Positions 1 to 64,000 are shown, numbered from the stretch's first letter. The stretch is DNA of 64,000 bases from Candidatus Zixiibacteriota bacterium (GCA_023138975.1 JAGLON010000033.1:1-64000); one strand, 5' to 3'. Numbers and translations are program-made. Notes: generated from the sequence alone by a model not told the origin.

Positions 1-37
1 TGACACTGAACAGTGGACATCTGCCGCCCAAGGAACC

Positions 38-55
38 CCAACCATGAATGGTTGG
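38..55. repeat. Copy 1 of palindromic intergenic repeat CCAACCAT-GA-ATGGTTGG
   Basis: Perfect 8-bp inverted repeat with 2-nt spacer. The same 18-mer occurs at 2419..2436. Both are followed by a GGCACCCGG-like string. Confidence 0.7.
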
Positions 56-434
56 ACCAAAGGCCTCATGAGGGCACCCGGCAATGATGAAAATGGGTTT
101 GTTTTTCATATTAACCTATTATTTCTAAGCACATTTTCCCTGAAAATGACCATAAAGAGTAACAAGTTATAGTGTTACGGTAATTCATGTTTTCTTGCTG
201 ATATTTTAAATATTTTCCTTTAATCATATTGAAATTAAATCGCATAGCGGATATTGGTTGTCTTGTAAAGGCAGTGCTTTTCATAATTATTGTTTTCATC
301 GTCAGCTCCAAGTACTGGTGTTAATTATATTGCTGCATTCGGGATTAGTAGTATATTGGTAGTGAAAGTGCCTTCTGGATAGTTGAATACCCGACAGGGG
401 CCATGGCCGCCCACCGAGGGTTCGATTTAGTACG

Positions 435-2126
435 TTATTGATAGGTGTCCATTAGACATTTTTCAGCATCGCTCGTCCCAATCAAGACCATTTCATCATG
501 TTTATCAAGAAGAATTGAGGGTTCGGGATTGATATTCAATTTATTCTCTCTAACAATAGCAATTACGCTGCAGCCTGTTTGTTTCCGGACTTGACTTTCA
601 GCAAGAGATTTACCCGCAAGGGATGGGTGTACCGATGCACGGAAGATGTTCAGTCCTTCTGCAAACATCAGTATTTTATTGGGTTTTAGAAGATTAATTA
701 TGGTATTTGCTCCCATTGAAGCATGTGACATGACAAGGTCTGCTCCAGCGCTGTGCAGTTTGGAAATATTTCTGTCCAGATTTGCCCGGCTGACAATCTG
801 TATATCGGATCGCAGTTTACGGCAATAGATCGTGAGATAAATATTCATAGAGTCATCATGAGTGGTAATAATTACAGATGTAGCTTCCCGTATTCCGGCA
901 CGATTCAAAGTATCAAGATCGGCGGCATTTCCTTGAATATACTCTTTATTTTTAATGGCTTTCGGATTCTTTTCCACAACCTTATAAACAATCTGTCTCT
1001 CTTTCAATATCTGTGCTGCCGCACGCCCAACACGGCCGCCACCCAATATGAGAACAGGAGCATCGGTGGTGTGATAACCGCGATAAATAGAGAAGACCTC
1101 GTCATATTTTTTGAGTTGTTCGGCCGAGCCGGCAAGTACGAGCACAGTCGTGGAATTGATTCGAGTCTGTGGCTCTGGGATTTTGAATTGGCCTCTCTCC
1201 CAAAGCCCGACAACTGTTACGCCGGTTTTTTCTCGCAGATTGCTTTGAATGAGGGTTTTTCCCTCAAGTGGCGTTCGCATTGCAGATGCTTCGGCGATTA
1301 GAAGCTTATCGAATTTTCCGATAACATTTGCTCCCATACTCATCCCGAGTGTTCTTCGCGCTAAGGATTCTCCAAGCATCTTCATAAACTGAAAGACATA
1401 AGTGCTGCCGGCAAGCTCCAGAATATCGATGGAATCATCCGAATCCGCATTAGTAACGATAGGTACATTTACAGAAATATCACGGACAGTAAAGGATATA
1501 TTCGTGTTGGTCATATCATCGTTGTTGGCAACCAGCATGGCGGCATCTTGTATGCGGAGACGTTTGTATGTTTCCGGATCACCCAAATCTCCCACGACCA
1601 CCTTGAAACCTAAATCATAAAGTTCTAACGCACGCTGCAAATCAGTGGAGATTATGGCATAATTATAATCATATTTTTTCAGTTTCTCTACGAGGTTTAT
1701 AGTTATCGGATCAAAACTTGTCAGTATCACATGCCCTGTTGTGCCTTCCGGCAATTCCCGTGGAGTTCTGGCCCTTGATTGGGTTTCAAGCCAGGGGGCA
1801 TAAAAAAATTGAATGAAAGTAAAGGGCAGCATAACGAGAAGAAAAAGAATGCCGGACATGAGTACAAGCAACGTGAAAGCCTTGCCTAAATCACTTGTGA
1901 AGGTGATATCTCCGAAACCAAGAGTGGACATTACGGTGAGCGTCCAATAGAAACCCGTAATCCAGCTAAACTCCTTATCTTCATAAAGCATTATAAAATG
2001 AAACAAAATGCTGTACATCACCACCAGAATTGTCAACGCCAAAAGGAACTTGAATAGAAGTTTGAAATTCCTCTTAGTTGTTCTGCTTCGAGTAAAGTAA
2101 AGAATTTGGGAAGGAATGAATTTCAT
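435..2126 (-). CDS. Ion channel with two TrkA-N/TrkA-C (RCK) regulatory modules, KefB/Kch-like potassium channel protein
   Basis: Selectivity-filter-like 'TVMSTLGFGD' between hydrophobic helices, then two Rossmann TrkA-N motifs ('HVILTSFDPI', 'VLILGGGRVGRAAAQ') and TrkA-C-like tails. Confidence 0.9.
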   Translation of the reverse strand: MKFIPSQILYFTRSRTTKRNFKLLFKFLLALTILVVMYSILFHFIMLYEDKEFSWITGFYWTLTVMSTLGFGDITFTSDLGKAFTLLVLMSGILFLLVMLPFTFIQFFYAPWLETQSRARTPRELPEGTTGHVILTSFDPITINLVEKLKKYDYNYAIISTDLQRALELYDLGFKVVVGDLGDPETYKRLRIQDAAMLVANNDDMTNTNISFTVRDISVNVPIVTNADSDDSIDILELAGSTYVFQFMKMLGESLARRTLGMSMGANVIGKFDKLLIAEASAMRTPLEGKTLIQSNLREKTGVTVVGLWERGQFKIPEPQTRINSTTVLVLAGSAEQLKKYDEVFSIYRGYHTTDAPVLILGGGRVGRAAAQILKERQIVYKVVEKNPKAIKNKEYIQGNAADLDTLNRAGIREATSVIITTHDDSMNIYLTIYCRKLRSDIQIVSRANLDRNISKLHSAGADLVMSHASMGANTIINLLKPNKILMFAEGLNIFRASVHPSLAGKSLAESQVRKQTGCSVIAIVRENKLNINPEPSILLDKHDEMVLIGTSDAEKCLMDTYQ

Positions 2127-2418
2127 GATGAAGAACCTTTCACTACAATGATTGGGCTATGGCTAATTCACCAATTAGCTCCCAATAAAACATAAGCTGC
2201 TAACTCAGCGCTGTATGTCTTCAGACAATTAGGACCCGAGTAGCTAAAATCTAAGACATAATTTGTCTTTCGGCAATCGATTTATTGTATTCTCTTTTCC
2301 TCGGTTTCATAGGATAATACAGTCGACCATGAACGCCAGAATGACGGATCGTACCGTATTCAATGGGTGCGAAATATTGGTAAAAAAGCTGGATAATGCG
2401 ATACTGGCTTATCCAATC

Positions 2419-2436
2419 CCAACCATGAATGGTTGG
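2419..2436. repeat. Copy 2 of palindromic intergenic repeat CCAACCAT-GA-ATGGTTGG
   Basis: Identical 18-mer to 38..55, followed by GGCACCCGGG. Confidence 0.7.
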
Positions 2437-2524
2437 GGCACCCGGGAATCATGCGATTCTAATATCGGGCCATATTACTATAACCGCATCCATTGGGCGC
2501 GAGAGAGAATAATCACTAATTGAA

Positions 2525-3331
2525 TCAGAGTCGTGCGCCCATCCTGTTGCCGGATTCGTATGACCGCAATCCCAGATGAAAAACTCCATAGGCAATGCTG
2601 GCGATAACAAAATCAGCGCCGATTAACAGAAGTAGTTTTGTAAGATCGAAGTTTTTTATGATTTCGTATGGTATCCAGGCGGCGAATGCGGCCGGGATAA
2701 GGGTATGGAGGACCAGCAAGACTGGGCCTTTAAATAACGTTCCCGGGTAGAGCGTAAAACTAATAATGGCGTCTGAACTTCTCGCCGCCAGTTCTTCGGC
2801 ATTTCCCATGAAAAAAGTTATGCTGTGATACATCACTCTGAGAGATACAAGGATTAATGCAAATAGTAAGCTGAATATCCCGAATAGAAAGAGATGACTG
2901 ATGGATGTATCTTGGGTGAAGAGAAACAGGATTATGCCGTAGCTTAAATCGCCCCAGCCTGAGACGTGTGTGCGAGACATGAGGAGATTGGGTAATACAG
3001 GTTTGGGATGAAGTAAATATACATCGAGTTCACCATTGTATATTATGCGAGAAAGATAGGTTGAATTGCCGAAGAAAACAGCTGCGATACCAAAACCAAC
3101 TGCGGCCAGAGCCCAGAGAAACATGACCGCCTGAAAATCATATCCTTCGATAGTCCCGACCCTGTCAAAGAGAATCATCCAGAAAATAATAAAGGCTGAG
3201 TTATTCAGGATCATGGCAAAGACCTGAGTGAAAAAGGCGGCTCGGTATTCCATTCCGGCTGATAAGTTAGTCTTTTGATAGCTGATGAACAGCTTGAATG
3301 CTTTTACGATTGCTGTTAGAAAAGACTTCAT
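2525..3331 (-). CDS. ABC-2 family transporter permease (DUF990-like)
   Basis: About six hydrophobic segments. Abuts a second permease and an ABC ATPase in operon order. Confidence 0.8.
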   Translation of the reverse strand: MKSFLTAIVKAFKLFISYQKTNLSAGMEYRAAFFTQVFAMILNNSAFIIFWMILFDRVGTIEGYDFQAVMFLWALAAVGFGIAAVFFGNSTYLSRIIYNGELDVYLLHPKPVLPNLLMSRTHVSGWGDLSYGIILFLFTQDTSISHLFLFGIFSLLFALILVSLRVMYHSITFFMGNAEELAARSSDAIISFTLYPGTLFKGPVLLVLHTLIPAAFAAWIPYEIIKNFDLTKLLLLIGADFVIASIAYGVFHLGLRSYESGNRMGARL

Positions 3332-4111
3332 TTAACCACCCTGTACATGAACTCGTTTACGAGCTATTTCAAAGATTACGGTGGAACACAATAGCAGGCC
3401 CGAAGCATAAATGATTAATCCCAGAAAGCCGGTAAGGAAAATATCCTGATTGAACTGCACCATTGTTCTGGCCGGCCAATAGGCTGAAAACGCGAACGGG
3501 AGATATTTGGCAATGCCGGCCAGCCAGCCCGGGAAAAGATCAATGGGGAAGAATAAGCCTCCCATGATGAAGACCATTTTTGTTAATATCCAGTAAAAAG
3601 GACCAACCTCTTCAAACCAGAATGATAGCAAGCCAATATTAATCTGCCAGAGAACATTGAGCAGTAAGCCTCCGATGAGTAAAATAAGGGCGAAAGGCAG
3701 AGCGGTAAAGTATCCGTCCAGCGGACCTACAAAGATATAGGCGAAAGCATAACCGAGTATAAGAACAGGTAAACACCTGACCATACTTTCACCCATACCG
3801 CGAGATATTTTAAATATTACATAATAATATGGCCGTGCTAACCCATAGACAACAGATCCGTCTTTAATTTCCTCCTGGATTTGGTTCATTACCCCGCATC
3901 GGGATAATTCGATGGCCTCGGCAAAGGTCAAGTACCAGATCATCTGGATAATGGTAAAGCCTTCAATTGTTTCCCGGTCCTGATATATCGCCGACCAGAG
4001 CGAATAAAAAATATAGAAAATTATAATGAAGAATATATTTCTCAGCAGCATAACCGGTAAGTAGGCAATCTGTTCTCGAATTGAGATTGTGAATATTCTC
4101 AAATACTTCAT
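3332..4111 (-). CDS. ABC-2 family transporter permease
   Basis: Multi-TM protein with a 4-bp overlap with the upstream ATPase gene. Confidence 0.8.
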   Translation of the reverse strand: MKYLRIFTISIREQIAYLPVMLLRNIFFIIIFYIFYSLWSAIYQDRETIEGFTIIQMIWYLTFAEAIELSRCGVMNQIQEEIKDGSVVYGLARPYYYVIFKISRGMGESMVRCLPVLILGYAFAYIFVGPLDGYFTALPFALILLIGGLLLNVLWQINIGLLSFWFEEVGPFYWILTKMVFIMGGLFFPIDLFPGWLAGIAKYLPFAFSAYWPARTMVQFNQDIFLTGFLGLIIYASGLLLCSTVIFEIARKRVHVQGG

Positions 4112-5178
4112 CGTTTGTCTTTAGAGTAAATCAGGGAAATAACCTCATCGAGAGGCGGATTTGAGACCGTCATATCTTTTATCTGATTGGTCTGCATGAT
4201 TCGATCGAATACGGCTGTAAGGTCAACCAGATCAAGATTGATTTCCAGCTTGGCAGAGCTGTTTTTTGTTTTAAGAATTTTTACTCCGTCCATCTCAAGT
4301 TGCAGGGGAGACTGCAGCCTCAGGTCAACAGTTTTCTTTTTGAAGAATGAGTACTTCATTTTGTTCACCGTATCATCCCACACTATTTGACCGTGGTTAA
4401 TGACAATCGCTCTTCGGCAGATGCTGCTGATATCTCCTGTATCGTGAGATGTCAGGAAAATGGTAGTCTTGTCTTCGGAATTAATAGTTTTTATCAAGTT
4501 TCTGATGCGCTGCTTAACAATTACATCAAGCCCGATAGTCGGTTCATCGAGAAACAGTATCTCCGGCTCATGAATAAGAGAGGCGGCGATTTCGCATCGG
4601 ATTCTTTCACCAAGAGACAGTTTTCTGACCGGGACCTTAAGGTAGCTGCCGATTTGAAACACTTCTGTCAAAAAGTTTATGCGTTTCTTCGCACGGTTAC
4701 GATCGAGATCATAGATATCAGCCAGCAGGTAAAAAGAGTCAACTGGGGGCAGGTGAAACCAGAGTTGCGATTTTTGTCCGAAGATGGTGCCAATTCGATA
4801 GGCGAGCTGTTTCCGTTGCCGGTGCGGATCCATCCCTAAAACTTTAACATTACCGCTGTCAGAATACATAATACCGGTAATGATTTTTATTGTCGTTGAC
4901 TTTCCGGCTCCATTCGGGCCTATAAAGGCCAGTACTTCGCCGCGCTCAACTGAGAAGGATATATCATCAACGGCATGAGTGGTTTGATATTGCGGATTGA
5001 AAAGGCTTTTTACCGCGGCCGCAAACCCTGAAGATTTTATTTTTGTGTTAAACTTTTTCCTCAAGTTTTGAATCTGAATTACCGTATTCAATGAACGCCC
5101 CTGCAAGAGTTTATAATTTCCGGATATTATCATTAACACATTATTGTAGAAGATAAGTTTGTACTTAGATATTTGCAA
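4108..5178 (-). CDS. ABC transporter ATP-binding protein (start uncertain, probably internal)
   Basis: Walker A 'GPNGAGKSTT', signature 'LSLGERIRCEIAASL', Walker B 'ILFLDEPTIGLD'. Confidence 0.95.
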   Translation of the reverse strand: MQISKYKLIFYNNVLMIISGNYKLLQGRSLNTVIQIQNLRKKFNTKIKSSGFAAAVKSLFNPQYQTTHAVDDISFSVERGEVLAFIGPNGAGKSTTIKIITGIMYSDSGNVKVLGMDPHRQRKQLAYRIGTIFGQKSQLWFHLPPVDSFYLLADIYDLDRNRAKKRINFLTEVFQIGSYLKVPVRKLSLGERIRCEIAASLIHEPEILFLDEPTIGLDVIVKQRIRNLIKTINSEDKTTIFLTSHDTGDISSICRRAIVINHGQIVWDDTVNKMKYSFFKKKTVDLRLQSPLQLEMDGVKILKTKNSSAKLEINLDLVDLTAVFDRIMQTNQIKDMTVSNPPLDEVISLIYSKDKR

Positions 5179-5205
5179 ATAGTTAAAACTAATTTTCTCG
5201 ACTTT

Positions 5206-7533
5206 TTATTTTATTTCAAATGTGATGCGGCTGGAGCGGCCGAATTCATCGACGCACATCAGCGAATGATATCCTTTCTCCGGTTGATAGAAAAGGTTAT
5301 CATCACTGCCTCCGGTGGCTAATAAAACATCATCCACAAACCAGTGCAGTTTTCTCGAATCCAGCGATGCTGATGCCTTAAGCTGAATTTTTTGAAATTC
5401 AGAGGGGATATCCTGTCTTATTTCATAAACGGTATTATGCTCAGGAGAAATAATGACCGGAGCATTGTCGGCGAGGACACCGTTACAGACTGGGTTATGT
5501 TCCGGCAATGGAGTCGTTAAGCCGTTTTTCAGGAGCCAGTTTGAAAGGCGAGCCGGCCACTTTTCAACTACCTGATGAGTGATAGTCTTACCGTAGGCAC
5601 AAGCCCGGCAGAGTTGTTTGCCTGTCATAGCATCGACAAGTATTTCCTTATGGACATCGCATTTTTGAGTGTGAGACACTCCTCTGATATAATAATCGGC
5701 GATGGTGACGGGGCAATGTTCACCGGGGAGTTTACCGCTGATGGCGCAAACTTCTCGCTGAGCGACGCGTTCCGGCTTAGTAAACCAGGCCGCATCACCG
5801 CTTTTTGTCAAATGTCTGAATACCTGCAATAAAAGTGGAGCCGATGATTCTACTCCGACAATATACGGAGAGCTTTCCGCCGAGAAGTTTCCGGTCCATA
5901 CGCCAATGGTATAATCCGGATTGTAGCCAATAGCCCAGGCGTCTTTTCGGCCATACGAGGTTCCGGTTTTCCAGGCGATTTGCGGTTGATCCGGAGTGAA
6001 TTCCCAGCAGGTGTTGAGCACCGGGCGATTCAAATCAGACAGGATGTCGGAAACAATGTAGCAGGCTTCGGGGGACAGGATCAATCTGCCAGTATCGGAT
6101 TGGTTATCTAACAAAGCAGTGGTCTTAAAATATCGTCCTCCCCGCGCCAGAGTCGCATAAAGATTGCTAAGTTCCATAAGAGAAACTTCGCACGCGCCGA
6201 GAACAAGTGGAAGGCCGTAGTTATAGTACTCACCGGTTAAAGTGGAGATACCGCCGTCTTTTAAAAGACCATGAAAATGGTGAAGTCCGATATTCGCGGT
6301 CAGATTGACCGCAGGTACATTGTATGATTGAATCAGGGCATTTTCAAGCGTAACGATGCCATGATAGGTCTCGTCATAATTGTCTGGCGAATACCCCCCA
6401 TAGTTTACAGGGATGTCATCTATTCTTGAAGATGGCGTTACGAGACCACGGTCGATTCCGAGAGCGTAGGCAAACGGTTTGAGTGCCGAACCGGGCGAAC
6501 GAATCGCCAGGGCTCCATTTATTTGACCGTTATGAGGAGCATCATTGAAATCGGGCGAACCGATTTGAGCCAGCAACTCGCCACTGTGATTATCAATGAT
6601 GACGACCGCCAAGTTGTGAATACCAAGCGGATGGAGTTGTTCTATATAATCCGAGGATACTCTTTCCAATTCGCATTGGAGACTGAAATCAATAGTCGTA
6701 CGTAAAACCGGTATATTTGAGAAATCAGAAATAAGAGACTGGCAGAAATGTGGCGCGATAAACGGTCTTGTCACTCGTCTATATGGGATTTCTTCGGCAA
6801 TAGCATCTTGATATTGGGAACTATCGATAAGATTACTTTTTAATAAACCGGACAGTATTAAATCCCGCCGTGCTTTCGTTTTACTGTCCGGTATGTCCGG
6901 ACGGTATTTATTAGGGGAAGCCGGAATTCCGGTCAAGATTGCGGCTTCGGATAGCGTAAGATGCGACGGTGATTTTCCAAAGTAAAAATATGAGGCGGCT
7001 CCGATTCCTTCGATATTGCCGCCATAGGGAGCCAAATTACAGTACAACTCAAGCAGTTCATCTTTACTATAGTGCAGTTCCAATTGAATGGCCCGGAGTA
7101 TTTCTATTATTTTTGCGCTGACGGTACGCTCTTTGGGTTCCATCATTCGGGCTATCTGCATCGTTATGGTCGAACCGCCACGGACAGTTTTTCCGGCCTT
7201 ATAATTATCATAGACAGCTTGAATGAGAGACACCGGATTAAACCCGGGGTGATAATAGAACCATTTGTCTTCGGCGTTAATTACAGTTTGACGAAACACC
7301 GGCGCAATACTGTCTACCACCACCGGTTTTCGCCAGAAGAAATCTTTGGATGCGAAGGCGTTTAGCAAGCGCCCGTCCCGGCTGTATATAAACCGGGAGG
7401 CGGGCTTATTTAAACTATTTACAGGAAGCGGAAAGATATAGGCATCACAAATCCATAGCGCGACAACACAGAAGGCTACCGCAATTACTGATTTCGAGTA
7501 CCTGAATAAGTACTTTTTTACAAACCAGTTCAT
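5206..7533 (-). CDS. pbpC: Penicillin-binding protein 1C
   Basis: Glycosyltransferase motifs 'EDKWFYYHPGFNP' and 'GGSTITMQIARM'; transpeptidase 'SPGSALKPFAYALGID', 'KTGTS'; C-terminal PBP1C-like domain. Confidence 0.93.
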   Translation of the reverse strand: MNWFVKKYLFRYSKSVIAVAFCVVALWICDAYIFPLPVNSLNKPASRFIYSRDGRLLNAFASKDFFWRKPVVVDSIAPVFRQTVINAEDKWFYYHPGFNPVSLIQAVYDNYKAGKTVRGGSTITMQIARMMEPKERTVSAKIIEILRAIQLELHYSKDELLELYCNLAPYGGNIEGIGAASYFYFGKSPSHLTLSEAAILTGIPASPNKYRPDIPDSKTKARRDLILSGLLKSNLIDSSQYQDAIAEEIPYRRVTRPFIAPHFCQSLISDFSNIPVLRTTIDFSLQCELERVSSDYIEQLHPLGIHNLAVVIIDNHSGELLAQIGSPDFNDAPHNGQINGALAIRSPGSALKPFAYALGIDRGLVTPSSRIDDIPVNYGGYSPDNYDETYHGIVTLENALIQSYNVPAVNLTANIGLHHFHGLLKDGGISTLTGEYYNYGLPLVLGACEVSLMELSNLYATLARGGRYFKTTALLDNQSDTGRLILSPEACYIVSDILSDLNRPVLNTCWEFTPDQPQIAWKTGTSYGRKDAWAIGYNPDYTIGVWTGNFSAESSPYIVGVESSAPLLLQVFRHLTKSGDAAWFTKPERVAQREVCAISGKLPGEHCPVTIADYYIRGVSHTQKCDVHKEILVDAMTGKQLCRACAYGKTITHQVVEKWPARLSNWLLKNGLTTPLPEHNPVCNGVLADNAPVIISPEHNTVYEIRQDIPSEFQKIQLKASASLDSRKLHWFVDDVLLATGGSDDNLFYQPEKGYHSLMCVDEFGRSSRITFEIK

Positions 7534-7540
7534 CTTGTGC

Positions 7541-10500
7541 TTACTGTTCGTCCCGAATAATAATTATTCCCGAAGATGATATCGACGATATCATCGGGTT
7601 GTACATGCATTCGGCTGCAATCGGAGGCAAGATAAATTCTCCGGCCGCGATAGTCCTCAGGCTATAATAGAAATCAATCGGTTGGCCCAGCTTCAGGTCA
7701 CCAAATAACAGCATGCGGTCGTCGCGGATATCCTGATAATCGATATGCGGCGATGATTTTGGTACCCAGGACATTCGAGGTGTTGTCTTGAGCCGGGGGT
7801 TTTCTATTTCGCAACCAGCCGGAAGCAAATCGTTTATGACTACATTCTCAAGGTTTTTGTCAGTTGCTTCAGCATGGATATGACAGATGAGTTGAGTACC
7901 AAGAGGAACATGCCGCAAATTGACAAACTCTCCGTTAACGCTTTGATACGTTCGCGTGACCTTAATACCGCGGTTGAATTCGGCGGCGGCGTTAGCGGTT
8001 GATACGCCGCTTGACTGCCAGAAATAGTAACAGGGGCCGGTTCCTATTATGCTAATTTCAATAGTTTTTCCGCTAATGTCATTTCGTTCAAGGCGGAGAT
8101 CGTCGGTAGTGAAGCTCTTTGGAGACTCGTTCTCAATTGTTATTTCTCCGGTGAAATCAGGGACTTCCCGGTCCTTAAGGTAACGCCCCAAAGCCATCAA
8201 TGCCCAAGCGGTTTCCTGGGTCGTATACCAGCGTCCGACGCGAGCATCATCTGATAGAGCTTTTGCCAGGACCGCACAGGAAGGGCTCTCTGGAGATATC
8301 TCAATCAAGACACTAAGCAGGATGGCGTTGGTTCTGACTCCCGAACTAAATCGTCCACCCGTTTCCGGCTCGAATGTTTCCGGAAAGACTGTTTCCGGCA
8401 GAAGTGTTTTGGCATACTCAGTGTCGCCGTAGGCGTGATAGACTGCTGCTAACTGATACCGCGAATAACTGGGTAAATCGTCGATGAAAATAGATTTCAG
8501 GGAATTTAGTATTCTCTTTTCATGAACTTCGGCTTTTGACAGCGCATACGCCGCATATATCTGTTCGACATTCCCAACATAACGACTGTCTGTATTCTTT
8601 CTAAGTGCGATTTCTCTTAAGGACTTAATTATATGGTTATAAAAGCCTTTATTTACCTGATAGCCTGCCTGCCGGGCTTCTATGATAAAATGCGAGGCAT
8701 AGATGGAGCTCCAGCCGTTTATCCGATTTCGACCGGGCCAATATGAGAACCATCCGTCGGGACGCATCATACCGTCGAGCTTGATTATTCCCTCCCGAAT
8801 AAAGTAATCGGGTCCACGGGTACCGTAAAAACCGGGTTCCGCGAATTTCGATAAATCGTTGAAGTTAATTAAAGGCATAAGTTTTGAGGTCGTTTGCTCA
8901 AGGCATCCGTAGGGATAACGAAGCAGGAAGGACATGTTTTTCATATAACCAACGGCGGCCAGTGATGAAGTTTTAATAACCGTCTGTTCGGTTGATTCGA
9001 CCCACTCATCGGGAATAGTAAAAGAACTACTGCTGTCAGATGTGATGGCGCCGAAACCGAATTTGGTCGTGACCGGTTGAGCCGGACGATTGGGAAGCTC
9101 GATTGATACTGTGCTGGTATCAATCCCATCGGTGGCGATGAATTTCAGCTTGATTTTACCCGGACTAATTTGTGCCGTGAAGGGAAATAGGACCGAGGCT
9201 TCACTGTTTTGGGCTACCGTAAGTCGTTTTTCAGAGTCTTCAAACTTGATCGGTCCTTCCGCAATGACGCGCACGTTAATATCAGAATCACGCCCGGTAT
9301 TATTAAACAGGGTTAAATGGCCGTTAACCTTATCGCCCGGAGTGACAAATCTGGGGAAAGATTCCTGAATGATGATTTTATCACGGACGATAATGTCGGC
9401 CGAGGATGATCCGAACTTGTTATTTTCAACCGCAACCGCGCTCAACCGAAGTTTTCCGTTGAATTCGGGAATTACGAACGGTACCTCGGCATGACCGAAT
9501 TCATCACACGTAATGATGCCTGACCAGAGCGCGATAGATTTTACCCGCCGGGCGCTAATCGGATTTACGTGTCTCTTTCGCTGTGAGGAAAACAAACTGC
9601 GCCCTCCGCCCCAAGTCAGGTGACTTTTGGCTCGTTCGACTTCGGGGAAGATGAATGAGTAGATGTCATAAATTTTTAATCCCGGCTGGCGTTTTCCGAA
9701 AAAGAATTTCAACGGATCGGGAGTTTGATAATCGGTCAATTGAAGGATGCCGACATCAACAGCGGATAATGTGACTTTGGCGTAGCGGCCGTTTTTTATA
9801 TCCAGAGAAACGGAGATATCAGTATTAGGCTTAATTATCTCGGGAGCCGTAATAGTAATAGGAAGTTTATGCTCGGCTCGATTGATGTTTATCGGTGCAA
9901 TTCCGAATGCCCGGGCCGGAGTTTTGCTGTCAACTTCAGCTGCCTTTTTTATGATTGTAGCGGTGATATAGGCATTAGGAAAGAAATCCTTTTTTACAGG
10001 AATCGTAATCTCCGCAGTATTACCGTCCATGTCATAGGTGATGAATTCAAGGACTTTGTTTTTCTCGACGGTAAGTAAGAGTCGTCCGCCGAAAGGAGCT
10101 CGTATCTGAATTACTGCTTTATCATCCTGATGGTAGCTATCCTTATCGAGGTCAATCTCAATCCGATCGGGCTGTTCCATTGACCAGGGAGCGTATCCCC
10201 AGCCGGAGGCGTAAAAAGTTCTTGAGGCTGAATGCCTGCCTTTTCGATCAGAGACTACTATTTTGTAACTGCCGTATTGGGGCGGTGTAAATGTTTGTTG
10301 AATTCCACCTTCAGGCATCGCAATAGTCATTGAGTCTACCGGAATGTCAGTTTTTTCGGATTTATAACGGTAGTTTCCGTTTCTGTCTTTTCTTAGAATT
10401 GAGTTATGTACAACCCGATAAATGGTGATATCAATGCTATCGACTGCCTCCTTTTGGCCATCGTGGTTGATTGCTATAGCCGAGAATTCCACCGGTTTAC

Positions 10501-13012
10501 CCGGTTGGGCATATCCGTCAAAGTCAAGTCTAAGGCCGATGTATTTTTCATACGGATGAATCAGGACCTCAGAATAGGCAAATACCGCTCGGCCGCCCTG
10601 TTCAGAAACTCCTGCCGACAATAATCCTTTTAGCGCCGAGGGTGAAGAGAACGATTTGGGAATCTGATAATTAAAAACATATTTTCCGTTTTCATCTAAA
10701 TTACCCGCAGGAAAAGTTTTTTCTGTTCGGGAAAATTGCACATCTCCATTTGAAAAAGTATAGGACTCAAATCCAGCCGGACGAAACTCATGCGATTCAA
10801 TTGTGATGTTTCCCGTTACCTTATGTCCTTTGGCCGGCGGACCGAACAAAAACATTCCGGAGACCTCGGCCTTAATGGTTTCACCCGGACTGTATTCATC
10901 GGCTCCGGTGGCAATCGTTGTTTTAATTCTGTCCGGCATGAACTCTTCGACCTGAAAGCTTACCGTTCCGAGACGCAAATCATCGCCGATACCGGCCAAG
11001 GTTGTGTAGGCTCCGGTTTGGGCAAAATCAGGAACAGGGAAATCTATGGATGTGACGGCATCGCCGGAAGTGACGACTCGAAAACTTGCCATCTCACGAC
11101 CGGTGGGATCTTTTATTTTTATAAAGTAGGGAAACTCTGAAGGTGTACTGCCGTTTTCATCCCTTACTATCGAAACTATATGGGCTGTATCACCGGGGCG
11201 ATAGACACCACGGTCGAGATACAGCATGGCTTCGTAGCCTCTTGACAAAAAGGGTCGCCCCTTGACATCGAATTCTGATATCGGAAGTCGGCATTCGGCA
11301 AATCGCACATAGGAGAGATCGTTGTCCTTTTCAACAGTAATTAGGAAAGGAGCGAATCCATCAATATCTTTGACTATATTATCGAAGACTGCGATACCTC
11401 GCGAATCTGTTTTGCCGGTTACCAGCAGTTGATTATTTTTACTATAGAGAGAGACGATTGCCTTTTTTATCGGCTTTGATTCTGAAAGTGAGTTGGCCCA
11501 CACCATAAGATAATTATTACTTAGACGGGCTGAAATACCGATATCAGTCAGCATGATAAGCCGGGCATCATTCACCCAGCGGCTGGTATGGCTTCGCGCA
11601 TGAACTTTATAAATACCGAGAACAGTATCGGACAGGATTGATCCGATATCAATGGTCGAGACCAGTGATTTATTTGTTTCCGAGTTTAATTCTATCTCCT
11701 CCGAGAAAAGCGTTTTCCCCAGCTGTTCAAGATTGGAATAGTAATTATTCGTAGTTCTGTTAAAGTTTGAACCGAGTGCATAGACAAGATTGTTTGCGAA
11801 AACTTGCTCTGCCTCGACCGATAATTTGTCGATGTTAACTGTTTCTAATTCGAGAAGCCTATTGCCCTCTTTAGGTAAGAATATTCCGCGTGCGTTAAAC
11901 GTGATTGAGGGTGATAAATTAGGGATTTTTACACGGGAGGAGAATTCTGTTTTTAATATCGATCCGTTTTCGGCAGGCATACCCGATGCGATAGTAACAT
12001 CGTAATATTCTCCCGGCTTGAAATTTCCTCGCAGTGTCAGTGAGTTATAATACTGGTCGAGTGTAAAAGGAATTTCAGGATAAACAGATATATATTCTTT
12101 GGCCGCATCAGCACTCACCCGGTTCTGGCATCGTATTTTTATTATACCGGATTTACCGGATGTGCTTCCGCCGGCACTACTAATATACTGACGCACCATC
12201 GAGTCGATTCTTATCCGATGAGTACTTTTCTGGCGAAGCGCATCTCCGCACCGATAACAGGGAATACCGTCTTTGATGTGAATAACATAATCCTGACTCT
12301 TCTCGGTGATTTTGATAGGTTCGGAAAGGAGTACAAGTTCATAGGCATACCAGACCCGGACACTATCTGAGGGGGCGTTGGTAAGGCTGGATGAGTAATC
12401 AATAATTTCGTAATCGGGCGATTTAATCGAAGCGTTTTTGCCTCCAGTAATGCTAATCATCTTTTTTATATCATGAAAATTTACATCATGGTTAAAATTG
12501 ATGAATATCCGCATACGGGTTGTGCCGCTCGGCGTGTCGAGGTTATCCTGATAGCTATTGACTCCTGAGACCATAAGGGGGGGAGTGGAAACCTCGAATT
12601 CTCGTTCCTCGTTTATCTTATTTCCATATTGATATGTGTCTTGTGATTCAATCTTAATTTTATACGAGGTTGCCGGAGCGAATCCTTTATCGGGGTAAAA
12701 ACGGATACTATTTCTGTCTATCCATCGGGCGATACCGCTTAAGTAAGGTGTAATTTTAATGGGATGATCTTTAATAGTTTTATTCAAGCTGTCTTCAGGG
12801 ACCATATTACGTGAAAAAACAATGGTCATGTTGGATTTAGTGTTGATTTGTCCCCTTGGTGTAAAACTTAGAACGGTAACGTTTTCATCCGGTTTAGTCT
12901 GCTCGGTATCGGCAAGAATATCGACTGAAATACCGATAGCAATGAAAGCAATCAGACAAAAGGGGAGAAGTACGAAGTGGGTTTTATTGCCCAAGCGTGA
13001 GAAATAATTCAT
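7541..13012 (-). CDS. Bacterial alpha-2-macroglobulin family protein (MG1/A2M domains, thioester motif)
   Basis: About 1820 aa. 'YGCLEQTTSK' thioester motif (about 8894..8908), MG-domain strings such as 'RGVYRPGDTAHIVSIVRD', adjacent to pbpC. ORF start moved to the MNYFSRL Met before a hydrophobic segment. Confidence 0.93.
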   Translation of the reverse strand: MNYFSRLGNKTHFVLLPFCLIAFIAIGISVDILADTEQTKPDENVTVLSFTPRGQINTKSNMTIVFSRNMVPEDSLNKTIKDHPIKITPYLSGIARWIDRNSIRFYPDKGFAPATSYKIKIESQDTYQYGNKINEEREFEVSTPPLMVSGVNSYQDNLDTPSGTTRMRIFINFNHDVNFHDIKKMISITGGKNASIKSPDYEIIDYSSSLTNAPSDSVRVWYAYELVLLSEPIKITEKSQDYVIHIKDGIPCYRCGDALRQKSTHRIRIDSMVRQYISSAGGSTSGKSGIIKIRCQNRVSADAAKEYISVYPEIPFTLDQYYNSLTLRGNFKPGEYYDVTIASGMPAENGSILKTEFSSRVKIPNLSPSITFNARGIFLPKEGNRLLELETVNIDKLSVEAEQVFANNLVYALGSNFNRTTNNYYSNLEQLGKTLFSEEIELNSETNKSLVSTIDIGSILSDTVLGIYKVHARSHTSRWVNDARLIMLTDIGISARLSNNYLMVWANSLSESKPIKKAIVSLYSKNNQLLVTGKTDSRGIAVFDNIVKDIDGFAPFLITVEKDNDLSYVRFAECRLPISEFDVKGRPFLSRGYEAMLYLDRGVYRPGDTAHIVSIVRDENGSTPSEFPYFIKIKDPTGREMASFRVVTSGDAVTSIDFPVPDFAQTGAYTTLAGIGDDLRLGTVSFQVEEFMPDRIKTTIATGADEYSPGETIKAEVSGMFLFGPPAKGHKVTGNITIESHEFRPAGFESYTFSNGDVQFSRTEKTFPAGNLDENGKYVFNYQIPKSFSSPSALKGLLSAGVSEQGGRAVFAYSEVLIHPYEKYIGLRLDFDGYAQPGKPVEFSAIAINHDGQKEAVDSIDITIYRVVHNSILRKDRNGNYRYKSEKTDIPVDSMTIAMPEGGIQQTFTPPQYGSYKIVVSDRKGRHSASRTFYASGWGYAPWSMEQPDRIEIDLDKDSYHQDDKAVIQIRAPFGGRLLLTVEKNKVLEFITYDMDGNTAEITIPVKKDFFPNAYITATIIKKAAEVDSKTPARAFGIAPININRAEHKLPITITAPEIIKPNTDISVSLDIKNGRYAKVTLSAVDVGILQLTDYQTPDPLKFFFGKRQPGLKIYDIYSFIFPEVERAKSHLTWGGGRSLFSSQRKRHVNPISARRVKSIALWSGIITCDEFGHAEVPFVIPEFNGKLRLSAVAVENNKFGSSSADIIVRDKIIIQESFPRFVTPGDKVNGHLTLFNNTGRDSDINVRVIAEGPIKFEDSEKRLTVAQNSEASVLFPFTAQISPGKIKLKFIATDGIDTSTVSIELPNRPAQPVTTKFGFGAITSDSSSSFTIPDEWVESTEQTVIKTSSLAAVGYMKNMSFLLRYPYGCLEQTTSKLMPLINFNDLSKFAEPGFYGTRGPDYFIREGIIKLDGMMRPDGWFSYWPGRNRINGWSSIYASHFIIEARQAGYQVNKGFYNHIIKSLREIALRKNTDSRYVGNVEQIYAAYALSKAEVHEKRILNSLKSIFIDDLPSYSRYQLAAVYHAYGDTEYAKTLLPETVFPETFEPETGGRFSSGVRTNAILLSVLIEISPESPSCAVLAKALSDDARVGRWYTTQETAWALMALGRYLKDREVPDFTGEITIENESPKSFTTDDLRLERNDISGKTIEISIIGTGPCYYFWQSSGVSTANAAAEFNRGIKVTRTYQSVNGEFVNLRHVPLGTQLICHIHAEATDKNLENVVINDLLPAGCEIENPRLKTTPRMSWVPKSSPHIDYQDIRDDRMLLFGDLKLGQPIDFYYSLRTIAAGEFILPPIAAECMYNPMISSISSSGIIIIRDEQ

Positions 13013-13113
13013 TATAGGATGTCCTTGTAATAGAATGCCCGTCACATCAGATTTGATATGCTCTTATACACCGGTGGTTTCAAATCGTTCAATAAACATT
13101 TAATTATCACGGA

Positions 13114-16110
13114 TTATTTCCTGTCAATCTCTCTACGAACCGCCTCAGCCAGTGATTGATGTGTGAGCGGTTTTCGAATGTATGCTCCGGCTCCGTTTGC
13201 AAGAGCCAATTGAACCCGATCTGATTCGGAATATCCGGAAACTACAATTGCTTTTATCCCGGGGTATACTTTCCGAGCCCGGATAAAAGTTTCGGCGCCA
13301 TCTATGCCATTGGGCATAATCATATCGAGGATGAGCAGGTCAGGCTTATCCGTCTTGAGATACTCTAGCGCCTCCTCACCCGATGGAGCGGTATTCACTT
13401 TATATCCCCATTGGATGAGAATTTTACTAATGACATCACGTTGAATTTTATCATCATCAATAACTAAAACTGATTCGCTGCCGCCCTGAATATCGATATC
13501 TGGTTTGGCTGATTGCTTTTCACGGTTTACGGGGAAATAAATTTTGACACTGGTACCTTCACCGGGATTGCTCTCAACATCAATATAGCCGTTATGATCT
13601 TCGATGACTGAATGAACAACGCTCAAGCCTAAGCCCGACCCTCGTTTTCGATCGGCCTTTTTAGTAGTGAAGAAGGGATCAAATATCCTTGGGAGGACTT
13701 CAGAGTTGATCCCGCATCCTGTATCGGTCAGGGTAAGCTTGATATATTCGCCAGTAGGTATACTATGATTTTTGCTCGATTGTTTATCGATATAGTGGTT
13801 TGCTGTGCTGATATGTACTCGGCCAATACCTTCGATTGAATCTATGGAATTGGTAATGAGGTTTATTATGATTCGTGAAAGCTGAGCTGCTCCGCCTTGA
13901 ATCGGAAGCAGATTTGAAGACAATTCAGTCTGAATTGTTATCGCTTCAGGCAGAGGCTCAATTTGGGCAATAGTTTGTTCAATCAGATTATTGAATTGAA
14001 CCTGCCCCTGATTATAATGTCCCCGCCGGCCAAGAGTAAGGAGCTGTTGATTGATATTGGCGATTTGATCAGCGGCTTGTTCCATATCGTTGATATATTC
14101 TAAGGCAGGGTGGTCGGGTGGGAGTTCATCACGGATAAATGACGGGTAGGCAACCAACGGCCCTAAGAGGTTGTTGAAATCATGTGCCACCTGGCCGGCA
14201 ATACGGCCGGCAGTCTCAAGTCGCTGAGCTCGGGAAGCGACTTCCTGGAGGCGTTTGGTTTCGGTAATATCAAGTGCGGTAAAAATAACTCCGGCTGATA
14301 AATCCTCAGGATTCAATGCTGTCGAGCGCAGATGAACATCAATTTTGGTGCCATCCTTTTTCTGCCAGACAGTATCAATCCACCCTATGCCATATTTGTT
14401 TAGTTGGTTATATTTTTCTCTTCCAACACGATCATACTCTTCTTTGTCGGGATAGAATATCATTGCGCTTTTGCCGACCAGCTCATTTTTTAAATACCCG
14501 ACCATACCAGTCAAATAGTCGCTGACCCAGTTGAGTTTTCTATTATGGGTCAACCCTATACCTACCGGAGCGGCCATGAGAAGACTTTGCAGAGTTGCTT
14601 CACTTTGGCGAAGTTCTTCTTCGACTTGTTTTTGTTCGGAAATATCCAGCCAGCTTCCTATTATTCCAATAACCCGGTTGTTCTCATCTAATAAGGGATT
14701 CATAATATCATATATCCAGATATAGTTACCATCCCTATGACGCAAACGATATTGCCGCCCAGCCGACTCGCCGCTGCTAATAGAATTAAGAAGGTTTAAA
14801 GCTTTTTCTTTGTCATCGGAGTGAATTAATTTGGTCCAGAAGAACTTATCGTTATAAAAGTCCGATGGGGCAAAACCGTACTTACTTTTTAAATTATCAC
14901 TGATATATTCAGTCGGATAATCCGGGCCGGGACCGCACCTGTAAATCACGGCAGGGCTTAATTTCAGTACCTGCTCAAGTTGGTTTTTAGTTTCTAAAAG
15001 CTGTTCCTGGTATTGTTTTCTCTGAGTAATATCCAGGACAATTCCGTCGAAATATTCTACTTCCCCGTTATCGTCGTCGATGGCTCTTGAACTAATTGAA
15101 ATCCACTGTTTTCTTCCATCCTTATTAGTCATCTGTAGTTCAAGATTCTTGATTGATTTGTTTTTTAATATCCGGTCTTTGTAACGTGTCCAGTCTTCCT
15201 GGTGTATGATGAAGTCGGATGCTATAGAACCTATGAGCTTTTTCAGCGAAGGATATCCGTATATTGCAGCCAAAGCCTGATTTGCAGAAATTATTTTACC
15301 GTTTGTATCGGTTCTGAAAATTCCGACCGGAATATTTTCATGCAGCGATCGATATCTTTGTTCGCTCAAAATCAACTCGCGTTGAACTCGAAAAATATAA
15401 ACTACAATCAAGGCAACAATAATGAGAGACAGCAAAATGGAGATACTAAAAACCATGAATATTCTATTGTCGATATCGGCTGATAACCGGTTCACCGTTT
15501 CTGAAAACAATACCGAAAACCGCTCATGCGAAACGGAAACAATAAAGCTTATGTCATCTGTTAGTTCATGCAGGGCAAGGTGCTCATTAGATAAGCCGTG
15601 ACGGCCCAATTTTGATCCAAGATCAAGAAGCAAACTACGGGGGATTTCTGTGGATTGAGTATCATATTCCAAGGAGTACATACGAAGACGAAGCTGGAGG
15701 TTTTCAAGCCGAGGATAGAGTGATTGCCATAAACTGTCAGAATCTTTGATCATGTTTCTGAATTTTAAATTATCATCAGCCAGTTGTTTAATCAAATTAG
15801 ATTCAATAAAGGCTGAAAACTGGATATCAAAGGTGTCGATAGATAATGCCAATGTGTATTGGGCGCCGTCTAAATCAGGTGATGTAAGTGTTTGCTGAAT
15901 TGAACCTTTGAGGCTGCTCCAGGCTTTTAAGACATGTATTGCCTCGGTATTCTTTTTTGAGAGATATTTTATCTGAAGAATGGAATAATAGGCCAGAGAA
16001 GTTATGGATAGAAAACCAATGATTAGAATGATTAAAACGGTTCGTTGCTGGATTATTGAAGAAGGTATTTTTAGCATTCGCTTTTCGTCCGAGATTAAAT
16101 CACTTCCCAT
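13114..16110 (-). CDS. Membrane-bound multi-PAS hybrid sensor histidine kinase with C-terminal receiver domain
   Basis: Two TM segments, three PAS/PAC units, 'AGQVAHDFNNLLGPL' HisKA, 'GCGINSEVLPRIFDPFFTTK' HATPase, receiver 'LLILDMIMP'. Confidence 0.93.
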   Translation of the reverse strand: MGSDLISDEKRMLKIPSSIIQQRTVLIILIIGFLSITSLAYYSILQIKYLSKKNTEAIHVLKAWSSLKGSIQQTLTSPDLDGAQYTLALSIDTFDIQFSAFIESNLIKQLADDNLKFRNMIKDSDSLWQSLYPRLENLQLRLRMYSLEYDTQSTEIPRSLLLDLGSKLGRHGLSNEHLALHELTDDISFIVSVSHERFSVLFSETVNRLSADIDNRIFMVFSISILLSLIIVALIVVYIFRVQRELILSEQRYRSLHENIPVGIFRTDTNGKIISANQALAAIYGYPSLKKLIGSIASDFIIHQEDWTRYKDRILKNKSIKNLELQMTNKDGRKQWISISSRAIDDDNGEVEYFDGIVLDITQRKQYQEQLLETKNQLEQVLKLSPAVIYRCGPGPDYPTEYISDNLKSKYGFAPSDFYNDKFFWTKLIHSDDKEKALNLLNSISSGESAGRQYRLRHRDGNYIWIYDIMNPLLDENNRVIGIIGSWLDISEQKQVEEELRQSEATLQSLLMAAPVGIGLTHNRKLNWVSDYLTGMVGYLKNELVGKSAMIFYPDKEEYDRVGREKYNQLNKYGIGWIDTVWQKKDGTKIDVHLRSTALNPEDLSAGVIFTALDITETKRLQEVASRAQRLETAGRIAGQVAHDFNNLLGPLVAYPSFIRDELPPDHPALEYINDMEQAADQIANINQQLLTLGRRGHYNQGQVQFNNLIEQTIAQIEPLPEAITIQTELSSNLLPIQGGAAQLSRIIINLITNSIDSIEGIGRVHISTANHYIDKQSSKNHSIPTGEYIKLTLTDTGCGINSEVLPRIFDPFFTTKKADRKRGSGLGLSVVHSVIEDHNGYIDVESNPGEGTSVKIYFPVNREKQSAKPDIDIQGGSESVLVIDDDKIQRDVISKILIQWGYKVNTAPSGEEALEYLKTDKPDLLILDMIMPNGIDGAETFIRARKVYPGIKAIVVSGYSESDRVQLALANGAGAYIRKPLTHQSLAEAVRREIDRK

Positions 16111-16347
16111 AATTCTATGTTATAAACATGAACCGTATTCACACTAGCCGAATATGATGCGAACAGTCCCGTATCAGTTAATGTACCTATTACATCGTAT
16201 TGTGCTCTATATATTTACCCCGAGTTTCCTAATGAAGGATAATAGCTGGTTTGATTATCGTCAAGAGTTGAATTAAAAAATCGCTTGCTCAGTCGTTGCA
16301 GTCCCGTTAGCTTAATGGACATACTTTAAATAACATAGGTTTGAATT

Positions 16348-19182
16348 ATGAGTAAAAAATCAAATAGCGGGAAACTTAATAAAACAGATAATCCCATATT
16401 AACAGAACTATTCCGGCAGGCTATTGATCTTTTCGACGATGCGGTATATATAATCGATAAATCTTATAATATCCTGTTTTATAATCAAACGTTCAAGAAG
16501 TTATCTTCTGTTATTGGAATTTCAGAGGAGGATCTCAAACAGCCCCTAACTACCGCTTATGCTTTTCGTTCCGAGTCTATTATTCAGCAGTGCCAGCAAG
16601 TTTTTTCCACAGGTAAGGAATTATCCAATCAAATGGTTGAGCATGTTGGCGGGGCTGTAGTAATGGCTTCTATAAAGCGTGTACCAATTAAGGTGTCAGG
16701 CAAAACGGAATATATCGTTAACGTTGTCCGAGATACATCTAAGGTTGAAGCCATTAAAGAGGAAGCCTTGGATGAGCGTAAGGTTTACAACGCGGTATTT
16801 TTTAATCTTCCCATAGGTATTTCAGTTCGGGACCCCAATGGGACTTTACTCAGTCATAACGATGCCTGGAAAAAAATATGGGGTCATGACGATAGCGAGA
16901 TTGAGGAAAGAATAGGCCGAAAGCGGGAGCAGCTGTCATTTGATGAAAGCGACTCCTATTTAGGTGAGTGGGCTCCAAGAGTAGAAGATATTTATACAAC
17001 CGGGGGACATCTTTTTATACCGGCGATAGAATTGTATAGCGAAAAGAAAAACGAGAAAATATGGGTTTCCCAACGCTTTTACGCAATTCAGGATGAGCAT
17101 GACAAAGTAGAACGAGTCGTAATTTTGACTGAGGATCTATCCGAGCAAAAACTATCCGATAAGGCTCTTCAGGCAAGTGAGGAAAAGTTCAGCCAATTGG
17201 TCGCGAGCCTTCCTATGATAGTAGCAATCGTTGATTATGATGGAACACTAAGTTACATCAATGAATTCGGTGCGGCAATAAGGGGAGCCAAGGCTGAAGA
17301 TATAATAGGTACCAAATTCCAAAGCGTGTTAGATAAAAAAACCGGGCGAGAAAGACTTGACAGTGTTCGCCAGGCTATTGATTCGGGAGAAAAATTCTAT
17401 GGTGAATCTCATGTCATAATCAACGGAGAAGACATATGGCAAGAAGCGCATATACTGCCATATACCGAAGGTGATAGTACGGTTGTAAAGGCTCTTGTTA
17501 TAGCTAATAATATAACCGAACGGAAAAAAGCCGAACGCGACCTTCAGCAGAGTGAAGCAAAATATCGGGTATTAGTTGAGAGTCTTCCTATAACTCTGGC
17601 AGTTATCGATTATAACGGGATAATGTGCTACATAAATGATTTCGGCGCAGAGCGAAGAGGAGCCAAAGCCGAAGATATTATAGGTACTAACTTCCAAGAT
17701 ATATATAGTGATGAAAAGGTCAAACAGGAAAGCCTAAACAATATCCGCAGAGTTATTGACTCAGGAGAAAAACTATTTGATGAATCTCATGCGGTAATGC
17801 ATGGTGTTGAAAAATGGTACGAAGCCTATCTGGCGCCGTATCCCGAAGATGGAAGTATGGTTAAGAAAGCGCTGGTGATTGCCAATGATGTTACCGAACG
17901 GAGAAAAGCCGAGCGGGACCTTCTGGAAAGTGAAATCAAGTATCGGGTGTTGATGAGGAATATACCGGATAATATCGCGGTCTTTGATGAATCAGGAACA
18001 TTGCTGTTTATAAATAAATATGGAGCCAAATCATTTAACACAGATCCGGATAGCATTATAGGTCAGACCCAGTGGGATATATTTCCAAAAGAGGTTGCCG
18101 ATAGGCAAATGGCTACTATTCGCCAGGTTATTGAAAGCCAGCAGAGTATTACTGTCGATTCGAATTATGTGATGAACGGGAAGGAGCACTGGTTCACGAC
18201 TAACATTCAACCATATCGGAATCTGACGGGAGGCATTAGTGGCGCAATGATAATCGCGACCGATATTACGGAAGCTAAAATTGCTCAGCAGGCACTACAA
18301 AGCAGTGAAGAAAAACTACGCTCAACAATTTCATCAATGGATGACCTGGTTTTCGTGCTGGACAAGGATCTGATCTTTGTGGAGTACTATCAGCCCAAGA
18401 AAAAGAAGATTCTCTATAAAGAGCCGATTGAGTTCATCGGTAAATATATTGGAGACATAGTCCCAAAAGAAGCGACCGATAAGCTAATAGCCGCCGTTGA
18501 CAATATTGTTGAAACCGGCGAGGTTCAGCAGTTCGACTATAGTCTGGATATTAATAATGACCGCCAATGGTATAATGCGAGTGTCTCTAGGTATCGGGGT
18601 CCCGGGGATACCTATGAAGGAATAATCGTTGTCGCACGAAACATTACCGACCGTAAATTAATAGAATACGAGCTTATTGAAACAAAACAGGAACTTGAAG
18701 ATCGTGTTAAAAAACGGACTAAAGAACTGGGCGAAGCCAACGATGCCCTGAGAGTGGAAAGGGAAGCCCTCTACCAGAAGAATATTGCTCTTCAGGAAAT
18801 CCTGGGACAAATAGAAAAAGGTAAACAGCAGATGTCTGCCGGAGTCCAGGCTAATATCGACAGGATAGTAATGCCGATTCTTGAAACCCTGGATAACAAG
18901 GTAAGCAAAACCATCAAGACCTATATTTCGCTCCTCCGAGAGAATCTGGTGGATATTACATCGCCATTTATCAATCGGCTTGAATCAGATTTTGCCAAGT
19001 TGACACAGCGAGAACTTGAGATATGCAATAATATTAAAAACGGTTTAAGTAGCAAAGAAATAGCTTCCAACCTAGAGATATCAGTTCAAACCGTATTAAA
19101 ACAACGAACTATAATCCGGCGTAAACTGGGGTTGAGTAATAAAAAGGTTAATCTGGCTTCTTTCTTAAAGTCGAAAAAATAG
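16348..19182 (+). CDS. Soluble multi-PAS LuxR-type transcriptional regulator
   Basis: About five or six PAS units, coiled coil, C-terminal HTH 'LTQRELEICNNIKNGLSSKEIASNLEISVQTVLKQRTIIRRKLGL'. Confidence 0.88.
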   Translation: MSKKSNSGKLNKTDNPILTELFRQAIDLFDDAVYIIDKSYNILFYNQTFKKLSSVIGISEEDLKQPLTTAYAFRSESIIQQCQQVFSTGKELSNQMVEHVGGAVVMASIKRVPIKVSGKTEYIVNVVRDTSKVEAIKEEALDERKVYNAVFFNLPIGISVRDPNGTLLSHNDAWKKIWGHDDSEIEERIGRKREQLSFDESDSYLGEWAPRVEDIYTTGGHLFIPAIELYSEKKNEKIWVSQRFYAIQDEHDKVERVVILTEDLSEQKLSDKALQASEEKFSQLVASLPMIVAIVDYDGTLSYINEFGAAIRGAKAEDIIGTKFQSVLDKKTGRERLDSVRQAIDSGEKFYGESHVIINGEDIWQEAHILPYTEGDSTVVKALVIANNITERKKAERDLQQSEAKYRVLVESLPITLAVIDYNGIMCYINDFGAERRGAKAEDIIGTNFQDIYSDEKVKQESLNNIRRVIDSGEKLFDESHAVMHGVEKWYEAYLAPYPEDGSMVKKALVIANDVTERRKAERDLLESEIKYRVLMRNIPDNIAVFDESGTLLFINKYGAKSFNTDPDSIIGQTQWDIFPKEVADRQMATIRQVIESQQSITVDSNYVMNGKEHWFTTNIQPYRNLTGGISGAMIIATDITEAKIAQQALQSSEEKLRSTISSMDDLVFVLDKDLIFVEYYQPKKKKILYKEPIEFIGKYIGDIVPKEATDKLIAAVDNIVETGEVQQFDYSLDINNDRQWYNASVSRYRGPGDTYEGIIVVARNITDRKLIEYELIETKQELEDRVKKRTKELGEANDALRVEREALYQKNIALQEILGQIEKGKQQMSAGVQANIDRIVMPILETLDNKVSKTIKTYISLLRENLVDITSPFINRLESDFAKLTQRELEICNNIKNGLSSKEIASNLEISVQTVLKQRTIIRRKLGLSNKKVNLASFLKSKK

Positions 19183-19366
19183 GGGTATCTTGTTGTCAGT
19201 CAATTAGTTACTTTGTGTTTGTGTCGTGCGCGATGGTTTTTAAGGGAGATTTTATACTCTACTCTCTCCTCATAATGGGTATGACTCATACCCTATAGTT
19301 ACCTTAAAATACCATAAAGTTTGTTCTTGCGCTTGGTCTTTTATTGTATATGTTATACATATCATG

Positions 19367-19450
19367 GTGCTTGATCGGACGGACCCCCTCGGTGGCGCGC
19401 CCCCCCAAGAGCGCATTAGAGCACAGCGCCCCCTAGGTTCGATCAGGCAC
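19367..19450. repeat. GC-rich insert bounded by imperfect 14-bp inverted repeats (GTGCTTGATCGGAC / GTTCGATCAGGCAC)
   Basis: 12 of 14 complementary positions. Unusually GC-rich core (GGACCCCCTCGGTGGCGCGCCCCCCC) in an AT-rich intergenic region. Confidence 0.5.
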
Positions 19451-19597
19451 TTCCTTATTTTAAACCATCTGTTCTGAAATAACATTGACAATTCCTTATT
19501 AATGGTTATACTATAAACGGAAAACAAAACCCCCAGCTTTTATGTACTGCCTTATCAATGACGGGGTAAGTTGACAAAAGCAATAAAACAGGGGCTG

Positions 19598-19634
19598 TCC
19601 GGTGGTGTTTGTGCTCTCATCACCGGATGTTTTT
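19598..19634 (+). terminator. Candidate intrinsic terminator
   Basis: TCCGGTG...CACCGGA stem followed by TGTTTTT. Confidence 0.5.
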
Positions 19635-19699
19635 GTATCTGAAAGGCTATGAATCTTCACCACCAAAGCAGCCTTTGCCTCATTGAACAACTAACTATA

Positions 19700-20131
19700 C
19701 TATTCGCAGTAGATTCTCACTCTTTCTTTTTCATCGTTAATATCAATTGCTGTTTCACCTAATGCAGTCAGAATAGCATCCAGGGAGTTATCATCCAATT
19801 TGCCTAAATCTACATCAAGGCCTCTTTTCTTGAGATGTTCACTGATTTTATCCTGAGATTTCCCGGGAATAACCGATCCGATTTTTATCCCGGCCTTTAT
19901 CAGCATCACCGGTATCTTAATGTTTACTTCTTCTTTGTGACGATGTCCTTCTTTCGGAATAACCTTCACTCTTAGGAATTTCGGTTTTCCGTTTCCCGAA
20001 GGCTTTGTTTTTGCCTCATTCGGTTCTCTGTCTGAAGACTTGCCCACTGCTGTAAGTAGTTTTTCCGCCTGTTCAACATCAATTTTACCATCAGACAGCA
20101 TTTGCAGAATTTTCTTTTTTTCCTCTGACAT
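19700..20131 (-). CDS. Small cytosolic protein with SHOCT/YvlB-like N-terminal helix pair, partner of DUF2089
   Basis: 'MSEEKKKILQMLSDGKIDVEQAEKLLTAVG' N-terminus. Starts 1 nt after the DUF2089 stop. Track ORF start moved to the internal Met. Confidence 0.7.
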   Translation of the reverse strand: MSEEKKKILQMLSDGKIDVEQAEKLLTAVGKSSDREPNEAKTKPSGNGKPKFLRVKVIPKEGHRHKEEVNIKIPVMLIKAGIKIGSVIPGKSQDKISEHLKKRGLDVDLGKLDDNSLDAILTALGETAIDINDEKERVRIYCE

Positions 20132-20132
20132 T

Positions 20133-20501
20133 TTAGTTTCCTTTATGTAGGTCGTTGATTGCCTTATCAACCGATATTTCACCGCTTTCCAGTCTTTCGA
20201 GAATTCTGATTTTCCCGGCTGCCGGCTCAATCTGGACAAATTCTAGCTGATCCGCTATTTTGTTTAACCGGTTTTTAATTGTTGGGTAACTTACACCAAA
20301 GAATTTTTCCATTTGTTTGATAGAGCCATGGCAGCGTATAAAAGCGGAAATAAAAATCTGATCATCTGCTGACAGCCTGACCAAAGGTGGAAGGTTAAAC
20401 TCACCCTCAATAGAGATACCCTCTTGCGGTAATTTAACTCGTTCGACAATAATTACTCGCTTTCCAGTGATTTCTGTTAAATCCTGCCAATCCTTCGACA
20501 T
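20133..20501 (-). CDS. DUF2089 family putative HTH regulator
   Basis: 'LPPLVRLSADDQIFISAFIRCHGSIKQMEKFFGVSYPTIKNRLNKIADQL' HTH typical of DUF2089. Confidence 0.8.
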   Translation of the reverse strand: MSKDWQDLTEITGKRVIIVERVKLPQEGISIEGEFNLPPLVRLSADDQIFISAFIRCHGSIKQMEKFFGVSYPTIKNRLNKIADQLEFVQIEPAAGKIRILERLESGEISVDKAINDLHKGN

Positions 20502-20680
20502 ATTTTGACCCTTTATTAAGTATATTAATAAATGATACGATTAATTATTGAAAAAGTTTATAAATATGTCAATAAATATGAATATTTTTAATATGGAGGT
20601 GAGTTTTAGAGGAATTGAAAAAGTGAAAAAAAGCATGATAGTGGTCTGGTTGTTATTTGTTAACTCGCCATTTGAGTTTT

Positions 20681-21004
20681 TCAGCCCTGAAGTGCCCGGG
20701 TAATTTCAATGATTTTCTCATTAGGAATTGCCGCCCAGCTTTCAACAACATGAGCACCGTGAGATCGGGTTATCAAAGAGACTTTTACCGCGGTTTCTTC
20801 ATCCGGTGCTTCATAAATATCCATGAAATCCCATGTGCCAAGTAGGGCAAAGTGGCTAATGAATTTCACTTCGGGACACCTTTCTTTGATTTCCGTGAGC
20901 CAGGTACGGGCATCCCCAGTTCGATCTCTTAGCTTACAGGCAACCTCGACAAGGTTTGCGTCCGGTCGGGCGATTTTGGTCATGAGCACAAATGTTTTCA
21001 TCAC
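20681..21004 (-). CDS. Small GYD/AsnC-ligand-binding-like domain protein
   Basis: 'HFALLGTWDFMDIYEAPDEETAVKVSLITRSHGA', resembling GYD-domain proteins. Confidence 0.65.
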   Translation of the reverse strand: MMKTFVLMTKIARPDANLVEVACKLRDRTGDARTWLTEIKERCPEVKFISHFALLGTWDFMDIYEAPDEETAVKVSLITRSHGAHVVESWAAIPNEKIIEITRALQG

Positions 21005-21192
21005 TTGCCTCCGATAAGATTCAGTTTTTCCAGTATTTCGGCCCTTGATGTGAGAGAGAAGTTTCTCTGATGTGTAAAGATTATACGAGTGAAATTATTA
21101 TTGCAAGAGCAAAATTTCGTTTGTAAATACTACATTCTGTATTAACTTATCTATGTCGTATGCACTACATGCCCAGCGCTCAGGAGGAAAAA

Positions 21193-23565
21193 ATGAAATC
21201 ATCTCTTTTTAAGCTATTGAAAGTTACTATCATAGTTATGCTGCTAATAACGTTTTGCAGCACTTCCGGGTTCTGTCAGGCATTAATTGCCGATCATACC
21301 TCAAGTGATGAGTTTTCCAACATTCCGGATTCTATCATCACTTTTATTCGCGGTAATTACTATTACTACTACGCCCATACCTCCCACGGAAGCCAAATAA
21401 TGACCGGTTTGGATATGGTATATGCCGAGGATAATTTATATCAGGAGCCGTATTTTTATGAGCGCAGTGATGATTTAGGGCATGTGGGCGATACCTCATG
21501 GGTTCCTTATATGCGGACCTATCTGGCCTCGAATCCGGATTGCAATATGGTGATGTTTTCGTGGTGCGGGGGCTGTTCGGATAATTCCGAGGCAGGTATG
21601 AATATATACCTAAATAAAATGAATGAGCTTGAAAGTGACTATCCATCGCATACTTTTATTTATATGACGGGGCATCTGGATGGGGGTGGAATCACAGGCA
21701 ATCTTTATCTCCGTAATAATCAAATCAGAGATTACTGCAATGCCAACGATAAAATCCTGTTTGATTTCGCTGATATCGAAAGTTATGATCCGGACGGGAC
21801 ATATTATCCTGATGAAAATGATGCCTGTGGCTGGTGTGAAACTTGGTGTGCTTCTCATAGTTGCCCGAGTTGCGCCGGTTGTGCCCATTCCCATTGTTTC
21901 AACTGCTATCGAAAAGGGAAGGCATGGTGGTGGATGATGGCCAAGATATCAGGCTGGCAGGCGACTCTTGATACGATTCCTGATATTGTTTCCTTCTCAC
22001 CGGAGCAGAATGAGATGAATGTTGGGTTATCATCAGATATTTCAGTACAATTTGATATCCCTATGGATGAAACGACCTTGACAAGTTCATCAATTAACCT
22101 CTTTTCCAAATATAAAGGCAAATTACCGGGAACATTCTCATACGATGCGCCTACCAACACGGTGCTATTCAATCCCACTACTGATTTTGTTGTCGGTGAT
22201 GTGATTCAGGTGGTAATAACCGATGCTGTTCTATCTGCGGCGGGAGTGCCGTTAACTAACGGGTTTGGATGGAGTTTTACGTGCGAGGTTTCCGCCGGAA
22301 ATGCTCAATTTGGAGACACTGCATCATTTGCTATACCCACTTACCCGCGTCAAGTGAAGGCAGCGGATTTAAATGGGGACAATAATGTTGATATTGTGGT
22401 AGTAAACAGCGATGGTTTTCATGTGATGCTTGGCACCGGAACCGGAGCTCTACAGCCGTTTGTTACTTACACGACCCCATCATATTCCTATTCAATGACG
22501 TTAGCAGATGTCAACAATGACGGTTATCCTGAAGTAGCGATTGCCGGGGAGTCTTCGGAGTACTATGGGTATACTTCAATATATATAAATAATGGTGACG
22601 GTACGTTTGGTGATCCTATCTCTTATGATGGAGGCGGCGAAGGGGATATCACTTCTGCGGACTTAAATCTGGATGGATATTTAGATTTAATTGTAGTGCA
22701 ATCTTTTCTTTCCAGCAATATATATGTATTTCTCAATAACGGAAACGAGACTTTTACAACGGATACGATCTATACGGCTGAGCTTGGTTCCCAGAGTGTT
22801 GCCGCTGAAGATTTTAATGGAGACGGATATTTCGATATTGTGGTTGGCTGGAGTCAATCGAACACAGTTGAGGTTTTTTTGAGCACTGGCCCGGGGCGCC
22901 TTTCAGAAGGTGTCGAGTATCTTACCAGTTACGCAGTACAGTCACTTTATGCGGCAGACTTGGATAATGATGGTGATGTTGATATTGTAACGGGGGATGA
23001 AACCAGCGAATATATGGGGATTGCATCATATCTTTACAATAATGGTGATGGTACGTTTGGTAATTTAAGTGGAGCCTATGTGGAAGGTGGTGCAGTGGCG
23101 GGTATATACTGTACCGATTTGAATAACAACGGGTTTAATGATATCGCCTGCGTTGCCTGGGGAGAATATTTTAGATATATGCTAAATCAAGGTGATGGAT
23201 CGTTTGGCGCAGTTCAAACCGAAACGATTTTGGACAGAGTGCGTGATATGACCTGTGCCGATATGGACAACGACGGCGATATGGATATCATTTCCATGCA
23301 TGATGGTCCAATGCTTGTCACGGTTACTAAGAATGGAATGGTAATAAACCCTCCATATTGCGGCGATGCCAATAATGATGGCTCGCTTGATGTAGGTGAT
23401 GCTGTGTATCTCATCAATTATGCCTTCAAAGGTGGACCTGCACCGAATCCTGTGTGTCAGGGCGATGCGAATAATGATAGTGATGTCAATGTTGGTGATG
23501 CTATCTTTATTGTCAATTATGCATTTAAAGGAGGTCCATCTCCGGGCACTAACTGCTGTGATTAA
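21193..23565 (+). CDS. Secreted H-x-S-H-G family protein with Big_5-like Ig, seven FG-GAP/VCBS-like repeats and C-terminal dockerin pair (paralog P1)
   Basis: RBS AGGAGG before ATG at 21193, signal peptide, 'YAHTSHGSQ', 'SWCGG', 'CAHSHCFNCYRKGKAWWWMMAKISGW', seven 'D-N-D-G-x-x-D' blades, terminal dockerin 'CGDANNDGSLDVGDAVYLINYAFKGG'. Confidence 0.8.
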   Translation: MKSSLFKLLKVTIIVMLLITFCSTSGFCQALIADHTSSDEFSNIPDSIITFIRGNYYYYYAHTSHGSQIMTGLDMVYAEDNLYQEPYFYERSDDLGHVGDTSWVPYMRTYLASNPDCNMVMFSWCGGCSDNSEAGMNIYLNKMNELESDYPSHTFIYMTGHLDGGGITGNLYLRNNQIRDYCNANDKILFDFADIESYDPDGTYYPDENDACGWCETWCASHSCPSCAGCAHSHCFNCYRKGKAWWWMMAKISGWQATLDTIPDIVSFSPEQNEMNVGLSSDISVQFDIPMDETTLTSSSINLFSKYKGKLPGTFSYDAPTNTVLFNPTTDFVVGDVIQVVITDAVLSAAGVPLTNGFGWSFTCEVSAGNAQFGDTASFAIPTYPRQVKAADLNGDNNVDIVVVNSDGFHVMLGTGTGALQPFVTYTTPSYSYSMTLADVNNDGYPEVAIAGESSEYYGYTSIYINNGDGTFGDPISYDGGGEGDITSADLNLDGYLDLIVVQSFLSSNIYVFLNNGNETFTTDTIYTAELGSQSVAAEDFNGDGYFDIVVGWSQSNTVEVFLSTGPGRLSEGVEYLTSYAVQSLYAADLDNDGDVDIVTGDETSEYMGIASYLYNNGDGTFGNLSGAYVEGGAVAGIYCTDLNNNGFNDIACVAWGEYFRYMLNQGDGSFGAVQTETILDRVRDMTCADMDNDGDMDIISMHDGPMLVTVTKNGMVINPPYCGDANNDGSLDVGDAVYLINYAFKGGPAPNPVCQGDANNDSDVNVGDAIFIVNYAFKGGPSPGTNCCD

Positions 23566-23745
23566 CTGTGAATCCGGGCTTTGTTCGATAATATCAATTA
23601 GTGAATAAAGACTGTATCCATGAAAACAGGCTTGCGATTAGCTATTATTATTTATTAGATTAATGGGATGGCGGGCAAGGCTCTACAAAATTTGATAATA
23701 TGCCGAATATAGGATTATGAACGGTAATAGTCGGCAACGGATGGC

Positions 23746-24318
23746 ATGAAAAAAATATCAAAAAAATCACTGGCTGATTTAATTGAGAAGTGCAATAACG
23801 GGGATGAAGCTGCCTGGCATATTCTTATTGATTTTATCGCGCCATATGTTTTTGCCATTTGTTCCAAAAGTAGAATGACCCGGGATGAGAGCTTCGATAT
23901 TTTTGGCCAGGTTTCTCTACAGCTTATAAAATCGATCAAACGGCTAAAAGAACCGGGTAGTTTGTTGGCTTTTGTCGGGACGATTACTCGGCGAGAAATA
24001 TACGCCTTTTTCCAGAAAATCATGATGACAGATTCGATCGATGAGGAAATCGTCAATTCTGTACCTGACTTGTATAGTAAGTCGCCTGAAGATGATTTTG
24101 TTTTGCTGGAAAAGAGGGAAATGCTTATGGAAGCCATGCTTTCTTTGTCAGAAAGAGACTTTTTGTTGATTAAAATGCTTTATTTTGATCCCGGAGAGCC
24201 TTCGTATAAAGCAATCGCTAAAAAACTGAATATGCCGGTTTCATCTATTGGGCCGATTCGTGGAAAAATATTAGTCAGATTGTATAAGTACTTGAAAATA
24301 AAGAACAAAGGAAAATAG
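23746..24318 (+). CDS. Sigma-70 family (ECF-like) RNA polymerase sigma factor
   Basis: Region 2-like N-terminal half and region 4 'LSERDFLLIKMLYFDPGEPSYKAIAKKLNMPVSSIGPIRGKILVRLYK'. Confidence 0.85.
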   Translation: MKKISKKSLADLIEKCNNGDEAAWHILIDFIAPYVFAICSKSRMTRDESFDIFGQVSLQLIKSIKRLKEPGSLLAFVGTITRREIYAFFQKIMMTDSIDEEIVNSVPDLYSKSPEDDFVLLEKREMLMEAMLSLSERDFLLIKMLYFDPGEPSYKAIAKKLNMPVSSIGPIRGKILVRLYKYLKIKNKGK

Positions 24319-24364
24319 AGGTATTTTCTGCCGAGTGTTTTAATACCATTATGTAGGTGCATTT

Positions 24365-24955
24365 ATGAACTCCGAAGGTATAGATTTTAAAAAAATTGCC
24401 GCTTATTTGCAGGGTAAGTTAAAAGCAAATGAGAAAAAGGCGACTGAGAAGGAAATTGCTCAGAATCCGGTCCTTAAGACACTCATTGAAATGTCTCTTG
24501 ACTGGAAATCTGAGTTAGCCGATAAAAACTGGCAACAAGCCGGAAAGTCGGTTCATGCTCTATTGTCTAAGCAATTGGATGAAATAAAAGCGGCTGAAAA
24601 GAATACTCAATGGATGAGGGGAATCACAACCTTCGACTCCAAATTACTGCCGATTCCTGAAGGAGTCCGCCCGGCAACTGTCGATACGCGTCGTATTAAA
24701 ATACAGCTCGGTAATTCGCAATTAGATATATCCCTATATCCTGTGTCCACTGGCTCGTATGAACTAATAGGACAATTAATTGATTGGAATTCTGTTGATA
24801 TACACACGATTGTCTTAAAAGGTTCAAATCAATCGCTTTCGGCTGATACCAATCAATTTCAATTATTTCAATTCCCGAGAGTATCGGCGGGGCATTATTC
24901 TATGAAAGTTAAGCTGGGGCGGAAAATTATCGCCGTCATTGATCTTGATTTATGA
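24365..24955 (+). CDS. Putative soluble anti-sigma-like protein with C-terminal beta-sandwich-like region
   Basis: Directly after the sigma gene. N-terminus 'IAAYLQGKLKANEKKATEKEIAQNPVLKTLIE' resembles an anti-sigma helical domain without Zn ligands. No TM. Stop overlaps the next start (ATGA). Confidence 0.55.
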   Translation: MNSEGIDFKKIAAYLQGKLKANEKKATEKEIAQNPVLKTLIEMSLDWKSELADKNWQQAGKSVHALLSKQLDEIKAAEKNTQWMRGITTFDSKLLPIPEGVRPATVDTRRIKIQLGNSQLDISLYPVSTGSYELIGQLIDWNSVDIHTIVLKGSNQSLSADTNQFQLFQFPRVSAGHYSMKVKLGRKIIAVIDLDL

Positions 24956-27714
24956 TCTGTCTGGAAGATATTCGAGAGCTAAAAACGAAAAAAGCGGTTG
25001 AATCATATATTCAACAGCATTTTAGCGGTGACACTGATGCTTTTGCCGTAGAAGTAAGCCGTACGCTCAATAGTCTCCTTCATGGTAATTTGAAGAAAGC
25101 TGAAGCCTTCTATCGATCCTGTGTCAAATTATTTTCACTATTGCCAGAACATACACCGGTACTATTCATTACAATGGAAGCCCGTCTTGCTCATTGGTCA
25201 GGCAATCACAAGAAAGCGATAACAAAGTATAATTCGGCTATAAGGATGTATCAAAAACGCCGTGATTTTGCAGCCATTTCTAAAACCCGCCAGGGATTGA
25301 TGGATGTATTTATGTATCTTGGTGCCTATGATAAGGCTCTTGATACCGGGAAAAAAGCTCTTTCCTATTTTCAGCGAACAGGTAAACAGGTTAGTGCTGC
25401 GCAAGTTATGACGAATATCGGTAATGTTTACCATCGAATGGATAAAAATAAGCTATCAATGCGCTACTATGATAAGGCTCGAGAAATCTTTGCGGCCAAA
25501 GGCGGAGTTCCTCTGGCAATCGTAGATTACAATCGGGCCAATGTGTTAGCTAATATGAATCAGCTCGATGAGGCAGAGAAGCTTTATCAGTTTGCAGCTG
25601 ATGTTTATCGCCAGAATGGTCTGGAATTGATCGCTTGCAAGTCAGAATACTCGCTTGCCTATCTGCATTTTCTTTCCGGCAATTATTCCGATGCGTTGGA
25701 AATATTCGACCGGGTGTATGATACTTTTGATAAACTGGGGGATACCAAGGCCAAGGCCGTAACCGATCTTGATTTGGCGGAAATAAATATAGAGTTGAAC
25801 CAATTCGGCACGGCCATGATGCAGGGAGAAAGAGCCTGTACGGTCTTCGAGAACCTCGGGCATACCTATGAGCAGGCGAAGTCCTCATTTTTTGCTGCCG
25901 AAGCTTCTCGGAAATTAGGCGATTTATCTCATTCCCGGAAGTATCTAAGTAAATCTGAGAAACTCTTTCAGAAAGAGGGGAATCGTTTCTGGAAAGGAAT
26001 GATTGCTCTCGAAAAATCAAGGCTATTGACAGCGATGGGTGAATCTTCCAAGGCTGTATCGGCCGGCCGGTTGGCCCGTAAATCATTTATTGGTAACCAC
26101 GATGAGAGAAGAAGAATTGATGCGGATATCTCCCTTATTCACGCTTCTTATAATTCGGGAAAAATAAAACAGGCAATAGAATTGGCTTCTAAAGTTGAAC
26201 GGGGCAGATTGACCCGGGGGCAAAAGCATGATGTTCAATTTCTATTGGGGCAGTGTTATCTCCGCCGGAAATTACCAAAAGAGGCACTGAAGCATTTTAA
26301 AACAGCTATTGATGCGGCCGAGAAAATGCTTAGTAATCTTTCCAGCGATGAAATTAGATTTTTCTTTGCGTTTGACAAGTATCCAACCTACTTATCTGCG
26401 GTTGAATGTTTATTGGCAATGGGGAAAAGCAAAGAGGCGTTTTTGCAAAACTCTAATGCTATGTCAATATTGAACCAACGCATTGTTCCGGATACAAAGC
26501 TTCGACGGGAAGTGCCTGCGGAATTGCTAAACCGCCGTAAGGAATTGCGCTCAGCTTTAAAAAGGCTTGAAAAAAAACCAGAAACAGCCGGACAGCGAAT
26601 ACTTAGTACCGGTTCTGAGTATAGAAAAATTGAGTATGGCCTCTGGGCAAATGAGCAAAAAATTCGATCAGTTTTTACAAGCGGTAAAAAAGAGCGAGTA
26701 GCAATAAATCGCACGTCAATGGAAATTCAGAAAAATCTCTGTAATGATGAGCAAATAGTTAACTTGATTTGTCTTGACGGTCGAGTGGGCGCTTTCGTGT
26801 CAACTAACCGGAATACCAGATTCGTTAAGTGTCCGTTGGATCAGCAGGAGTTTAGATCTACTCTTCATAAACTACAGTATTTAATGGAGCGTGAGGTTCT
26901 ATCCGGTGGGCGCAGACAAGACAGTTCAGGAATAATAAATTTCTACTTAGCTCAACTATATGAGTGGTTAATCAGCCCATTACATCTTTCCAAAGAACAA
27001 AAACGAGTAATCATGCTGGTTGACGGAGAGTTTGCTCAAGTACCATACTTAGCATTGTTAAACTCGAACAAAAAACGATTAAAAGATATTTTCCATATCA
27101 GAGTGATTGCAAACCCGCGTGATATTTTAGGCAAACGGCGAAACCTTAAATTTGCAAAAAAAAATAACTCAATCTTTGCTGTCTCCGATATTGGATTACC
27201 GATGATCTTGAGGGAAGGTAAGGAGATAGCATATGAGTATCCGCGAGCCAAATTATATTCAGGAAAACAGGCGAATAGTGTTCATCTTAAGCAGGTTCTA
27301 AACCGCTCCGATGGCTTCATTCATATAGCGTCTCACGCTTCGCGTGCTTCAGAAAATCCTCTTTTTTCACGTATTTTACTTCACGATGGGCCGTTTTTCC
27401 CGTTTGACCTGTTCGAAAACGGAATAAAAGCGGAATTAGTGAGTTTATCAGGTTGCCAAACTGCCGCTCCTGGTATATATTATGGTAACTCTTTTAGTCT
27501 GGCAAAAGCCTTTTATCAGGCCGGTTCGAGATTTGTCTTAGCGTCGTTATGGTCGGTTTCCGATAAAATGAGTATGCTGTTTATGACGCAGTTTTATAAA
27601 TCTCTAAAATCTGTCGATGATATCGGGTTGGCATATTATACCGCAGTAAATCAGACTGAAAAGATTAATAGTAATCCAGCGCTTTGGAGTCCATTTATTC
27701 TGATTGGGATGTAA
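24952..27714 (+). CDS. TPR-CHAT domain protein (putative caspase-like protease)
   Basis: Multiple TPRs ('AAQVMTNIGNVYHRMDKNKLSMRYYDKAREIFAAKG'). C-terminal CHAT with His 'GFIHIASHA' and Cys 'LVSLSGCQTAAP', ending 'ALWSPFILIGM'. Confidence 0.9.
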   Translation: MICLEDIRELKTKKAVESYIQQHFSGDTDAFAVEVSRTLNSLLHGNLKKAEAFYRSCVKLFSLLPEHTPVLFITMEARLAHWSGNHKKAITKYNSAIRMYQKRRDFAAISKTRQGLMDVFMYLGAYDKALDTGKKALSYFQRTGKQVSAAQVMTNIGNVYHRMDKNKLSMRYYDKAREIFAAKGGVPLAIVDYNRANVLANMNQLDEAEKLYQFAADVYRQNGLELIACKSEYSLAYLHFLSGNYSDALEIFDRVYDTFDKLGDTKAKAVTDLDLAEINIELNQFGTAMMQGERACTVFENLGHTYEQAKSSFFAAEASRKLGDLSHSRKYLSKSEKLFQKEGNRFWKGMIALEKSRLLTAMGESSKAVSAGRLARKSFIGNHDERRRIDADISLIHASYNSGKIKQAIELASKVERGRLTRGQKHDVQFLLGQCYLRRKLPKEALKHFKTAIDAAEKMLSNLSSDEIRFFFAFDKYPTYLSAVECLLAMGKSKEAFLQNSNAMSILNQRIVPDTKLRREVPAELLNRRKELRSALKRLEKKPETAGQRILSTGSEYRKIEYGLWANEQKIRSVFTSGKKERVAINRTSMEIQKNLCNDEQIVNLICLDGRVGAFVSTNRNTRFVKCPLDQQEFRSTLHKLQYLMEREVLSGGRRQDSSGIINFYLAQLYEWLISPLHLSKEQKRVIMLVDGEFAQVPYLALLNSNKKRLKDIFHIRVIANPRDILGKRRNLKFAKKNNSIFAVSDIGLPMILREGKEIAYEYPRAKLYSGKQANSVHLKQVLNRSDGFIHIASHASRASENPLFSRILLHDGPFFPFDLFENGIKAELVSLSGCQTAAPGIYYGNSFSLAKAFYQAGSRFVLASLWSVSDKMSMLFMTQFYKSLKSVDDIGLAYYTAVNQTEKINSNPALWSPFILIGM

Positions 27715-27735
27715 TTTTTCCCAAAGGATAGTCTT

Positions 27736-29166
27736 ATGAACGCACACAAAAACTCTTTCATTGTTCTATCATCATTGATGTGTTTGTTTTTATTTGCATC
27801 GATTTCAGCTCAACCCGTCGAAATTGATAATCAAATAGTCGTAGTTACCAAGAAAAACTGCAATCCTGAGAATATTTGGGGGACCGGTAAGGCTACTGTT
27901 CGAGATAGCATAAAAGGCTGTAATACTTTTTTGATTGATATCAATTCTGATGAATCCGGGGTAAGAGCCTATCTTGACACGTTGGCAAAGAACCCGAGTG
28001 TTGACTATTTAGAGCCAAATTATCAGGTAGAACTTCCAGAAAATTTCCAGATGAGTATTTCGTTTCCGGACGAAGGATGTCCGCCTTTGGTTAAGGGTAC
28101 CAGCCCTCCGGATTTCTTTGGCTTACCGGCTATATATGATCTTGGAACCGAGATGGCTCACGAGTTAACCACTGGTGAAGGTATTATTGTCGCGATTATT
28201 GATAACGGCATAGACCAGAATCACCCGCTTTTTCAACAATCTATCATGCTTCCCGGTAAAGACTTCATCGATATGGATGACGATCCCTCCGATGAGGGAG
28301 GTGATGTATATGGGCATGGGACCTTTGTAACGGGACTTGTATTACTTAACGCCCCCGATTGTGGAATTGTGACCGTTCGGGCATTTAACGGCAATGGTAT
28401 CGGAAGCTCGTTTTCAATTGCTCGAGCCATCCGTTGGGCCGCCAATCATGATGCAGATGTCATTAATATGAGTTTCGGTATGGAGACTGATAGCAAGCTT
28501 GTAAAAAATGCGATAAAGTTTGCAAATAATAAGGAAGTTGCATTAGTCGCCGCAAGTGGTAACGAAGGTTTGACGACACGTATATTCCCGGCAGCATATA
28601 ATACTGTAATTGCAGTGTCGGCTATTGATTCGCTGGAACATCTTGCCGATTTTTCGAATTATGGTGAATACATAGACGTGTGCGCCCCCGGGGTCAATTT
28701 ATACAGTAGCTTAGCCGGTGAATACAATTGGGGTACCTGGAGCGGTACTTCCTTTGCCGCACCGCTTGTTAGTGCGGCCTGTGCATTGACTCTATCTCTG
28801 AATGAAGAGGTGACACCCAATAGAATCGAACGGCATGTCGGACTGACTGCCCGAAGGGTTTTAAGCTGGGGAGAGATAGTTCCTCCCGATTCACAATATG
28901 GCAATGGGTGCATTGATATTTTTGCTGCAGTTAGCCAAATTAATGAACCTGATATTATTCTGTGCGGTGATGCTGATGGCAATGGTGTTGTGAATATGGG
29001 GGATGTTCAATATATTGTCCGTTATGTATTTAAAAGCGGATCGCAGCCTTCTTCAATGAGCGCCGCCGACGTTAATTGTGATTTCCATGTAAATGAAGCG
29101 GATGCGACATTTTTATTGAATTTCTTGTTAAAAGGAGGTCCGCAGCCCTGTTGCTGGGCCAGATAA
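27736..29166 (+). CDS. Secreted S8 subtilisin-like peptidase with C-terminal dockerin
   Basis: Signal peptide, I9-like propeptide, triad motifs 'IVAIIDNGID', 'HGTFVTGL', 'GTSFAAPLVSA', dockerin 'CGDADGNGVVNMGDVQYIVRYVF'. Confidence 0.92.
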   Translation: MNAHKNSFIVLSSLMCLFLFASISAQPVEIDNQIVVVTKKNCNPENIWGTGKATVRDSIKGCNTFLIDINSDESGVRAYLDTLAKNPSVDYLEPNYQVELPENFQMSISFPDEGCPPLVKGTSPPDFFGLPAIYDLGTEMAHELTTGEGIIVAIIDNGIDQNHPLFQQSIMLPGKDFIDMDDDPSDEGGDVYGHGTFVTGLVLLNAPDCGIVTVRAFNGNGIGSSFSIARAIRWAANHDADVINMSFGMETDSKLVKNAIKFANNKEVALVAASGNEGLTTRIFPAAYNTVIAVSAIDSLEHLADFSNYGEYIDVCAPGVNLYSSLAGEYNWGTWSGTSFAAPLVSAACALTLSLNEEVTPNRIERHVGLTARRVLSWGEIVPPDSQYGNGCIDIFAAVSQINEPDIILCGDADGNGVVNMGDVQYIVRYVFKSGSQPSSMSAADVNCDFHVNEADATFLLNFLLKGGPQPCCWAR

Positions 29167-29190
29167 AAGCTTTTACAGAAAAATGTATTT

Positions 29191-29239
29191 ATACCCCCTT
29201 ATTTAGATGATTATTTTTAATTTAGGGGGTATTTTTTTT
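29191..29239 (+). terminator. Intrinsic terminator after the subtilase gene
   Basis: ATACCCCC...GGGGGTAT stem followed by a T-run. Confidence 0.75.
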
Positions 29240-29314
29240 GTATTTAGATTATACCATTTATTGGAGTTGCCACATATCTTGTGGCGTTCTTCCGACTCTT
29301 GAAGCGCAGTGCTG

Positions 29315-29345
29315 GGGGTGGGACGGCAATCCCGCCCCTGTTTTT
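29315..29345 (+). terminator. Second strong hairpin plus T-tract sharing a 20-mer with 34546..34565
   Basis: GGGGTGGGA-CGGCAA-TCCCGCCCC stem (9 bp with one T-G), then TGTTTTT. Confidence 0.6.
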
Positions 29346-29569
29346 ATTGAATCAAGTAAAATTCAGAATTTTCCGAAAACACATAAACATTAGGAAAGAT
29401 AAAGCTTTTCGGTATTTATTAGTGTCTATTCGCATACCTTTTAGCATGGGGCTATCTACATATACACGCGTTTTAAAAAACTTACTATTTTATCAAAAGG
29501 GGAGGACCTTACTAATTGACGGTTTAACCCTCACGTAAACCCTTTTCCATATTACCATCTGGAGGATTC

Positions 29570-32500
29570 ATGAAAAAGATAGGATCTTATGCATTTCTAT
29601 TTATCTTTGTATTATCTTCTTTTGCTTTCGCGGTCGATCAGCTTGATGTTGATCCGGCCAAATTTATTAAAGGACAAACATTTATAGGGCACGTCCCGGA
29701 TCGGTTTATCGTCGTTCTTAAGGATGATGTTGTGGTCGATCACGGAAAAGATATTTCTACCGACCTGGCTTTATCAGACCGATCGGATTTTTCCGCTTTG
29801 GCTCAACAGTTTCAGGTGATAAAACTTCAGCCGCAATTTCCGGGAACAGACCGGGGAGCTTTTGCGTCATCTGATGAAGCGCAGAATTTATCCCGGCATT
29901 ACAAAATTACTATTTCGGAAGGAACGCTCGAAGAGGCCATGGAGGCCTATGCGGGACTACCTGAAGTTGACCATGTCGAACCGATTAGTGTTCACATGCT
30001 AAAGGCGACCCCGAATGATGGGTATTATGACTCTTATCAGTGGCACTATTACGATACCCACGGAATTGATGCTGATCTTGCCTGGGATTCACAAACCGGT
30101 GATGCGACCGTTGTCGTCGGTGTCCTGGACACAGGCGTAAAGTATGATCACGGGGATCTGGGGGGTAGTAACCCTCCGGGACCGAATGATGCCAGTACAA
30201 ACGGAAATATCTGGGTAAACAGTGCTGAGACTCCCGGTAATGGAATTGATGACGACGGCAATGGATATACCGATGATATCATTGGATGGGATTTTGTAGA
30301 TCGCACCGATTGGTATAGTTATGATTGCCTTGATCCTGATTGTGGAACAGCAGATAATGATCCATTTGACCACAATGGTCATGGAACACATGTCGCCGGC
30401 ACAATTGCCGCGATTACCAATAACGGCTATGCTGTGGCCGGTATCGCTGGTGGATATGGTGATGGTACATTCGCTGGCACTAATGCCACAGGTGTCAAAA
30501 TCGTCCCATGCCGAATCGGATATACGCTTTTATACCAGGGACAGGATGTTGGGGTCGTAATTATGGACTATGTCGCCGAGGCGATGTATTACATGGGCAA
30601 CCTCAAGCAGTCCGGTGTCAATGTTGCCGCGATTAACTGTTCCTTTGGTTCGTCCAACGATGGCGGCCTTGGTGCCGCGGCCGATTTCCTGATTGCGCAG
30701 GATGTTATGGTCATTGTTGCGGCCGGTAACAGTAACTCGAGTAGTGCAGATTATCTCGGTTCACGAACTGACTGTATGGATGTCGGCGCTACCGACCAGA
30801 GTGGCGATGTGGCCAGTTTCTCCAATTATGGTACTTGGGTAGATATTGCGGCACCGGGCGTTAGCATTATGAGCACGACGACCGATCCTGCTGACCCGAC
30901 TGGAGATTATGTAGCTCAGTTTGATGGAACATCAATGTCATGCCCGCACGTTGTTGGTGTCGCGGCTATGCTTGAATCAAAAGATGCCTCACTCAGTGCT
31001 GCCGATAAATGGAATCTGATGGTTGATAATACTACTCCCTATACCGGCAGTAAATATGTCGGAACAGGTATTGTCAATGTTAAGGATGCTCTGGATGCGA
31101 CCGGAACAAACGAAAATCCGCCGGTAGCTGCCTTTGTTGGTTCACCGACTTCAGGTGAATATCCGCTGACAGTTAATTTCACTGATCAGTCGACCAATAC
31201 TCCGACTTCATGGAGTTGGAACTTTGGGGATGGAGTAGGGACCTCTACGGCTCAGAATCCAAACTATACTTATACTTCTGCGGGAACCTACACGGTCTCC
31301 CTGACGGCAACTAATGCCTATGGGTCTGATGTTGAAACCAAGACTAACTATATCACTGTGACGTCTCCGCCTCCGCCGGTAGCGGCCTTTGTCGGTTCAC
31401 CGACATCGGGTGATTATCCTCTGACGGTTGATTTTACCGATCAGTCGACCAATACACCGACTTCATGGAGTTGGAACTTTGGTGATGGAGTAGGGACTTC
31501 AACAGCTCAAAATCCGTCCTATACTTATACTGCGGCGGGAACCTACACGGTATCTCTGACAGCAACCAATGCCTATGGTTCTGATGTTGAGACCAAGACA
31601 GATTATATCACCGTAACGGCTCCGGCTCCGCCAGTCGCCAATTTCAGCGGTTCACCGACTTCGGGCGAATACCCGCTGACGGTTAACTTTACTGATCTGT
31701 CGAGCGGTTCTCCAACGACTTGGAGTTGGGACTTTGGTGACGGAGTGGGAACATCAACAGCTCAAAATCCGTCATATGTTTATGATGCGGTAGGGACTTA
31801 TACCGTGACTCTGACTGTTTCAAATACGTTTGGATCAGATGCGGAGACCAAGTTAGATTATATTACTGTTACCGAACCCGGTGTTTCGACAGGTGCTAAT
31901 GCACTTTCAGATATTCCAGTAACAGGATCTGTAACTGGTAGCTATGCAAATACATACAGTAGTGATAACGTCTATGAAGTCATCACTGAAGTGGCCTATA
32001 CGGGGCACCCGCGTAAGACATATAGTTATCTTGAGCATAAGTGGGATTTCAATGTCCCGGGCGGGTCCGATGTGGTATTTTATGTTGAAGCATATCGCCC
32101 TACCAATAGTGACGGTGATAATTTCAGCTTCGCGTACTCGACAGATGGAGCAAATTATACAACTCTGATTACTGTCGCCAGCGCTACCGAGCAGACCTAC
32201 TCGGCTGCATTACCAGGTGGAACGAGTGGCACAGTATATATTCGTGTCCTTGATTCTGATCGAAATTGGGGTAACCTGTCAAATGATGCAATATATATCG
32301 ATGACATGTATATCGAATACAGTAGTTCACCTCAGCCGCCGGTTGCTAATTTTGCCGGTACACCGACTGCCGGATATGCTCCGCTAACAGTCAATTTCAC
32401 TGACCTGTCGACCAATGCTCCGGACTCATGGACCTGGGACTTTGGTGATGGTTCCGGTACATCTACGCTACAGAACCCGTCATATGTCTATGATGCTGTC

Positions 32501-33223
32501 GGCACCTACACAGTCAGTCTGACGGTGAGTAATGCGTATGGTTCTGACTCGGAAATTAAAACCGGATACATTACGGTTTCGGAGCAGGGTACAGCGACGA
32601 TGCATGTTGGAGCTATGACAGTTGGCCGGGCAAAGGCTGGACCTAATTATTTTGGTTCATGTACGGTTACTATTGAAGATGATAACAGTCTTCCTGTTTC
32701 CGGTGCAACGGTATATGTAACGGCTACAGGATCCACCGGGGGCAGTTACAATGGCGTCACAGGAACCGATGGAACTGTTACATTCCGGACCTCAACCGGA
32801 TTGAAAAAACCGATCGGTGAATGGTGTTTTGAAGTTACTGATGTCACTCATGCAACTAATTCATATGAGTCAGCATCAAACGTAGCGACCTACACCTGTG
32901 AAAGTGGTATTGTTTACGGTGAAAACGGTGAAGTTATCGCTGTTAATCCGAACTTGCCATCCGAGTTTTCTCTGTTGCAAAACCATCCGAATCCGTTTAA
33001 CCCGGTAACGACTATTGCATTTACATTACCGGAAGCAATGTATGTTAGACTTGATGTGTTCAATATTATGGGCCAGCGAGTTACTACACTGGTAGACGGA
33101 GTCAAGGAAGCAGGATATCATTCTGTTTCGTGGGGTGGCGGCAACGTAGCCAGTGGAGTTTATTTCTATAAAATTCAGGCTGGTGTGAATTCGGAAACAA
33201 GAAAAATGGTACTTATGAAATAA
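29570..33223 (+). CDS. Secreted S8 subtilisin-like peptidase with four PKD domains and C-terminal FlgD-like/T9SS-type sorting domain
   Basis: Triad motifs 'VVGVLDTGVKYDH', 'HGTHVAGTIAA', 'GTSMSCPHVVG'; four 'FGDG.GTST.QNP.Y.Y' PKDs; C-terminus 'LLQNHPNPFNPVTTIAFTLPEA...GVYFYKIQAG...RKMVLMK'. Confidence 0.95.
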   Translation: MKKIGSYAFLFIFVLSSFAFAVDQLDVDPAKFIKGQTFIGHVPDRFIVVLKDDVVVDHGKDISTDLALSDRSDFSALAQQFQVIKLQPQFPGTDRGAFASSDEAQNLSRHYKITISEGTLEEAMEAYAGLPEVDHVEPISVHMLKATPNDGYYDSYQWHYYDTHGIDADLAWDSQTGDATVVVGVLDTGVKYDHGDLGGSNPPGPNDASTNGNIWVNSAETPGNGIDDDGNGYTDDIIGWDFVDRTDWYSYDCLDPDCGTADNDPFDHNGHGTHVAGTIAAITNNGYAVAGIAGGYGDGTFAGTNATGVKIVPCRIGYTLLYQGQDVGVVIMDYVAEAMYYMGNLKQSGVNVAAINCSFGSSNDGGLGAAADFLIAQDVMVIVAAGNSNSSSADYLGSRTDCMDVGATDQSGDVASFSNYGTWVDIAAPGVSIMSTTTDPADPTGDYVAQFDGTSMSCPHVVGVAAMLESKDASLSAADKWNLMVDNTTPYTGSKYVGTGIVNVKDALDATGTNENPPVAAFVGSPTSGEYPLTVNFTDQSTNTPTSWSWNFGDGVGTSTAQNPNYTYTSAGTYTVSLTATNAYGSDVETKTNYITVTSPPPPVAAFVGSPTSGDYPLTVDFTDQSTNTPTSWSWNFGDGVGTSTAQNPSYTYTAAGTYTVSLTATNAYGSDVETKTDYITVTAPAPPVANFSGSPTSGEYPLTVNFTDLSSGSPTTWSWDFGDGVGTSTAQNPSYVYDAVGTYTVTLTVSNTFGSDAETKLDYITVTEPGVSTGANALSDIPVTGSVTGSYANTYSSDNVYEVITEVAYTGHPRKTYSYLEHKWDFNVPGGSDVVFYVEAYRPTNSDGDNFSFAYSTDGANYTTLITVASATEQTYSAALPGGTSGTVYIRVLDSDRNWGNLSNDAIYIDDMYIEYSSSPQPPVANFAGTPTAGYAPLTVNFTDLSTNAPDSWTWDFGDGSGTSTLQNPSYVYDAVGTYTVSLTVSNAYGSDSEIKTGYITVSEQGTATMHVGAMTVGRAKAGPNYFGSCTVTIEDDNSLPVSGATVYVTATGSTGGSYNGVTGTDGTVTFRTSTGLKKPIGEWCFEVTDVTHATNSYESASNVATYTCESGIVYGENGEVIAVNPNLPSEFSLLQNHPNPFNPVTTIAFTLPEAMYVRLDVFNIMGQRVTTLVDGVKEAGYHSVSWGGGNVASGVYFYKIQAGVNSETRKMVLMK
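31118..31873 (+). repeat. Three tandem PKD-encoding repeats, exact 255-bp period (starts 31118, 31373, 31628)
   Basis: PPVAAFVGSPTSGEYPLTVNFTDQSTNTPTSWSWNFGDGVGTSTAQNP repeated with few changes. A fourth, diverged copy lies at about 32336..32581. Confidence 0.85.
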
Positions 33224-33273
33224 GAAAGACCTCACTTTATCCTACGCCATGAGAGAAAATTAGTATCTCGCTC

Positions 33274-33304
33274 AAACGCCCGGTAATCAATTACCGGGCG
33301 TTTT
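33274..33304 (+). terminator. Intrinsic terminator
   Basis: AACGCCCGGTAA-TCAA-TTACCGGGCGTT stem followed by a T-run. Confidence 0.9.
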
Positions 33305-33785
33305 AATATAAGTAATGCTTTCCAGACAGTTTTTATGATAGTTTGGTGTTATAAGAGTTTTTGTACCAGTTAATTGTAAGCTAATTTTAGATTGCATATA
33401 AGGTTGTGTTACCTGTTGCCAACGGGAAACCGCAGGAAGTTTTTTTATCGTGAGAGTGTCTGCCAAAACGGCGGTTAATTGTTTGTAACTTTATAATAGT
33501 TAAGTGGTTACTAATCAAATAGTCACTTGAGAAAGTGTTAATATCTCTGTTATCTTCTATTATTTTGTGTTATTTGAAACAATTGGCATATTAAATATGT
33601 TTAAGACATAAGAAAAAACTTGTATTTTGTAGCAAGAAAATATTGCCAAAATGGCATTTGTAGCGTATAATAACTGTGCCTACAAGTTGGTCGTCCCTAT
33701 TTAGCATCGATAATTATTATTAACTAATGCTAATAATGACCGATACTTTAGTAGGCAGAGAAAAATCTATACCGGAGAGTGTGAC

Positions 33786-33995
33786 ATGACGGATGTAAGA
33801 AACTCGTCGACATTTAGTCTTTTTGCCAAGCCGTCCTTCATTGAAGGGGTGGCAAGAGTCTTTGACTTTGGCGCGACCTTGCAAGTATACAATTATTCCA
33901 ATCGTCCTGATAGAAAAGCCTTGCGCAATGATTGGGAAGCTGTCGGGGATGCTTTAAGGGAGTCTATTAAAAAGTATGGGAAAGAAAAGCGGTAA
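33786..33995 (+). CDS. Small conserved-looking protein preceding the DUF2335 gene
   Basis: 69 aa, 'IEGVARVFDFGATLQVYNYSNRPDRKALRNDWEAVGDALRESIKKYG'. Overlaps the DUF2335 ORF by 20 nt. Confidence 0.65.
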   Translation: MTDVRNSSTFSLFAKPSFIEGVARVFDFGATLQVYNYSNRPDRKALRNDWEAVGDALRESIKKYGKEKR

Positions 33996-34488
33996 AAAAA
34001 GAACCCAGAAACACCCATTACAGAAAAATACCTATAATAACCAACAACCTCCCAACCAAAAGAATCAAGAGATATCAATTCTAAAAGAAGAATATAGCGG
34101 TATTCTTCCGCTTCCATCTCATTTACTTCAATATGAACAAGTAATTCCTGGTGCCGCCGATCGAATAATTTGCATGGCAGAAAATCAAATGAAACACCGG
34201 TTTGGCATGGAAGATAAGGTGATTAGTTCGGATACATGTAACGCTAAAAGAGGTGTGGTTTTTGCGTTTATTATTTGTGTCTTAGCCCTAACAATCGGTG
34301 GGTATTTAATCAGTATAGACAAAGCTATTTCAGGTGGCTTATTCGCTGGAACTATTGTTGTTACCCTTGTAGGGACTTTTATATATGGAACTAATCAGCG
34401 CCGCCAAGAGAGGGAGAGCCGTCAAGAAAGGGAGAATCATCAGGAGGGGGCCGGCCCTCAAGATGAAGATTCGCATGTGACAAAATAG
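33976..34488 (+). CDS. DUF2335 family membrane protein
   Basis: 'LPLPSHLLQYEQVIPGAADRIICMAENQMKHR' followed by two TM helices, DUF2335 layout. Confidence 0.75.
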   Translation: MGKKSGKKRTQKHPLQKNTYNNQQPPNQKNQEISILKEEYSGILPLPSHLLQYEQVIPGAADRIICMAENQMKHRFGMEDKVISSDTCNAKRGVVFAFIICVLALTIGGYLISIDKAISGGLFAGTIVVTLVGTFIYGTNQRRQERESRQERENHQEGAGPQDEDSHVTK

Positions 34489-34605
34489 TCATATTGTCAC
34501 ATTCCAAAACCCGTAACCCATTGATAGATATAGTAAAATAGGGGAGCAATCCCGCCCCTGTTTTTTTGCGAAGAAATTCTCTGGCAAAATACCAACAAAC
34601 GAAAT

Positions 34606-35394
34606 CTAACAGTGAAGCTTACCTCGTAGAGTGATAACAGCTTTACCTGAAAGTAAGACCCGATCTCCCTTCAGCTCCAAAGACAGCTTGCCTCCGCGAG
34701 CTGATGCCTGATAGGCTGACAGCTTTGTCTTGCCGAGTTCGTTTGCCCAGTAGGGAGCAAGGGCGCAGTGAGCCGAGCCGGTAACGGGATCTTCGTTGAT
34801 GCCGTAAAGTGGAGCAAAGAATCGAGACACGAAATCAAAGTCGAACCGAGACCTACCCGAAACAGCTACACCTCGGACCGGGAGTCTTCCCAGTAGATTA
34901 AAGTCCGGATTGACATCTTTGACGATTTCATCCGAAGAGACAATTACCATGTAATCCTCGCCAGCCTTGGCAACATATTGTGCCTGGACTCCAAGGGATT
35001 CGAGCAATCCGTCGGGGGGAGAGCAGGGTACCGATTTGATCGCCGGGAAATCCAGCTCAATAAAACCGTCAACATAAGAAGCTTTCAGTTCACCACTCTT
35101 AGTTAGAAATGACACCGGTTTGGATTTGTCGACTAGATTATCACTAAACAACACAAAAGCCGAGGCGAGAGTCGCATGGCCGCACAGATTGACCTCAGAA
35201 GCAGGTGTAAACCACCTGAGGTTATAGCCGGTATCTGTGGGATACAAGAAAGCAGTTTCAGAGAGATTCATTTCCATTGCTACAGCCTGCATCCAGTCTT
35301 CAGAGGCAGGTTTATCGAGCAGGCAAACCGCAGCCGGGTTGCCAGTGAATGGTTGATCTGCAAATGCGTCAACTTGAATTATAGAATGAGTCAT
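34606..35394 (-). CDS. PhzF family isomerase/epimerase
   Basis: 'VDAFADQPFTGNPAAVCLL', 'MNLSETAFLYP', 'VNLCGHATLASAFVLF', 'EDPVTGSAHCALAPYW'. Confidence 0.95.
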   Translation of the reverse strand: MTHSIIQVDAFADQPFTGNPAAVCLLDKPASEDWMQAVAMEMNLSETAFLYPTDTGYNLRWFTPASEVNLCGHATLASAFVLFSDNLVDKSKPVSFLTKSGELKASYVDGFIELDFPAIKSVPCSPPDGLLESLGVQAQYVAKAGEDYMVIVSSDEIVKDVNPDFNLLGRLPVRGVAVSGRSRFDFDFVSRFFAPLYGINEDPVTGSAHCALAPYWANELGKTKLSAYQASARGGKLSLELKGDRVLLSGKAVITLRGKLHC

Positions 35395-35502
35395 ATGACC
35401 TCACATAACGATTAAAATGCCAGGAGCAAATTTGGTGTTATATAGTATAATTGTAAGCTATATTTGAGTAAAGTAGATTCTTTGGTGAGCTACGCAATAA
35501 AA

Positions 35503-35529
35503 AAAGGGTCAGGTCGTGACCTAACCCCT
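35503..35529 (-). terminator. Orphan hairpin with T-tract on the minus strand
   Basis: Minus strand GGGGTTAGGTC-AC-GACCTGACCC then TTTTTTT. Lies upstream of, not after, any annotated minus-strand gene. Confidence 0.45.
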
Positions 35530-35897
35530 CTACTAGCCCCCATTCAACTTATGGTTTGTGAACTAAATCCTTTTAATTCATTCTCCAGTTAGTAATAAGC
35601 AATCATTATGCCAACTGTTCAGTTTTTGCGCACAATAGTTAATCTGTTGTCTGTCAATCTGATACAAAAAGCCACTAACGAGAGATGTCGTCAGGTGGGG
35701 TTAGTTGAGGCCTTTTTATGAAAATGTATGGGTCATTTAGCCTCTTTTTTTGATTTTTTCTTGACTTATGACAGTGTTAAGTCGTAGATTATTGAGAGCT
35801 AAGAGTGTTTTTTTATGATTGCGCCCAATTGCCGGAAGATTCCGAACTTGTTTTAGAATTATTGACGGGGAATAATTATTCAATACGGGATCTGTAG

Positions 35898-37265
35898 ATG
35901 AAGAACTATAAAGAGTTTATACTGTTAGGAATAGACTTCAACGGATTATTTCGTGGGCAGGTCGAGGCAATACTCAAAGACTATTACCAAATAATTTGGG
36001 CCGACTCAGTTTCTAAAGCTCAGGAAGTACTTCACCAGACAGATTCTGTTGGCGCCGTTGTTTTACAATCATATTCAACCGGAGACTCTGGATCTGAAGC
36101 GGTCCGGACAATCAAGTCATCTTTTAGTGAACTGCCGATAATAATCTACCAAAGTCCCGTATTGTCTTCCCAACAAAGTAATTCTGAAGAAGAGACTGCT
36201 TCCCAAGTTGAAAATGCATCTTACTTTATTCAATCAATAAGGCGATCAGCAGAATCATATATTTACGCCCAGGATCCTCAACAGCTGATATCCTATGCCG
36301 AAGAAGTTTTCAGAATGATCGGGCATTCCAAGCCTATGCGCAGAGTATATGAATTAATTCGTAAAATTTCTCAATCCAATAGCAAGGCAATGATTTTCGG
36401 TGAGACTGGTACGGGCAAGGAATTAGTGGCGCGGGCGATACATTTTACCAGCACTCGCAGGGAAATGCCATTTGCAATATTAAATTGCAATCATAAATCT
36501 CCCGAGCTGGTCGAGTCAGAATTATTTGGACATACTCGGGGATCGTTTACCGGGGCTATAAACGATCGGCCCGGTATCTTTGAATATGCCAACGGTGGAA
36601 CGCTGTTTTTGGATGAAATTGGTGATCTGGATCTGTCGACTCAGGCCAAACTGCTTCGTGTTCTTGAAACCGGAGAGTATCAAAAAGTTGGTGCTGAGCA
36701 GATGAAAAAAACCGAAATTCGGGTTCTTTGCGCGACACATAAAAATCTTGATAAGATGGTCGATGAGGGAGCTTTCCGGAAGGATTTATATTTCCGTCTA
36801 AAAGGAGTGACTGTAATTCTACCGCCGTTGCGTGAACGGCCGGAGGATATTTCGGTTTTAATTGAAAAGACTGCAAGCTCTTACACTCACGCTCATGGAA
36901 TCGCGCCGAAATACTTTGAAACTGACGCTATTGATATAATGATTGACTTTAAATGGCCGGGAAATGTCAGGCAGCTTATCGACACTATCGAATCATTGTT
37001 AGTACTGGCCGAATCTGATATCATATCGGCGGCAGAGGTTAGAGAGTATCTTGGCATTCGAGCCTCCAATAATGGAAAGTCTGAAGATGGACTCACCATC
37101 AGGGTGCGTCAGTATGAAAAACTGCAAATTATTAATATGCTCCACAAAACCTGTTATAATATCAGTGCGGCAGCCCGTTCGTTGAAACTCGACCGGACTA
37201 ATCTGAAAAGAAAAATAACTCTTCACGGAATAGAGATACTTCGCCCTAACAGAAAACCAGTTTAA
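35898..37265 (+). CDS. Sigma54-dependent transcriptional regulator (AAA+ bEBP) with degenerate receiver-like N-terminus
   Basis: 'GETGTGKELVARAIHF', 'ESELFGHTRGSFTGA', 'GGTLFLDEIGDL', 'FRKDLYFRLKGVTVILPPLRERPEDI', Fis-type HTH at the C-terminus. Confidence 0.93.
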   Translation: MKNYKEFILLGIDFNGLFRGQVEAILKDYYQIIWADSVSKAQEVLHQTDSVGAVVLQSYSTGDSGSEAVRTIKSSFSELPIIIYQSPVLSSQQSNSEEETASQVENASYFIQSIRRSAESYIYAQDPQQLISYAEEVFRMIGHSKPMRRVYELIRKISQSNSKAMIFGETGTGKELVARAIHFTSTRREMPFAILNCNHKSPELVESELFGHTRGSFTGAINDRPGIFEYANGGTLFLDEIGDLDLSTQAKLLRVLETGEYQKVGAEQMKKTEIRVLCATHKNLDKMVDEGAFRKDLYFRLKGVTVILPPLRERPEDISVLIEKTASSYTHAHGIAPKYFETDAIDIMIDFKWPGNVRQLIDTIESLLVLAESDIISAAEVREYLGIRASNNGKSEDGLTIRVRQYEKLQIINMLHKTCYNISAAARSLKLDRTNLKRKITLHGIEILRPNRKPV

Positions 37266-37330
37266 TCTAAAACTGAATCGTTTGCTCTTTCCCGTATCTA
37301 AACCTGAAGACTTAAGGAGATCATCGTGCA

Positions 37331-38662
37331 TTAATACGGTGCCTTTTTTCCGTAGAATAAATCCTCACCCAGAACTGATACGGTTCGGACAAAGGACGAG
37401 TTTTTAATACCCATGCGAACAAGATTGTGCACAAGGGATGACGGGTGACTGAAGGGACACACTTTCATGCATATTCCGCAATCGGTACCGATATTGCGCC
37501 AGTATGTCATGCATGATTCAACCTCAAGAGGCCATTTTGTGACACCTTTGACTTTTTGAGGATTACCTAGAGGAATAGAAGCGGAGGGACAATTGGTTGC
37601 GCACCGCTTACATTTATCGCAGAAATCCTGAACGCCAAAGTTTATTGGTTTATCATGTAAGAGCGGCAGGTCGGTCGTGACGGCTCCAAGCCGGATTCTG
37701 GAGCCGAACCTGGGAGATATTAAGTAACCATGTCGACCTAATTCTCCAAGCCCCGCGTCATAAGCGACCGCCGGAAGCATAATCTGATAATTACTTCCTG
37801 AAATGTGGGCGCGTGCGGGGTACCCGAGATCTCTTATAAACCGGGCCAGGACGATAGATATAATCGTAACATCTAAATATCTTAATGCGGTTTCTTCAGT
37901 AATTGGCAACTGAGGGGCTTTTTCAACCTTTTCATAATCCATCTCAATGGTGAATACAATAACAGATTTATGAGATAAATTAATTTTCTCCCCATATGGT
38001 TCCGGCCCCCGGCCGACATGAGAGTATACGTAACTTTGGTTTAATGGTGCAAAACCAACCTCAACAGCGCCCAAATGCCGGGTGATTTTCTTAATCTCCC
38101 GCGATATATTCAGGATATCAAGTTCAATCTTTGAAGGGTTTACGTCGCCATCCACGCTGTTAGTCAATTCATGAATAGACTCAAAGATAGTCTCGATATA
38201 ATGGGAGCGGACAGGATCGTAGTATTTGGCTCCGGGAGCCATTAGCCAGGGTAGCTTTCTTATTTTATCATCGATGCGTTTATTTTCCGGCTGCCGTGAG
38301 TAATAATCGTCGTAGATTTTGGTTCCGGGCTCATAATCCTCGCGAGCGAACATAGTATCCCGTTCGTCAACTTGCTCATTGCATTCTTCAATCGGAATAT
38401 CCCGGCTATGTCCGAGTGGAATAAAAAATACAATAGTTATAAAGCAGATACATACGGGTACTACAATCAGAAAAGGGCTGTCCGGTGGTAATAACAACAG
38501 AACGCTAACCGTTAAGAATCCGACAATTAATGCTGAGAATAGGCTTATTATTGCCGCCCGAGTTTTTTTTTCGGAGAGCGATGTGATAAAAAAGTGCAGA
38601 AAGAAATACACGACTGCGATGCTGAATGCCAAATATATCCACTGAAGAGTATTCATAATCAT
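37331..38662 (-). CDS. Membrane-anchored reductive-dehalogenase-like / QueG-like 4Fe-4S protein
   Basis: N-terminal three TM helices. C-terminal double cluster 'CDKCKRCATNCPSASIP...CMTYWRNIGTDCGICMKVCPFSHP'. Confidence 0.75.
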   Translation of the reverse strand: MIMNTLQWIYLAFSIAVVYFFLHFFITSLSEKKTRAAIISLFSALIVGFLTVSVLLLLPPDSPFLIVVPVCICFITIVFFIPLGHSRDIPIEECNEQVDERDTMFAREDYEPGTKIYDDYYSRQPENKRIDDKIRKLPWLMAPGAKYYDPVRSHYIETIFESIHELTNSVDGDVNPSKIELDILNISREIKKITRHLGAVEVGFAPLNQSYVYSHVGRGPEPYGEKINLSHKSVIVFTIEMDYEKVEKAPQLPITEETALRYLDVTIISIVLARFIRDLGYPARAHISGSNYQIMLPAVAYDAGLGELGRHGYLISPRFGSRIRLGAVTTDLPLLHDKPINFGVQDFCDKCKRCATNCPSASIPLGNPQKVKGVTKWPLEVESCMTYWRNIGTDCGICMKVCPFSHPSSLVHNLVRMGIKNSSFVRTVSVLGEDLFYGKKAPY

Positions 38663-38761
38663 TAATTCTATCTATCGGCAAGAATAGTTGATTAGATGCT
38701 TTTTTACAAGACCTTTTGACTTAAAATTCGGGCAACATGTTGATTTATGCGACCAGAATAG

Positions 38762-38790
38762 AAAAAGCCGGGGAATTAACTCCGGCTTTT
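38762..38790 (-). terminator. Intrinsic terminator of the S9 peptidase gene
   Basis: AAAAGCCGGAG...CCCCGGCTTTTT on the minus strand, 19 nt past the stop. Confidence 0.8.
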
Positions 38791-38808
38791 ATCATTGGCA
38801 CTTATTTA

Positions 38809-40932
38809 TTATTGAGTTCGATTCAGTAAATCTAAAATGAACGCATACTCGAACGCGATTTCTTTAATATAGTCGTATCGTCCCGATACACCCATATGAC
38901 CGGCGCCCATATTCGTTTTCAGGCATAATCTATTCGTATCAGTTTTCATCGCCCTTAGCTTGGCTGTCCATTTGGCCGGCTCCCAGTATTGTACCCGAGG
39001 ATCATTTAAGCCGGCGGTAATCAGCATATTAGGATAGATTTTGGCTTCAACATTATCATAGGGTGAGTACGACATCATATAGTCGAAATACTCTTTTTCA
39101 TTTGGGTTTCCCCATTCGGTATATTCATTTATTGTTAAAGGAATAGTGGGATCCATCATCGTATTCATCACATCCACAAAGGGGACATCGGCTACGGCAA
39201 TATAGAATAAATCCGGCCGCATATTGACGACGCCGCCAATGAGCAGTCCGCCAGCACTTCCGCCGTTAATGACCAACTTTTCTTTTGAAGTATATCCTTC
39301 GGCTATCAGGTATTCGGCACAGGCAATAAAATCGGTGAAGGTATTCATTTTATTTTTTAATTTACCCTGTTCGTACCACCAGCGCCCCATTTCACTGCCG
39401 CCGCGTATCTGGGCCTTGACATAGACAAAGCCGCGATCTATGAGTGAAAGACGATAGCTGCTGAAAGTTGGCTCGGTATTCATGCCATAGGCTCCGTAGC
39501 TGTAGAGATAAAGCGGGTTTGAGCCATTGAGCTTGACACCTTTTTTGTACATGACTGACATGGGAATTTTCGTACCGTCGGAGGCGATAGCAAACAGCCG
39601 TTTGGTAATATAGTGAGTCTTATCGAAGCTTCCGCGAACCTCCTTCTGTTTCCTCAGAATCAGTGATTTGTTTGAAATATCGTAGTCATAAACAGTTCTC
39701 GGTGTAATCATCGATTGATAACTCAACCGCAGATATGGCGAGTTTATCATAGCATTATCTCTGGTTGAAACTGTATAAATCGGTTCAGGGAACTCAATAT
39801 AGTGTTCATTCCCGGAAGAAAAATCGCGAATCCAAACCTGGCTGACGCCGTTTTCTCGCTCCGTTAATGCCAAATAATTTTTCAAAACGATAAAACCTGA
39901 AATTAAAACGGAATCGCGATGGGGGATAAGTTCTTTCCAGTTTCTGGAGGAGAGCTTGTTTACTGGAACTGTCATCACTTTGAAATTGAGAGCGTTTTCG
40001 TTAGTCAGGATATAAAATAAGCCATCACGATGAGTGACTTCGTATTCGACACCGGGTTGACGCTCCTTGATCAATTTGAATTTACCAGTGGGGCGGTCGG
40101 CACGGAGAAAATAGTATTCGGATGAGTTATTGGCCCATAGCCCAAGCAGGAGATAGTTACGACTCAGAGTTTTACTGACATAGAGGCCGAAGGAATCGTC
40201 CTTTTCATGAAAAACCATGACATCATTCTTGGGCAAGTGCCCTAATACATGGCGGAATAGTTTGTTGGGGCGGTTTATTTCATCGAGAGTAGTGTAGAAG
40301 ATTGTTTTATTATCGCTAGCCCAGACGGCTCGGCCGTCCATGTCGGCAATTACATCTTTGAGAAGTTCGCCGGTTATTAGATTCTTTATATAGAGCGTAT
40401 AATGCTCATCTCCGGTTATATCAACAGTATATGCCATAAGTTTGTGATTGGGGCTGATAATATAATTACCCAGATCGTAATAATCTTTGCCTTCGGCCAA
40501 TTCATTGACATCGAGGATAATTTGCTCCTCGGAAGTTATCGCATGGAGCTTACGGCAATAGATTCGATACTGTTTCTCTTTCTCGGTGCGCGAATAGTAA
40601 TAAAAGGAGTCGATTTTAACGGGAGCGTCAATATCGTCTTCGACGATTCTCCCGCGGAGTTCAGTAAATAGTTTATCCTGAAAAGGCTTGGTATGGCTCA
40701 TGATCGAGTCGGTATAAGTATTTTCAGCTTCTAAATAGGAAATGACCTCAGGGTTTTCCTTATCTCTAAGCCAAAAATAATCATCCGAGTATTCCTGACC
40801 GTGCCATTCCTCAATATGTTTTACTTTTTTTGCGATGGGAGGCTTCGGACCGGATTCGGCGCACCCGATTAGGCCTGCAATAATACCGAGTATTAAAACG
40901 ACTCTAATGCATGACAGAATTTTCTTGTTCAT
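38809..40932 (-). CDS. S9 family oligopeptidase B-like protease, predicted lipoprotein
   Basis: 'GGSAGGLLIGGV' nucleophile motif, 'GLNDPRVQYWEP', 'GAGHMGVSGRY'; N-terminal lipobox-like 'IIAGLIGCAES'. Confidence 0.93.
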   Translation of the reverse strand: MNKKILSCIRVVLILGIIAGLIGCAESGPKPPIAKKVKHIEEWHGQEYSDDYFWLRDKENPEVISYLEAENTYTDSIMSHTKPFQDKLFTELRGRIVEDDIDAPVKIDSFYYYSRTEKEKQYRIYCRKLHAITSEEQIILDVNELAEGKDYYDLGNYIISPNHKLMAYTVDITGDEHYTLYIKNLITGELLKDVIADMDGRAVWASDNKTIFYTTLDEINRPNKLFRHVLGHLPKNDVMVFHEKDDSFGLYVSKTLSRNYLLLGLWANNSSEYYFLRADRPTGKFKLIKERQPGVEYEVTHRDGLFYILTNENALNFKVMTVPVNKLSSRNWKELIPHRDSVLISGFIVLKNYLALTERENGVSQVWIRDFSSGNEHYIEFPEPIYTVSTRDNAMINSPYLRLSYQSMITPRTVYDYDISNKSLILRKQKEVRGSFDKTHYITKRLFAIASDGTKIPMSVMYKKGVKLNGSNPLYLYSYGAYGMNTEPTFSSYRLSLIDRGFVYVKAQIRGGSEMGRWWYEQGKLKNKMNTFTDFIACAEYLIAEGYTSKEKLVINGGSAGGLLIGGVVNMRPDLFYIAVADVPFVDVMNTMMDPTIPLTINEYTEWGNPNEKEYFDYMMSYSPYDNVEAKIYPNMLITAGLNDPRVQYWEPAKWTAKLRAMKTDTNRLCLKTNMGAGHMGVSGRYDYIKEIAFEYAFILDLLNRTQ

Positions 40933-41130
40933 TGGGAGCTATTTCCTTTCCGAATTTATTGTCTGAGCTTAAAGCATTTTGCCTGCTCAGGATATGTTTT
41001 ATTAAGTGTAGTATAAAATATCTATTGAAGTTGAACAAGGGGCTTTCGAAATATTATCCCGTTAGAATTAAAACATCTATCTGGAAAGTCAGGGGGGATA
41101 CGTGATTAAGTGAGAACACAGCAATAAAAA

Positions 41131-41204
41131 TACGCCCAGGAGGATTTGAACCCCCAGCCTTCTGGTCCGTAGCCAGACGCTCTATCCAATTGAGCTATGG
41201 GCGC
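41131..41204 (-). tRNA. tRNA-Arg (anticodon ACG)
   Basis: Minus strand GCGCCCATAGCTCAATTGGATAGAGCGTCTGGCTACGGACCAGAAGGCTGGGGGTTCAAATCCTCCTGGGCGTA folds as a cloverleaf. Anticodon loop CTACGGA. Confidence 0.95.
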
Positions 41205-41295
41205 ATAAATTCCAATATTTCAGGCGCTCAATATACACATATCAAGCTAATTGTCAAATAAATAATATTATGTGAAAAGAAGAGTCTTTTCTTAT

Positions 41296-42273
41296 CTAAC
41301 CTTTAAAAACAAGGTAGAATATAGCGGCGAGCAAGGTGATAATAAATATGGCGGATATTATAGAGAACCCCTTACTTTTTGAATCGTCCTCCTTATCATC
41401 GTCGTCACCATCTTCACTTTTTGCCGCCCACTCCTCTTCGCCTGAGAAATACTGTGATGATTCACCATCAACAGTAACGGTATCAAGTGACGGGAGAGCC
41501 GAGGGCTCCACTTTACCATTGATTCTGAAGGCAACTATACTGACATTGTCTGAGCCACCTCGTTCGTTAGCCAAGCGAACTAATTGGTTGCAGATTTGAT
41601 CAACATCCTCTTCGCATGCTACGGCAACATCGCGGATATCACCGTCATCAACAAAGCCGCACAAGCCATCACTACAGAGGATGTAAATATCATTTTCCTG
41701 AATTTTCTTTACAGCTACGTCTATTTCAACGTTTTGCTTTACGCCAAGAGCACGGGTAATGACGTTTCTATTGACTAATGTTTTGGCTTCTTCGGCTGTT
41801 ATTTTCTCGGACTGCTCCAGCTCGGCCGCCCAGCTATGGTCGATAGTAAGAGGATACAGTTTGCGGCTTGCGAGACGGTATATTCGACTATCACCAACAT
41901 GTAAAAGTGTTACAATGTCCTTTTCGACAGCGGCAGCCACGATTGTTGTGCCCATTCCCTGAAGTGACGGGTTTTCGGATGATTTTTTGTAGATCCAGTG
42001 ATTGGCTATACGTACAGCCTTAACCAGAATGTCGGTTGATGGAGGGAACATGCGGGGGAGCTTGAGCTGATCGTCGTTGAGAAGCTCATTATAATATTGT
42101 TTATAGAGATTGGCTATAATATCACACGCTGTTTTTGACGCAACTTCTCCGGCACTGTGCCCGCCCATACCGTCGCAAACAATAAACAGTTTTTGGTTTG
42201 AAAGAAGCTTTATGGAATCTTCATTCAGCTTACGTACTAATCCGATATCCGTTTTTCCAGCAGCTTGTATCAT
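41296..42273 (-). CDS. PP2C family Ser/Thr phosphatase with C-terminal TM helix
   Basis: 'FIVCDGMGGHSAGEVAS', 'LLHVGDSRIYRL', 'ILCSDGLCGFVDD', 'GGSDNVSIVAF'. Confidence 0.95.
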   Translation of the reverse strand: MIQAAGKTDIGLVRKLNEDSIKLLSNQKLFIVCDGMGGHSAGEVASKTACDIIANLYKQYYNELLNDDQLKLPRMFPPSTDILVKAVRIANHWIYKKSSENPSLQGMGTTIVAAAVEKDIVTLLHVGDSRIYRLASRKLYPLTIDHSWAAELEQSEKITAEEAKTLVNRNVITRALGVKQNVEIDVAVKKIQENDIYILCSDGLCGFVDDGDIRDVAVACEEDVDQICNQLVRLANERGGSDNVSIVAFRINGKVEPSALPSLDTVTVDGESSQYFSGEEEWAAKSEDGDDDDKEDDSKSKGFSIISAIFIITLLAAIFYLVFKG

Positions 42274-42376
42274 GATAAGATCAGGTGTGCTCCTATGATA
42301 TACATCGTCCCGTTGTTCATTCTACAATATATATGAATTGAGAACAAGAAAATAATTTCAAATTTTCTGCTTACTT

Positions 42377-43024
42377 TTATGAAGACAAAATTACTAACAC
42401 CGGAGCCGTAACTTCAACTATAGCCTTTTGAGCCGTTATTACATTGCGAAGGCTTTTTGTCTGACCGGGGAAGACAGATAACTGCCGGGCTTTATATTTA
42501 ACTCCAGATAATGATACTCGTGTTTCTCCCTGAATTGGCAATACGGATAAACCGTATCCCTTTTTATTCCTGATTGTTATTCTACCTCTATGAATAGGAA
42601 TCACCGTCTGCCTGCTGTTGATAAACTCAAGTGATAATTGGCAAGAAAAAGCCGGATTAATACCGAGGAATAAATTCCCGAGTAGATGATCTGTCTCACC
42701 ATTGGCATCGTACCATCCGAATAATTTTACAGATTTCATATTTTTAGTTACGCAAAGATCAAGGGCCAATTCGGTATCGGTTTTATCTTTGTCGGATGGA
42801 TAAACGAACAGCTCAGTACCAGATAGGAAACCTTTTTTTATTTTTGGAGCCGAATCGAGATCTGTTACCCAGTAATCCGGTCTGGTATCAACTCTCTGGA
42901 GGAACTTGATTCCTCCATCTACCGCGATGATGGTTGGTTTGCGTCTTTCAGATGTTATACTATGTCTGACGAGGCAGGCATCATTCTTATAATAATGACC
43001 GTTTAGGAAAACAAAAGCGCTCAT
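42377..43024 (-). CDS. thiN: Thiamine pyrophosphokinase-like protein
   Basis: 'IAVDGGIKFLQRVDTRPDYWVTDLDS', 'PSDKDKTDTELALDL', 'GETDHLLGNLFL'. Confidence 0.85.
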   Translation of the reverse strand: MSAFVFLNGHYYKNDACLVRHSITSERRKPTIIAVDGGIKFLQRVDTRPDYWVTDLDSAPKIKKGFLSGTELFVYPSDKDKTDTELALDLCVTKNMKSVKLFGWYDANGETDHLLGNLFLGINPAFSCQLSLEFINSRQTVIPIHRGRITIRNKKGYGLSVLPIQGETRVSLSGVKYKARQLSVFPGQTKSLRNVITAQKAIVEVTAPVLVILSS

Positions 43025-43087
43025 TTTAACCGTGGCAACTTCCCCAAGTTATGGTATGCGGAAAGTTAATCTCCGTAATTAAACGGA

Positions 43088-44608
43088 CTAATTGATCTTA
43101 ACTTTGCCCCTAATTGAAGCGATATTGGGAATAGTAGCCAATACCGGAGCGTTTAAAATATCTTCGACATCTTCGACTTTCTTAAACGAATTGTCAAAAA
43201 TTTCAGATAATATCACAGCAACCCCGCCGATGACAATACCGAGGACAAACCCCATGAGCATAAGTTTAATTCTATCCGGTTTAACTGGCGAAAGAGGGAT
43301 CGCTGCCGGTTCCATAACTCGATATTTCGATTCGGCGCCGCCTCGCATCAGAGATTGAGATATTTCCGAACCAGTCAACTGATTGCGGAAGGTATCGTAT
43401 ATACGACGAGCAGATGTGACTTCATTTTCATAATTGGTGAGTTGGACTTCATACTGAGGCTGCTTGGCAATACGTCCTCGAAGCATAGATAAGGCAACCT
43501 CAAAATCCTCTTTTTTCTGGCGGTATATAGTTTCGCGCATTTTCAGCGTAAAGAATTCAGCCAAAAGATCATTCTCGTCATCAGAAATATCTTTAAATTG
43601 GTCGGTTACTTTACTTTCAATTATGTATTCCAATTCCCTGATTTTCCTGTTTATGGCTAAATTTGCATTGAGCACCTTGGGATCGGACCAAGTGTATTTG
43701 GGCATAAATTCAGTCAATCGCTGAGACTCGGCAAAGATTTCCTTCTGTGTCTTATCGTACTTGGTACCGGTATTAAGCTTTAGCTGAGACTTACGGTATT
43801 GTGATAATGAGGTTCGAACTCGGGTACGGTCAGCTGTGTTTTGTTCAATGAGAAGTGAGGTGTTGTCGATGTCAGCCATAATTGCTCTGATATTAGTATC
43901 GGCGACGACTGACTCATCCAGTTGATTTTGAAGATACTGAGTTCTAAAATCTGAATATTCCTTCTCAGCATCATCCAGGTTTTTACGATAGATGGCGAGT
44001 TGTTCATCGGAAAAATCGAGAGCTCCGCGCACACCGCTCAAGTCCCGCTTCAGCTGTTCGTCTTTAAAAATCTCCGCCAGCTTAGTCGCGATGTTCTTAG
44101 CCTCTAAAGGGAGGTCTGATTCGGCCGTAATTTCAACAATATTCTGACCATTAAACACGACTCTTATATTTCTCCGGAGGTCTTCAATCAATAGCCTATA
44201 AACAAGTTCTTGAATTTCGACATCCGGGCGCTCGTTATGCATTTTCTGCGCCTTCAATAGAATGGTTGGATTCTGCGACATGTTTAATTCATCGATAAGC
44301 CGGGATAAATAGGTTGAGGAGATAATTTCATTACGAATCGATATCAACTTGTTTTCGCGTTGCTGCATAGCCGCGAAACCTCGTTCGGTTTGACCGGGAA
44401 CAATCTCCCGAAGTTCGCGTGATAGTTGCATATCCTCATCAATGACTATCATTGTCGATGACTCAAATCGTTCGGAAAGAAGGAATGACCCGGAAAAAGT
44501 CAAAGCGGTAATCAATATAGTTGGAATAATGACAAGCCATTTACGACGGCGAAGGATAGCGACAATATCTTTTATTTCAATAGTACCATTTTTACTGGAG
44601 ATAGCCAT
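43088..44608 (-). CDS. Wzz/GNVR polysaccharide chain-length determinant family protein
   Basis: N- and C-terminal TM segments flanking coiled coils; 'EPAAIPLSPVKPDRIKLMLMGFVLGIVIGG'. Confidence 0.9.
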   Translation of the reverse strand: MAISSKNGTIEIKDIVAILRRRKWLVIIPTILITALTFSGSFLLSERFESSTMIVIDEDMQLSRELREIVPGQTERGFAAMQQRENKLISIRNEIISSTYLSRLIDELNMSQNPTILLKAQKMHNERPDVEIQELVYRLLIEDLRRNIRVVFNGQNIVEITAESDLPLEAKNIATKLAEIFKDEQLKRDLSGVRGALDFSDEQLAIYRKNLDDAEKEYSDFRTQYLQNQLDESVVADTNIRAIMADIDNTSLLIEQNTADRTRVRTSLSQYRKSQLKLNTGTKYDKTQKEIFAESQRLTEFMPKYTWSDPKVLNANLAINRKIRELEYIIESKVTDQFKDISDDENDLLAEFFTLKMRETIYRQKKEDFEVALSMLRGRIAKQPQYEVQLTNYENEVTSARRIYDTFRNQLTGSEISQSLMRGGAESKYRVMEPAAIPLSPVKPDRIKLMLMGFVLGIVIGGVAVILSEIFDNSFKKVEDVEDILNAPVLATIPNIASIRGKVKIN

Positions 44609-44833
44609 AATATATACAATTCCTTAAAATGCCCGGAGTATCAATTGCAAAAAATACTACCGGCTGTAATTTCCCTATTATTTAAAATCGACGAAAACTC
44701 AAATTATTTTATCAAATGAAACCAACTACCCGCAATTAAGTCAAGAATAATCGAGATTCTCATTGTAATGAATCTCAGTATTTCTTATACGGTAATGGGC
44801 TGGAAAAGACTGGAGAAAACTGAACAACAGGCT

Positions 44834-45775
44834 TTATTTGAGATTAAAAGTAAGAGTGAAACGATGAATTTCTTCGTTGCCGAAATTATAACTTGGAGAA
44901 TAAGTATAATCAATTTGAGTATTACCTACTAATGTCCCGAGTCCGAATGAAAAGCTGCGATCCAGAGTTCTAATTTCCTGTCCGGGAATAAACTCATATC
45001 CGCTTCTAAAGAAATAGCTTCCGCCAATTGAGTATTCGGTACCACCTTTTAAAATCAACTCTCCGTGCAACTGTTTTTCAGCTTCGGCGGTTATAATGAG
45101 ATTATTGGCATAGGGATAAACTGCGGCCCCGAGCTTTATTGAAGTAGGAAGATTTTCGTCCCGGTCTATAATACGTATTTTCCCTCCGGCGTTAGAGAGA
45201 ACCGCCCCGAGAGAAAAATCGGTAAAGTGCAGTTGAGCACCGGCATCAAAGGCAAATGCTGAAGCGTTATTATTATCGAGAGCGATATTGATAAATCTTA
45301 CTGTTGTTCCGATATGGAAATCATCGGAGGCACGAAAACCAAAGGATAAAGAGCCTGACATGTCGTAGGTACTGTTTAGTTTACCGGTTGGAATATCATG
45401 AATATCGTATCCTTGAATTGTCCCATAGTTTACATAAGAAGCGCTGGCCGCAATTGTAAACTTAGGACTTACAGGAATTGCCGCGGCAAAATACTCATAG
45501 GTTATATCCTGGTACCAGGCAAAATGAGAAAACTGCACCTGAATCGATGTAATATTGACTAATCCTCCGGGATTCCAGTATGAAGCCGAAGCATTATTTG
45601 CTACGGCTGTAAAGGAACCTCCCATGGCGGAAGAGCGTGCATCTACCGGAATATTTAAAAACTCAGCCGATGTCTTTCCCGAGGTTCCGGCTGAAACCAG
45701 AGAAGAGAAAGAGAACAGGCTGATGATACAAATTCCGACAATGATCCTCATATCTTTTAGTCGGAGCTGCCTCAC
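44834..45775 (-). CDS. PorV/PorQ family outer membrane protein
   Basis: 'AEFLNIPVDARSSAMGGSFTAVANNASASYWNPGGL' N-terminus typical of PorV/PorQ, beta-barrel-like. Confidence 0.88.
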   Translation of the reverse strand: MRQLRLKDMRIIVGICIISLFSFSSLVSAGTSGKTSAEFLNIPVDARSSAMGGSFTAVANNASASYWNPGGLVNITSIQVQFSHFAWYQDITYEYFAAAIPVSPKFTIAASASYVNYGTIQGYDIHDIPTGKLNSTYDMSGSLSFGFRASDDFHIGTTVRFINIALDNNNASAFAFDAGAQLHFTDFSLGAVLSNAGGKIRIIDRDENLPTSIKLGAAVYPYANNLIITAEAEKQLHGELILKGGTEYSIGGSYFFRSGYEFIPGQEIRTLDRSFSFGLGTLVGNTQIDYTYSPSYNFGNEEIHRFTLTFNLK

Positions 45776-46329
45776 CGAAGCACTCCCGCTAAAGGCAAGA
45801 GAGATATTTTAATCATTTTGTTTTTGCCACTGGGCATGTAATGTTGTTGTGTCTGCTGACACATTGCCATCCACTCTATTTTATAAAAGATCGATAACTG
45901 CAGATAAGATGTGTAACTGGAAGCGTAAGTGAGGTGTGAGTTGGGTCGCTTCGCTGTAACTTAAACTGGGTCTGCAACTTCCAAAACTTTTGTTTTTCTC
46001 CTTCTGCCAATCATTTAGCTTGTTGGCAGTTTTCCTGGCGGTTTTATTTTATACCTGAACAAAGAAATGCTAATAAAAGAGTGAGTCAACTAAAAACTCA
46101 GAGTTGGGTCAAAATATACACTGCTTTGCATTTGCTTGTTCTTTATGAGCAGTAGAAGTGATGTAAATATGGATATCCTGTTTCATTTCTAAACGTGCCA
46201 TGGCATTTTACCTGTTTCATTCTTGAGTACTGTTCAATTGATGAGCAGGAAAACAAGAGATTTCCTGGAATTGAAATTTCCTTATTTGTTTCCAACCTGC
46301 CACCCGGTATGCGATTATCCTTTTAACTC

Positions 46330-46350
46330 CATTTCGGCCCATTTTTTGTA
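46330..46350 (+). promoter_or_regulatory. Candidate sigma54-like -24/-12 element (TCGGCCCATTTTTTGTA)
   Basis: Aligned, at the same distance from ATG, with TTGGCCCGATATTTGTA upstream of 57288. -24 GG conserved. -12 is TTGT rather than canonical TTGC. Confidence 0.35.
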
Positions 46351-46398
46351 TTACTCCTTCGGCGATACACATTGTGAAACAACTAAAGGGGAAGTGAT

Positions 46399-47646
46399 AT
46401 GATGAGTTTTTTTCAGGGAATGCGTCAAACTGATGTTATTACTTCGCATGGATCGGTTGCGGGGATTATATTGATTTTTACACTTTTACTTACTCCGGCA
46501 TTATTGTCGGCGGCAACGGCAACACCGACATCGATAACTATTTCATGGACATCTCCGGGTGATGATGGAAGTTCCGGTACAGCGTCCGAATATGATATCA
46601 GGTATTCGGCTTCACCGATAACCGGAGCCAATTGGGACGCGACGACTCCTGCAGTCGGAGAGCCGACTCCGCAGGTCGCCGGGGCGACTGAAAGTTTTAC
46701 GATAAGCGGCCTGACTCCCTCGACACAATATTATATTGCAATAAAGGCAGCTGATGAAGTACCGAACTGGTCAGCATTGTCTAATGTTGTTGCCGTAAGT
46801 ACTCTGCCCGAAGATACTGCACCGGCTCGAATTGCCGCTCTGAATATTACAGGCAACACTTCGACCACAGTAGGTTTATCTTGGACCGCTCCGGGAGATG
46901 ATGGCAGTTCCGGTACAGCATCAGAGTATGATGTACGCTTTTCGACATCTCTTATCACAGCAGCTAATTTCGCTTCTGCTACTCAGGTCTCCGGAGTGCC
47001 GGCTCCTCAGGCGGCGGGGAATACCGAAGTTTTGACAATTACCAGCCTGACCCCGGGTACTCAATACTATTTTGCAGTAAAAACTTCTGATGAGGTTCCC
47101 AACTGGTCGGAAATGTCAAATGTTGTAAGCACGACTACCGGGGCCGAAACGAATGCTCCGGCAGATATTGCTAACTTGGCGACTGGAGCAGTTACCGGAA
47201 ATAGTATCGTCTTAACCTGGACATCTCCGGGTGATGATGGTAGTACTGGAACGGCTTCTCAATATGATATCAGATATTCGACATCACTTATTACCGGAGC
47301 CAATTTTGCATCGGCCAACCAGGTTTCGGGTGAGCCTTCACCAATGGCAGCAGGCGGTTCAGAGTCGTTTACCGTAGCTGGTTTGAATTCTGATACTCAG
47401 TATTATTTTGCCATCAAGACAGCTGATGAAGTTCCGAACTGGTCGGGTACTTCCAATGTTGTTACCGCAACGACACCGGATATAACTCCTCCAGCGATAA
47501 TTATAGATTTGGCGTATTTGGATCTAAACCTAATACAGCCTTTTGAAAGTAATTCTTTGCCTGCAACACAGAACAAGAGAGCAGCGGTTTTATATCGAAA
47601 GGAGACTGATATACAAATCAGCCTTTCCGGCCAATTGTCCGCTTAG
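46399..47646 (+). CDS. Secreted protein with three FnIII domains and a truncated fourth
   Basis: Signal peptide then repeated 'ISWTSPGDDGSSGTASEYDIRYS...ADEVPNWSALSNVV' units. Confidence 0.85.
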   Translation: MMSFFQGMRQTDVITSHGSVAGIILIFTLLLTPALLSAATATPTSITISWTSPGDDGSSGTASEYDIRYSASPITGANWDATTPAVGEPTPQVAGATESFTISGLTPSTQYYIAIKAADEVPNWSALSNVVAVSTLPEDTAPARIAALNITGNTSTTVGLSWTAPGDDGSSGTASEYDVRFSTSLITAANFASATQVSGVPAPQAAGNTEVLTITSLTPGTQYYFAVKTSDEVPNWSEMSNVVSTTTGAETNAPADIANLATGAVTGNSIVLTWTSPGDDGSTGTASQYDIRYSTSLITGANFASANQVSGEPSPMAAGGSESFTVAGLNSDTQYYFAIKTADEVPNWSGTSNVVTATTPDITPPAIIIDLAYLDLNLIQPFESNSLPATQNKRAAVLYRKETDIQISLSGQLSA

Positions 47647-47679
47647 TTCACCTCAGGTACATCAAGTATGTTACCGAAG

Positions 47680-47707
47680 AAAAGCCCTCTCCTCCGGGGG
47701 CTTTTCT
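47680..47707 (+). terminator. Intrinsic terminator
   Basis: AAAAGCCC...GGGGGCTTTTC hairpin. Confidence 0.75.
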
Positions 47708-47956
47708 TTATTTGTTTAACCCGCAATCTCAGGAGATAAAAAGTTTATGAACAGCATCTTGAGTTTTTTACTGCAAGGAGCGATACCGTTAACACTAATA
47801 AAAAGCCGATTTGGATCTTTGGGGCGGCTGTTTTTTATTGCGATATATGTTTCGGGTATGTTCAATTAGTTTTAGACTTCATCTTAGCGTAAACATTTTG
47901 GAACCGTATCAGGCGAAACGGACATTAGCCGATATGAAAAGTAACGACTTTCTTGG

Positions 47957-49564
47957 ATGGAATTAGGAAACGATATGAGACTTTTTGATCTGTTGCGTCG
48001 GGGAGCGGCAAATTCCCCGGACAAAATCGCGGTGACTCACGGAGATATTCAAATTTCCTATTCTGAACTGCTGTCTCAAGCTCTGACATTGTTACAACAT
48101 TTGAAAAATCTTTCGATAGATAGCGGTGATAGAGTCGCTATCATGTTAGAAAATTCGGTAGATTATATAATAGCATATTTCGCTGTTACGGGCGCAGGAT
48201 ACATAGTCGTACCATTAGACACTTCTTTAAAACCAGAAAAGTGCGGTTATATATTAAAAGACTGTGAAGCCAAAGCGCTTATTATTCAAAAAAAATACAC
48301 GCGCCATATAAATATAATTCTCGACAATGATTCTACTGTCAAGCATGTGATTTCCGATAGAAAATTGGATCTGTCTGAACAGGGAATAACCTGTGAGTTA
48401 TGGGATGACGCGATGATGTCCGATGTGAAACCTGACATAAGTTCGCATTTGACAGAAATAGAAAAGATTGCTCCAATGAAGACTCTACGCCACGATAATC
48501 TGGGTGATTGTCCTCACGAACTGGCCGCGATTTTTTATACTTCAGGCAGTACCGGCAGCCCCAAAGGAGTGATGCTATCTCATCGTAATCTGGTTTCCAA
48601 TACGGTTGCGACAATCGAGTATCTGAAGCTGACCTCAGATGATTCAATAATAACCATTCTGCCGTTCTATTATATCTATGGTAATTCCCTGTTATTGACT
48701 CATCTGGTATCCGGGGGAAGAGTCGTTATCGATAATCGATTTGCATTTCCTCAGGTCATACTAGAGACAATGGCTCGGGAAAAAGTTACCGGATTTTCGG
48801 GAGTTCCGTCCAATTTCATGATTCTTTTGACCAATACGAATTTTATCTCAGCCGGGTTTCCGAAATTGCGCTATTTAACACAGGCTGGAGGAGGTATGGC
48901 TCCGGAGATCATCAGTCGGGTAATGGGCGCCTTTCCTTCTAAAGAGATTTACATCATGTACGGCCAAACAGAGGCTTCGCCTCGAATAACTTACTTGCCT
49001 TCGGACATGTTAAAGAAAAACATTGGTTCTATCGGCATTCCGGTTCCGGGTGTAACAATAAAGCTCATGAGTGAGGAGGGCAACGAAGTTCCTGAGGGAG
49101 AGGTTGGTGAAATTGCTGTTTTAGGCGATTGTGTCATGATGGGCTATTGGAATCAGCCGGATGAACAGGAACAAGTCTTAAAAGACGGGTGGCTCTATAC
49201 CGGAGATTTGGCCAAACGGGATGCAAATGGGTTATTATTTATAGTATCTCGAAAAAAAGAGATTATGAAGGTTGGCGGCAACCGGGTCAGTGCCAAGGAA
49301 GTCGAAGAGAAGATTCTTGAACTTGATGAGATTCAAGAAGTTGCGGTAATTTCTGTACCTGATGATATTCTTGGCGAAGCCATTAAAGCCGTGATTGTAT
49401 GTAAGAACGGTCAAGACAGTGATGTAAAGAAAATCCAAAACTATTGCAAGGCCGGTTTGGCGATGCACAAAGTACCCAAGTTTGTGGAATTTATAGATGA
49501 ACTGCCAAAGTACCAATCGGGCAAAGTGAATAAACAGGAACTTTCCCGAGGCAGTAAAACCTAA
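47957..49564 (+). CDS. AMP-dependent acyl-CoA/acyl-ACP ligase (class I adenylate-forming)
   Basis: 'AIFYTSGSTGSPKGVMLSHRNL', 'YIMYGQTEASPRITYLP', 'GWLYTGDLAKRDANGLLFIVSRKKEIMKVGGNRVSAKEVE'. Confidence 0.95.
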   Translation: MELGNDMRLFDLLRRGAANSPDKIAVTHGDIQISYSELLSQALTLLQHLKNLSIDSGDRVAIMLENSVDYIIAYFAVTGAGYIVVPLDTSLKPEKCGYILKDCEAKALIIQKKYTRHINIILDNDSTVKHVISDRKLDLSEQGITCELWDDAMMSDVKPDISSHLTEIEKIAPMKTLRHDNLGDCPHELAAIFYTSGSTGSPKGVMLSHRNLVSNTVATIEYLKLTSDDSIITILPFYYIYGNSLLLTHLVSGGRVVIDNRFAFPQVILETMAREKVTGFSGVPSNFMILLTNTNFISAGFPKLRYLTQAGGGMAPEIISRVMGAFPSKEIYIMYGQTEASPRITYLPSDMLKKNIGSIGIPVPGVTIKLMSEEGNEVPEGEVGEIAVLGDCVMMGYWNQPDEQEQVLKDGWLYTGDLAKRDANGLLFIVSRKKEIMKVGGNRVSAKEVEEKILELDEIQEVAVISVPDDILGEAIKAVIVCKNGQDSDVKKIQNYCKAGLAMHKVPKFVEFIDELPKYQSGKVNKQELSRGSKT

Positions 49565-49687
49565 TAACCAGGTGGGATTATTTGCGGATTCATACAAAAA
49601 CAGCTTGAAATAATCTGAATCATTACTACATTGATATTGTCTAACCTCACGCCGCTTATTTCCCGCCGATTGCGGAAGGTAATAGTT

Positions 49688-50788
49688 ATGGGAACTCTAA
49701 AGATCAAATACGTATTATTGTCTGTAATAATGTTGGTGCTGGTGTTTTTATCACAGCCGGTATTAGCTGTAATCTGTGCCGATCATAATTGTATTTCTGA
49801 GTTTGAGGAAATTCCGGCCGATGTTATTACTCAGATCAAAAACAATTACCGGATATTTTACGGCCATACTTCTCATGGCGGCCAAATCGTTACCGGAATG
49901 GATATGATCAAAGCCGAGAACGGTCTCTTCGATTTTAACAACGGCTCGGGAACGCTTCAAATGCATGAGATAAGTGATGATTTGGGAGCAGGCGGTGATA
50001 TCTCATGGGCAAATATAACACGGGGTTATCTTGATAATCCTTCATATGACTTTAATGTTGTTATTTGGTCATGGTGCGGGGGAGCTGGCTATACTTCTGT
50101 TGCTGGTATCAATATGTATCTTAATACCTATGCACTACTCGAGGCAGAATATCCTGATGTGACTTTTGTCTATATGACAGGTCATTTAAACGGCACCGGC
50201 GAAACCGATACGATATTTCGAAGCAACAGTCTAATAAGAAACTTCTGCGCAGACAACGATAAGGTTTTGTTCGATTTTGCTGATATTGAGAGTTATGACC
50301 CGGATGGGGTGTATTTTATAGATGAAACCGATGCGTGTAATTGGTGTGCCACCTGGTGTCAGACTCATTCCTGTCCTACCTGCGATGCTTGCGCTCATTC
50401 ACATTGTTTTAACTGCTATCTAAAGGGTAAAGGGTTTTGGTGGATGATGGCTCGTTTAACCGGTTGGACACCGGTTTTGGCAGCTGATGAAGACGAGGCT
50501 GTTGTGCCGGATGCGTTTTATTTGGGACAGAATTTTCCTAATCCGTTTAATCCCGGAACTACTATAGAATACCGTTTGAATTCAAATTCCGGGGTAAATA
50601 TCATCGTATATAACCTGTTAGGCGAGCTGGTAACAGTTTTAGAGGATGCAAATAAACTGGCGGGGACTCATCGTGTTGTTTGGAATGGCACTGATTCTGA
50701 TGACCAATTAGTTCCCAGCGGAATATATTTCTACTTACTTCGTACCGATACATATACTGAGTCGAAGAAAATGGTTTTACAGAAGTAA
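49688..50788 (+). CDS. Secreted H-x-S-H-G family protein with FlgD-like sorting domain (paralog P2)
   Basis: 'FYGHTSHGGQIVTGMDMI', 'WSWCGGAG', 'FVYMTGHLNG', 'VLFDFADIESYDPDG', 'CAHSHCFNCYLKGKGFWWMMARLTGW', then 'LGQNFPNPFNPGTTIEYRL...KKMVLQK'. Confidence 0.8.
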   Translation: MGTLKIKYVLLSVIMLVLVFLSQPVLAVICADHNCISEFEEIPADVITQIKNNYRIFYGHTSHGGQIVTGMDMIKAENGLFDFNNGSGTLQMHEISDDLGAGGDISWANITRGYLDNPSYDFNVVIWSWCGGAGYTSVAGINMYLNTYALLEAEYPDVTFVYMTGHLNGTGETDTIFRSNSLIRNFCADNDKVLFDFADIESYDPDGVYFIDETDACNWCATWCQTHSCPTCDACAHSHCFNCYLKGKGFWWMMARLTGWTPVLAADEDEAVVPDAFYLGQNFPNPFNPGTTIEYRLNSNSGVNIIVYNLLGELVTVLEDANKLAGTHRVVWNGTDSDDQLVPSGIYFYLLRTDTYTESKKMVLQK

Positions 50789-50838
50789 ATCCAACCGGCA
50801 CTGAAAAGTTATAGTGTCTGTTGTGTTTCAGGAGTTGT

Positions 50839-52203
50839 ATGAAAGATAGATTATTTAAGATAGCATTGATGCTGCTAATTGGATTTGGTAGTTTTATAAT
50901 CGCGACACCCAATGCCTTTGCCGAGGCTATCATTGCCGATCATAATGCCGTTGACGCCTTTGATAATATCCCGGATAACTGGATTGACTCGGTCAGAAAT
51001 TATCAATTGTTTTATATCCATCAATCGCATGGTTCTCAACTAATTCAAGGATTAAAAATCCTGCACAACGAAGATAATAAGTATTATCCGAACGCGATGG
51101 AGGCATTGTGGTGGATATATCCGACCGGTCAGGAAATCGGTTGGAACGGGGATACGGCTTTTGCATACTATGTACGTCAGTATTTAGATACAAATTCGGT
51201 CAACTGTGATGTTGTATCGGTTTCATGGTGCGGTGGAGCTTACACTAATAGCGAATCTGAAATCAATAAGTTTATGACGGGGTGGCTGAATCTGTCCCAT
51301 GATTATCCGGATGTGAATTTTATCGTACAGACTTCTCGTCTGATGGATGCTCATGGTGAGAGCTTTGAATCAACTGGCCGGAGTATTATGAAGGCCAATC
51401 AATATATGCGTAACTTCGCTATTGCAAACAATATGTATATCCTTGATTATGGCGATATCGAAGGTTTTAATGTAGTAACCGGTCAACTTGATTCAATGGC
51501 AACCGATTCAGGAACAACCTGGTGGAATGATTACTGCAATGCCGGGAACAATTGTCCCGATTGCATAAGTGCTCCGGTATTTCCAAGTTCTCATTGGAAT
51601 CGCAGTATTCAAGGGACAACGGAATCCTGCGCTCACTGCTATAGTCCTTCGTGGGAAGGCATTAACTGTTACCGCAAGGCTAAAGCCTGGTGGTGGCTGA
51701 TGGCTCGAGTTGCCGGTTGGGATGGCGGTACTCAGACTAACCATCCCCCTCAAATCACATCGGCTGGTGACGTTGATGCCTATATGGACTCACTATTTTA
51801 CTATATCTCAACGGCTTATGATCCGGAAGGCCACGAAGTACATTTCAGCTATATCAACTACCCCCATTGGATGAGCGTGAGTAGTCAGAACATTACAGGA
51901 ATGGCCAGAGATAGCGATGTGGATACTTCGTTTTTGGTTATTGCCTCGGATGGAGTTTTAGCTGATACCAACGAGGTGAATGTCACCGTTTGGAGCTTAA
52001 CTCCCTGCGGAGATACTAATCGGGATAAATCGGTATCGTTGGGGGATGCTGTTTTTTTGATAAGTTATATTTTCAGAGGTGGGCCTCCTCCAAAACCGGA
52101 AACAAATGGTGATCCAAATCATGATTTCGAAATCAATGTTGCTGATGTGGTTTATCTCGTGAATTATGTTTTTAAGGGTGGCCCGGAACCAAACTGCCCC
52201 TAA
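50839..52203 (+). CDS. Secreted H-x-S-H-G family protein with Ig/cadherin-like segment and dockerin pair (paralog P3)
   Basis: 'FYIHQSHGSQLIQGLKIL', 'VSWCGGAY', 'CAHCYSPSWEGINCYRKAKAWWWLMARVAGW', dockerin 'CGDTNRDKSVSLGDAVFLISYIFRGG'. Confidence 0.8.
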   Translation: MKDRLFKIALMLLIGFGSFIIATPNAFAEAIIADHNAVDAFDNIPDNWIDSVRNYQLFYIHQSHGSQLIQGLKILHNEDNKYYPNAMEALWWIYPTGQEIGWNGDTAFAYYVRQYLDTNSVNCDVVSVSWCGGAYTNSESEINKFMTGWLNLSHDYPDVNFIVQTSRLMDAHGESFESTGRSIMKANQYMRNFAIANNMYILDYGDIEGFNVVTGQLDSMATDSGTTWWNDYCNAGNNCPDCISAPVFPSSHWNRSIQGTTESCAHCYSPSWEGINCYRKAKAWWWLMARVAGWDGGTQTNHPPQITSAGDVDAYMDSLFYYISTAYDPEGHEVHFSYINYPHWMSVSSQNITGMARDSDVDTSFLVIASDGVLADTNEVNVTVWSLTPCGDTNRDKSVSLGDAVFLISYIFRGGPPPKPETNGDPNHDFEINVADVVYLVNYVFKGGPEPNCP

Positions 52204-52250
52204 CTTCGGTTATAGTAGCACAAGATTTCTTTTCTTCTTCTGTTAAACCA

Positions 52251-52282
52251 AAAAAGCCCTCCGAACTTCGGAGGGCTTTTTT
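52251..52282. terminator. Bidirectional terminator between converging genes
   Basis: AAAAAGCCCTCCGAA-CTTCGGAGGGCTTTTTT. Confidence 0.9.
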
Positions 52283-52297
52283 ATTATATCATATTGT

Positions 52298-53266
52298 CTA
52301 TTGATTGAAATGCAGAGGTTCGGAGCGCAGATAATTGGTTCCTCGTATTTTCTGCTGAATATCTTTGAATACCCGCTCCACCTGCTCAGTGGACAGCTTG
52401 AGCACCTTGGCTACTTCGTCGGCTGGGATGTTGTTTTCCAACGCATACCAGCAAGGGTCCAAAACCTCAAAAGGCGAACCATAGAAAAACTCGGTCTGGT
52501 CCACTTCCGAGCTGTAAGTGTCGGTGGTTGGTGTCCGACTGATGATTTCTTTGGGAACCGGCAGCGCCTCGGCCAATTGGAATACCTGGAGCTTAAACAG
52601 ATGGGCAATCGGTTTGAAATCGGCTCCGCCGTCACCATATTTTACAAAGAATCCGAGCTCATGTTCATCTTTTTGACCGGTGCCTGCTACAGCATAGTTC
52701 AGTCTTTCGGCATGGTAATAGAGGTGAGTCATGCGGGAACGCTGTTTGAGATTCGAAGCCGCAACAATCTGTAAATACTCGTTTCTGGGGAGGCGTTTTG
52801 ATTTTATGTTTCCGTCAGGGTCCTCAATGACCACATTAAAGAAGTTTAAGGAAGCCTTTTCCAGAGGTTTTGAGGCAATTGTAATCTTTACGTTATATCC
52901 TTTGCCATATTCTGGAAAAACGCGCCTGATTGCTTCATCTCGCATATCGTAGCAGCCGAATCCTTCGAGAGACGGCGAGATATTATTTACGATGGTTTTT
53001 ATGCCGATCTGATCAGCGAGTTCCTGAGCCAGATTGCGGCTGTCGGGAGCTGACTCTTTTTCCGGAAGCATGATTCCGAGTACGTTTTCCGGCCCGAGGG
53101 CTTTGGCGCAAAGCGCAACAACTACTGACGAATCAATACCGCCTGAGATACCAACGACGACTCCGGCTCGTTTTAAATCCTGTCTAACCTGTCGTTTAAT
53201 TACCGCCGCGATTTCTTCCGCTGTCTTCCCCGCGTCTATCTTCATGACATCCTTGTGAAATTCCAT
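52298..53266 (-). CDS. nadE: NH3-dependent NAD(+) synthase family protein
   Basis: PP-loop 'GVVVGISGGIDSSVVVALCAKALG', 'AGTGQKDEHELGFFVKYGDGGADFKPIAHLFK', no glutaminase domain. Confidence 0.9.
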   Translation of the reverse strand: MEFHKDVMKIDAGKTAEEIAAVIKRQVRQDLKRAGVVVGISGGIDSSVVVALCAKALGPENVLGIMLPEKESAPDSRNLAQELADQIGIKTIVNNISPSLEGFGCYDMRDEAIRRVFPEYGKGYNVKITIASKPLEKASLNFFNVVIEDPDGNIKSKRLPRNEYLQIVAASNLKQRSRMTHLYYHAERLNYAVAGTGQKDEHELGFFVKYGDGGADFKPIAHLFKLQVFQLAEALPVPKEIISRTPTTDTYSSEVDQTEFFYGSPFEVLDPCWYALENNIPADEVAKVLKLSTEQVERVFKDIQQKIRGTNYLRSEPLHFNQ

Positions 53267-53411
53267 AGTAAACTACCTCAACAAGCTGGTTAAATTAATT
53301 GCGAAATGGTTCGATAAAGTATATATATTGTTTTTTACGAAACATCCCAAGCCTTTTATGGTTGTCGGAACTTTTGTTTGATAATTTTAACTTGTTTTAC
53401 GTAAAGAGAGT

Positions 53412-53666
53412 ATGGAAAAACAAAAAATTAGTGAAAAAGTAGCGCAATTTATTGCCGAGCAGTTCGTTTTTGACGAAGAGCTCTCAATCAGCAATGATGA
53501 CTCACTGCTGGAATCGGGTACTATTGATTCAACCGGTATCCTGGAATTGGTTTTGTTTTTGGAAGAGAATTTTTCAATGTCCGTTGAGGATGATGAACTT
53601 GTTCCGGATAATCTGGATTCAATCAACAAAATAGCCGATTTTGTGGCTCGTAAAAACGCGGCGTAA
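53412..53666 (+). CDS. Acyl carrier protein
   Basis: 84 aa acidic helical protein with candidate phosphopantetheine site 'ESGTIDSTGILELVLFLEE'. Confidence 0.88.
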   Translation: MEKQKISEKVAQFIAEQFVFDEELSISNDDSLLESGTIDSTGILELVLFLEENFSMSVEDDELVPDNLDSINKIADFVARKNAA

Positions 53667-53776
53667 ACCAGTGTGCTGAAAACAGGCGTCTGAATCTGTT
53701 TCTTTTATTAAAATGAATTCGGGCGTATCTTTTTTTATGGCATAAGTGCCATAAAAGTTAAAACTGCGGATACATT

Positions 53777-55759
53777 ATGTGCGGAATTGCTGGATATTTT
53801 AAACTAAAAGGCAAAGCTACTCCTGATCGCGAGCTTATTACCCGAATGGTGAATGCTATAAAGCATCGTGGACCGGATGAGTTTGGCGCCTACTTTGACA
53901 ATGTCTGCTCTCTGGGGCAGGCACGTTTGTCTATTATTGATTTATCTACCGGTTCACAACCACTCTGCAACGAAGACGGTACGATATGGATATCCTTTAA
54001 TGGCGAGATATATAACTATATCGAACTTCGTCCCGAACTGGAGAAGCTGGGGCATGTCTTCAAAACCCAATCCGATACCGAAGTAATTGTCCATGCTTAT
54101 GAACAATGGGGTCGTGATTGCGTCAAACGGTTCAATGGTCAATTTGCTTTTGCGATATATAATAAAAGTGAACAATCCCTGTTCCTGGTGCGCGACAGAA
54201 TGGGCATTCGTCCCGCTTTCTATACAATTCAGAATGGTCGTTTTTATTTCGCCTCCGAGATGAAATCAATTTTTTGTGACCCGTCGATTCCCAGAAGACT
54301 TGATATGAGGGCGCTGGATGAGACATTTTCCTGGTGGACTTCGGCACCTCCGCGGACTCCGTTTGAAAATATCAATGAACTTGAGGCGGGAACCTGGATT
54401 GAAGTGAAAAACGGTGAAATTACCAAAGGCCGGTATTGGCAGATGGATTTTCCTGAAAGTTTTGATTATTCACGTCCAATTGAAGATTATGCCGCCGAGT
54501 TGAAGGAGCTTCTGACCGATGCTGTCAGGTTGCGTCTCAGGGCGGATGTTCCGGTCGGCGCATATTTATCCGGCGGATTGGATTCAGCGGTTATTACCGC
54601 TCTTATTCGTCAGGTAGACAAAACCAGACTGGAGACTTTTTCGGTAACATTTGATGATGATGCGTTCGATGAGTCCGAATTCCAAAAGCAGATGGCAGAG
54701 CATCTGGGAACGAGTCACCATACAGTTAGCTGTGATTATAAGTCAATTGCCGAATCATTCCCAAAAGTTATCTGGCATACTGAACGACCGATTATAAGAA
54801 CTGCTCCAACTCCGCTATATCTTCTATCAGGTTTGGTACGTGAGAATGATTTCAAAGTGGTTTTGACCGGAGAAGGCTCTGACGAGATTCTCGGCGGGTA
54901 TGATATTTACAAAGAAACAGTCATTCGAGCCTTCTGGGCGAAAAATCCTGATTCGGAGATCCGACCCAAGCTGCTAAAAAAACTGTACCCGACTTTACCT
55001 GTCTCTGGGGCACGAGCCAAGTTTTACCTGGAGCAGTTTTACAAATCAGGCCTGGAAAAAACGGGCGAGTATTATTTTTCGCATATACCGAGATTTAACA
55101 CTACTTCGAAAATAAAAGATTTCTTAACTTCGGAAGCTCGAAATGCAGTTGCGGAAAATGATACCATTATGGCGTTTGGAAATGATTTGCCTGAGAAGTT
55201 TGATTCGTGGCACCATTTACCGCGGGCTCAGTTTTTAGAATCAAAATCTCTATTGGCCGGATATTTATTGTCTTCACAGGGTGACCGGGTTTCAGCGGCC
55301 AATTCCATTGAAGGGCGCTTCCCATTTTTAGACCACCGGGTCGTCGAGTTTGCCTCAACTATTCCTCCCGGATATAAAATCTGGGGTTTGAATGAAAAAT
55401 ATGTTCTTAAAAAGGCAATGTTGTCTGATTTGCCGAAAGAAATCACCGCCCGAGTCAAACAGCCTTACATGGCTCCCGATTCCAATAGTTTTGTCCAGAA
55501 AGATTCGCCGGAGTACATTACCGAACTGTTGTCTGAGGTTGAACTGAAAAAAAGCGGTTTGTTTAATCCGGTCGCGGTAAGTAAGCTCTATAAAAAATGC
55601 AGCCGCTTTGCGGATTCCCATTTATCGTTTAAAGATAATATGTCGTTTGTGGGGATTCTTTCTACACAACTGCTACACCAGCAGTTTATTGAGAGTTTCC
55701 CGATGCCTGAAAACCTTCCCAAGACCGCCTTTTCAGTCTGGCATGATGAGTCTCAATAA
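53777..55759 (+). CDS. asnB: Asparagine synthase (glutamine-hydrolysing) family amidotransferase
   Basis: N-terminal 'MCGIAGYF', 'HRGPDEFGAY', 'FNGEIYNY'; synthetase 'VPVGAYLSGGLDSAVITAL', 'LTGEGSDEILGGYDIYK'. Confidence 0.93.
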   Translation: MCGIAGYFKLKGKATPDRELITRMVNAIKHRGPDEFGAYFDNVCSLGQARLSIIDLSTGSQPLCNEDGTIWISFNGEIYNYIELRPELEKLGHVFKTQSDTEVIVHAYEQWGRDCVKRFNGQFAFAIYNKSEQSLFLVRDRMGIRPAFYTIQNGRFYFASEMKSIFCDPSIPRRLDMRALDETFSWWTSAPPRTPFENINELEAGTWIEVKNGEITKGRYWQMDFPESFDYSRPIEDYAAELKELLTDAVRLRLRADVPVGAYLSGGLDSAVITALIRQVDKTRLETFSVTFDDDAFDESEFQKQMAEHLGTSHHTVSCDYKSIAESFPKVIWHTERPIIRTAPTPLYLLSGLVRENDFKVVLTGEGSDEILGGYDIYKETVIRAFWAKNPDSEIRPKLLKKLYPTLPVSGARAKFYLEQFYKSGLEKTGEYYFSHIPRFNTTSKIKDFLTSEARNAVAENDTIMAFGNDLPEKFDSWHHLPRAQFLESKSLLAGYLLSSQGDRVSAANSIEGRFPFLDHRVVEFASTIPPGYKIWGLNEKYVLKKAMLSDLPKEITARVKQPYMAPDSNSFVQKDSPEYITELLSEVELKKSGLFNPVAVSKLYKKCSRFADSHLSFKDNMSFVGILSTQLLHQQFIESFPMPENLPKTAFSVWHDESQ

Positions 55760-55885
55760 AACCTATTCCTGATATGCTCTTAAAGATTATCAATTACTTC
55801 CGATACCAACAATAAGTAGTATAAATTCGTAGATTACTTAAGTCTTGTTATTTTAAGGTTTTGATAAACAGGTTTGGAGTGCAAA

Positions 55886-56995
55886 ATGGTTTTTTATCAT
55901 ATAAGAGTTTTCTTTCTGGCCGTATTGGTATTTTGCCCGGTATTTGTTTCGGGAGTATCAGGGACCGGAATAAAGGCTGATCACGCTGCTGTCGATTTGT
56001 TTTCCACGATTCCAGCCAGTTGGGTGTCGGCGGTCAAAGACAGTCTGGTTATTTATAACCTGCATCAATCTCATGGATCGCATAATATAATGGGTATGAA
56101 AATGCTCTATGAAGATGATAATATGTATTATCCTCCGGAAATGTGGGGCCAGTGGTGGACCTATCCCGGGAGTTGTCAGGATATTGGCTGGAATGGCAGT
56201 ACCTGCTTTGCTAGCTGGACTCGAACATATCTCGATACAAACTCGGTTGGTTGTAATGTTGTGACGGTCTCGTTTTCTCATGCCGCCAACTCTTGTGATA
56301 GCATAGAAATTAATAATTTTGTAAATGGTTGGGTTTCACTGGCAACCGACTATCCCAATGTCGATTTTATTATGCAGTCGGCCCGTTTGCGCCACCAGGC
56401 CGATGATTATAATACTACCGGTCTAATTATTATTCGAGCCAATCAATATATGAGAGATATTTTTGAGACACTATCTATCACAAATCTTCATCTCTATGAT
56501 GTAGGGGATATTAGTTGGTGGGATCGAGGTAATAACCGAATCGATTCACTTTCGACCGATTCCGGTGATACTTGGATGCCAGCTTATGTTCAGGCCGGAA
56601 ACTCGCCAATCGGTTGCGCCCCCCAGGACAATAATTTCGGTGGCAGTTGGCATTACTCAATTATGGGCAATACAGATGTCTGCGCTCATGCCAATGGTGG
56701 TTCTGCATATGCGTGCCTCATGTGTGAGATTATGGGCAAAGCCTGGTGGTATATGATGTCCCGGATTGCCGGTTGGGATCCTAATCCTCCGGTTTGCGGA
56801 GACTCCGATCTTGATGGTGTTGTTAACGTTGATGATGGTCTGTTTTTAATCAATTATATATTCAGAGCCGGAGCAACTCCGATAAATATGAATCTCAGTG
56901 ATGTGAATAATGATTCCCGCGTTAATATCGGGGACGTTGTATATCTCGTCAGATTTGTATTCTCCTCTGGTCCGTCTTTAAACTGCCCGGAATAA
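55886..56995 (+). CDS. Secreted H-x-S-H-G family protein with dockerin pair (paralog P4, divergent)
   Basis: 'YNLHQSHGSHNIMGMKML', 'CAHANGGSAYACLMCEIMGKAWWYMMSRIAGW', dockerin 'CGDSDLDGVVNVDDGLFLINYIFRAG'. Confidence 0.78.
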   Translation: MVFYHIRVFFLAVLVFCPVFVSGVSGTGIKADHAAVDLFSTIPASWVSAVKDSLVIYNLHQSHGSHNIMGMKMLYEDDNMYYPPEMWGQWWTYPGSCQDIGWNGSTCFASWTRTYLDTNSVGCNVVTVSFSHAANSCDSIEINNFVNGWVSLATDYPNVDFIMQSARLRHQADDYNTTGLIIIRANQYMRDIFETLSITNLHLYDVGDISWWDRGNNRIDSLSTDSGDTWMPAYVQAGNSPIGCAPQDNNFGGSWHYSIMGNTDVCAHANGGSAYACLMCEIMGKAWWYMMSRIAGWDPNPPVCGDSDLDGVVNVDDGLFLINYIFRAGATPINMNLSDVNNDSRVNIGDVVYLVRFVFSSGPSLNCPE

Positions 56996-57019
56996 AAATA
57001 GCCCATAAATTTCAAAATG

Positions 57020-57048
57020 AAAAGTCCCGGTTCGGCCGGGATTTTTTG
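57020..57048 (+). terminator. Intrinsic terminator
   Basis: AAAAGTCCCGG-TTCG-GCCGGGATTTTTT. Confidence 0.85.
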
Positions 57049-57216
57049 TATTCCATTGTATAAGTTTTAATCAATCTTACCATCTCGTTTCATGCATCCT
57101 TCTCTGTTTAATCCATGAGCAAATTCAAAAATCGAACAGGCAGTAGGGGAAACTCCCCATATGCCATTGGTCTATATTCGCCCTAACTGGTTGTCTCACA
57201 TAGAGGTTAAAATTAC

Positions 57217-57242
57217 TCCCATTTTGGCCCGATATTTGTAAC
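57217..57242 (+). promoter_or_regulatory. Candidate sigma54-like -24/-12 element (TTGGCCCGATATTTGTA)
   Basis: Two mismatches to TGGCACG-N4-TTGCA; paired with the similar element upstream of 46399. Confidence 0.4.
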
Positions 57243-57287
57243 TAATGTTTGCGATGGTTCAGACGATGACAATATAAGGGAGTTAGG

Positions 57288-59030
57288 ATGAACATATTGG
57301 TACCGCATTTGCTTAGAAGAATTGGCTTTAGTGAAAACGGAACAGCTTTTTTTGCTTTCGTTTTTGTTGCCGTGCTTTTGATTGGCGGGAGTCTGTTTGG
57401 CGCCGAAGTAACTCAGACGACCGTAACGCTGACCTGGACCGCTCCCGGAGATGACGCCGGGAATGGTACAGCTTCTCAGTATGATATTCGTTATTCGAGT
57501 TCATTGATTACTGGAAGCAATTGGGCGAGCGCAACTCCTGCCAGCGGAGAACCGGTTCCTCAATCGGCTGGAGCACTGGAAACAATGACTATTACCGGTC
57601 TACAGCCGGGAACGGTCTACTATTTTGCTATTAAGGCGGCTGATGAAGTTCCGAACTGGTCGGCTTTATCAAATGTCGTTTCGGTTACAACACTTCCCTC
57701 AGATCCACCACCGGCAGCCATTCTAACGCTATCAACTAATAATGTTACGTCAAATAGTGTCGGTTTATACTGGTTGGCACCGGGTGCTGACAGTATTACC
57801 GGAACTGCCTCGACCTATGATATTCGATATTCTACTTCACCGATAGATGATGGCAATTGGGGCGCGGCTACGCAGGTCTCCGGTGAGTCATCACCTCAGT
57901 CACCTGGTAGTATTGAGTCGTTTACGGTAAACGGACTGAACTCAGGAGTGCAGTTCTTTTTTGCGATTAAAACTGCTGATGCCGGAAATAATTGGTCTGG
58001 GCTGTCTAATGTTGCCAGCACGACTACCGGAGCTGAGCAGGTTGCACCGGATGATATTTCAAACTTTATCATTGTAAGTACCTTGCCTAATAGCGTAACT
58101 CTAGGCTGGACAGCATCGGGTGACGACGGGGCCGTCGGTACGGCAGACCGTTATGAAATCCGGTATGCCATTTGGCCGATTACAAATATGAATTGGGGAG
58201 CCGCTGCGGTAGCCCCGAATCCTCCGACTCCACAGGCGGCTGGGAGTCCCGAAAGCCATACCGTTACCGGGCTGATTTCCGGAGCAACATACTATTTTGC
58301 CATTAAAGTTGCCGATGAGGTTCCCAACTGGTCCAATCTGTCTAATGTCGTTAATACCGTGACAGGCGATAATATAGCTCCGAATCCGATTACTGATTTG
58401 GCGGCAATAGCCGGTGATAACTCCGGTGATTTGATTATCAGCTGGACTGCTACCGGTGACGATGGCATGTCCGGTCTCTGTCACCATTACATAATAGCCT
58501 ATTCAACTGATACGATAACAGCTACAAACTGGCAGTCAGCCTCAGTCTGGGTAAGTCCTCCAGATCCGGAAATGGGTGGTAATAATCAGGAGTATACTCT
58601 TGACGGATTAGAAGAGGCGATCGAATATTGGGTGGTTTTAGTAGCCGTTGATGAGGCTAATAATACTTCCGGTATCTCAAATGTCGCTAGCGGCGAGAGC
58701 GGTTTTGAATTTGGAACCGGCGCTGATGATGATGATCCCGCGGGTATTCCGGATGAATACGAATTGCATCAGAATTTCCCGAATCCGTTTAATCCGACTA
58801 CTACGATAGAGTATTCTGTACCGGAACAGAGTTATGTGGCGCTTACTGTATACAATATAATTGGTCAGAAGGTAGCACTGTTGATTGACGGCGAAAAGAA
58901 TGCCGGGACCCATACGGTAACTTGGGATGGCACTGATGATAATGGTGTTTCGGTAACTTCGGGAATATATTTTTATACCATTCAGACCAGCACATTCCGT
59001 CAGAGCCGTAAAATGGTATTGATGAAATAG
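57288..59030 (+). CDS. Secreted protein with four to five FnIII domains and FlgD-like sorting domain
   Basis: Repeated 'LTWTAPGDDAGNGTASQYDIRYSSS...' units; C-terminus 'LHQNFPNPFNPTTTIEYSVPEQ...GIYFYTIQTSTFRQSRKMVLMK'. Confidence 0.9.
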   Translation: MNILVPHLLRRIGFSENGTAFFAFVFVAVLLIGGSLFGAEVTQTTVTLTWTAPGDDAGNGTASQYDIRYSSSLITGSNWASATPASGEPVPQSAGALETMTITGLQPGTVYYFAIKAADEVPNWSALSNVVSVTTLPSDPPPAAILTLSTNNVTSNSVGLYWLAPGADSITGTASTYDIRYSTSPIDDGNWGAATQVSGESSPQSPGSIESFTVNGLNSGVQFFFAIKTADAGNNWSGLSNVASTTTGAEQVAPDDISNFIIVSTLPNSVTLGWTASGDDGAVGTADRYEIRYAIWPITNMNWGAAAVAPNPPTPQAAGSPESHTVTGLISGATYYFAIKVADEVPNWSNLSNVVNTVTGDNIAPNPITDLAAIAGDNSGDLIISWTATGDDGMSGLCHHYIIAYSTDTITATNWQSASVWVSPPDPEMGGNNQEYTLDGLEEAIEYWVVLVAVDEANNTSGISNVASGESGFEFGTGADDDDPAGIPDEYELHQNFPNPFNPTTTIEYSVPEQSYVALTVYNIIGQKVALLIDGEKNAGTHTVTWDGTDDNGVSVTSGIYFYTIQTSTFRQSRKMVLMK

Positions 59031-59065
59031 TAAATCAGGCTATAAGTGTTATGCGGTACTCCGAT

Positions 59066-59115
59066 AAAAACGCTCATTCACTTAAGATTTGTCATCGCGT
59101 GGATGAGCGTTTTTG
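59066..59115 (+). terminator. Candidate intrinsic terminator
   Basis: AAAAACGCTCAT...ATGAGCGTTTTT inverted repeat. Confidence 0.65.
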
Positions 59116-59257
59116 CAAAGTTTATTAGTTCATCTGCTGGGATTTGGCTGCATTATTGAACAAAATTCGGAGTAAATCTGCAAAAAATATAGAGGATTTG
59201 CACAGAGATGATTCGTAATATAGTTAGAGACAGACGATGCGGATAACCGGAGGTATA

Positions 59258-61066
59258 ATGTTCAAATCTGTTTGGTGTCGGATATTTCTATTTGTTCTGA
59301 TGCTGCTAATCATACCATCAATGGTTTCGGCCCAAGCTATTATTGCCGATCATAATGCCGTTGACGCCTTTGATAATATCCCGGATAACTGGATTGACTC
59401 GGTCAGAAATTATCAATTGTTTTATATCCATCAATCGCATGGCTCTCAACTAATTCAGGGATTAAAAATCCTGTACAACGAAGATACCAAGTACTACCCG
59501 AACGCGATGGAGGCATTGTGGTGGATATATCCGACCGGTCAGGAAGTCGGGTGGAACGGCGATACGGCTTTTGCATACTATGTACGTCAGTATTTAGATA
59601 CAAATTCAGTAAATTGTGATGTGGTATCGGTCTCTTGGTGCGGTGGAGCCTATTCCTGCAGCGAATCTGAAATCAATAAGTTTATGACGGGGTGGCTGAA
59701 TCTGTCCCATGATTACCCGGATGTGAATTTTATAGTACAGACTTCTCGCCTGATGGATGCCCACGGTGAGAGCTTTGAATCAACCGGCCGGAGTATTATG
59801 AAGGCCAATCAATATATACGTAACTTCGCTATCGCCAACGATATGTATGTTCTTGATTATGGCGATATCGAAGGTTTTAATGTAGTAACTGGTCAGCTTG
59901 ACTCAATGGCAACTGATTCAGGAACAACCTGGTGGAATGATTACTGCAATGCTGGGAACAATTGTCCCGATTGTATAAGCTCTCCGGTCTTTCCAAGTTC
60001 TCATTGGAATAGCAGTATTATGGGGACAACGGAATCCTGCGCTCACTGCTATAGTCCTTTATGGGACGGCGTTAACTGTTATCGTAAAGCTAAAGCCTGG
60101 TGGTGGATGATGGCGCAAATCGCAGGCTGGGATGGCGGTTCCGGAGGTGGAGATACTCTGGCACCGGTCATAAGCAATATAAACGCAAGTAATATTTCAG
60201 AAAATTCGGCGACTATAACCTGGACGACCGATGAGCCGGCGACATCTCAGGTGGAGTATGGATTTGATGCTAATTATGGTTGGTTCTCCTCTATAAATAC
60301 GAACTTAACTACCGGTCATAGTGTGACCCTAACCGGGTTGAGCTCTGATACACCTTATCATTGTCGCCCGAAAAGTCGTGACGGATCGTCGAATGAGGCC
60401 GTCGGGAGTAATTCTTCCTTTAGAACAGATGCACCTCCACCTCCACCGGATACGGTCAATATTGGGAGTCTGGTCATTCCTTCCGGTACTCAAACGATAG
60501 CGGTCCCGGTAAATTTGCAAAATTTCCAGAAATTGGCGGCTATAGATTTTCCTGTAAAGTGGAGTTCTCCTGATTTGACTTGTGATTCGGTTTCGTTTAC
60601 CGGTTCACGGCTATCATATATTAGCACCAAGCTCTCCGATATCGATAACGATAATCGAAGAATGCACGCTGGTGTTGTGGTAGTGATGGAATCATATATC
60701 CCTGTCGATTCCGGCCTTGTTTTTACAGTTTACTTTTCGGTGAATCCTTCAGCTGCAGCCCAGACTATAGTCGTTGATAGTACGTTGTATCCGCCTTCGT
60801 TTTCATATACAACGACCGATACTACGGGAACGGGACATCCCGCCAAGTGTAAGTCCGGTACAGTTGAGATTTTTATTGTCCCCGATACGATTCCGCCATC
60901 ACAAATTGATGATTTGGGGACGCTTCCAGGAACGATTCTTGGATATCCCGGATTGCGCGATTTCCGGCATTTGGATGCTTTGTTGGCAGGGCAAACTGTT
61001 GCTGTCGAATACCGGCAAAGGTTGAGAATAAAGTTGTTATCGAGATTAAAATTATTGAATATTTAG
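59258..61066 (+). CDS. Secreted H-x-S-H-G family protein with FnIII and cohesin-like domain, C-terminus possibly disrupted (paralog P5)
   Basis: N-terminal domain nearly identical to P3. Then FnIII 'SATITWTTDEPATSQVEYG' and a cohesin-like region (about 60449..60878), then an abrupt low-similarity tail. Confidence 0.78.
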   Translation: MFKSVWCRIFLFVLMLLIIPSMVSAQAIIADHNAVDAFDNIPDNWIDSVRNYQLFYIHQSHGSQLIQGLKILYNEDTKYYPNAMEALWWIYPTGQEVGWNGDTAFAYYVRQYLDTNSVNCDVVSVSWCGGAYSCSESEINKFMTGWLNLSHDYPDVNFIVQTSRLMDAHGESFESTGRSIMKANQYIRNFAIANDMYVLDYGDIEGFNVVTGQLDSMATDSGTTWWNDYCNAGNNCPDCISSPVFPSSHWNSSIMGTTESCAHCYSPLWDGVNCYRKAKAWWWMMAQIAGWDGGSGGGDTLAPVISNINASNISENSATITWTTDEPATSQVEYGFDANYGWFSSINTNLTTGHSVTLTGLSSDTPYHCRPKSRDGSSNEAVGSNSSFRTDAPPPPPDTVNIGSLVIPSGTQTIAVPVNLQNFQKLAAIDFPVKWSSPDLTCDSVSFTGSRLSYISTKLSDIDNDNRRMHAGVVVVMESYIPVDSGLVFTVYFSVNPSAAAQTIVVDSTLYPPSFSYTTTDTTGTGHPAKCKSGTVEIFIVPDTIPPSQIDDLGTLPGTILGYPGLRDFRHLDALLAGQTVAVEYRQRLRIKLLSRLKLLNI

Positions 61067-61228
61067 GAGTGACAAAGATCGCCTGAAAAGATTGAAAACC
61101 GGTTTAGCCAGAGAGCTATTGACTAATTAGTGACTTGGCAAGGTGTTAAAACAGAATGAATTAGCGTAATATACAGAAACGATTGAAAACCAGCATAGCT
61201 GGGTGTAACAACTTAATCGAACTAATAA

Positions 61229-61259
61229 AAAACGGCCGATAGATGCATCTCGGCCGTTT
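61229..61259. terminator. Bidirectional terminator candidate
   Basis: AAACGGCCGA-TAGATGCATC-TCGGCCGTTT. Confidence 0.7.
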
Positions 61260-61288
61260 ACTATTTTAACCATTCAGATTAAACAGTG

Positions 61289-62173
61289 CTAGATAATTTC
61301 AGATTTGTTTTGCCACTCTTCTATTATCGGTTTGAAGAATTTAAGGAAATCTTCGGCGATTTCCTTTTTGGCGATATCATTCGGGTGAGAATCTCGTTCA
61401 TTTGATTTCCGGTATTTTGCTTTCAGGGTATTATCTTCTCCTGCCAGGAAGTTAAACAGATCATAAATTACCAGATTACTAAAACCGGTTTCTTCTTTAT
61501 AGCGGGGAAGATATTCCTTCATCAGCCAGGTATTGAAATCTCTTGCCCGTTGCGCATTTTCCGGAGTTGTGACTGCGGGTACGTTTGGCGGAGCGGTCAT
61601 GTAGATGAATAACTTATCCGGATACTTGCCTAACTCTGCTTTAAGACCCTCAAAGGTTGCTTTGTAGTTGGCAATACTGCGGTCATGGCTGGCAGCATTG
61701 CCTTCACCGGAGCCCTCCGATGTAATAATACTGTTTGGATAGCAGGATTTGAACATGATGATATCGTTTGTTTTGCCATCTTCATAGTATTTATTAGGGT
61801 GAGCCTTGAAATTAAGGATATTGTCCATATCGGTTTTGAATTTGGGCAGCCAATCGCTAATATCGGTTTTTTGACCGATTTCATCTCCGTAAGTACAGCT
61901 GCGGATTACAATGCCCATATTAAGCAGGTTGTCGCGCAACTCTCCACGATACATGAATCCATTTCCTACCGAGTGGTGCAGGAAGACCATTCTGGTTGAG
62001 TATATACCGTCGAGATGATCTAAGAGTCCTTCAGCGATGATATATGAGTTTTCCACACTCATTTGCGCCATTGCGGCATGTCTTTGTGCCTTTATCATTT
62101 TGTACCCGATGTACAATCCTATGACAATTCCTACGGCAATTAAGGCCAGAAGAAAAATAGTCATTTTGTTCAT
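61289..62173 (-). CDS. Membrane-anchored SGNH-hydrolase-like protein
   Basis: N-terminal TM, 'MVFLHHSVGNGFMY' nucleophile-like block, 'FIYMTAPPNVP', terminal 'ERDSHPND' (D-x-x-H-like). Confidence 0.6.
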   Translation of the reverse strand: MNKMTIFLLALIAVGIVIGLYIGYKMIKAQRHAAMAQMSVENSYIIAEGLLDHLDGIYSTRMVFLHHSVGNGFMYRGELRDNLLNMGIVIRSCTYGDEIGQKTDISDWLPKFKTDMDNILNFKAHPNKYYEDGKTNDIIMFKSCYPNSIITSEGSGEGNAASHDRSIANYKATFEGLKAELGKYPDKLFIYMTAPPNVPAVTTPENAQRARDFNTWLMKEYLPRYKEETGFSNLVIYDLFNFLAGEDNTLKAKYRKSNERDSHPNDIAKKEIAEDFLKFFKPIIEEWQNKSEII

Positions 62174-62475
62174 TTTCAGCTCCTCCTGATTATTTTGTAT
62201 CTATTTCATATTTTACACCCATTTCAGAATAGGATGCAATAAAAAACGGAGAATTCCGAAATTCTGTATTAAATAAAATGTTGTACTGAGTGAAATAGAG
62301 TTATATATTTGAGCTGCATGGACGTAAATCATTCTATCACATAGACGATAATTCAAATAAGGCACTGTAATATCTGATTTGCTTGTGTCTTTAGCCAATG
62401 GTGATAAGGATAGAACATTATTGCTAGTTCAATATAGTAGAATCTAAAAATCTAATCCCGGTGGGAGTTGTGTTG

Positions 62476-63120
62476 ATGAGTTACCAGAAGGGTTCTTTAC
62501 GAACTGATATTGACAAGTTTTACAAGATACATTTTGGGACGACAAATCCAACTTTTCTCAGAAAGTTAAAATTCTGGTTGTATCATTTCGGACTCCATTG
62601 TGTTGTTATATACAGATTTGGGAAATGGGCTCGTAATCTTAAAATGCGAAATAAACTGTTTGGCGTACCTGTTTTTATTATTCAAAGGTTCTTTAACTTT
62701 TATATGCGTTTAATGTACCATGTCGAGGTTGATGACGCTGATATTGAGCCGGGGTTTTATATCGGGCATATTGGAACTATCTTTGTCGGACCCAGTAAAA
62801 TCGGTAAGAATTTCAGCATTCATCATAATGTAACAATCGGAATCGGTCATGCTCAGGCTGCTGAAGGTGTACCCACTATCGGAGATAATGTCTGGATCGG
62901 GGCCGGAGCGATGATTTCAGGGGCAATTAAAATTGGCAGCAATGTGACTGTCGCCAACGGATGCATGCTATCGAGAAATATCCCGGATGGAGCGTTAGCT
63001 GTAGGAAATCCGGGCCGGGTTATTATGAAAGAATATGACAACAACCACTTATTGAGTGGGGAGGCCATTGAAAAACCTGCCGATCCGAAAACCGATCCTC
63101 CAACGGTTTCGGATTCTTAA
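62476..63120 (+). CDS. Serine O-acetyltransferase-like (left-handed beta-helix) acyltransferase
   Basis: 'IGKNFSIHHNVTIGIGHAQAAEGVPTIGDNVWIGAGAMISGAIKIGSNVTVANGCML...VGNPGRVI' hexapeptide repeats. Confidence 0.88.
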   Translation: MSYQKGSLRTDIDKFYKIHFGTTNPTFLRKLKFWLYHFGLHCVVIYRFGKWARNLKMRNKLFGVPVFIIQRFFNFYMRLMYHVEVDDADIEPGFYIGHIGTIFVGPSKIGKNFSIHHNVTIGIGHAQAAEGVPTIGDNVWIGAGAMISGAIKIGSNVTVANGCMLSRNIPDGALAVGNPGRVIMKEYDNNHLLSGEAIEKPADPKTDPPTVSDS

Positions 63121-63149
63121 ATAGCCGTAGTATTTAATAGAATGCACCT

Positions 63150-64000
63150 ATGTATAAGCTGATAAAATCGATATTAAAACATGCTTCAGTGTACGGACTG
63201 GGGGATATTTTGGCAAAAGGCATTGCCTTTTTCATGATCCCTTTTTATACCCGCTTTCTTTCCACCGAACAATATGGCACACTTGAGCTGCTTGATCTAA
63301 CCAGTTATGTCGTTGCGATGATATTGGCTACCGGAGTCGGCGAAGCCGTTTACCGTTTTTATTACAACTATGATGATCCGGAAAAAAAGAAAACAGTTAT
63401 CAGTACGGCCATGATTACCTATTGGGTGAACCTGGCAATAGGTCTTCCGCTGTTACTATTATTTTCAGCTGATATTTCAAACTTGGTGTTCGAAACGGTC
63501 GATTTTTATCGACTGTTCCATATTATGTTTATCACGACCGGCATCGCGCTTAGTAATGAGATTCCACGTGTATTTTTACGGATTCAGCGGAAATCGAAGC
63601 TATTCGTAGCTGTTTCTCTTACTAAGCTGGTTATTAATCTGGGACTGAATATCCTGTTTATTGTTAAGTATGATATGGGTGTCGAAGGAATTCTATATGG
63701 TGGTTTGATTGCCACTGCGATAGTAGGCATTTTCCTGCTCATTTATGTTTTCACACAAGTTAAACTAAAATTCTCGTTCGAGATTTTAAACGCGATGGTA
63801 AAATATGGACTGCCGCTGGTATTAAACTGGTTGGGGATGTTTGTCCTTCATTTTGGAGACCGGTTTCTATTACAACGGTTTTCATCTCTCGCCGATGTAG
63901 GTATTTATGGGGTAGCGTATAAATTTGGTATGGTTCTTAATTTCATGATCCTCACACCGTTTTTAAATATCTGGAAACCGAAGCAGTTTGAAATCGCAAA
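63150..64000 (+). CDS. Polysaccharide flippase (Wzx/MOP family), truncated by the window end
   Basis: Open frame from ATG at 63150 to the window end: 'MYKLIKSILKHASVYGLGDILAKGIAFFMIPFYTRFLSTEQYGTLELLDLTSY...'. Absent from the ORF track because no stop lies inside the window. Confidence 0.9.
   Translation, partial: MYKLIKSILKHASVYGLGDILAKGIAFFMIPFYTRFLSTEQYGTLELLDLTSYVVAMILATGVGEAVYRFYYNYDDPEKKKTVISTAMITYWVNLAIGLPLLLLFSADISNLVFETVDFYRLFHIMFITTGIALSNEIPRVFLRIQRKSKLFVAVSLTKLVINLGLNILFIVKYDMGVEGILYGGLIATAIVGIFLLIYVFTQVKLKFSFEILNAMVKYGLPLVLNWLGMFVLHFGDRFLLQRFSSLADVGIYGVAYKFGMVLNFMILTPFLNIWKPKQFEIA

Follow-up and report, generated by a model that had tools for sequence, protein, structure and literature searches.

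Organization of the cassette and its genomic setting

The stretch of DNA analyzed here (the window) comprises 64,000 nucleotides from a Candidatus Zixiibacteriota bacterium (GCA_023138975.1; JAGLON010000033.1:1-64000), whose genome of 4.15 Mb in 108 contigs is 93.6% complete. ORF translation of the window placed four genes on one strand (+, as are the cassette features given below), at the positions reported in an earlier note made from the sequence alone. In order, they encode (i) an ECF-type sigma-70 family sigma factor of 190 residues with regions 2 and 4 (23746..24318); (ii) a probable cytosolic anti-sigma factor of 196 residues, here termed P196, proposed as substrate of the protease that follows (24365..24955); (iii) a predicted TPR-CHAT cysteine protease of 920 residues with a separase-like fold (24952..27714); and (iv) an exported S8 subtilase of 476 residues bearing a dockerin (27736..29166). 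The tetranucleotide ATGA at 24952-24955 supplies both the stop of P196 and the start of CHAT, an overlap pointed out previously and found again, as the same -4 arrangement, in 32 of the Zixibacteria loci in which these two genes adjoin. A terminator-like hairpin revealed by sequence scan 3' of the subtilase (29313..29340; 11 pairs, seven of them G-C, followed by a T-rich tail) is a consensus match only and marks a possible end of the transcription unit.

Genes for secreted proteins flank the cassette on both sides. Directly upstream, on the same strand, lies an ORF for a secreted FG-GAP / Big_5 / dockerin protein (21160-23565), and FG-GAP- or dockerin-similar proteins border some other cassettes as well (L054, L055). 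Downstream is a PKD-repeat subtilase of 1217 residues with a Por_Secre_tail-type C-terminal sorting domain (29570-33223), a candidate regulon or co-effector gene; PKD-subtilase-like genes also occur just 3' of the cassette in near-branch loci L037, L038, L040, L047 and L051. The PKD subtilase gene is separated from a PhzF-like gene by an ORF for a DUF2335 membrane protein (33976-34488; 52 bits).

The sigma factor was recognized by TIGR02937 (49.9 bits; cut-off 42.9), which matches all 39 of its aligned relatives (39/39); Pfam sigma models alone score under their cut-offs. The subtilase scores above cut-off with both PF00082 (162.4 bits) and Dockerin_1 (PF00404; 37.9 bits), and has the triad D156/H194/S339 and a hydrophobic N-terminus, which bears out its previous description as an exported S8 protease with intact triad and dockerin. 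Among subtilases of related cassettes the Asp and His are present in 74/74 each and the Ser in 69/69 where aligned, and a hydrophobic stretch close to the N-terminus is seen in 68 of the 74.

A predicted, possibly latent TPR-CHAT protease

The CHAT domain of the third gene product is unambiguous (PF12770, 108.9 bits; cut-off 24). Its catalytic residues His795 (codon at 27334..27336) and Cys835 (27454..27456), earlier noted as kept, are found in 84/84 and 81/81 of the proteins aligned there, respectively, and the dyad never varies, including in proteins from other phyla. The structural model (pLDDT 83.7) has human separase as its best Foldseek match, with a TM score of 0.55 by query length. When the catalytic region was compared with solved structures, the closest were the Craspase TPR-CHATs (1.7e-12 and 3.9e-11) and DdvA (6e-11), followed by separases at values of at least 0.005. 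Two active-site loops, residues 797-820 and 837-845, are modelled with pLDDT < 50 despite their conserved sequence, which could reflect a latent enzyme, or just the shallow alignment of nine sequences used for the model. In the inactive state of Csx29, the active site is misplaced (PMC10028731).

Substrate preference cannot be carried over from separase by analogy. Craspase has K670 where separase has the Asp that reads P1-Arg (PMC9729208), and the corresponding position is M875 in the window and A, M, S or L in its relatives. Since the P1-Arg determinant of separase is not conserved, the cut site and specificity of CHAT cannot be predicted from it. The N-terminal region of helical repeats, modelled as a TPR superhelix (approximately residues 1-540; 24952..26571), is a likely sensor and/or substrate-binding segment. 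Within it, N155, N194 and E277 hardly vary from one phylum to another, suggestive of a conserved binding groove, and matches to the region include the peptide-binding proteins LGN and RapJ.

P196 belongs to a family with class I anti-sigma homology

P196 alone retrieved no Pfam or NCBIfam family over cut-off. It has neither a hydrophobic stretch nor an H-x3-C-x2-C motif, in agreement with the initial reading of a partner protein devoid of transmembrane segments and zinc ligands. Its assignment came from the wider family. Near-branch and far-branch P196 proteins are homologous (hhalign probability 96.7, E 4e-10), and most far-branch members contain H-x3-C-x2-C. Weak matches to the P196 profile cover its N-terminus alone; the five examined are zf-HC2 proteins of 82-94 residues (37-43.5 bits; cut-off 22.2) whose genes overlap those of ECF sigma factors. 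A P196 relative from another phylum itself scores over the zf-HC2 cut-off (25.6 bits). Searched against PDB, the wider P196 profile matched chain B of 3hug (9.5e-5), which we take to be RslA and which carries the entry label "conserved membrane protein", followed by RsiW (0.0032), the anti-sigma domain of DdvA (0.058) and ChrR (~0.09); the far-branch Zixibacteria profile alone retrieved no PDB match. At the level of the family, then, both homology to class I anti-sigma domains and adjacency to an ECF sigma gene were found.

The zinc motif is distributed by branch. It occurs in 25/33 proteins of the FDSW subtype and in 23/26 from other phyla but in 0/32 of the subtype to which the window belongs, from which we conclude that zinc ligands were lost in the window's branch. 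Among class I anti-sigma domains the motif is missing in ~44%, and zinc-free and soluble representatives are common (PMC7406223). Judged by these sequence relationships, P196 is very probably an anti-sigma factor; the label "anti-sigma-like" in the earlier note is now well supported by a family profile that finds both zf-HC2 anti-sigma factors and solved anti-sigma domains.

The AlphaFold model of P196 (pLDDT 82.5) comprises four N-terminal helices, a loop, and a beta-sandwich of eight strands beginning at residue 109. We thus delineate a putative anti-sigma domain (residues 1-80; 24365..24604), a flexible linker (residues 86-110; 24620..24694) and a C-terminal beta-sandwich (residues 109-196; 24689..24952). 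The sandwich is described here as CarboxypepD_reg-like on the basis of weak matches to CarboxypepD_reg, under cut-off, in distant P196 relatives only. Foldseek comparison of the P196 model with PDB gave nothing at E <= 0.001, the best partial matches being beta-sandwich domains.

Conservation of the cassette within and beyond Zixibacteria

An initial search with the CHAT protein took in 60 relatives, and 40 neighbourhoods were fetched. Nearly all 40 present the order sigma, P196, CHAT, subtilase, and this order is kept even at ~25% CHAT identity. So as to avoid selection by CHAT, a second search was performed with the P196 profile over 133 Zixibacteria genomes, yielding 73 strong loci with full-length P196 relatives. 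A sigma gene lies upstream of P196 in 71/71 testable loci, a TPR-CHAT gene directly downstream in 70/72, and a subtilase in the cassette in 60/61, counts that are not fully independent in that they include the loci used to build the profile and those fetched with CHAT. Approximately 30 loci added through the P196 search alone display the same pattern. The related genomes are mostly MAG-like, the named records being nearly all Candidatus Zixiibacteriota, and some ORF starts are uncertain.

The two Zixibacteria loci that depart from direct CHAT adjacency are L066, where ORF calling produced an overlap, and L048 (4188-9985), where CHAT is inverted and divergent from sigma, anti-sigma and subtilase genes that it still adjoins; as judged from the latter, linkage outlasts the loss of co-transcription. 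Other variants were observed. Cassettes at L146 (2967-6430) and L162 (3482-6019) have no subtilase; nearby genes on the 3' side encode instead small exported paralogs bearing glycine-rich segments. At L207 (374-7814), a single CHAT gene is flanked by two sigma / anti-sigma pairs, one on each strand, and its product may serve two switches. L040 contains two cassettes in tandem. The window's own genome harbors another complete cassette of all four genes on contig C35 (L036; 6360-12211), whose CHAT is 43% identical, so that the organism must keep two switches separate; three more loci, on contig C19 (L001, L002 and L003), carry different CHAT genes in frames of 926-1240 residues.

Outside Zixibacteria, the P196 profile matches four genomes. 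When the phylum-level groups to which three of these belong were searched, the cassette was recovered in 1/1, 4/5 and 18/47 genomes. Of 26 non-Zixibacteria P196 loci, those that were testable have a sigma gene upstream in 24/24 cases, a CHAT gene downstream in 23/25 and a subtilase in 15/18. The cassette is shared with at least four further phylum-level groups of bacteria. P196 had no match in a plasmid search, in which the CHAT matches were generic TPR-CHATs. Conserved linkage in related genomes had been set out beforehand as a check on the proposed switch, and the result is very strongly affirmative, with the pattern of the Zixibacteria counts (71/71, 70/72 and 60/61) recurring in other phyla. 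The arrangement of genes is far beyond chance, and the four genes almost certainly constitute one functional unit.

The conserved linker of P196

The most conserved part of P196 is neither of its folded domains. It is the linker, in which the motif FDS...GVR...RR occurs (in the window, FDSKLLPIPEGVRPATVDTRR). Conservation per column averages 2.50 bits over residues 86-110, in comparison with flanking values of 1.37 (anti-sigma domain) and 1.78 (sandwich). D91, S92 and R102 occur without exception in 35/35 P196 sequences and in a 19-member alignment extended to other phyla, and some even more remote members deviate. The P196 model is least confident at residues 101-105. Flexibility joined to invariance, in a segment that connects an inhibitory domain to a second domain, is as expected of a site for regulated docking or cleavage. 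Linker and beta-sandwich were seen only in proteins encoded next to CHAT, and no CHAT gene occurred within the fetched stretch around the five anti-sigma-only loci checked. This coupling of a flexible, conserved linker and sandwich to the presence of CHAT is the main reason for proposing P196 as the substrate of CHAT, and makes the linker the segment at which CHAT most plausibly docks or cuts. R102 was considered as the cut site by analogy with separase and dropped, since the P1-Arg determinant is not conserved and the P1' residue in the window is proline; a cut right after R102 would precede proline in the window's branch, which counts against it.

A proposed protease-gated switch and its alternatives

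From these features we infer sigma binding, cleavage, release, a signal, a regulon and a role for the subtilase, in the following scheme. The ECF sigma factor would be held inactive by P196, acting as a soluble class I anti-sigma factor with an additional linker and beta-sandwich. The TPR-CHAT protein would be a latent, separase-like cysteine protease, activated when its TPR superhelix receives a cytosolic signal, and would then cut P196 in or beside the FDS...GVR...RR linker. The cut would part the anti-sigma domain from the sandwich, weakening or destroying inhibition, perhaps with help from general proteases, and the freed sigma factor would redirect RNA polymerase. The exported subtilase from the same operon could be either the secreted effector through which the response acts or a contributor to its input. 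In our assessment it is moderately probable that CHAT, once activated by its signal, frees sigma through a cut in P196 within or close to the linker.

The step from cleavage to release has a precedent in Craspase, in which Csx29 cuts the sigma inhibitor Csx30 (PMC10028731, PMC9729208). There the N-terminal part of cut Csx30 still binds sigma (PMC9729208), and inhibition requires full-length Csx30 (PMC9729208, PMC10028731). Because that fragment keeps sigma binding, release by a single cut is uncertain even in that known system. As to what the switch controls, the subtilase is a member of the operon and so need not be a target of sigma. No bipartite ECF-type motif exceeded shuffled controls upstream of 69 sigma genes, where 10-of-12 matches to sigma-70-like sites numbered 14 versus 3-6 in shuffles; in a promoter scan of the window, sites were no more frequent than in shuffles. 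Lacking a shared ECF motif and showing some sigma-70-like excess, the upstream regions lend no support to autoregulation by sigma, and hint weakly at a standing supply of cassette parts instead.

Several alternatives were weighed against this scheme. Anti-sigma factors are able to release sigma through conformational change (PMC7406223), and a non-proteolytic switch can be envisioned in which binding of the linker and sandwich, by CHAT or by a ligand, pulls the anti-sigma factor off sigma, with cleavage minor or absent; the zinc motif kept in many relatives is in keeping with it, and in those relatives a redox or zinc input could be added, as in RslA, RsrA and ChrR. We consider such a switch unlikely, in that a protein that only binds would have no need of a His/Cys dyad that is invariant across phyla, and the zinc or redox variant is at odds with a window branch that has no zinc ligands at all. 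A role in defence or cell suicide, whereby an invader signal activates CHAT, the anti-sigma factor is one of several substrates, and the regulon or subtilase harms invader or cell, draws on the activity of CHAT proteases in Craspase and on the control of an antiphage island by DdvS (PMC12288465). PADLOC, however, returned matches to generic TPR, CHAT-fragment and subtilase models only, and the examined neighbours in the window encode secreted, FG-GAP and PKD proteins and no known defence genes, leaving this role quite improbable.

The near-constant presence of the subtilase in the operon, the invariant TPR Asn residues and the resemblance of the TPR region to LGN and RapJ would also accommodate peptide feedback, in which the TPR groove of CHAT senses subtilase-released peptides that have re-entered the cytosol; this is purely inferential, however, and the cassette has no importer gene, so we regard it as very unlikely. 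Least credence of all is given to proteolytic control operating without an anti-sigma factor, as proposed for the ECF54 neighbourhood (PMC8999054, section 3.3): every complete cassette seen has an anti-sigma gene, and the subtilase, being exported, should not meet sigma.

Relationship to known systems

The earlier note had conceived of the cassette as a CRISPR-independent version of the Craspase sigma arm, and the present results fit that conception. No gene of the RAMP family (PF03787) was detected in the window's genome (93.6% complete), whereas four control genomes gave matches; the absence of CRISPR or gRAMP genes remarked for the window is thereby extended genome-wide for the RAMP family, and we conclude that the system is not Craspase. 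The Csx29 model NF041237 scores 21.2 bits against a cut-off of 300, and the Craspase TPR-CHATs are nonetheless the closest solved catalytic regions. Among the PDB matches of the P196 family there was no Csx30 chain. The likeness to the type III-E CRISPR system Craspase (CASP) thus consists of a TPR-CHAT protein, a sigma inhibitor and an ECF sigma factor encoded in a single locus, with closest similarity in the catalytic regions; the differences are that the cassette has no gRAMP (Cas7-11), its inhibitor is much smaller than Csx30, and a secreted subtilase is added.

Other systems share individual parts. In Myxococcus xanthus DdvS/DdvA, an anti-sigma domain is likewise paired with a CHAT region, and both the anti-sigma domain of P196 and the CHAT region of the cassette have DdvA among their best PDB matches; as indicated by PDB titles, however, DdvA is a single transmembrane protein, whereas the cassette encodes separate proteins without membrane segments. 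Eukaryotic separase also combines helical repeats with a caspase-like protease fold, but the sequence match is weak (at least 0.005) and its P1-Arg determinant is not conserved in the cassette. RslA, RsrA, ChrR and RsiW have the same N-terminal anti-sigma domain as P196, with H-x3-C-x2-C in most P196 relatives outside the window's branch, which in contrast has no zinc ligands. To our knowledge, none of the four has an FDS linker plus beta-sandwich beside a CHAT protein.

A precedent in gene context is ECF54, whose sigma factors are reported with a carboxypeptidase, a subtilase and a CHAT protein in their neighbourhood (Casas-Pastor et al. 2021, as relayed in PMC8999054), and for which control by proteolysis without an anti-sigma factor has been proposed (PMC8999054). 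The likeness lies in this context (CHAT, subtilase and a CarboxypepD_reg-like protein corresponding to P196). It differs in that ECF54 is reported without an anti-sigma factor, while in the present cassette an anti-sigma domain forms part of the CarboxypepD_reg-like protein. Given the CarboxypepD_reg-like C-terminus of P196, the "carboxypeptidase" of ECF54 is probably a P196-type protein and the missing anti-sigma factor its N-terminal domain. No paper describing a stand-alone sigma / anti-sigma / TPR-CHAT cassette was found in the open literature, subscription papers falling mostly outside that coverage. The neighbourhood is thus partly on record through ECF54 (PMC8999054), and what is added here is a probable anti-sigma factor.

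We advance tentatively, as a real possibility rather than an expectation, that these cassettes represent a widespread, CRISPR-free family of cytosolic sensors whose separase-like TPR-CHAT protease fires an ECF sigma factor by cutting a soluble anti-sigma factor at a conserved linker, that the sigma arm of Craspase was probably recruited from this family, and that the subtilase provides an effector or a feedback input. If true, proteolysis of anti-sigma factors by a caspase-like protease would be a general route of bacterial signalling and no oddity of CRISPR, and could explain the origin of the sigma/Csx30/Csx29 arm of Craspase. It would further supply the anti-sigma factor reported missing from ECF54-type neighbourhoods, and would present a small, testable, protease-gated transcription switch.
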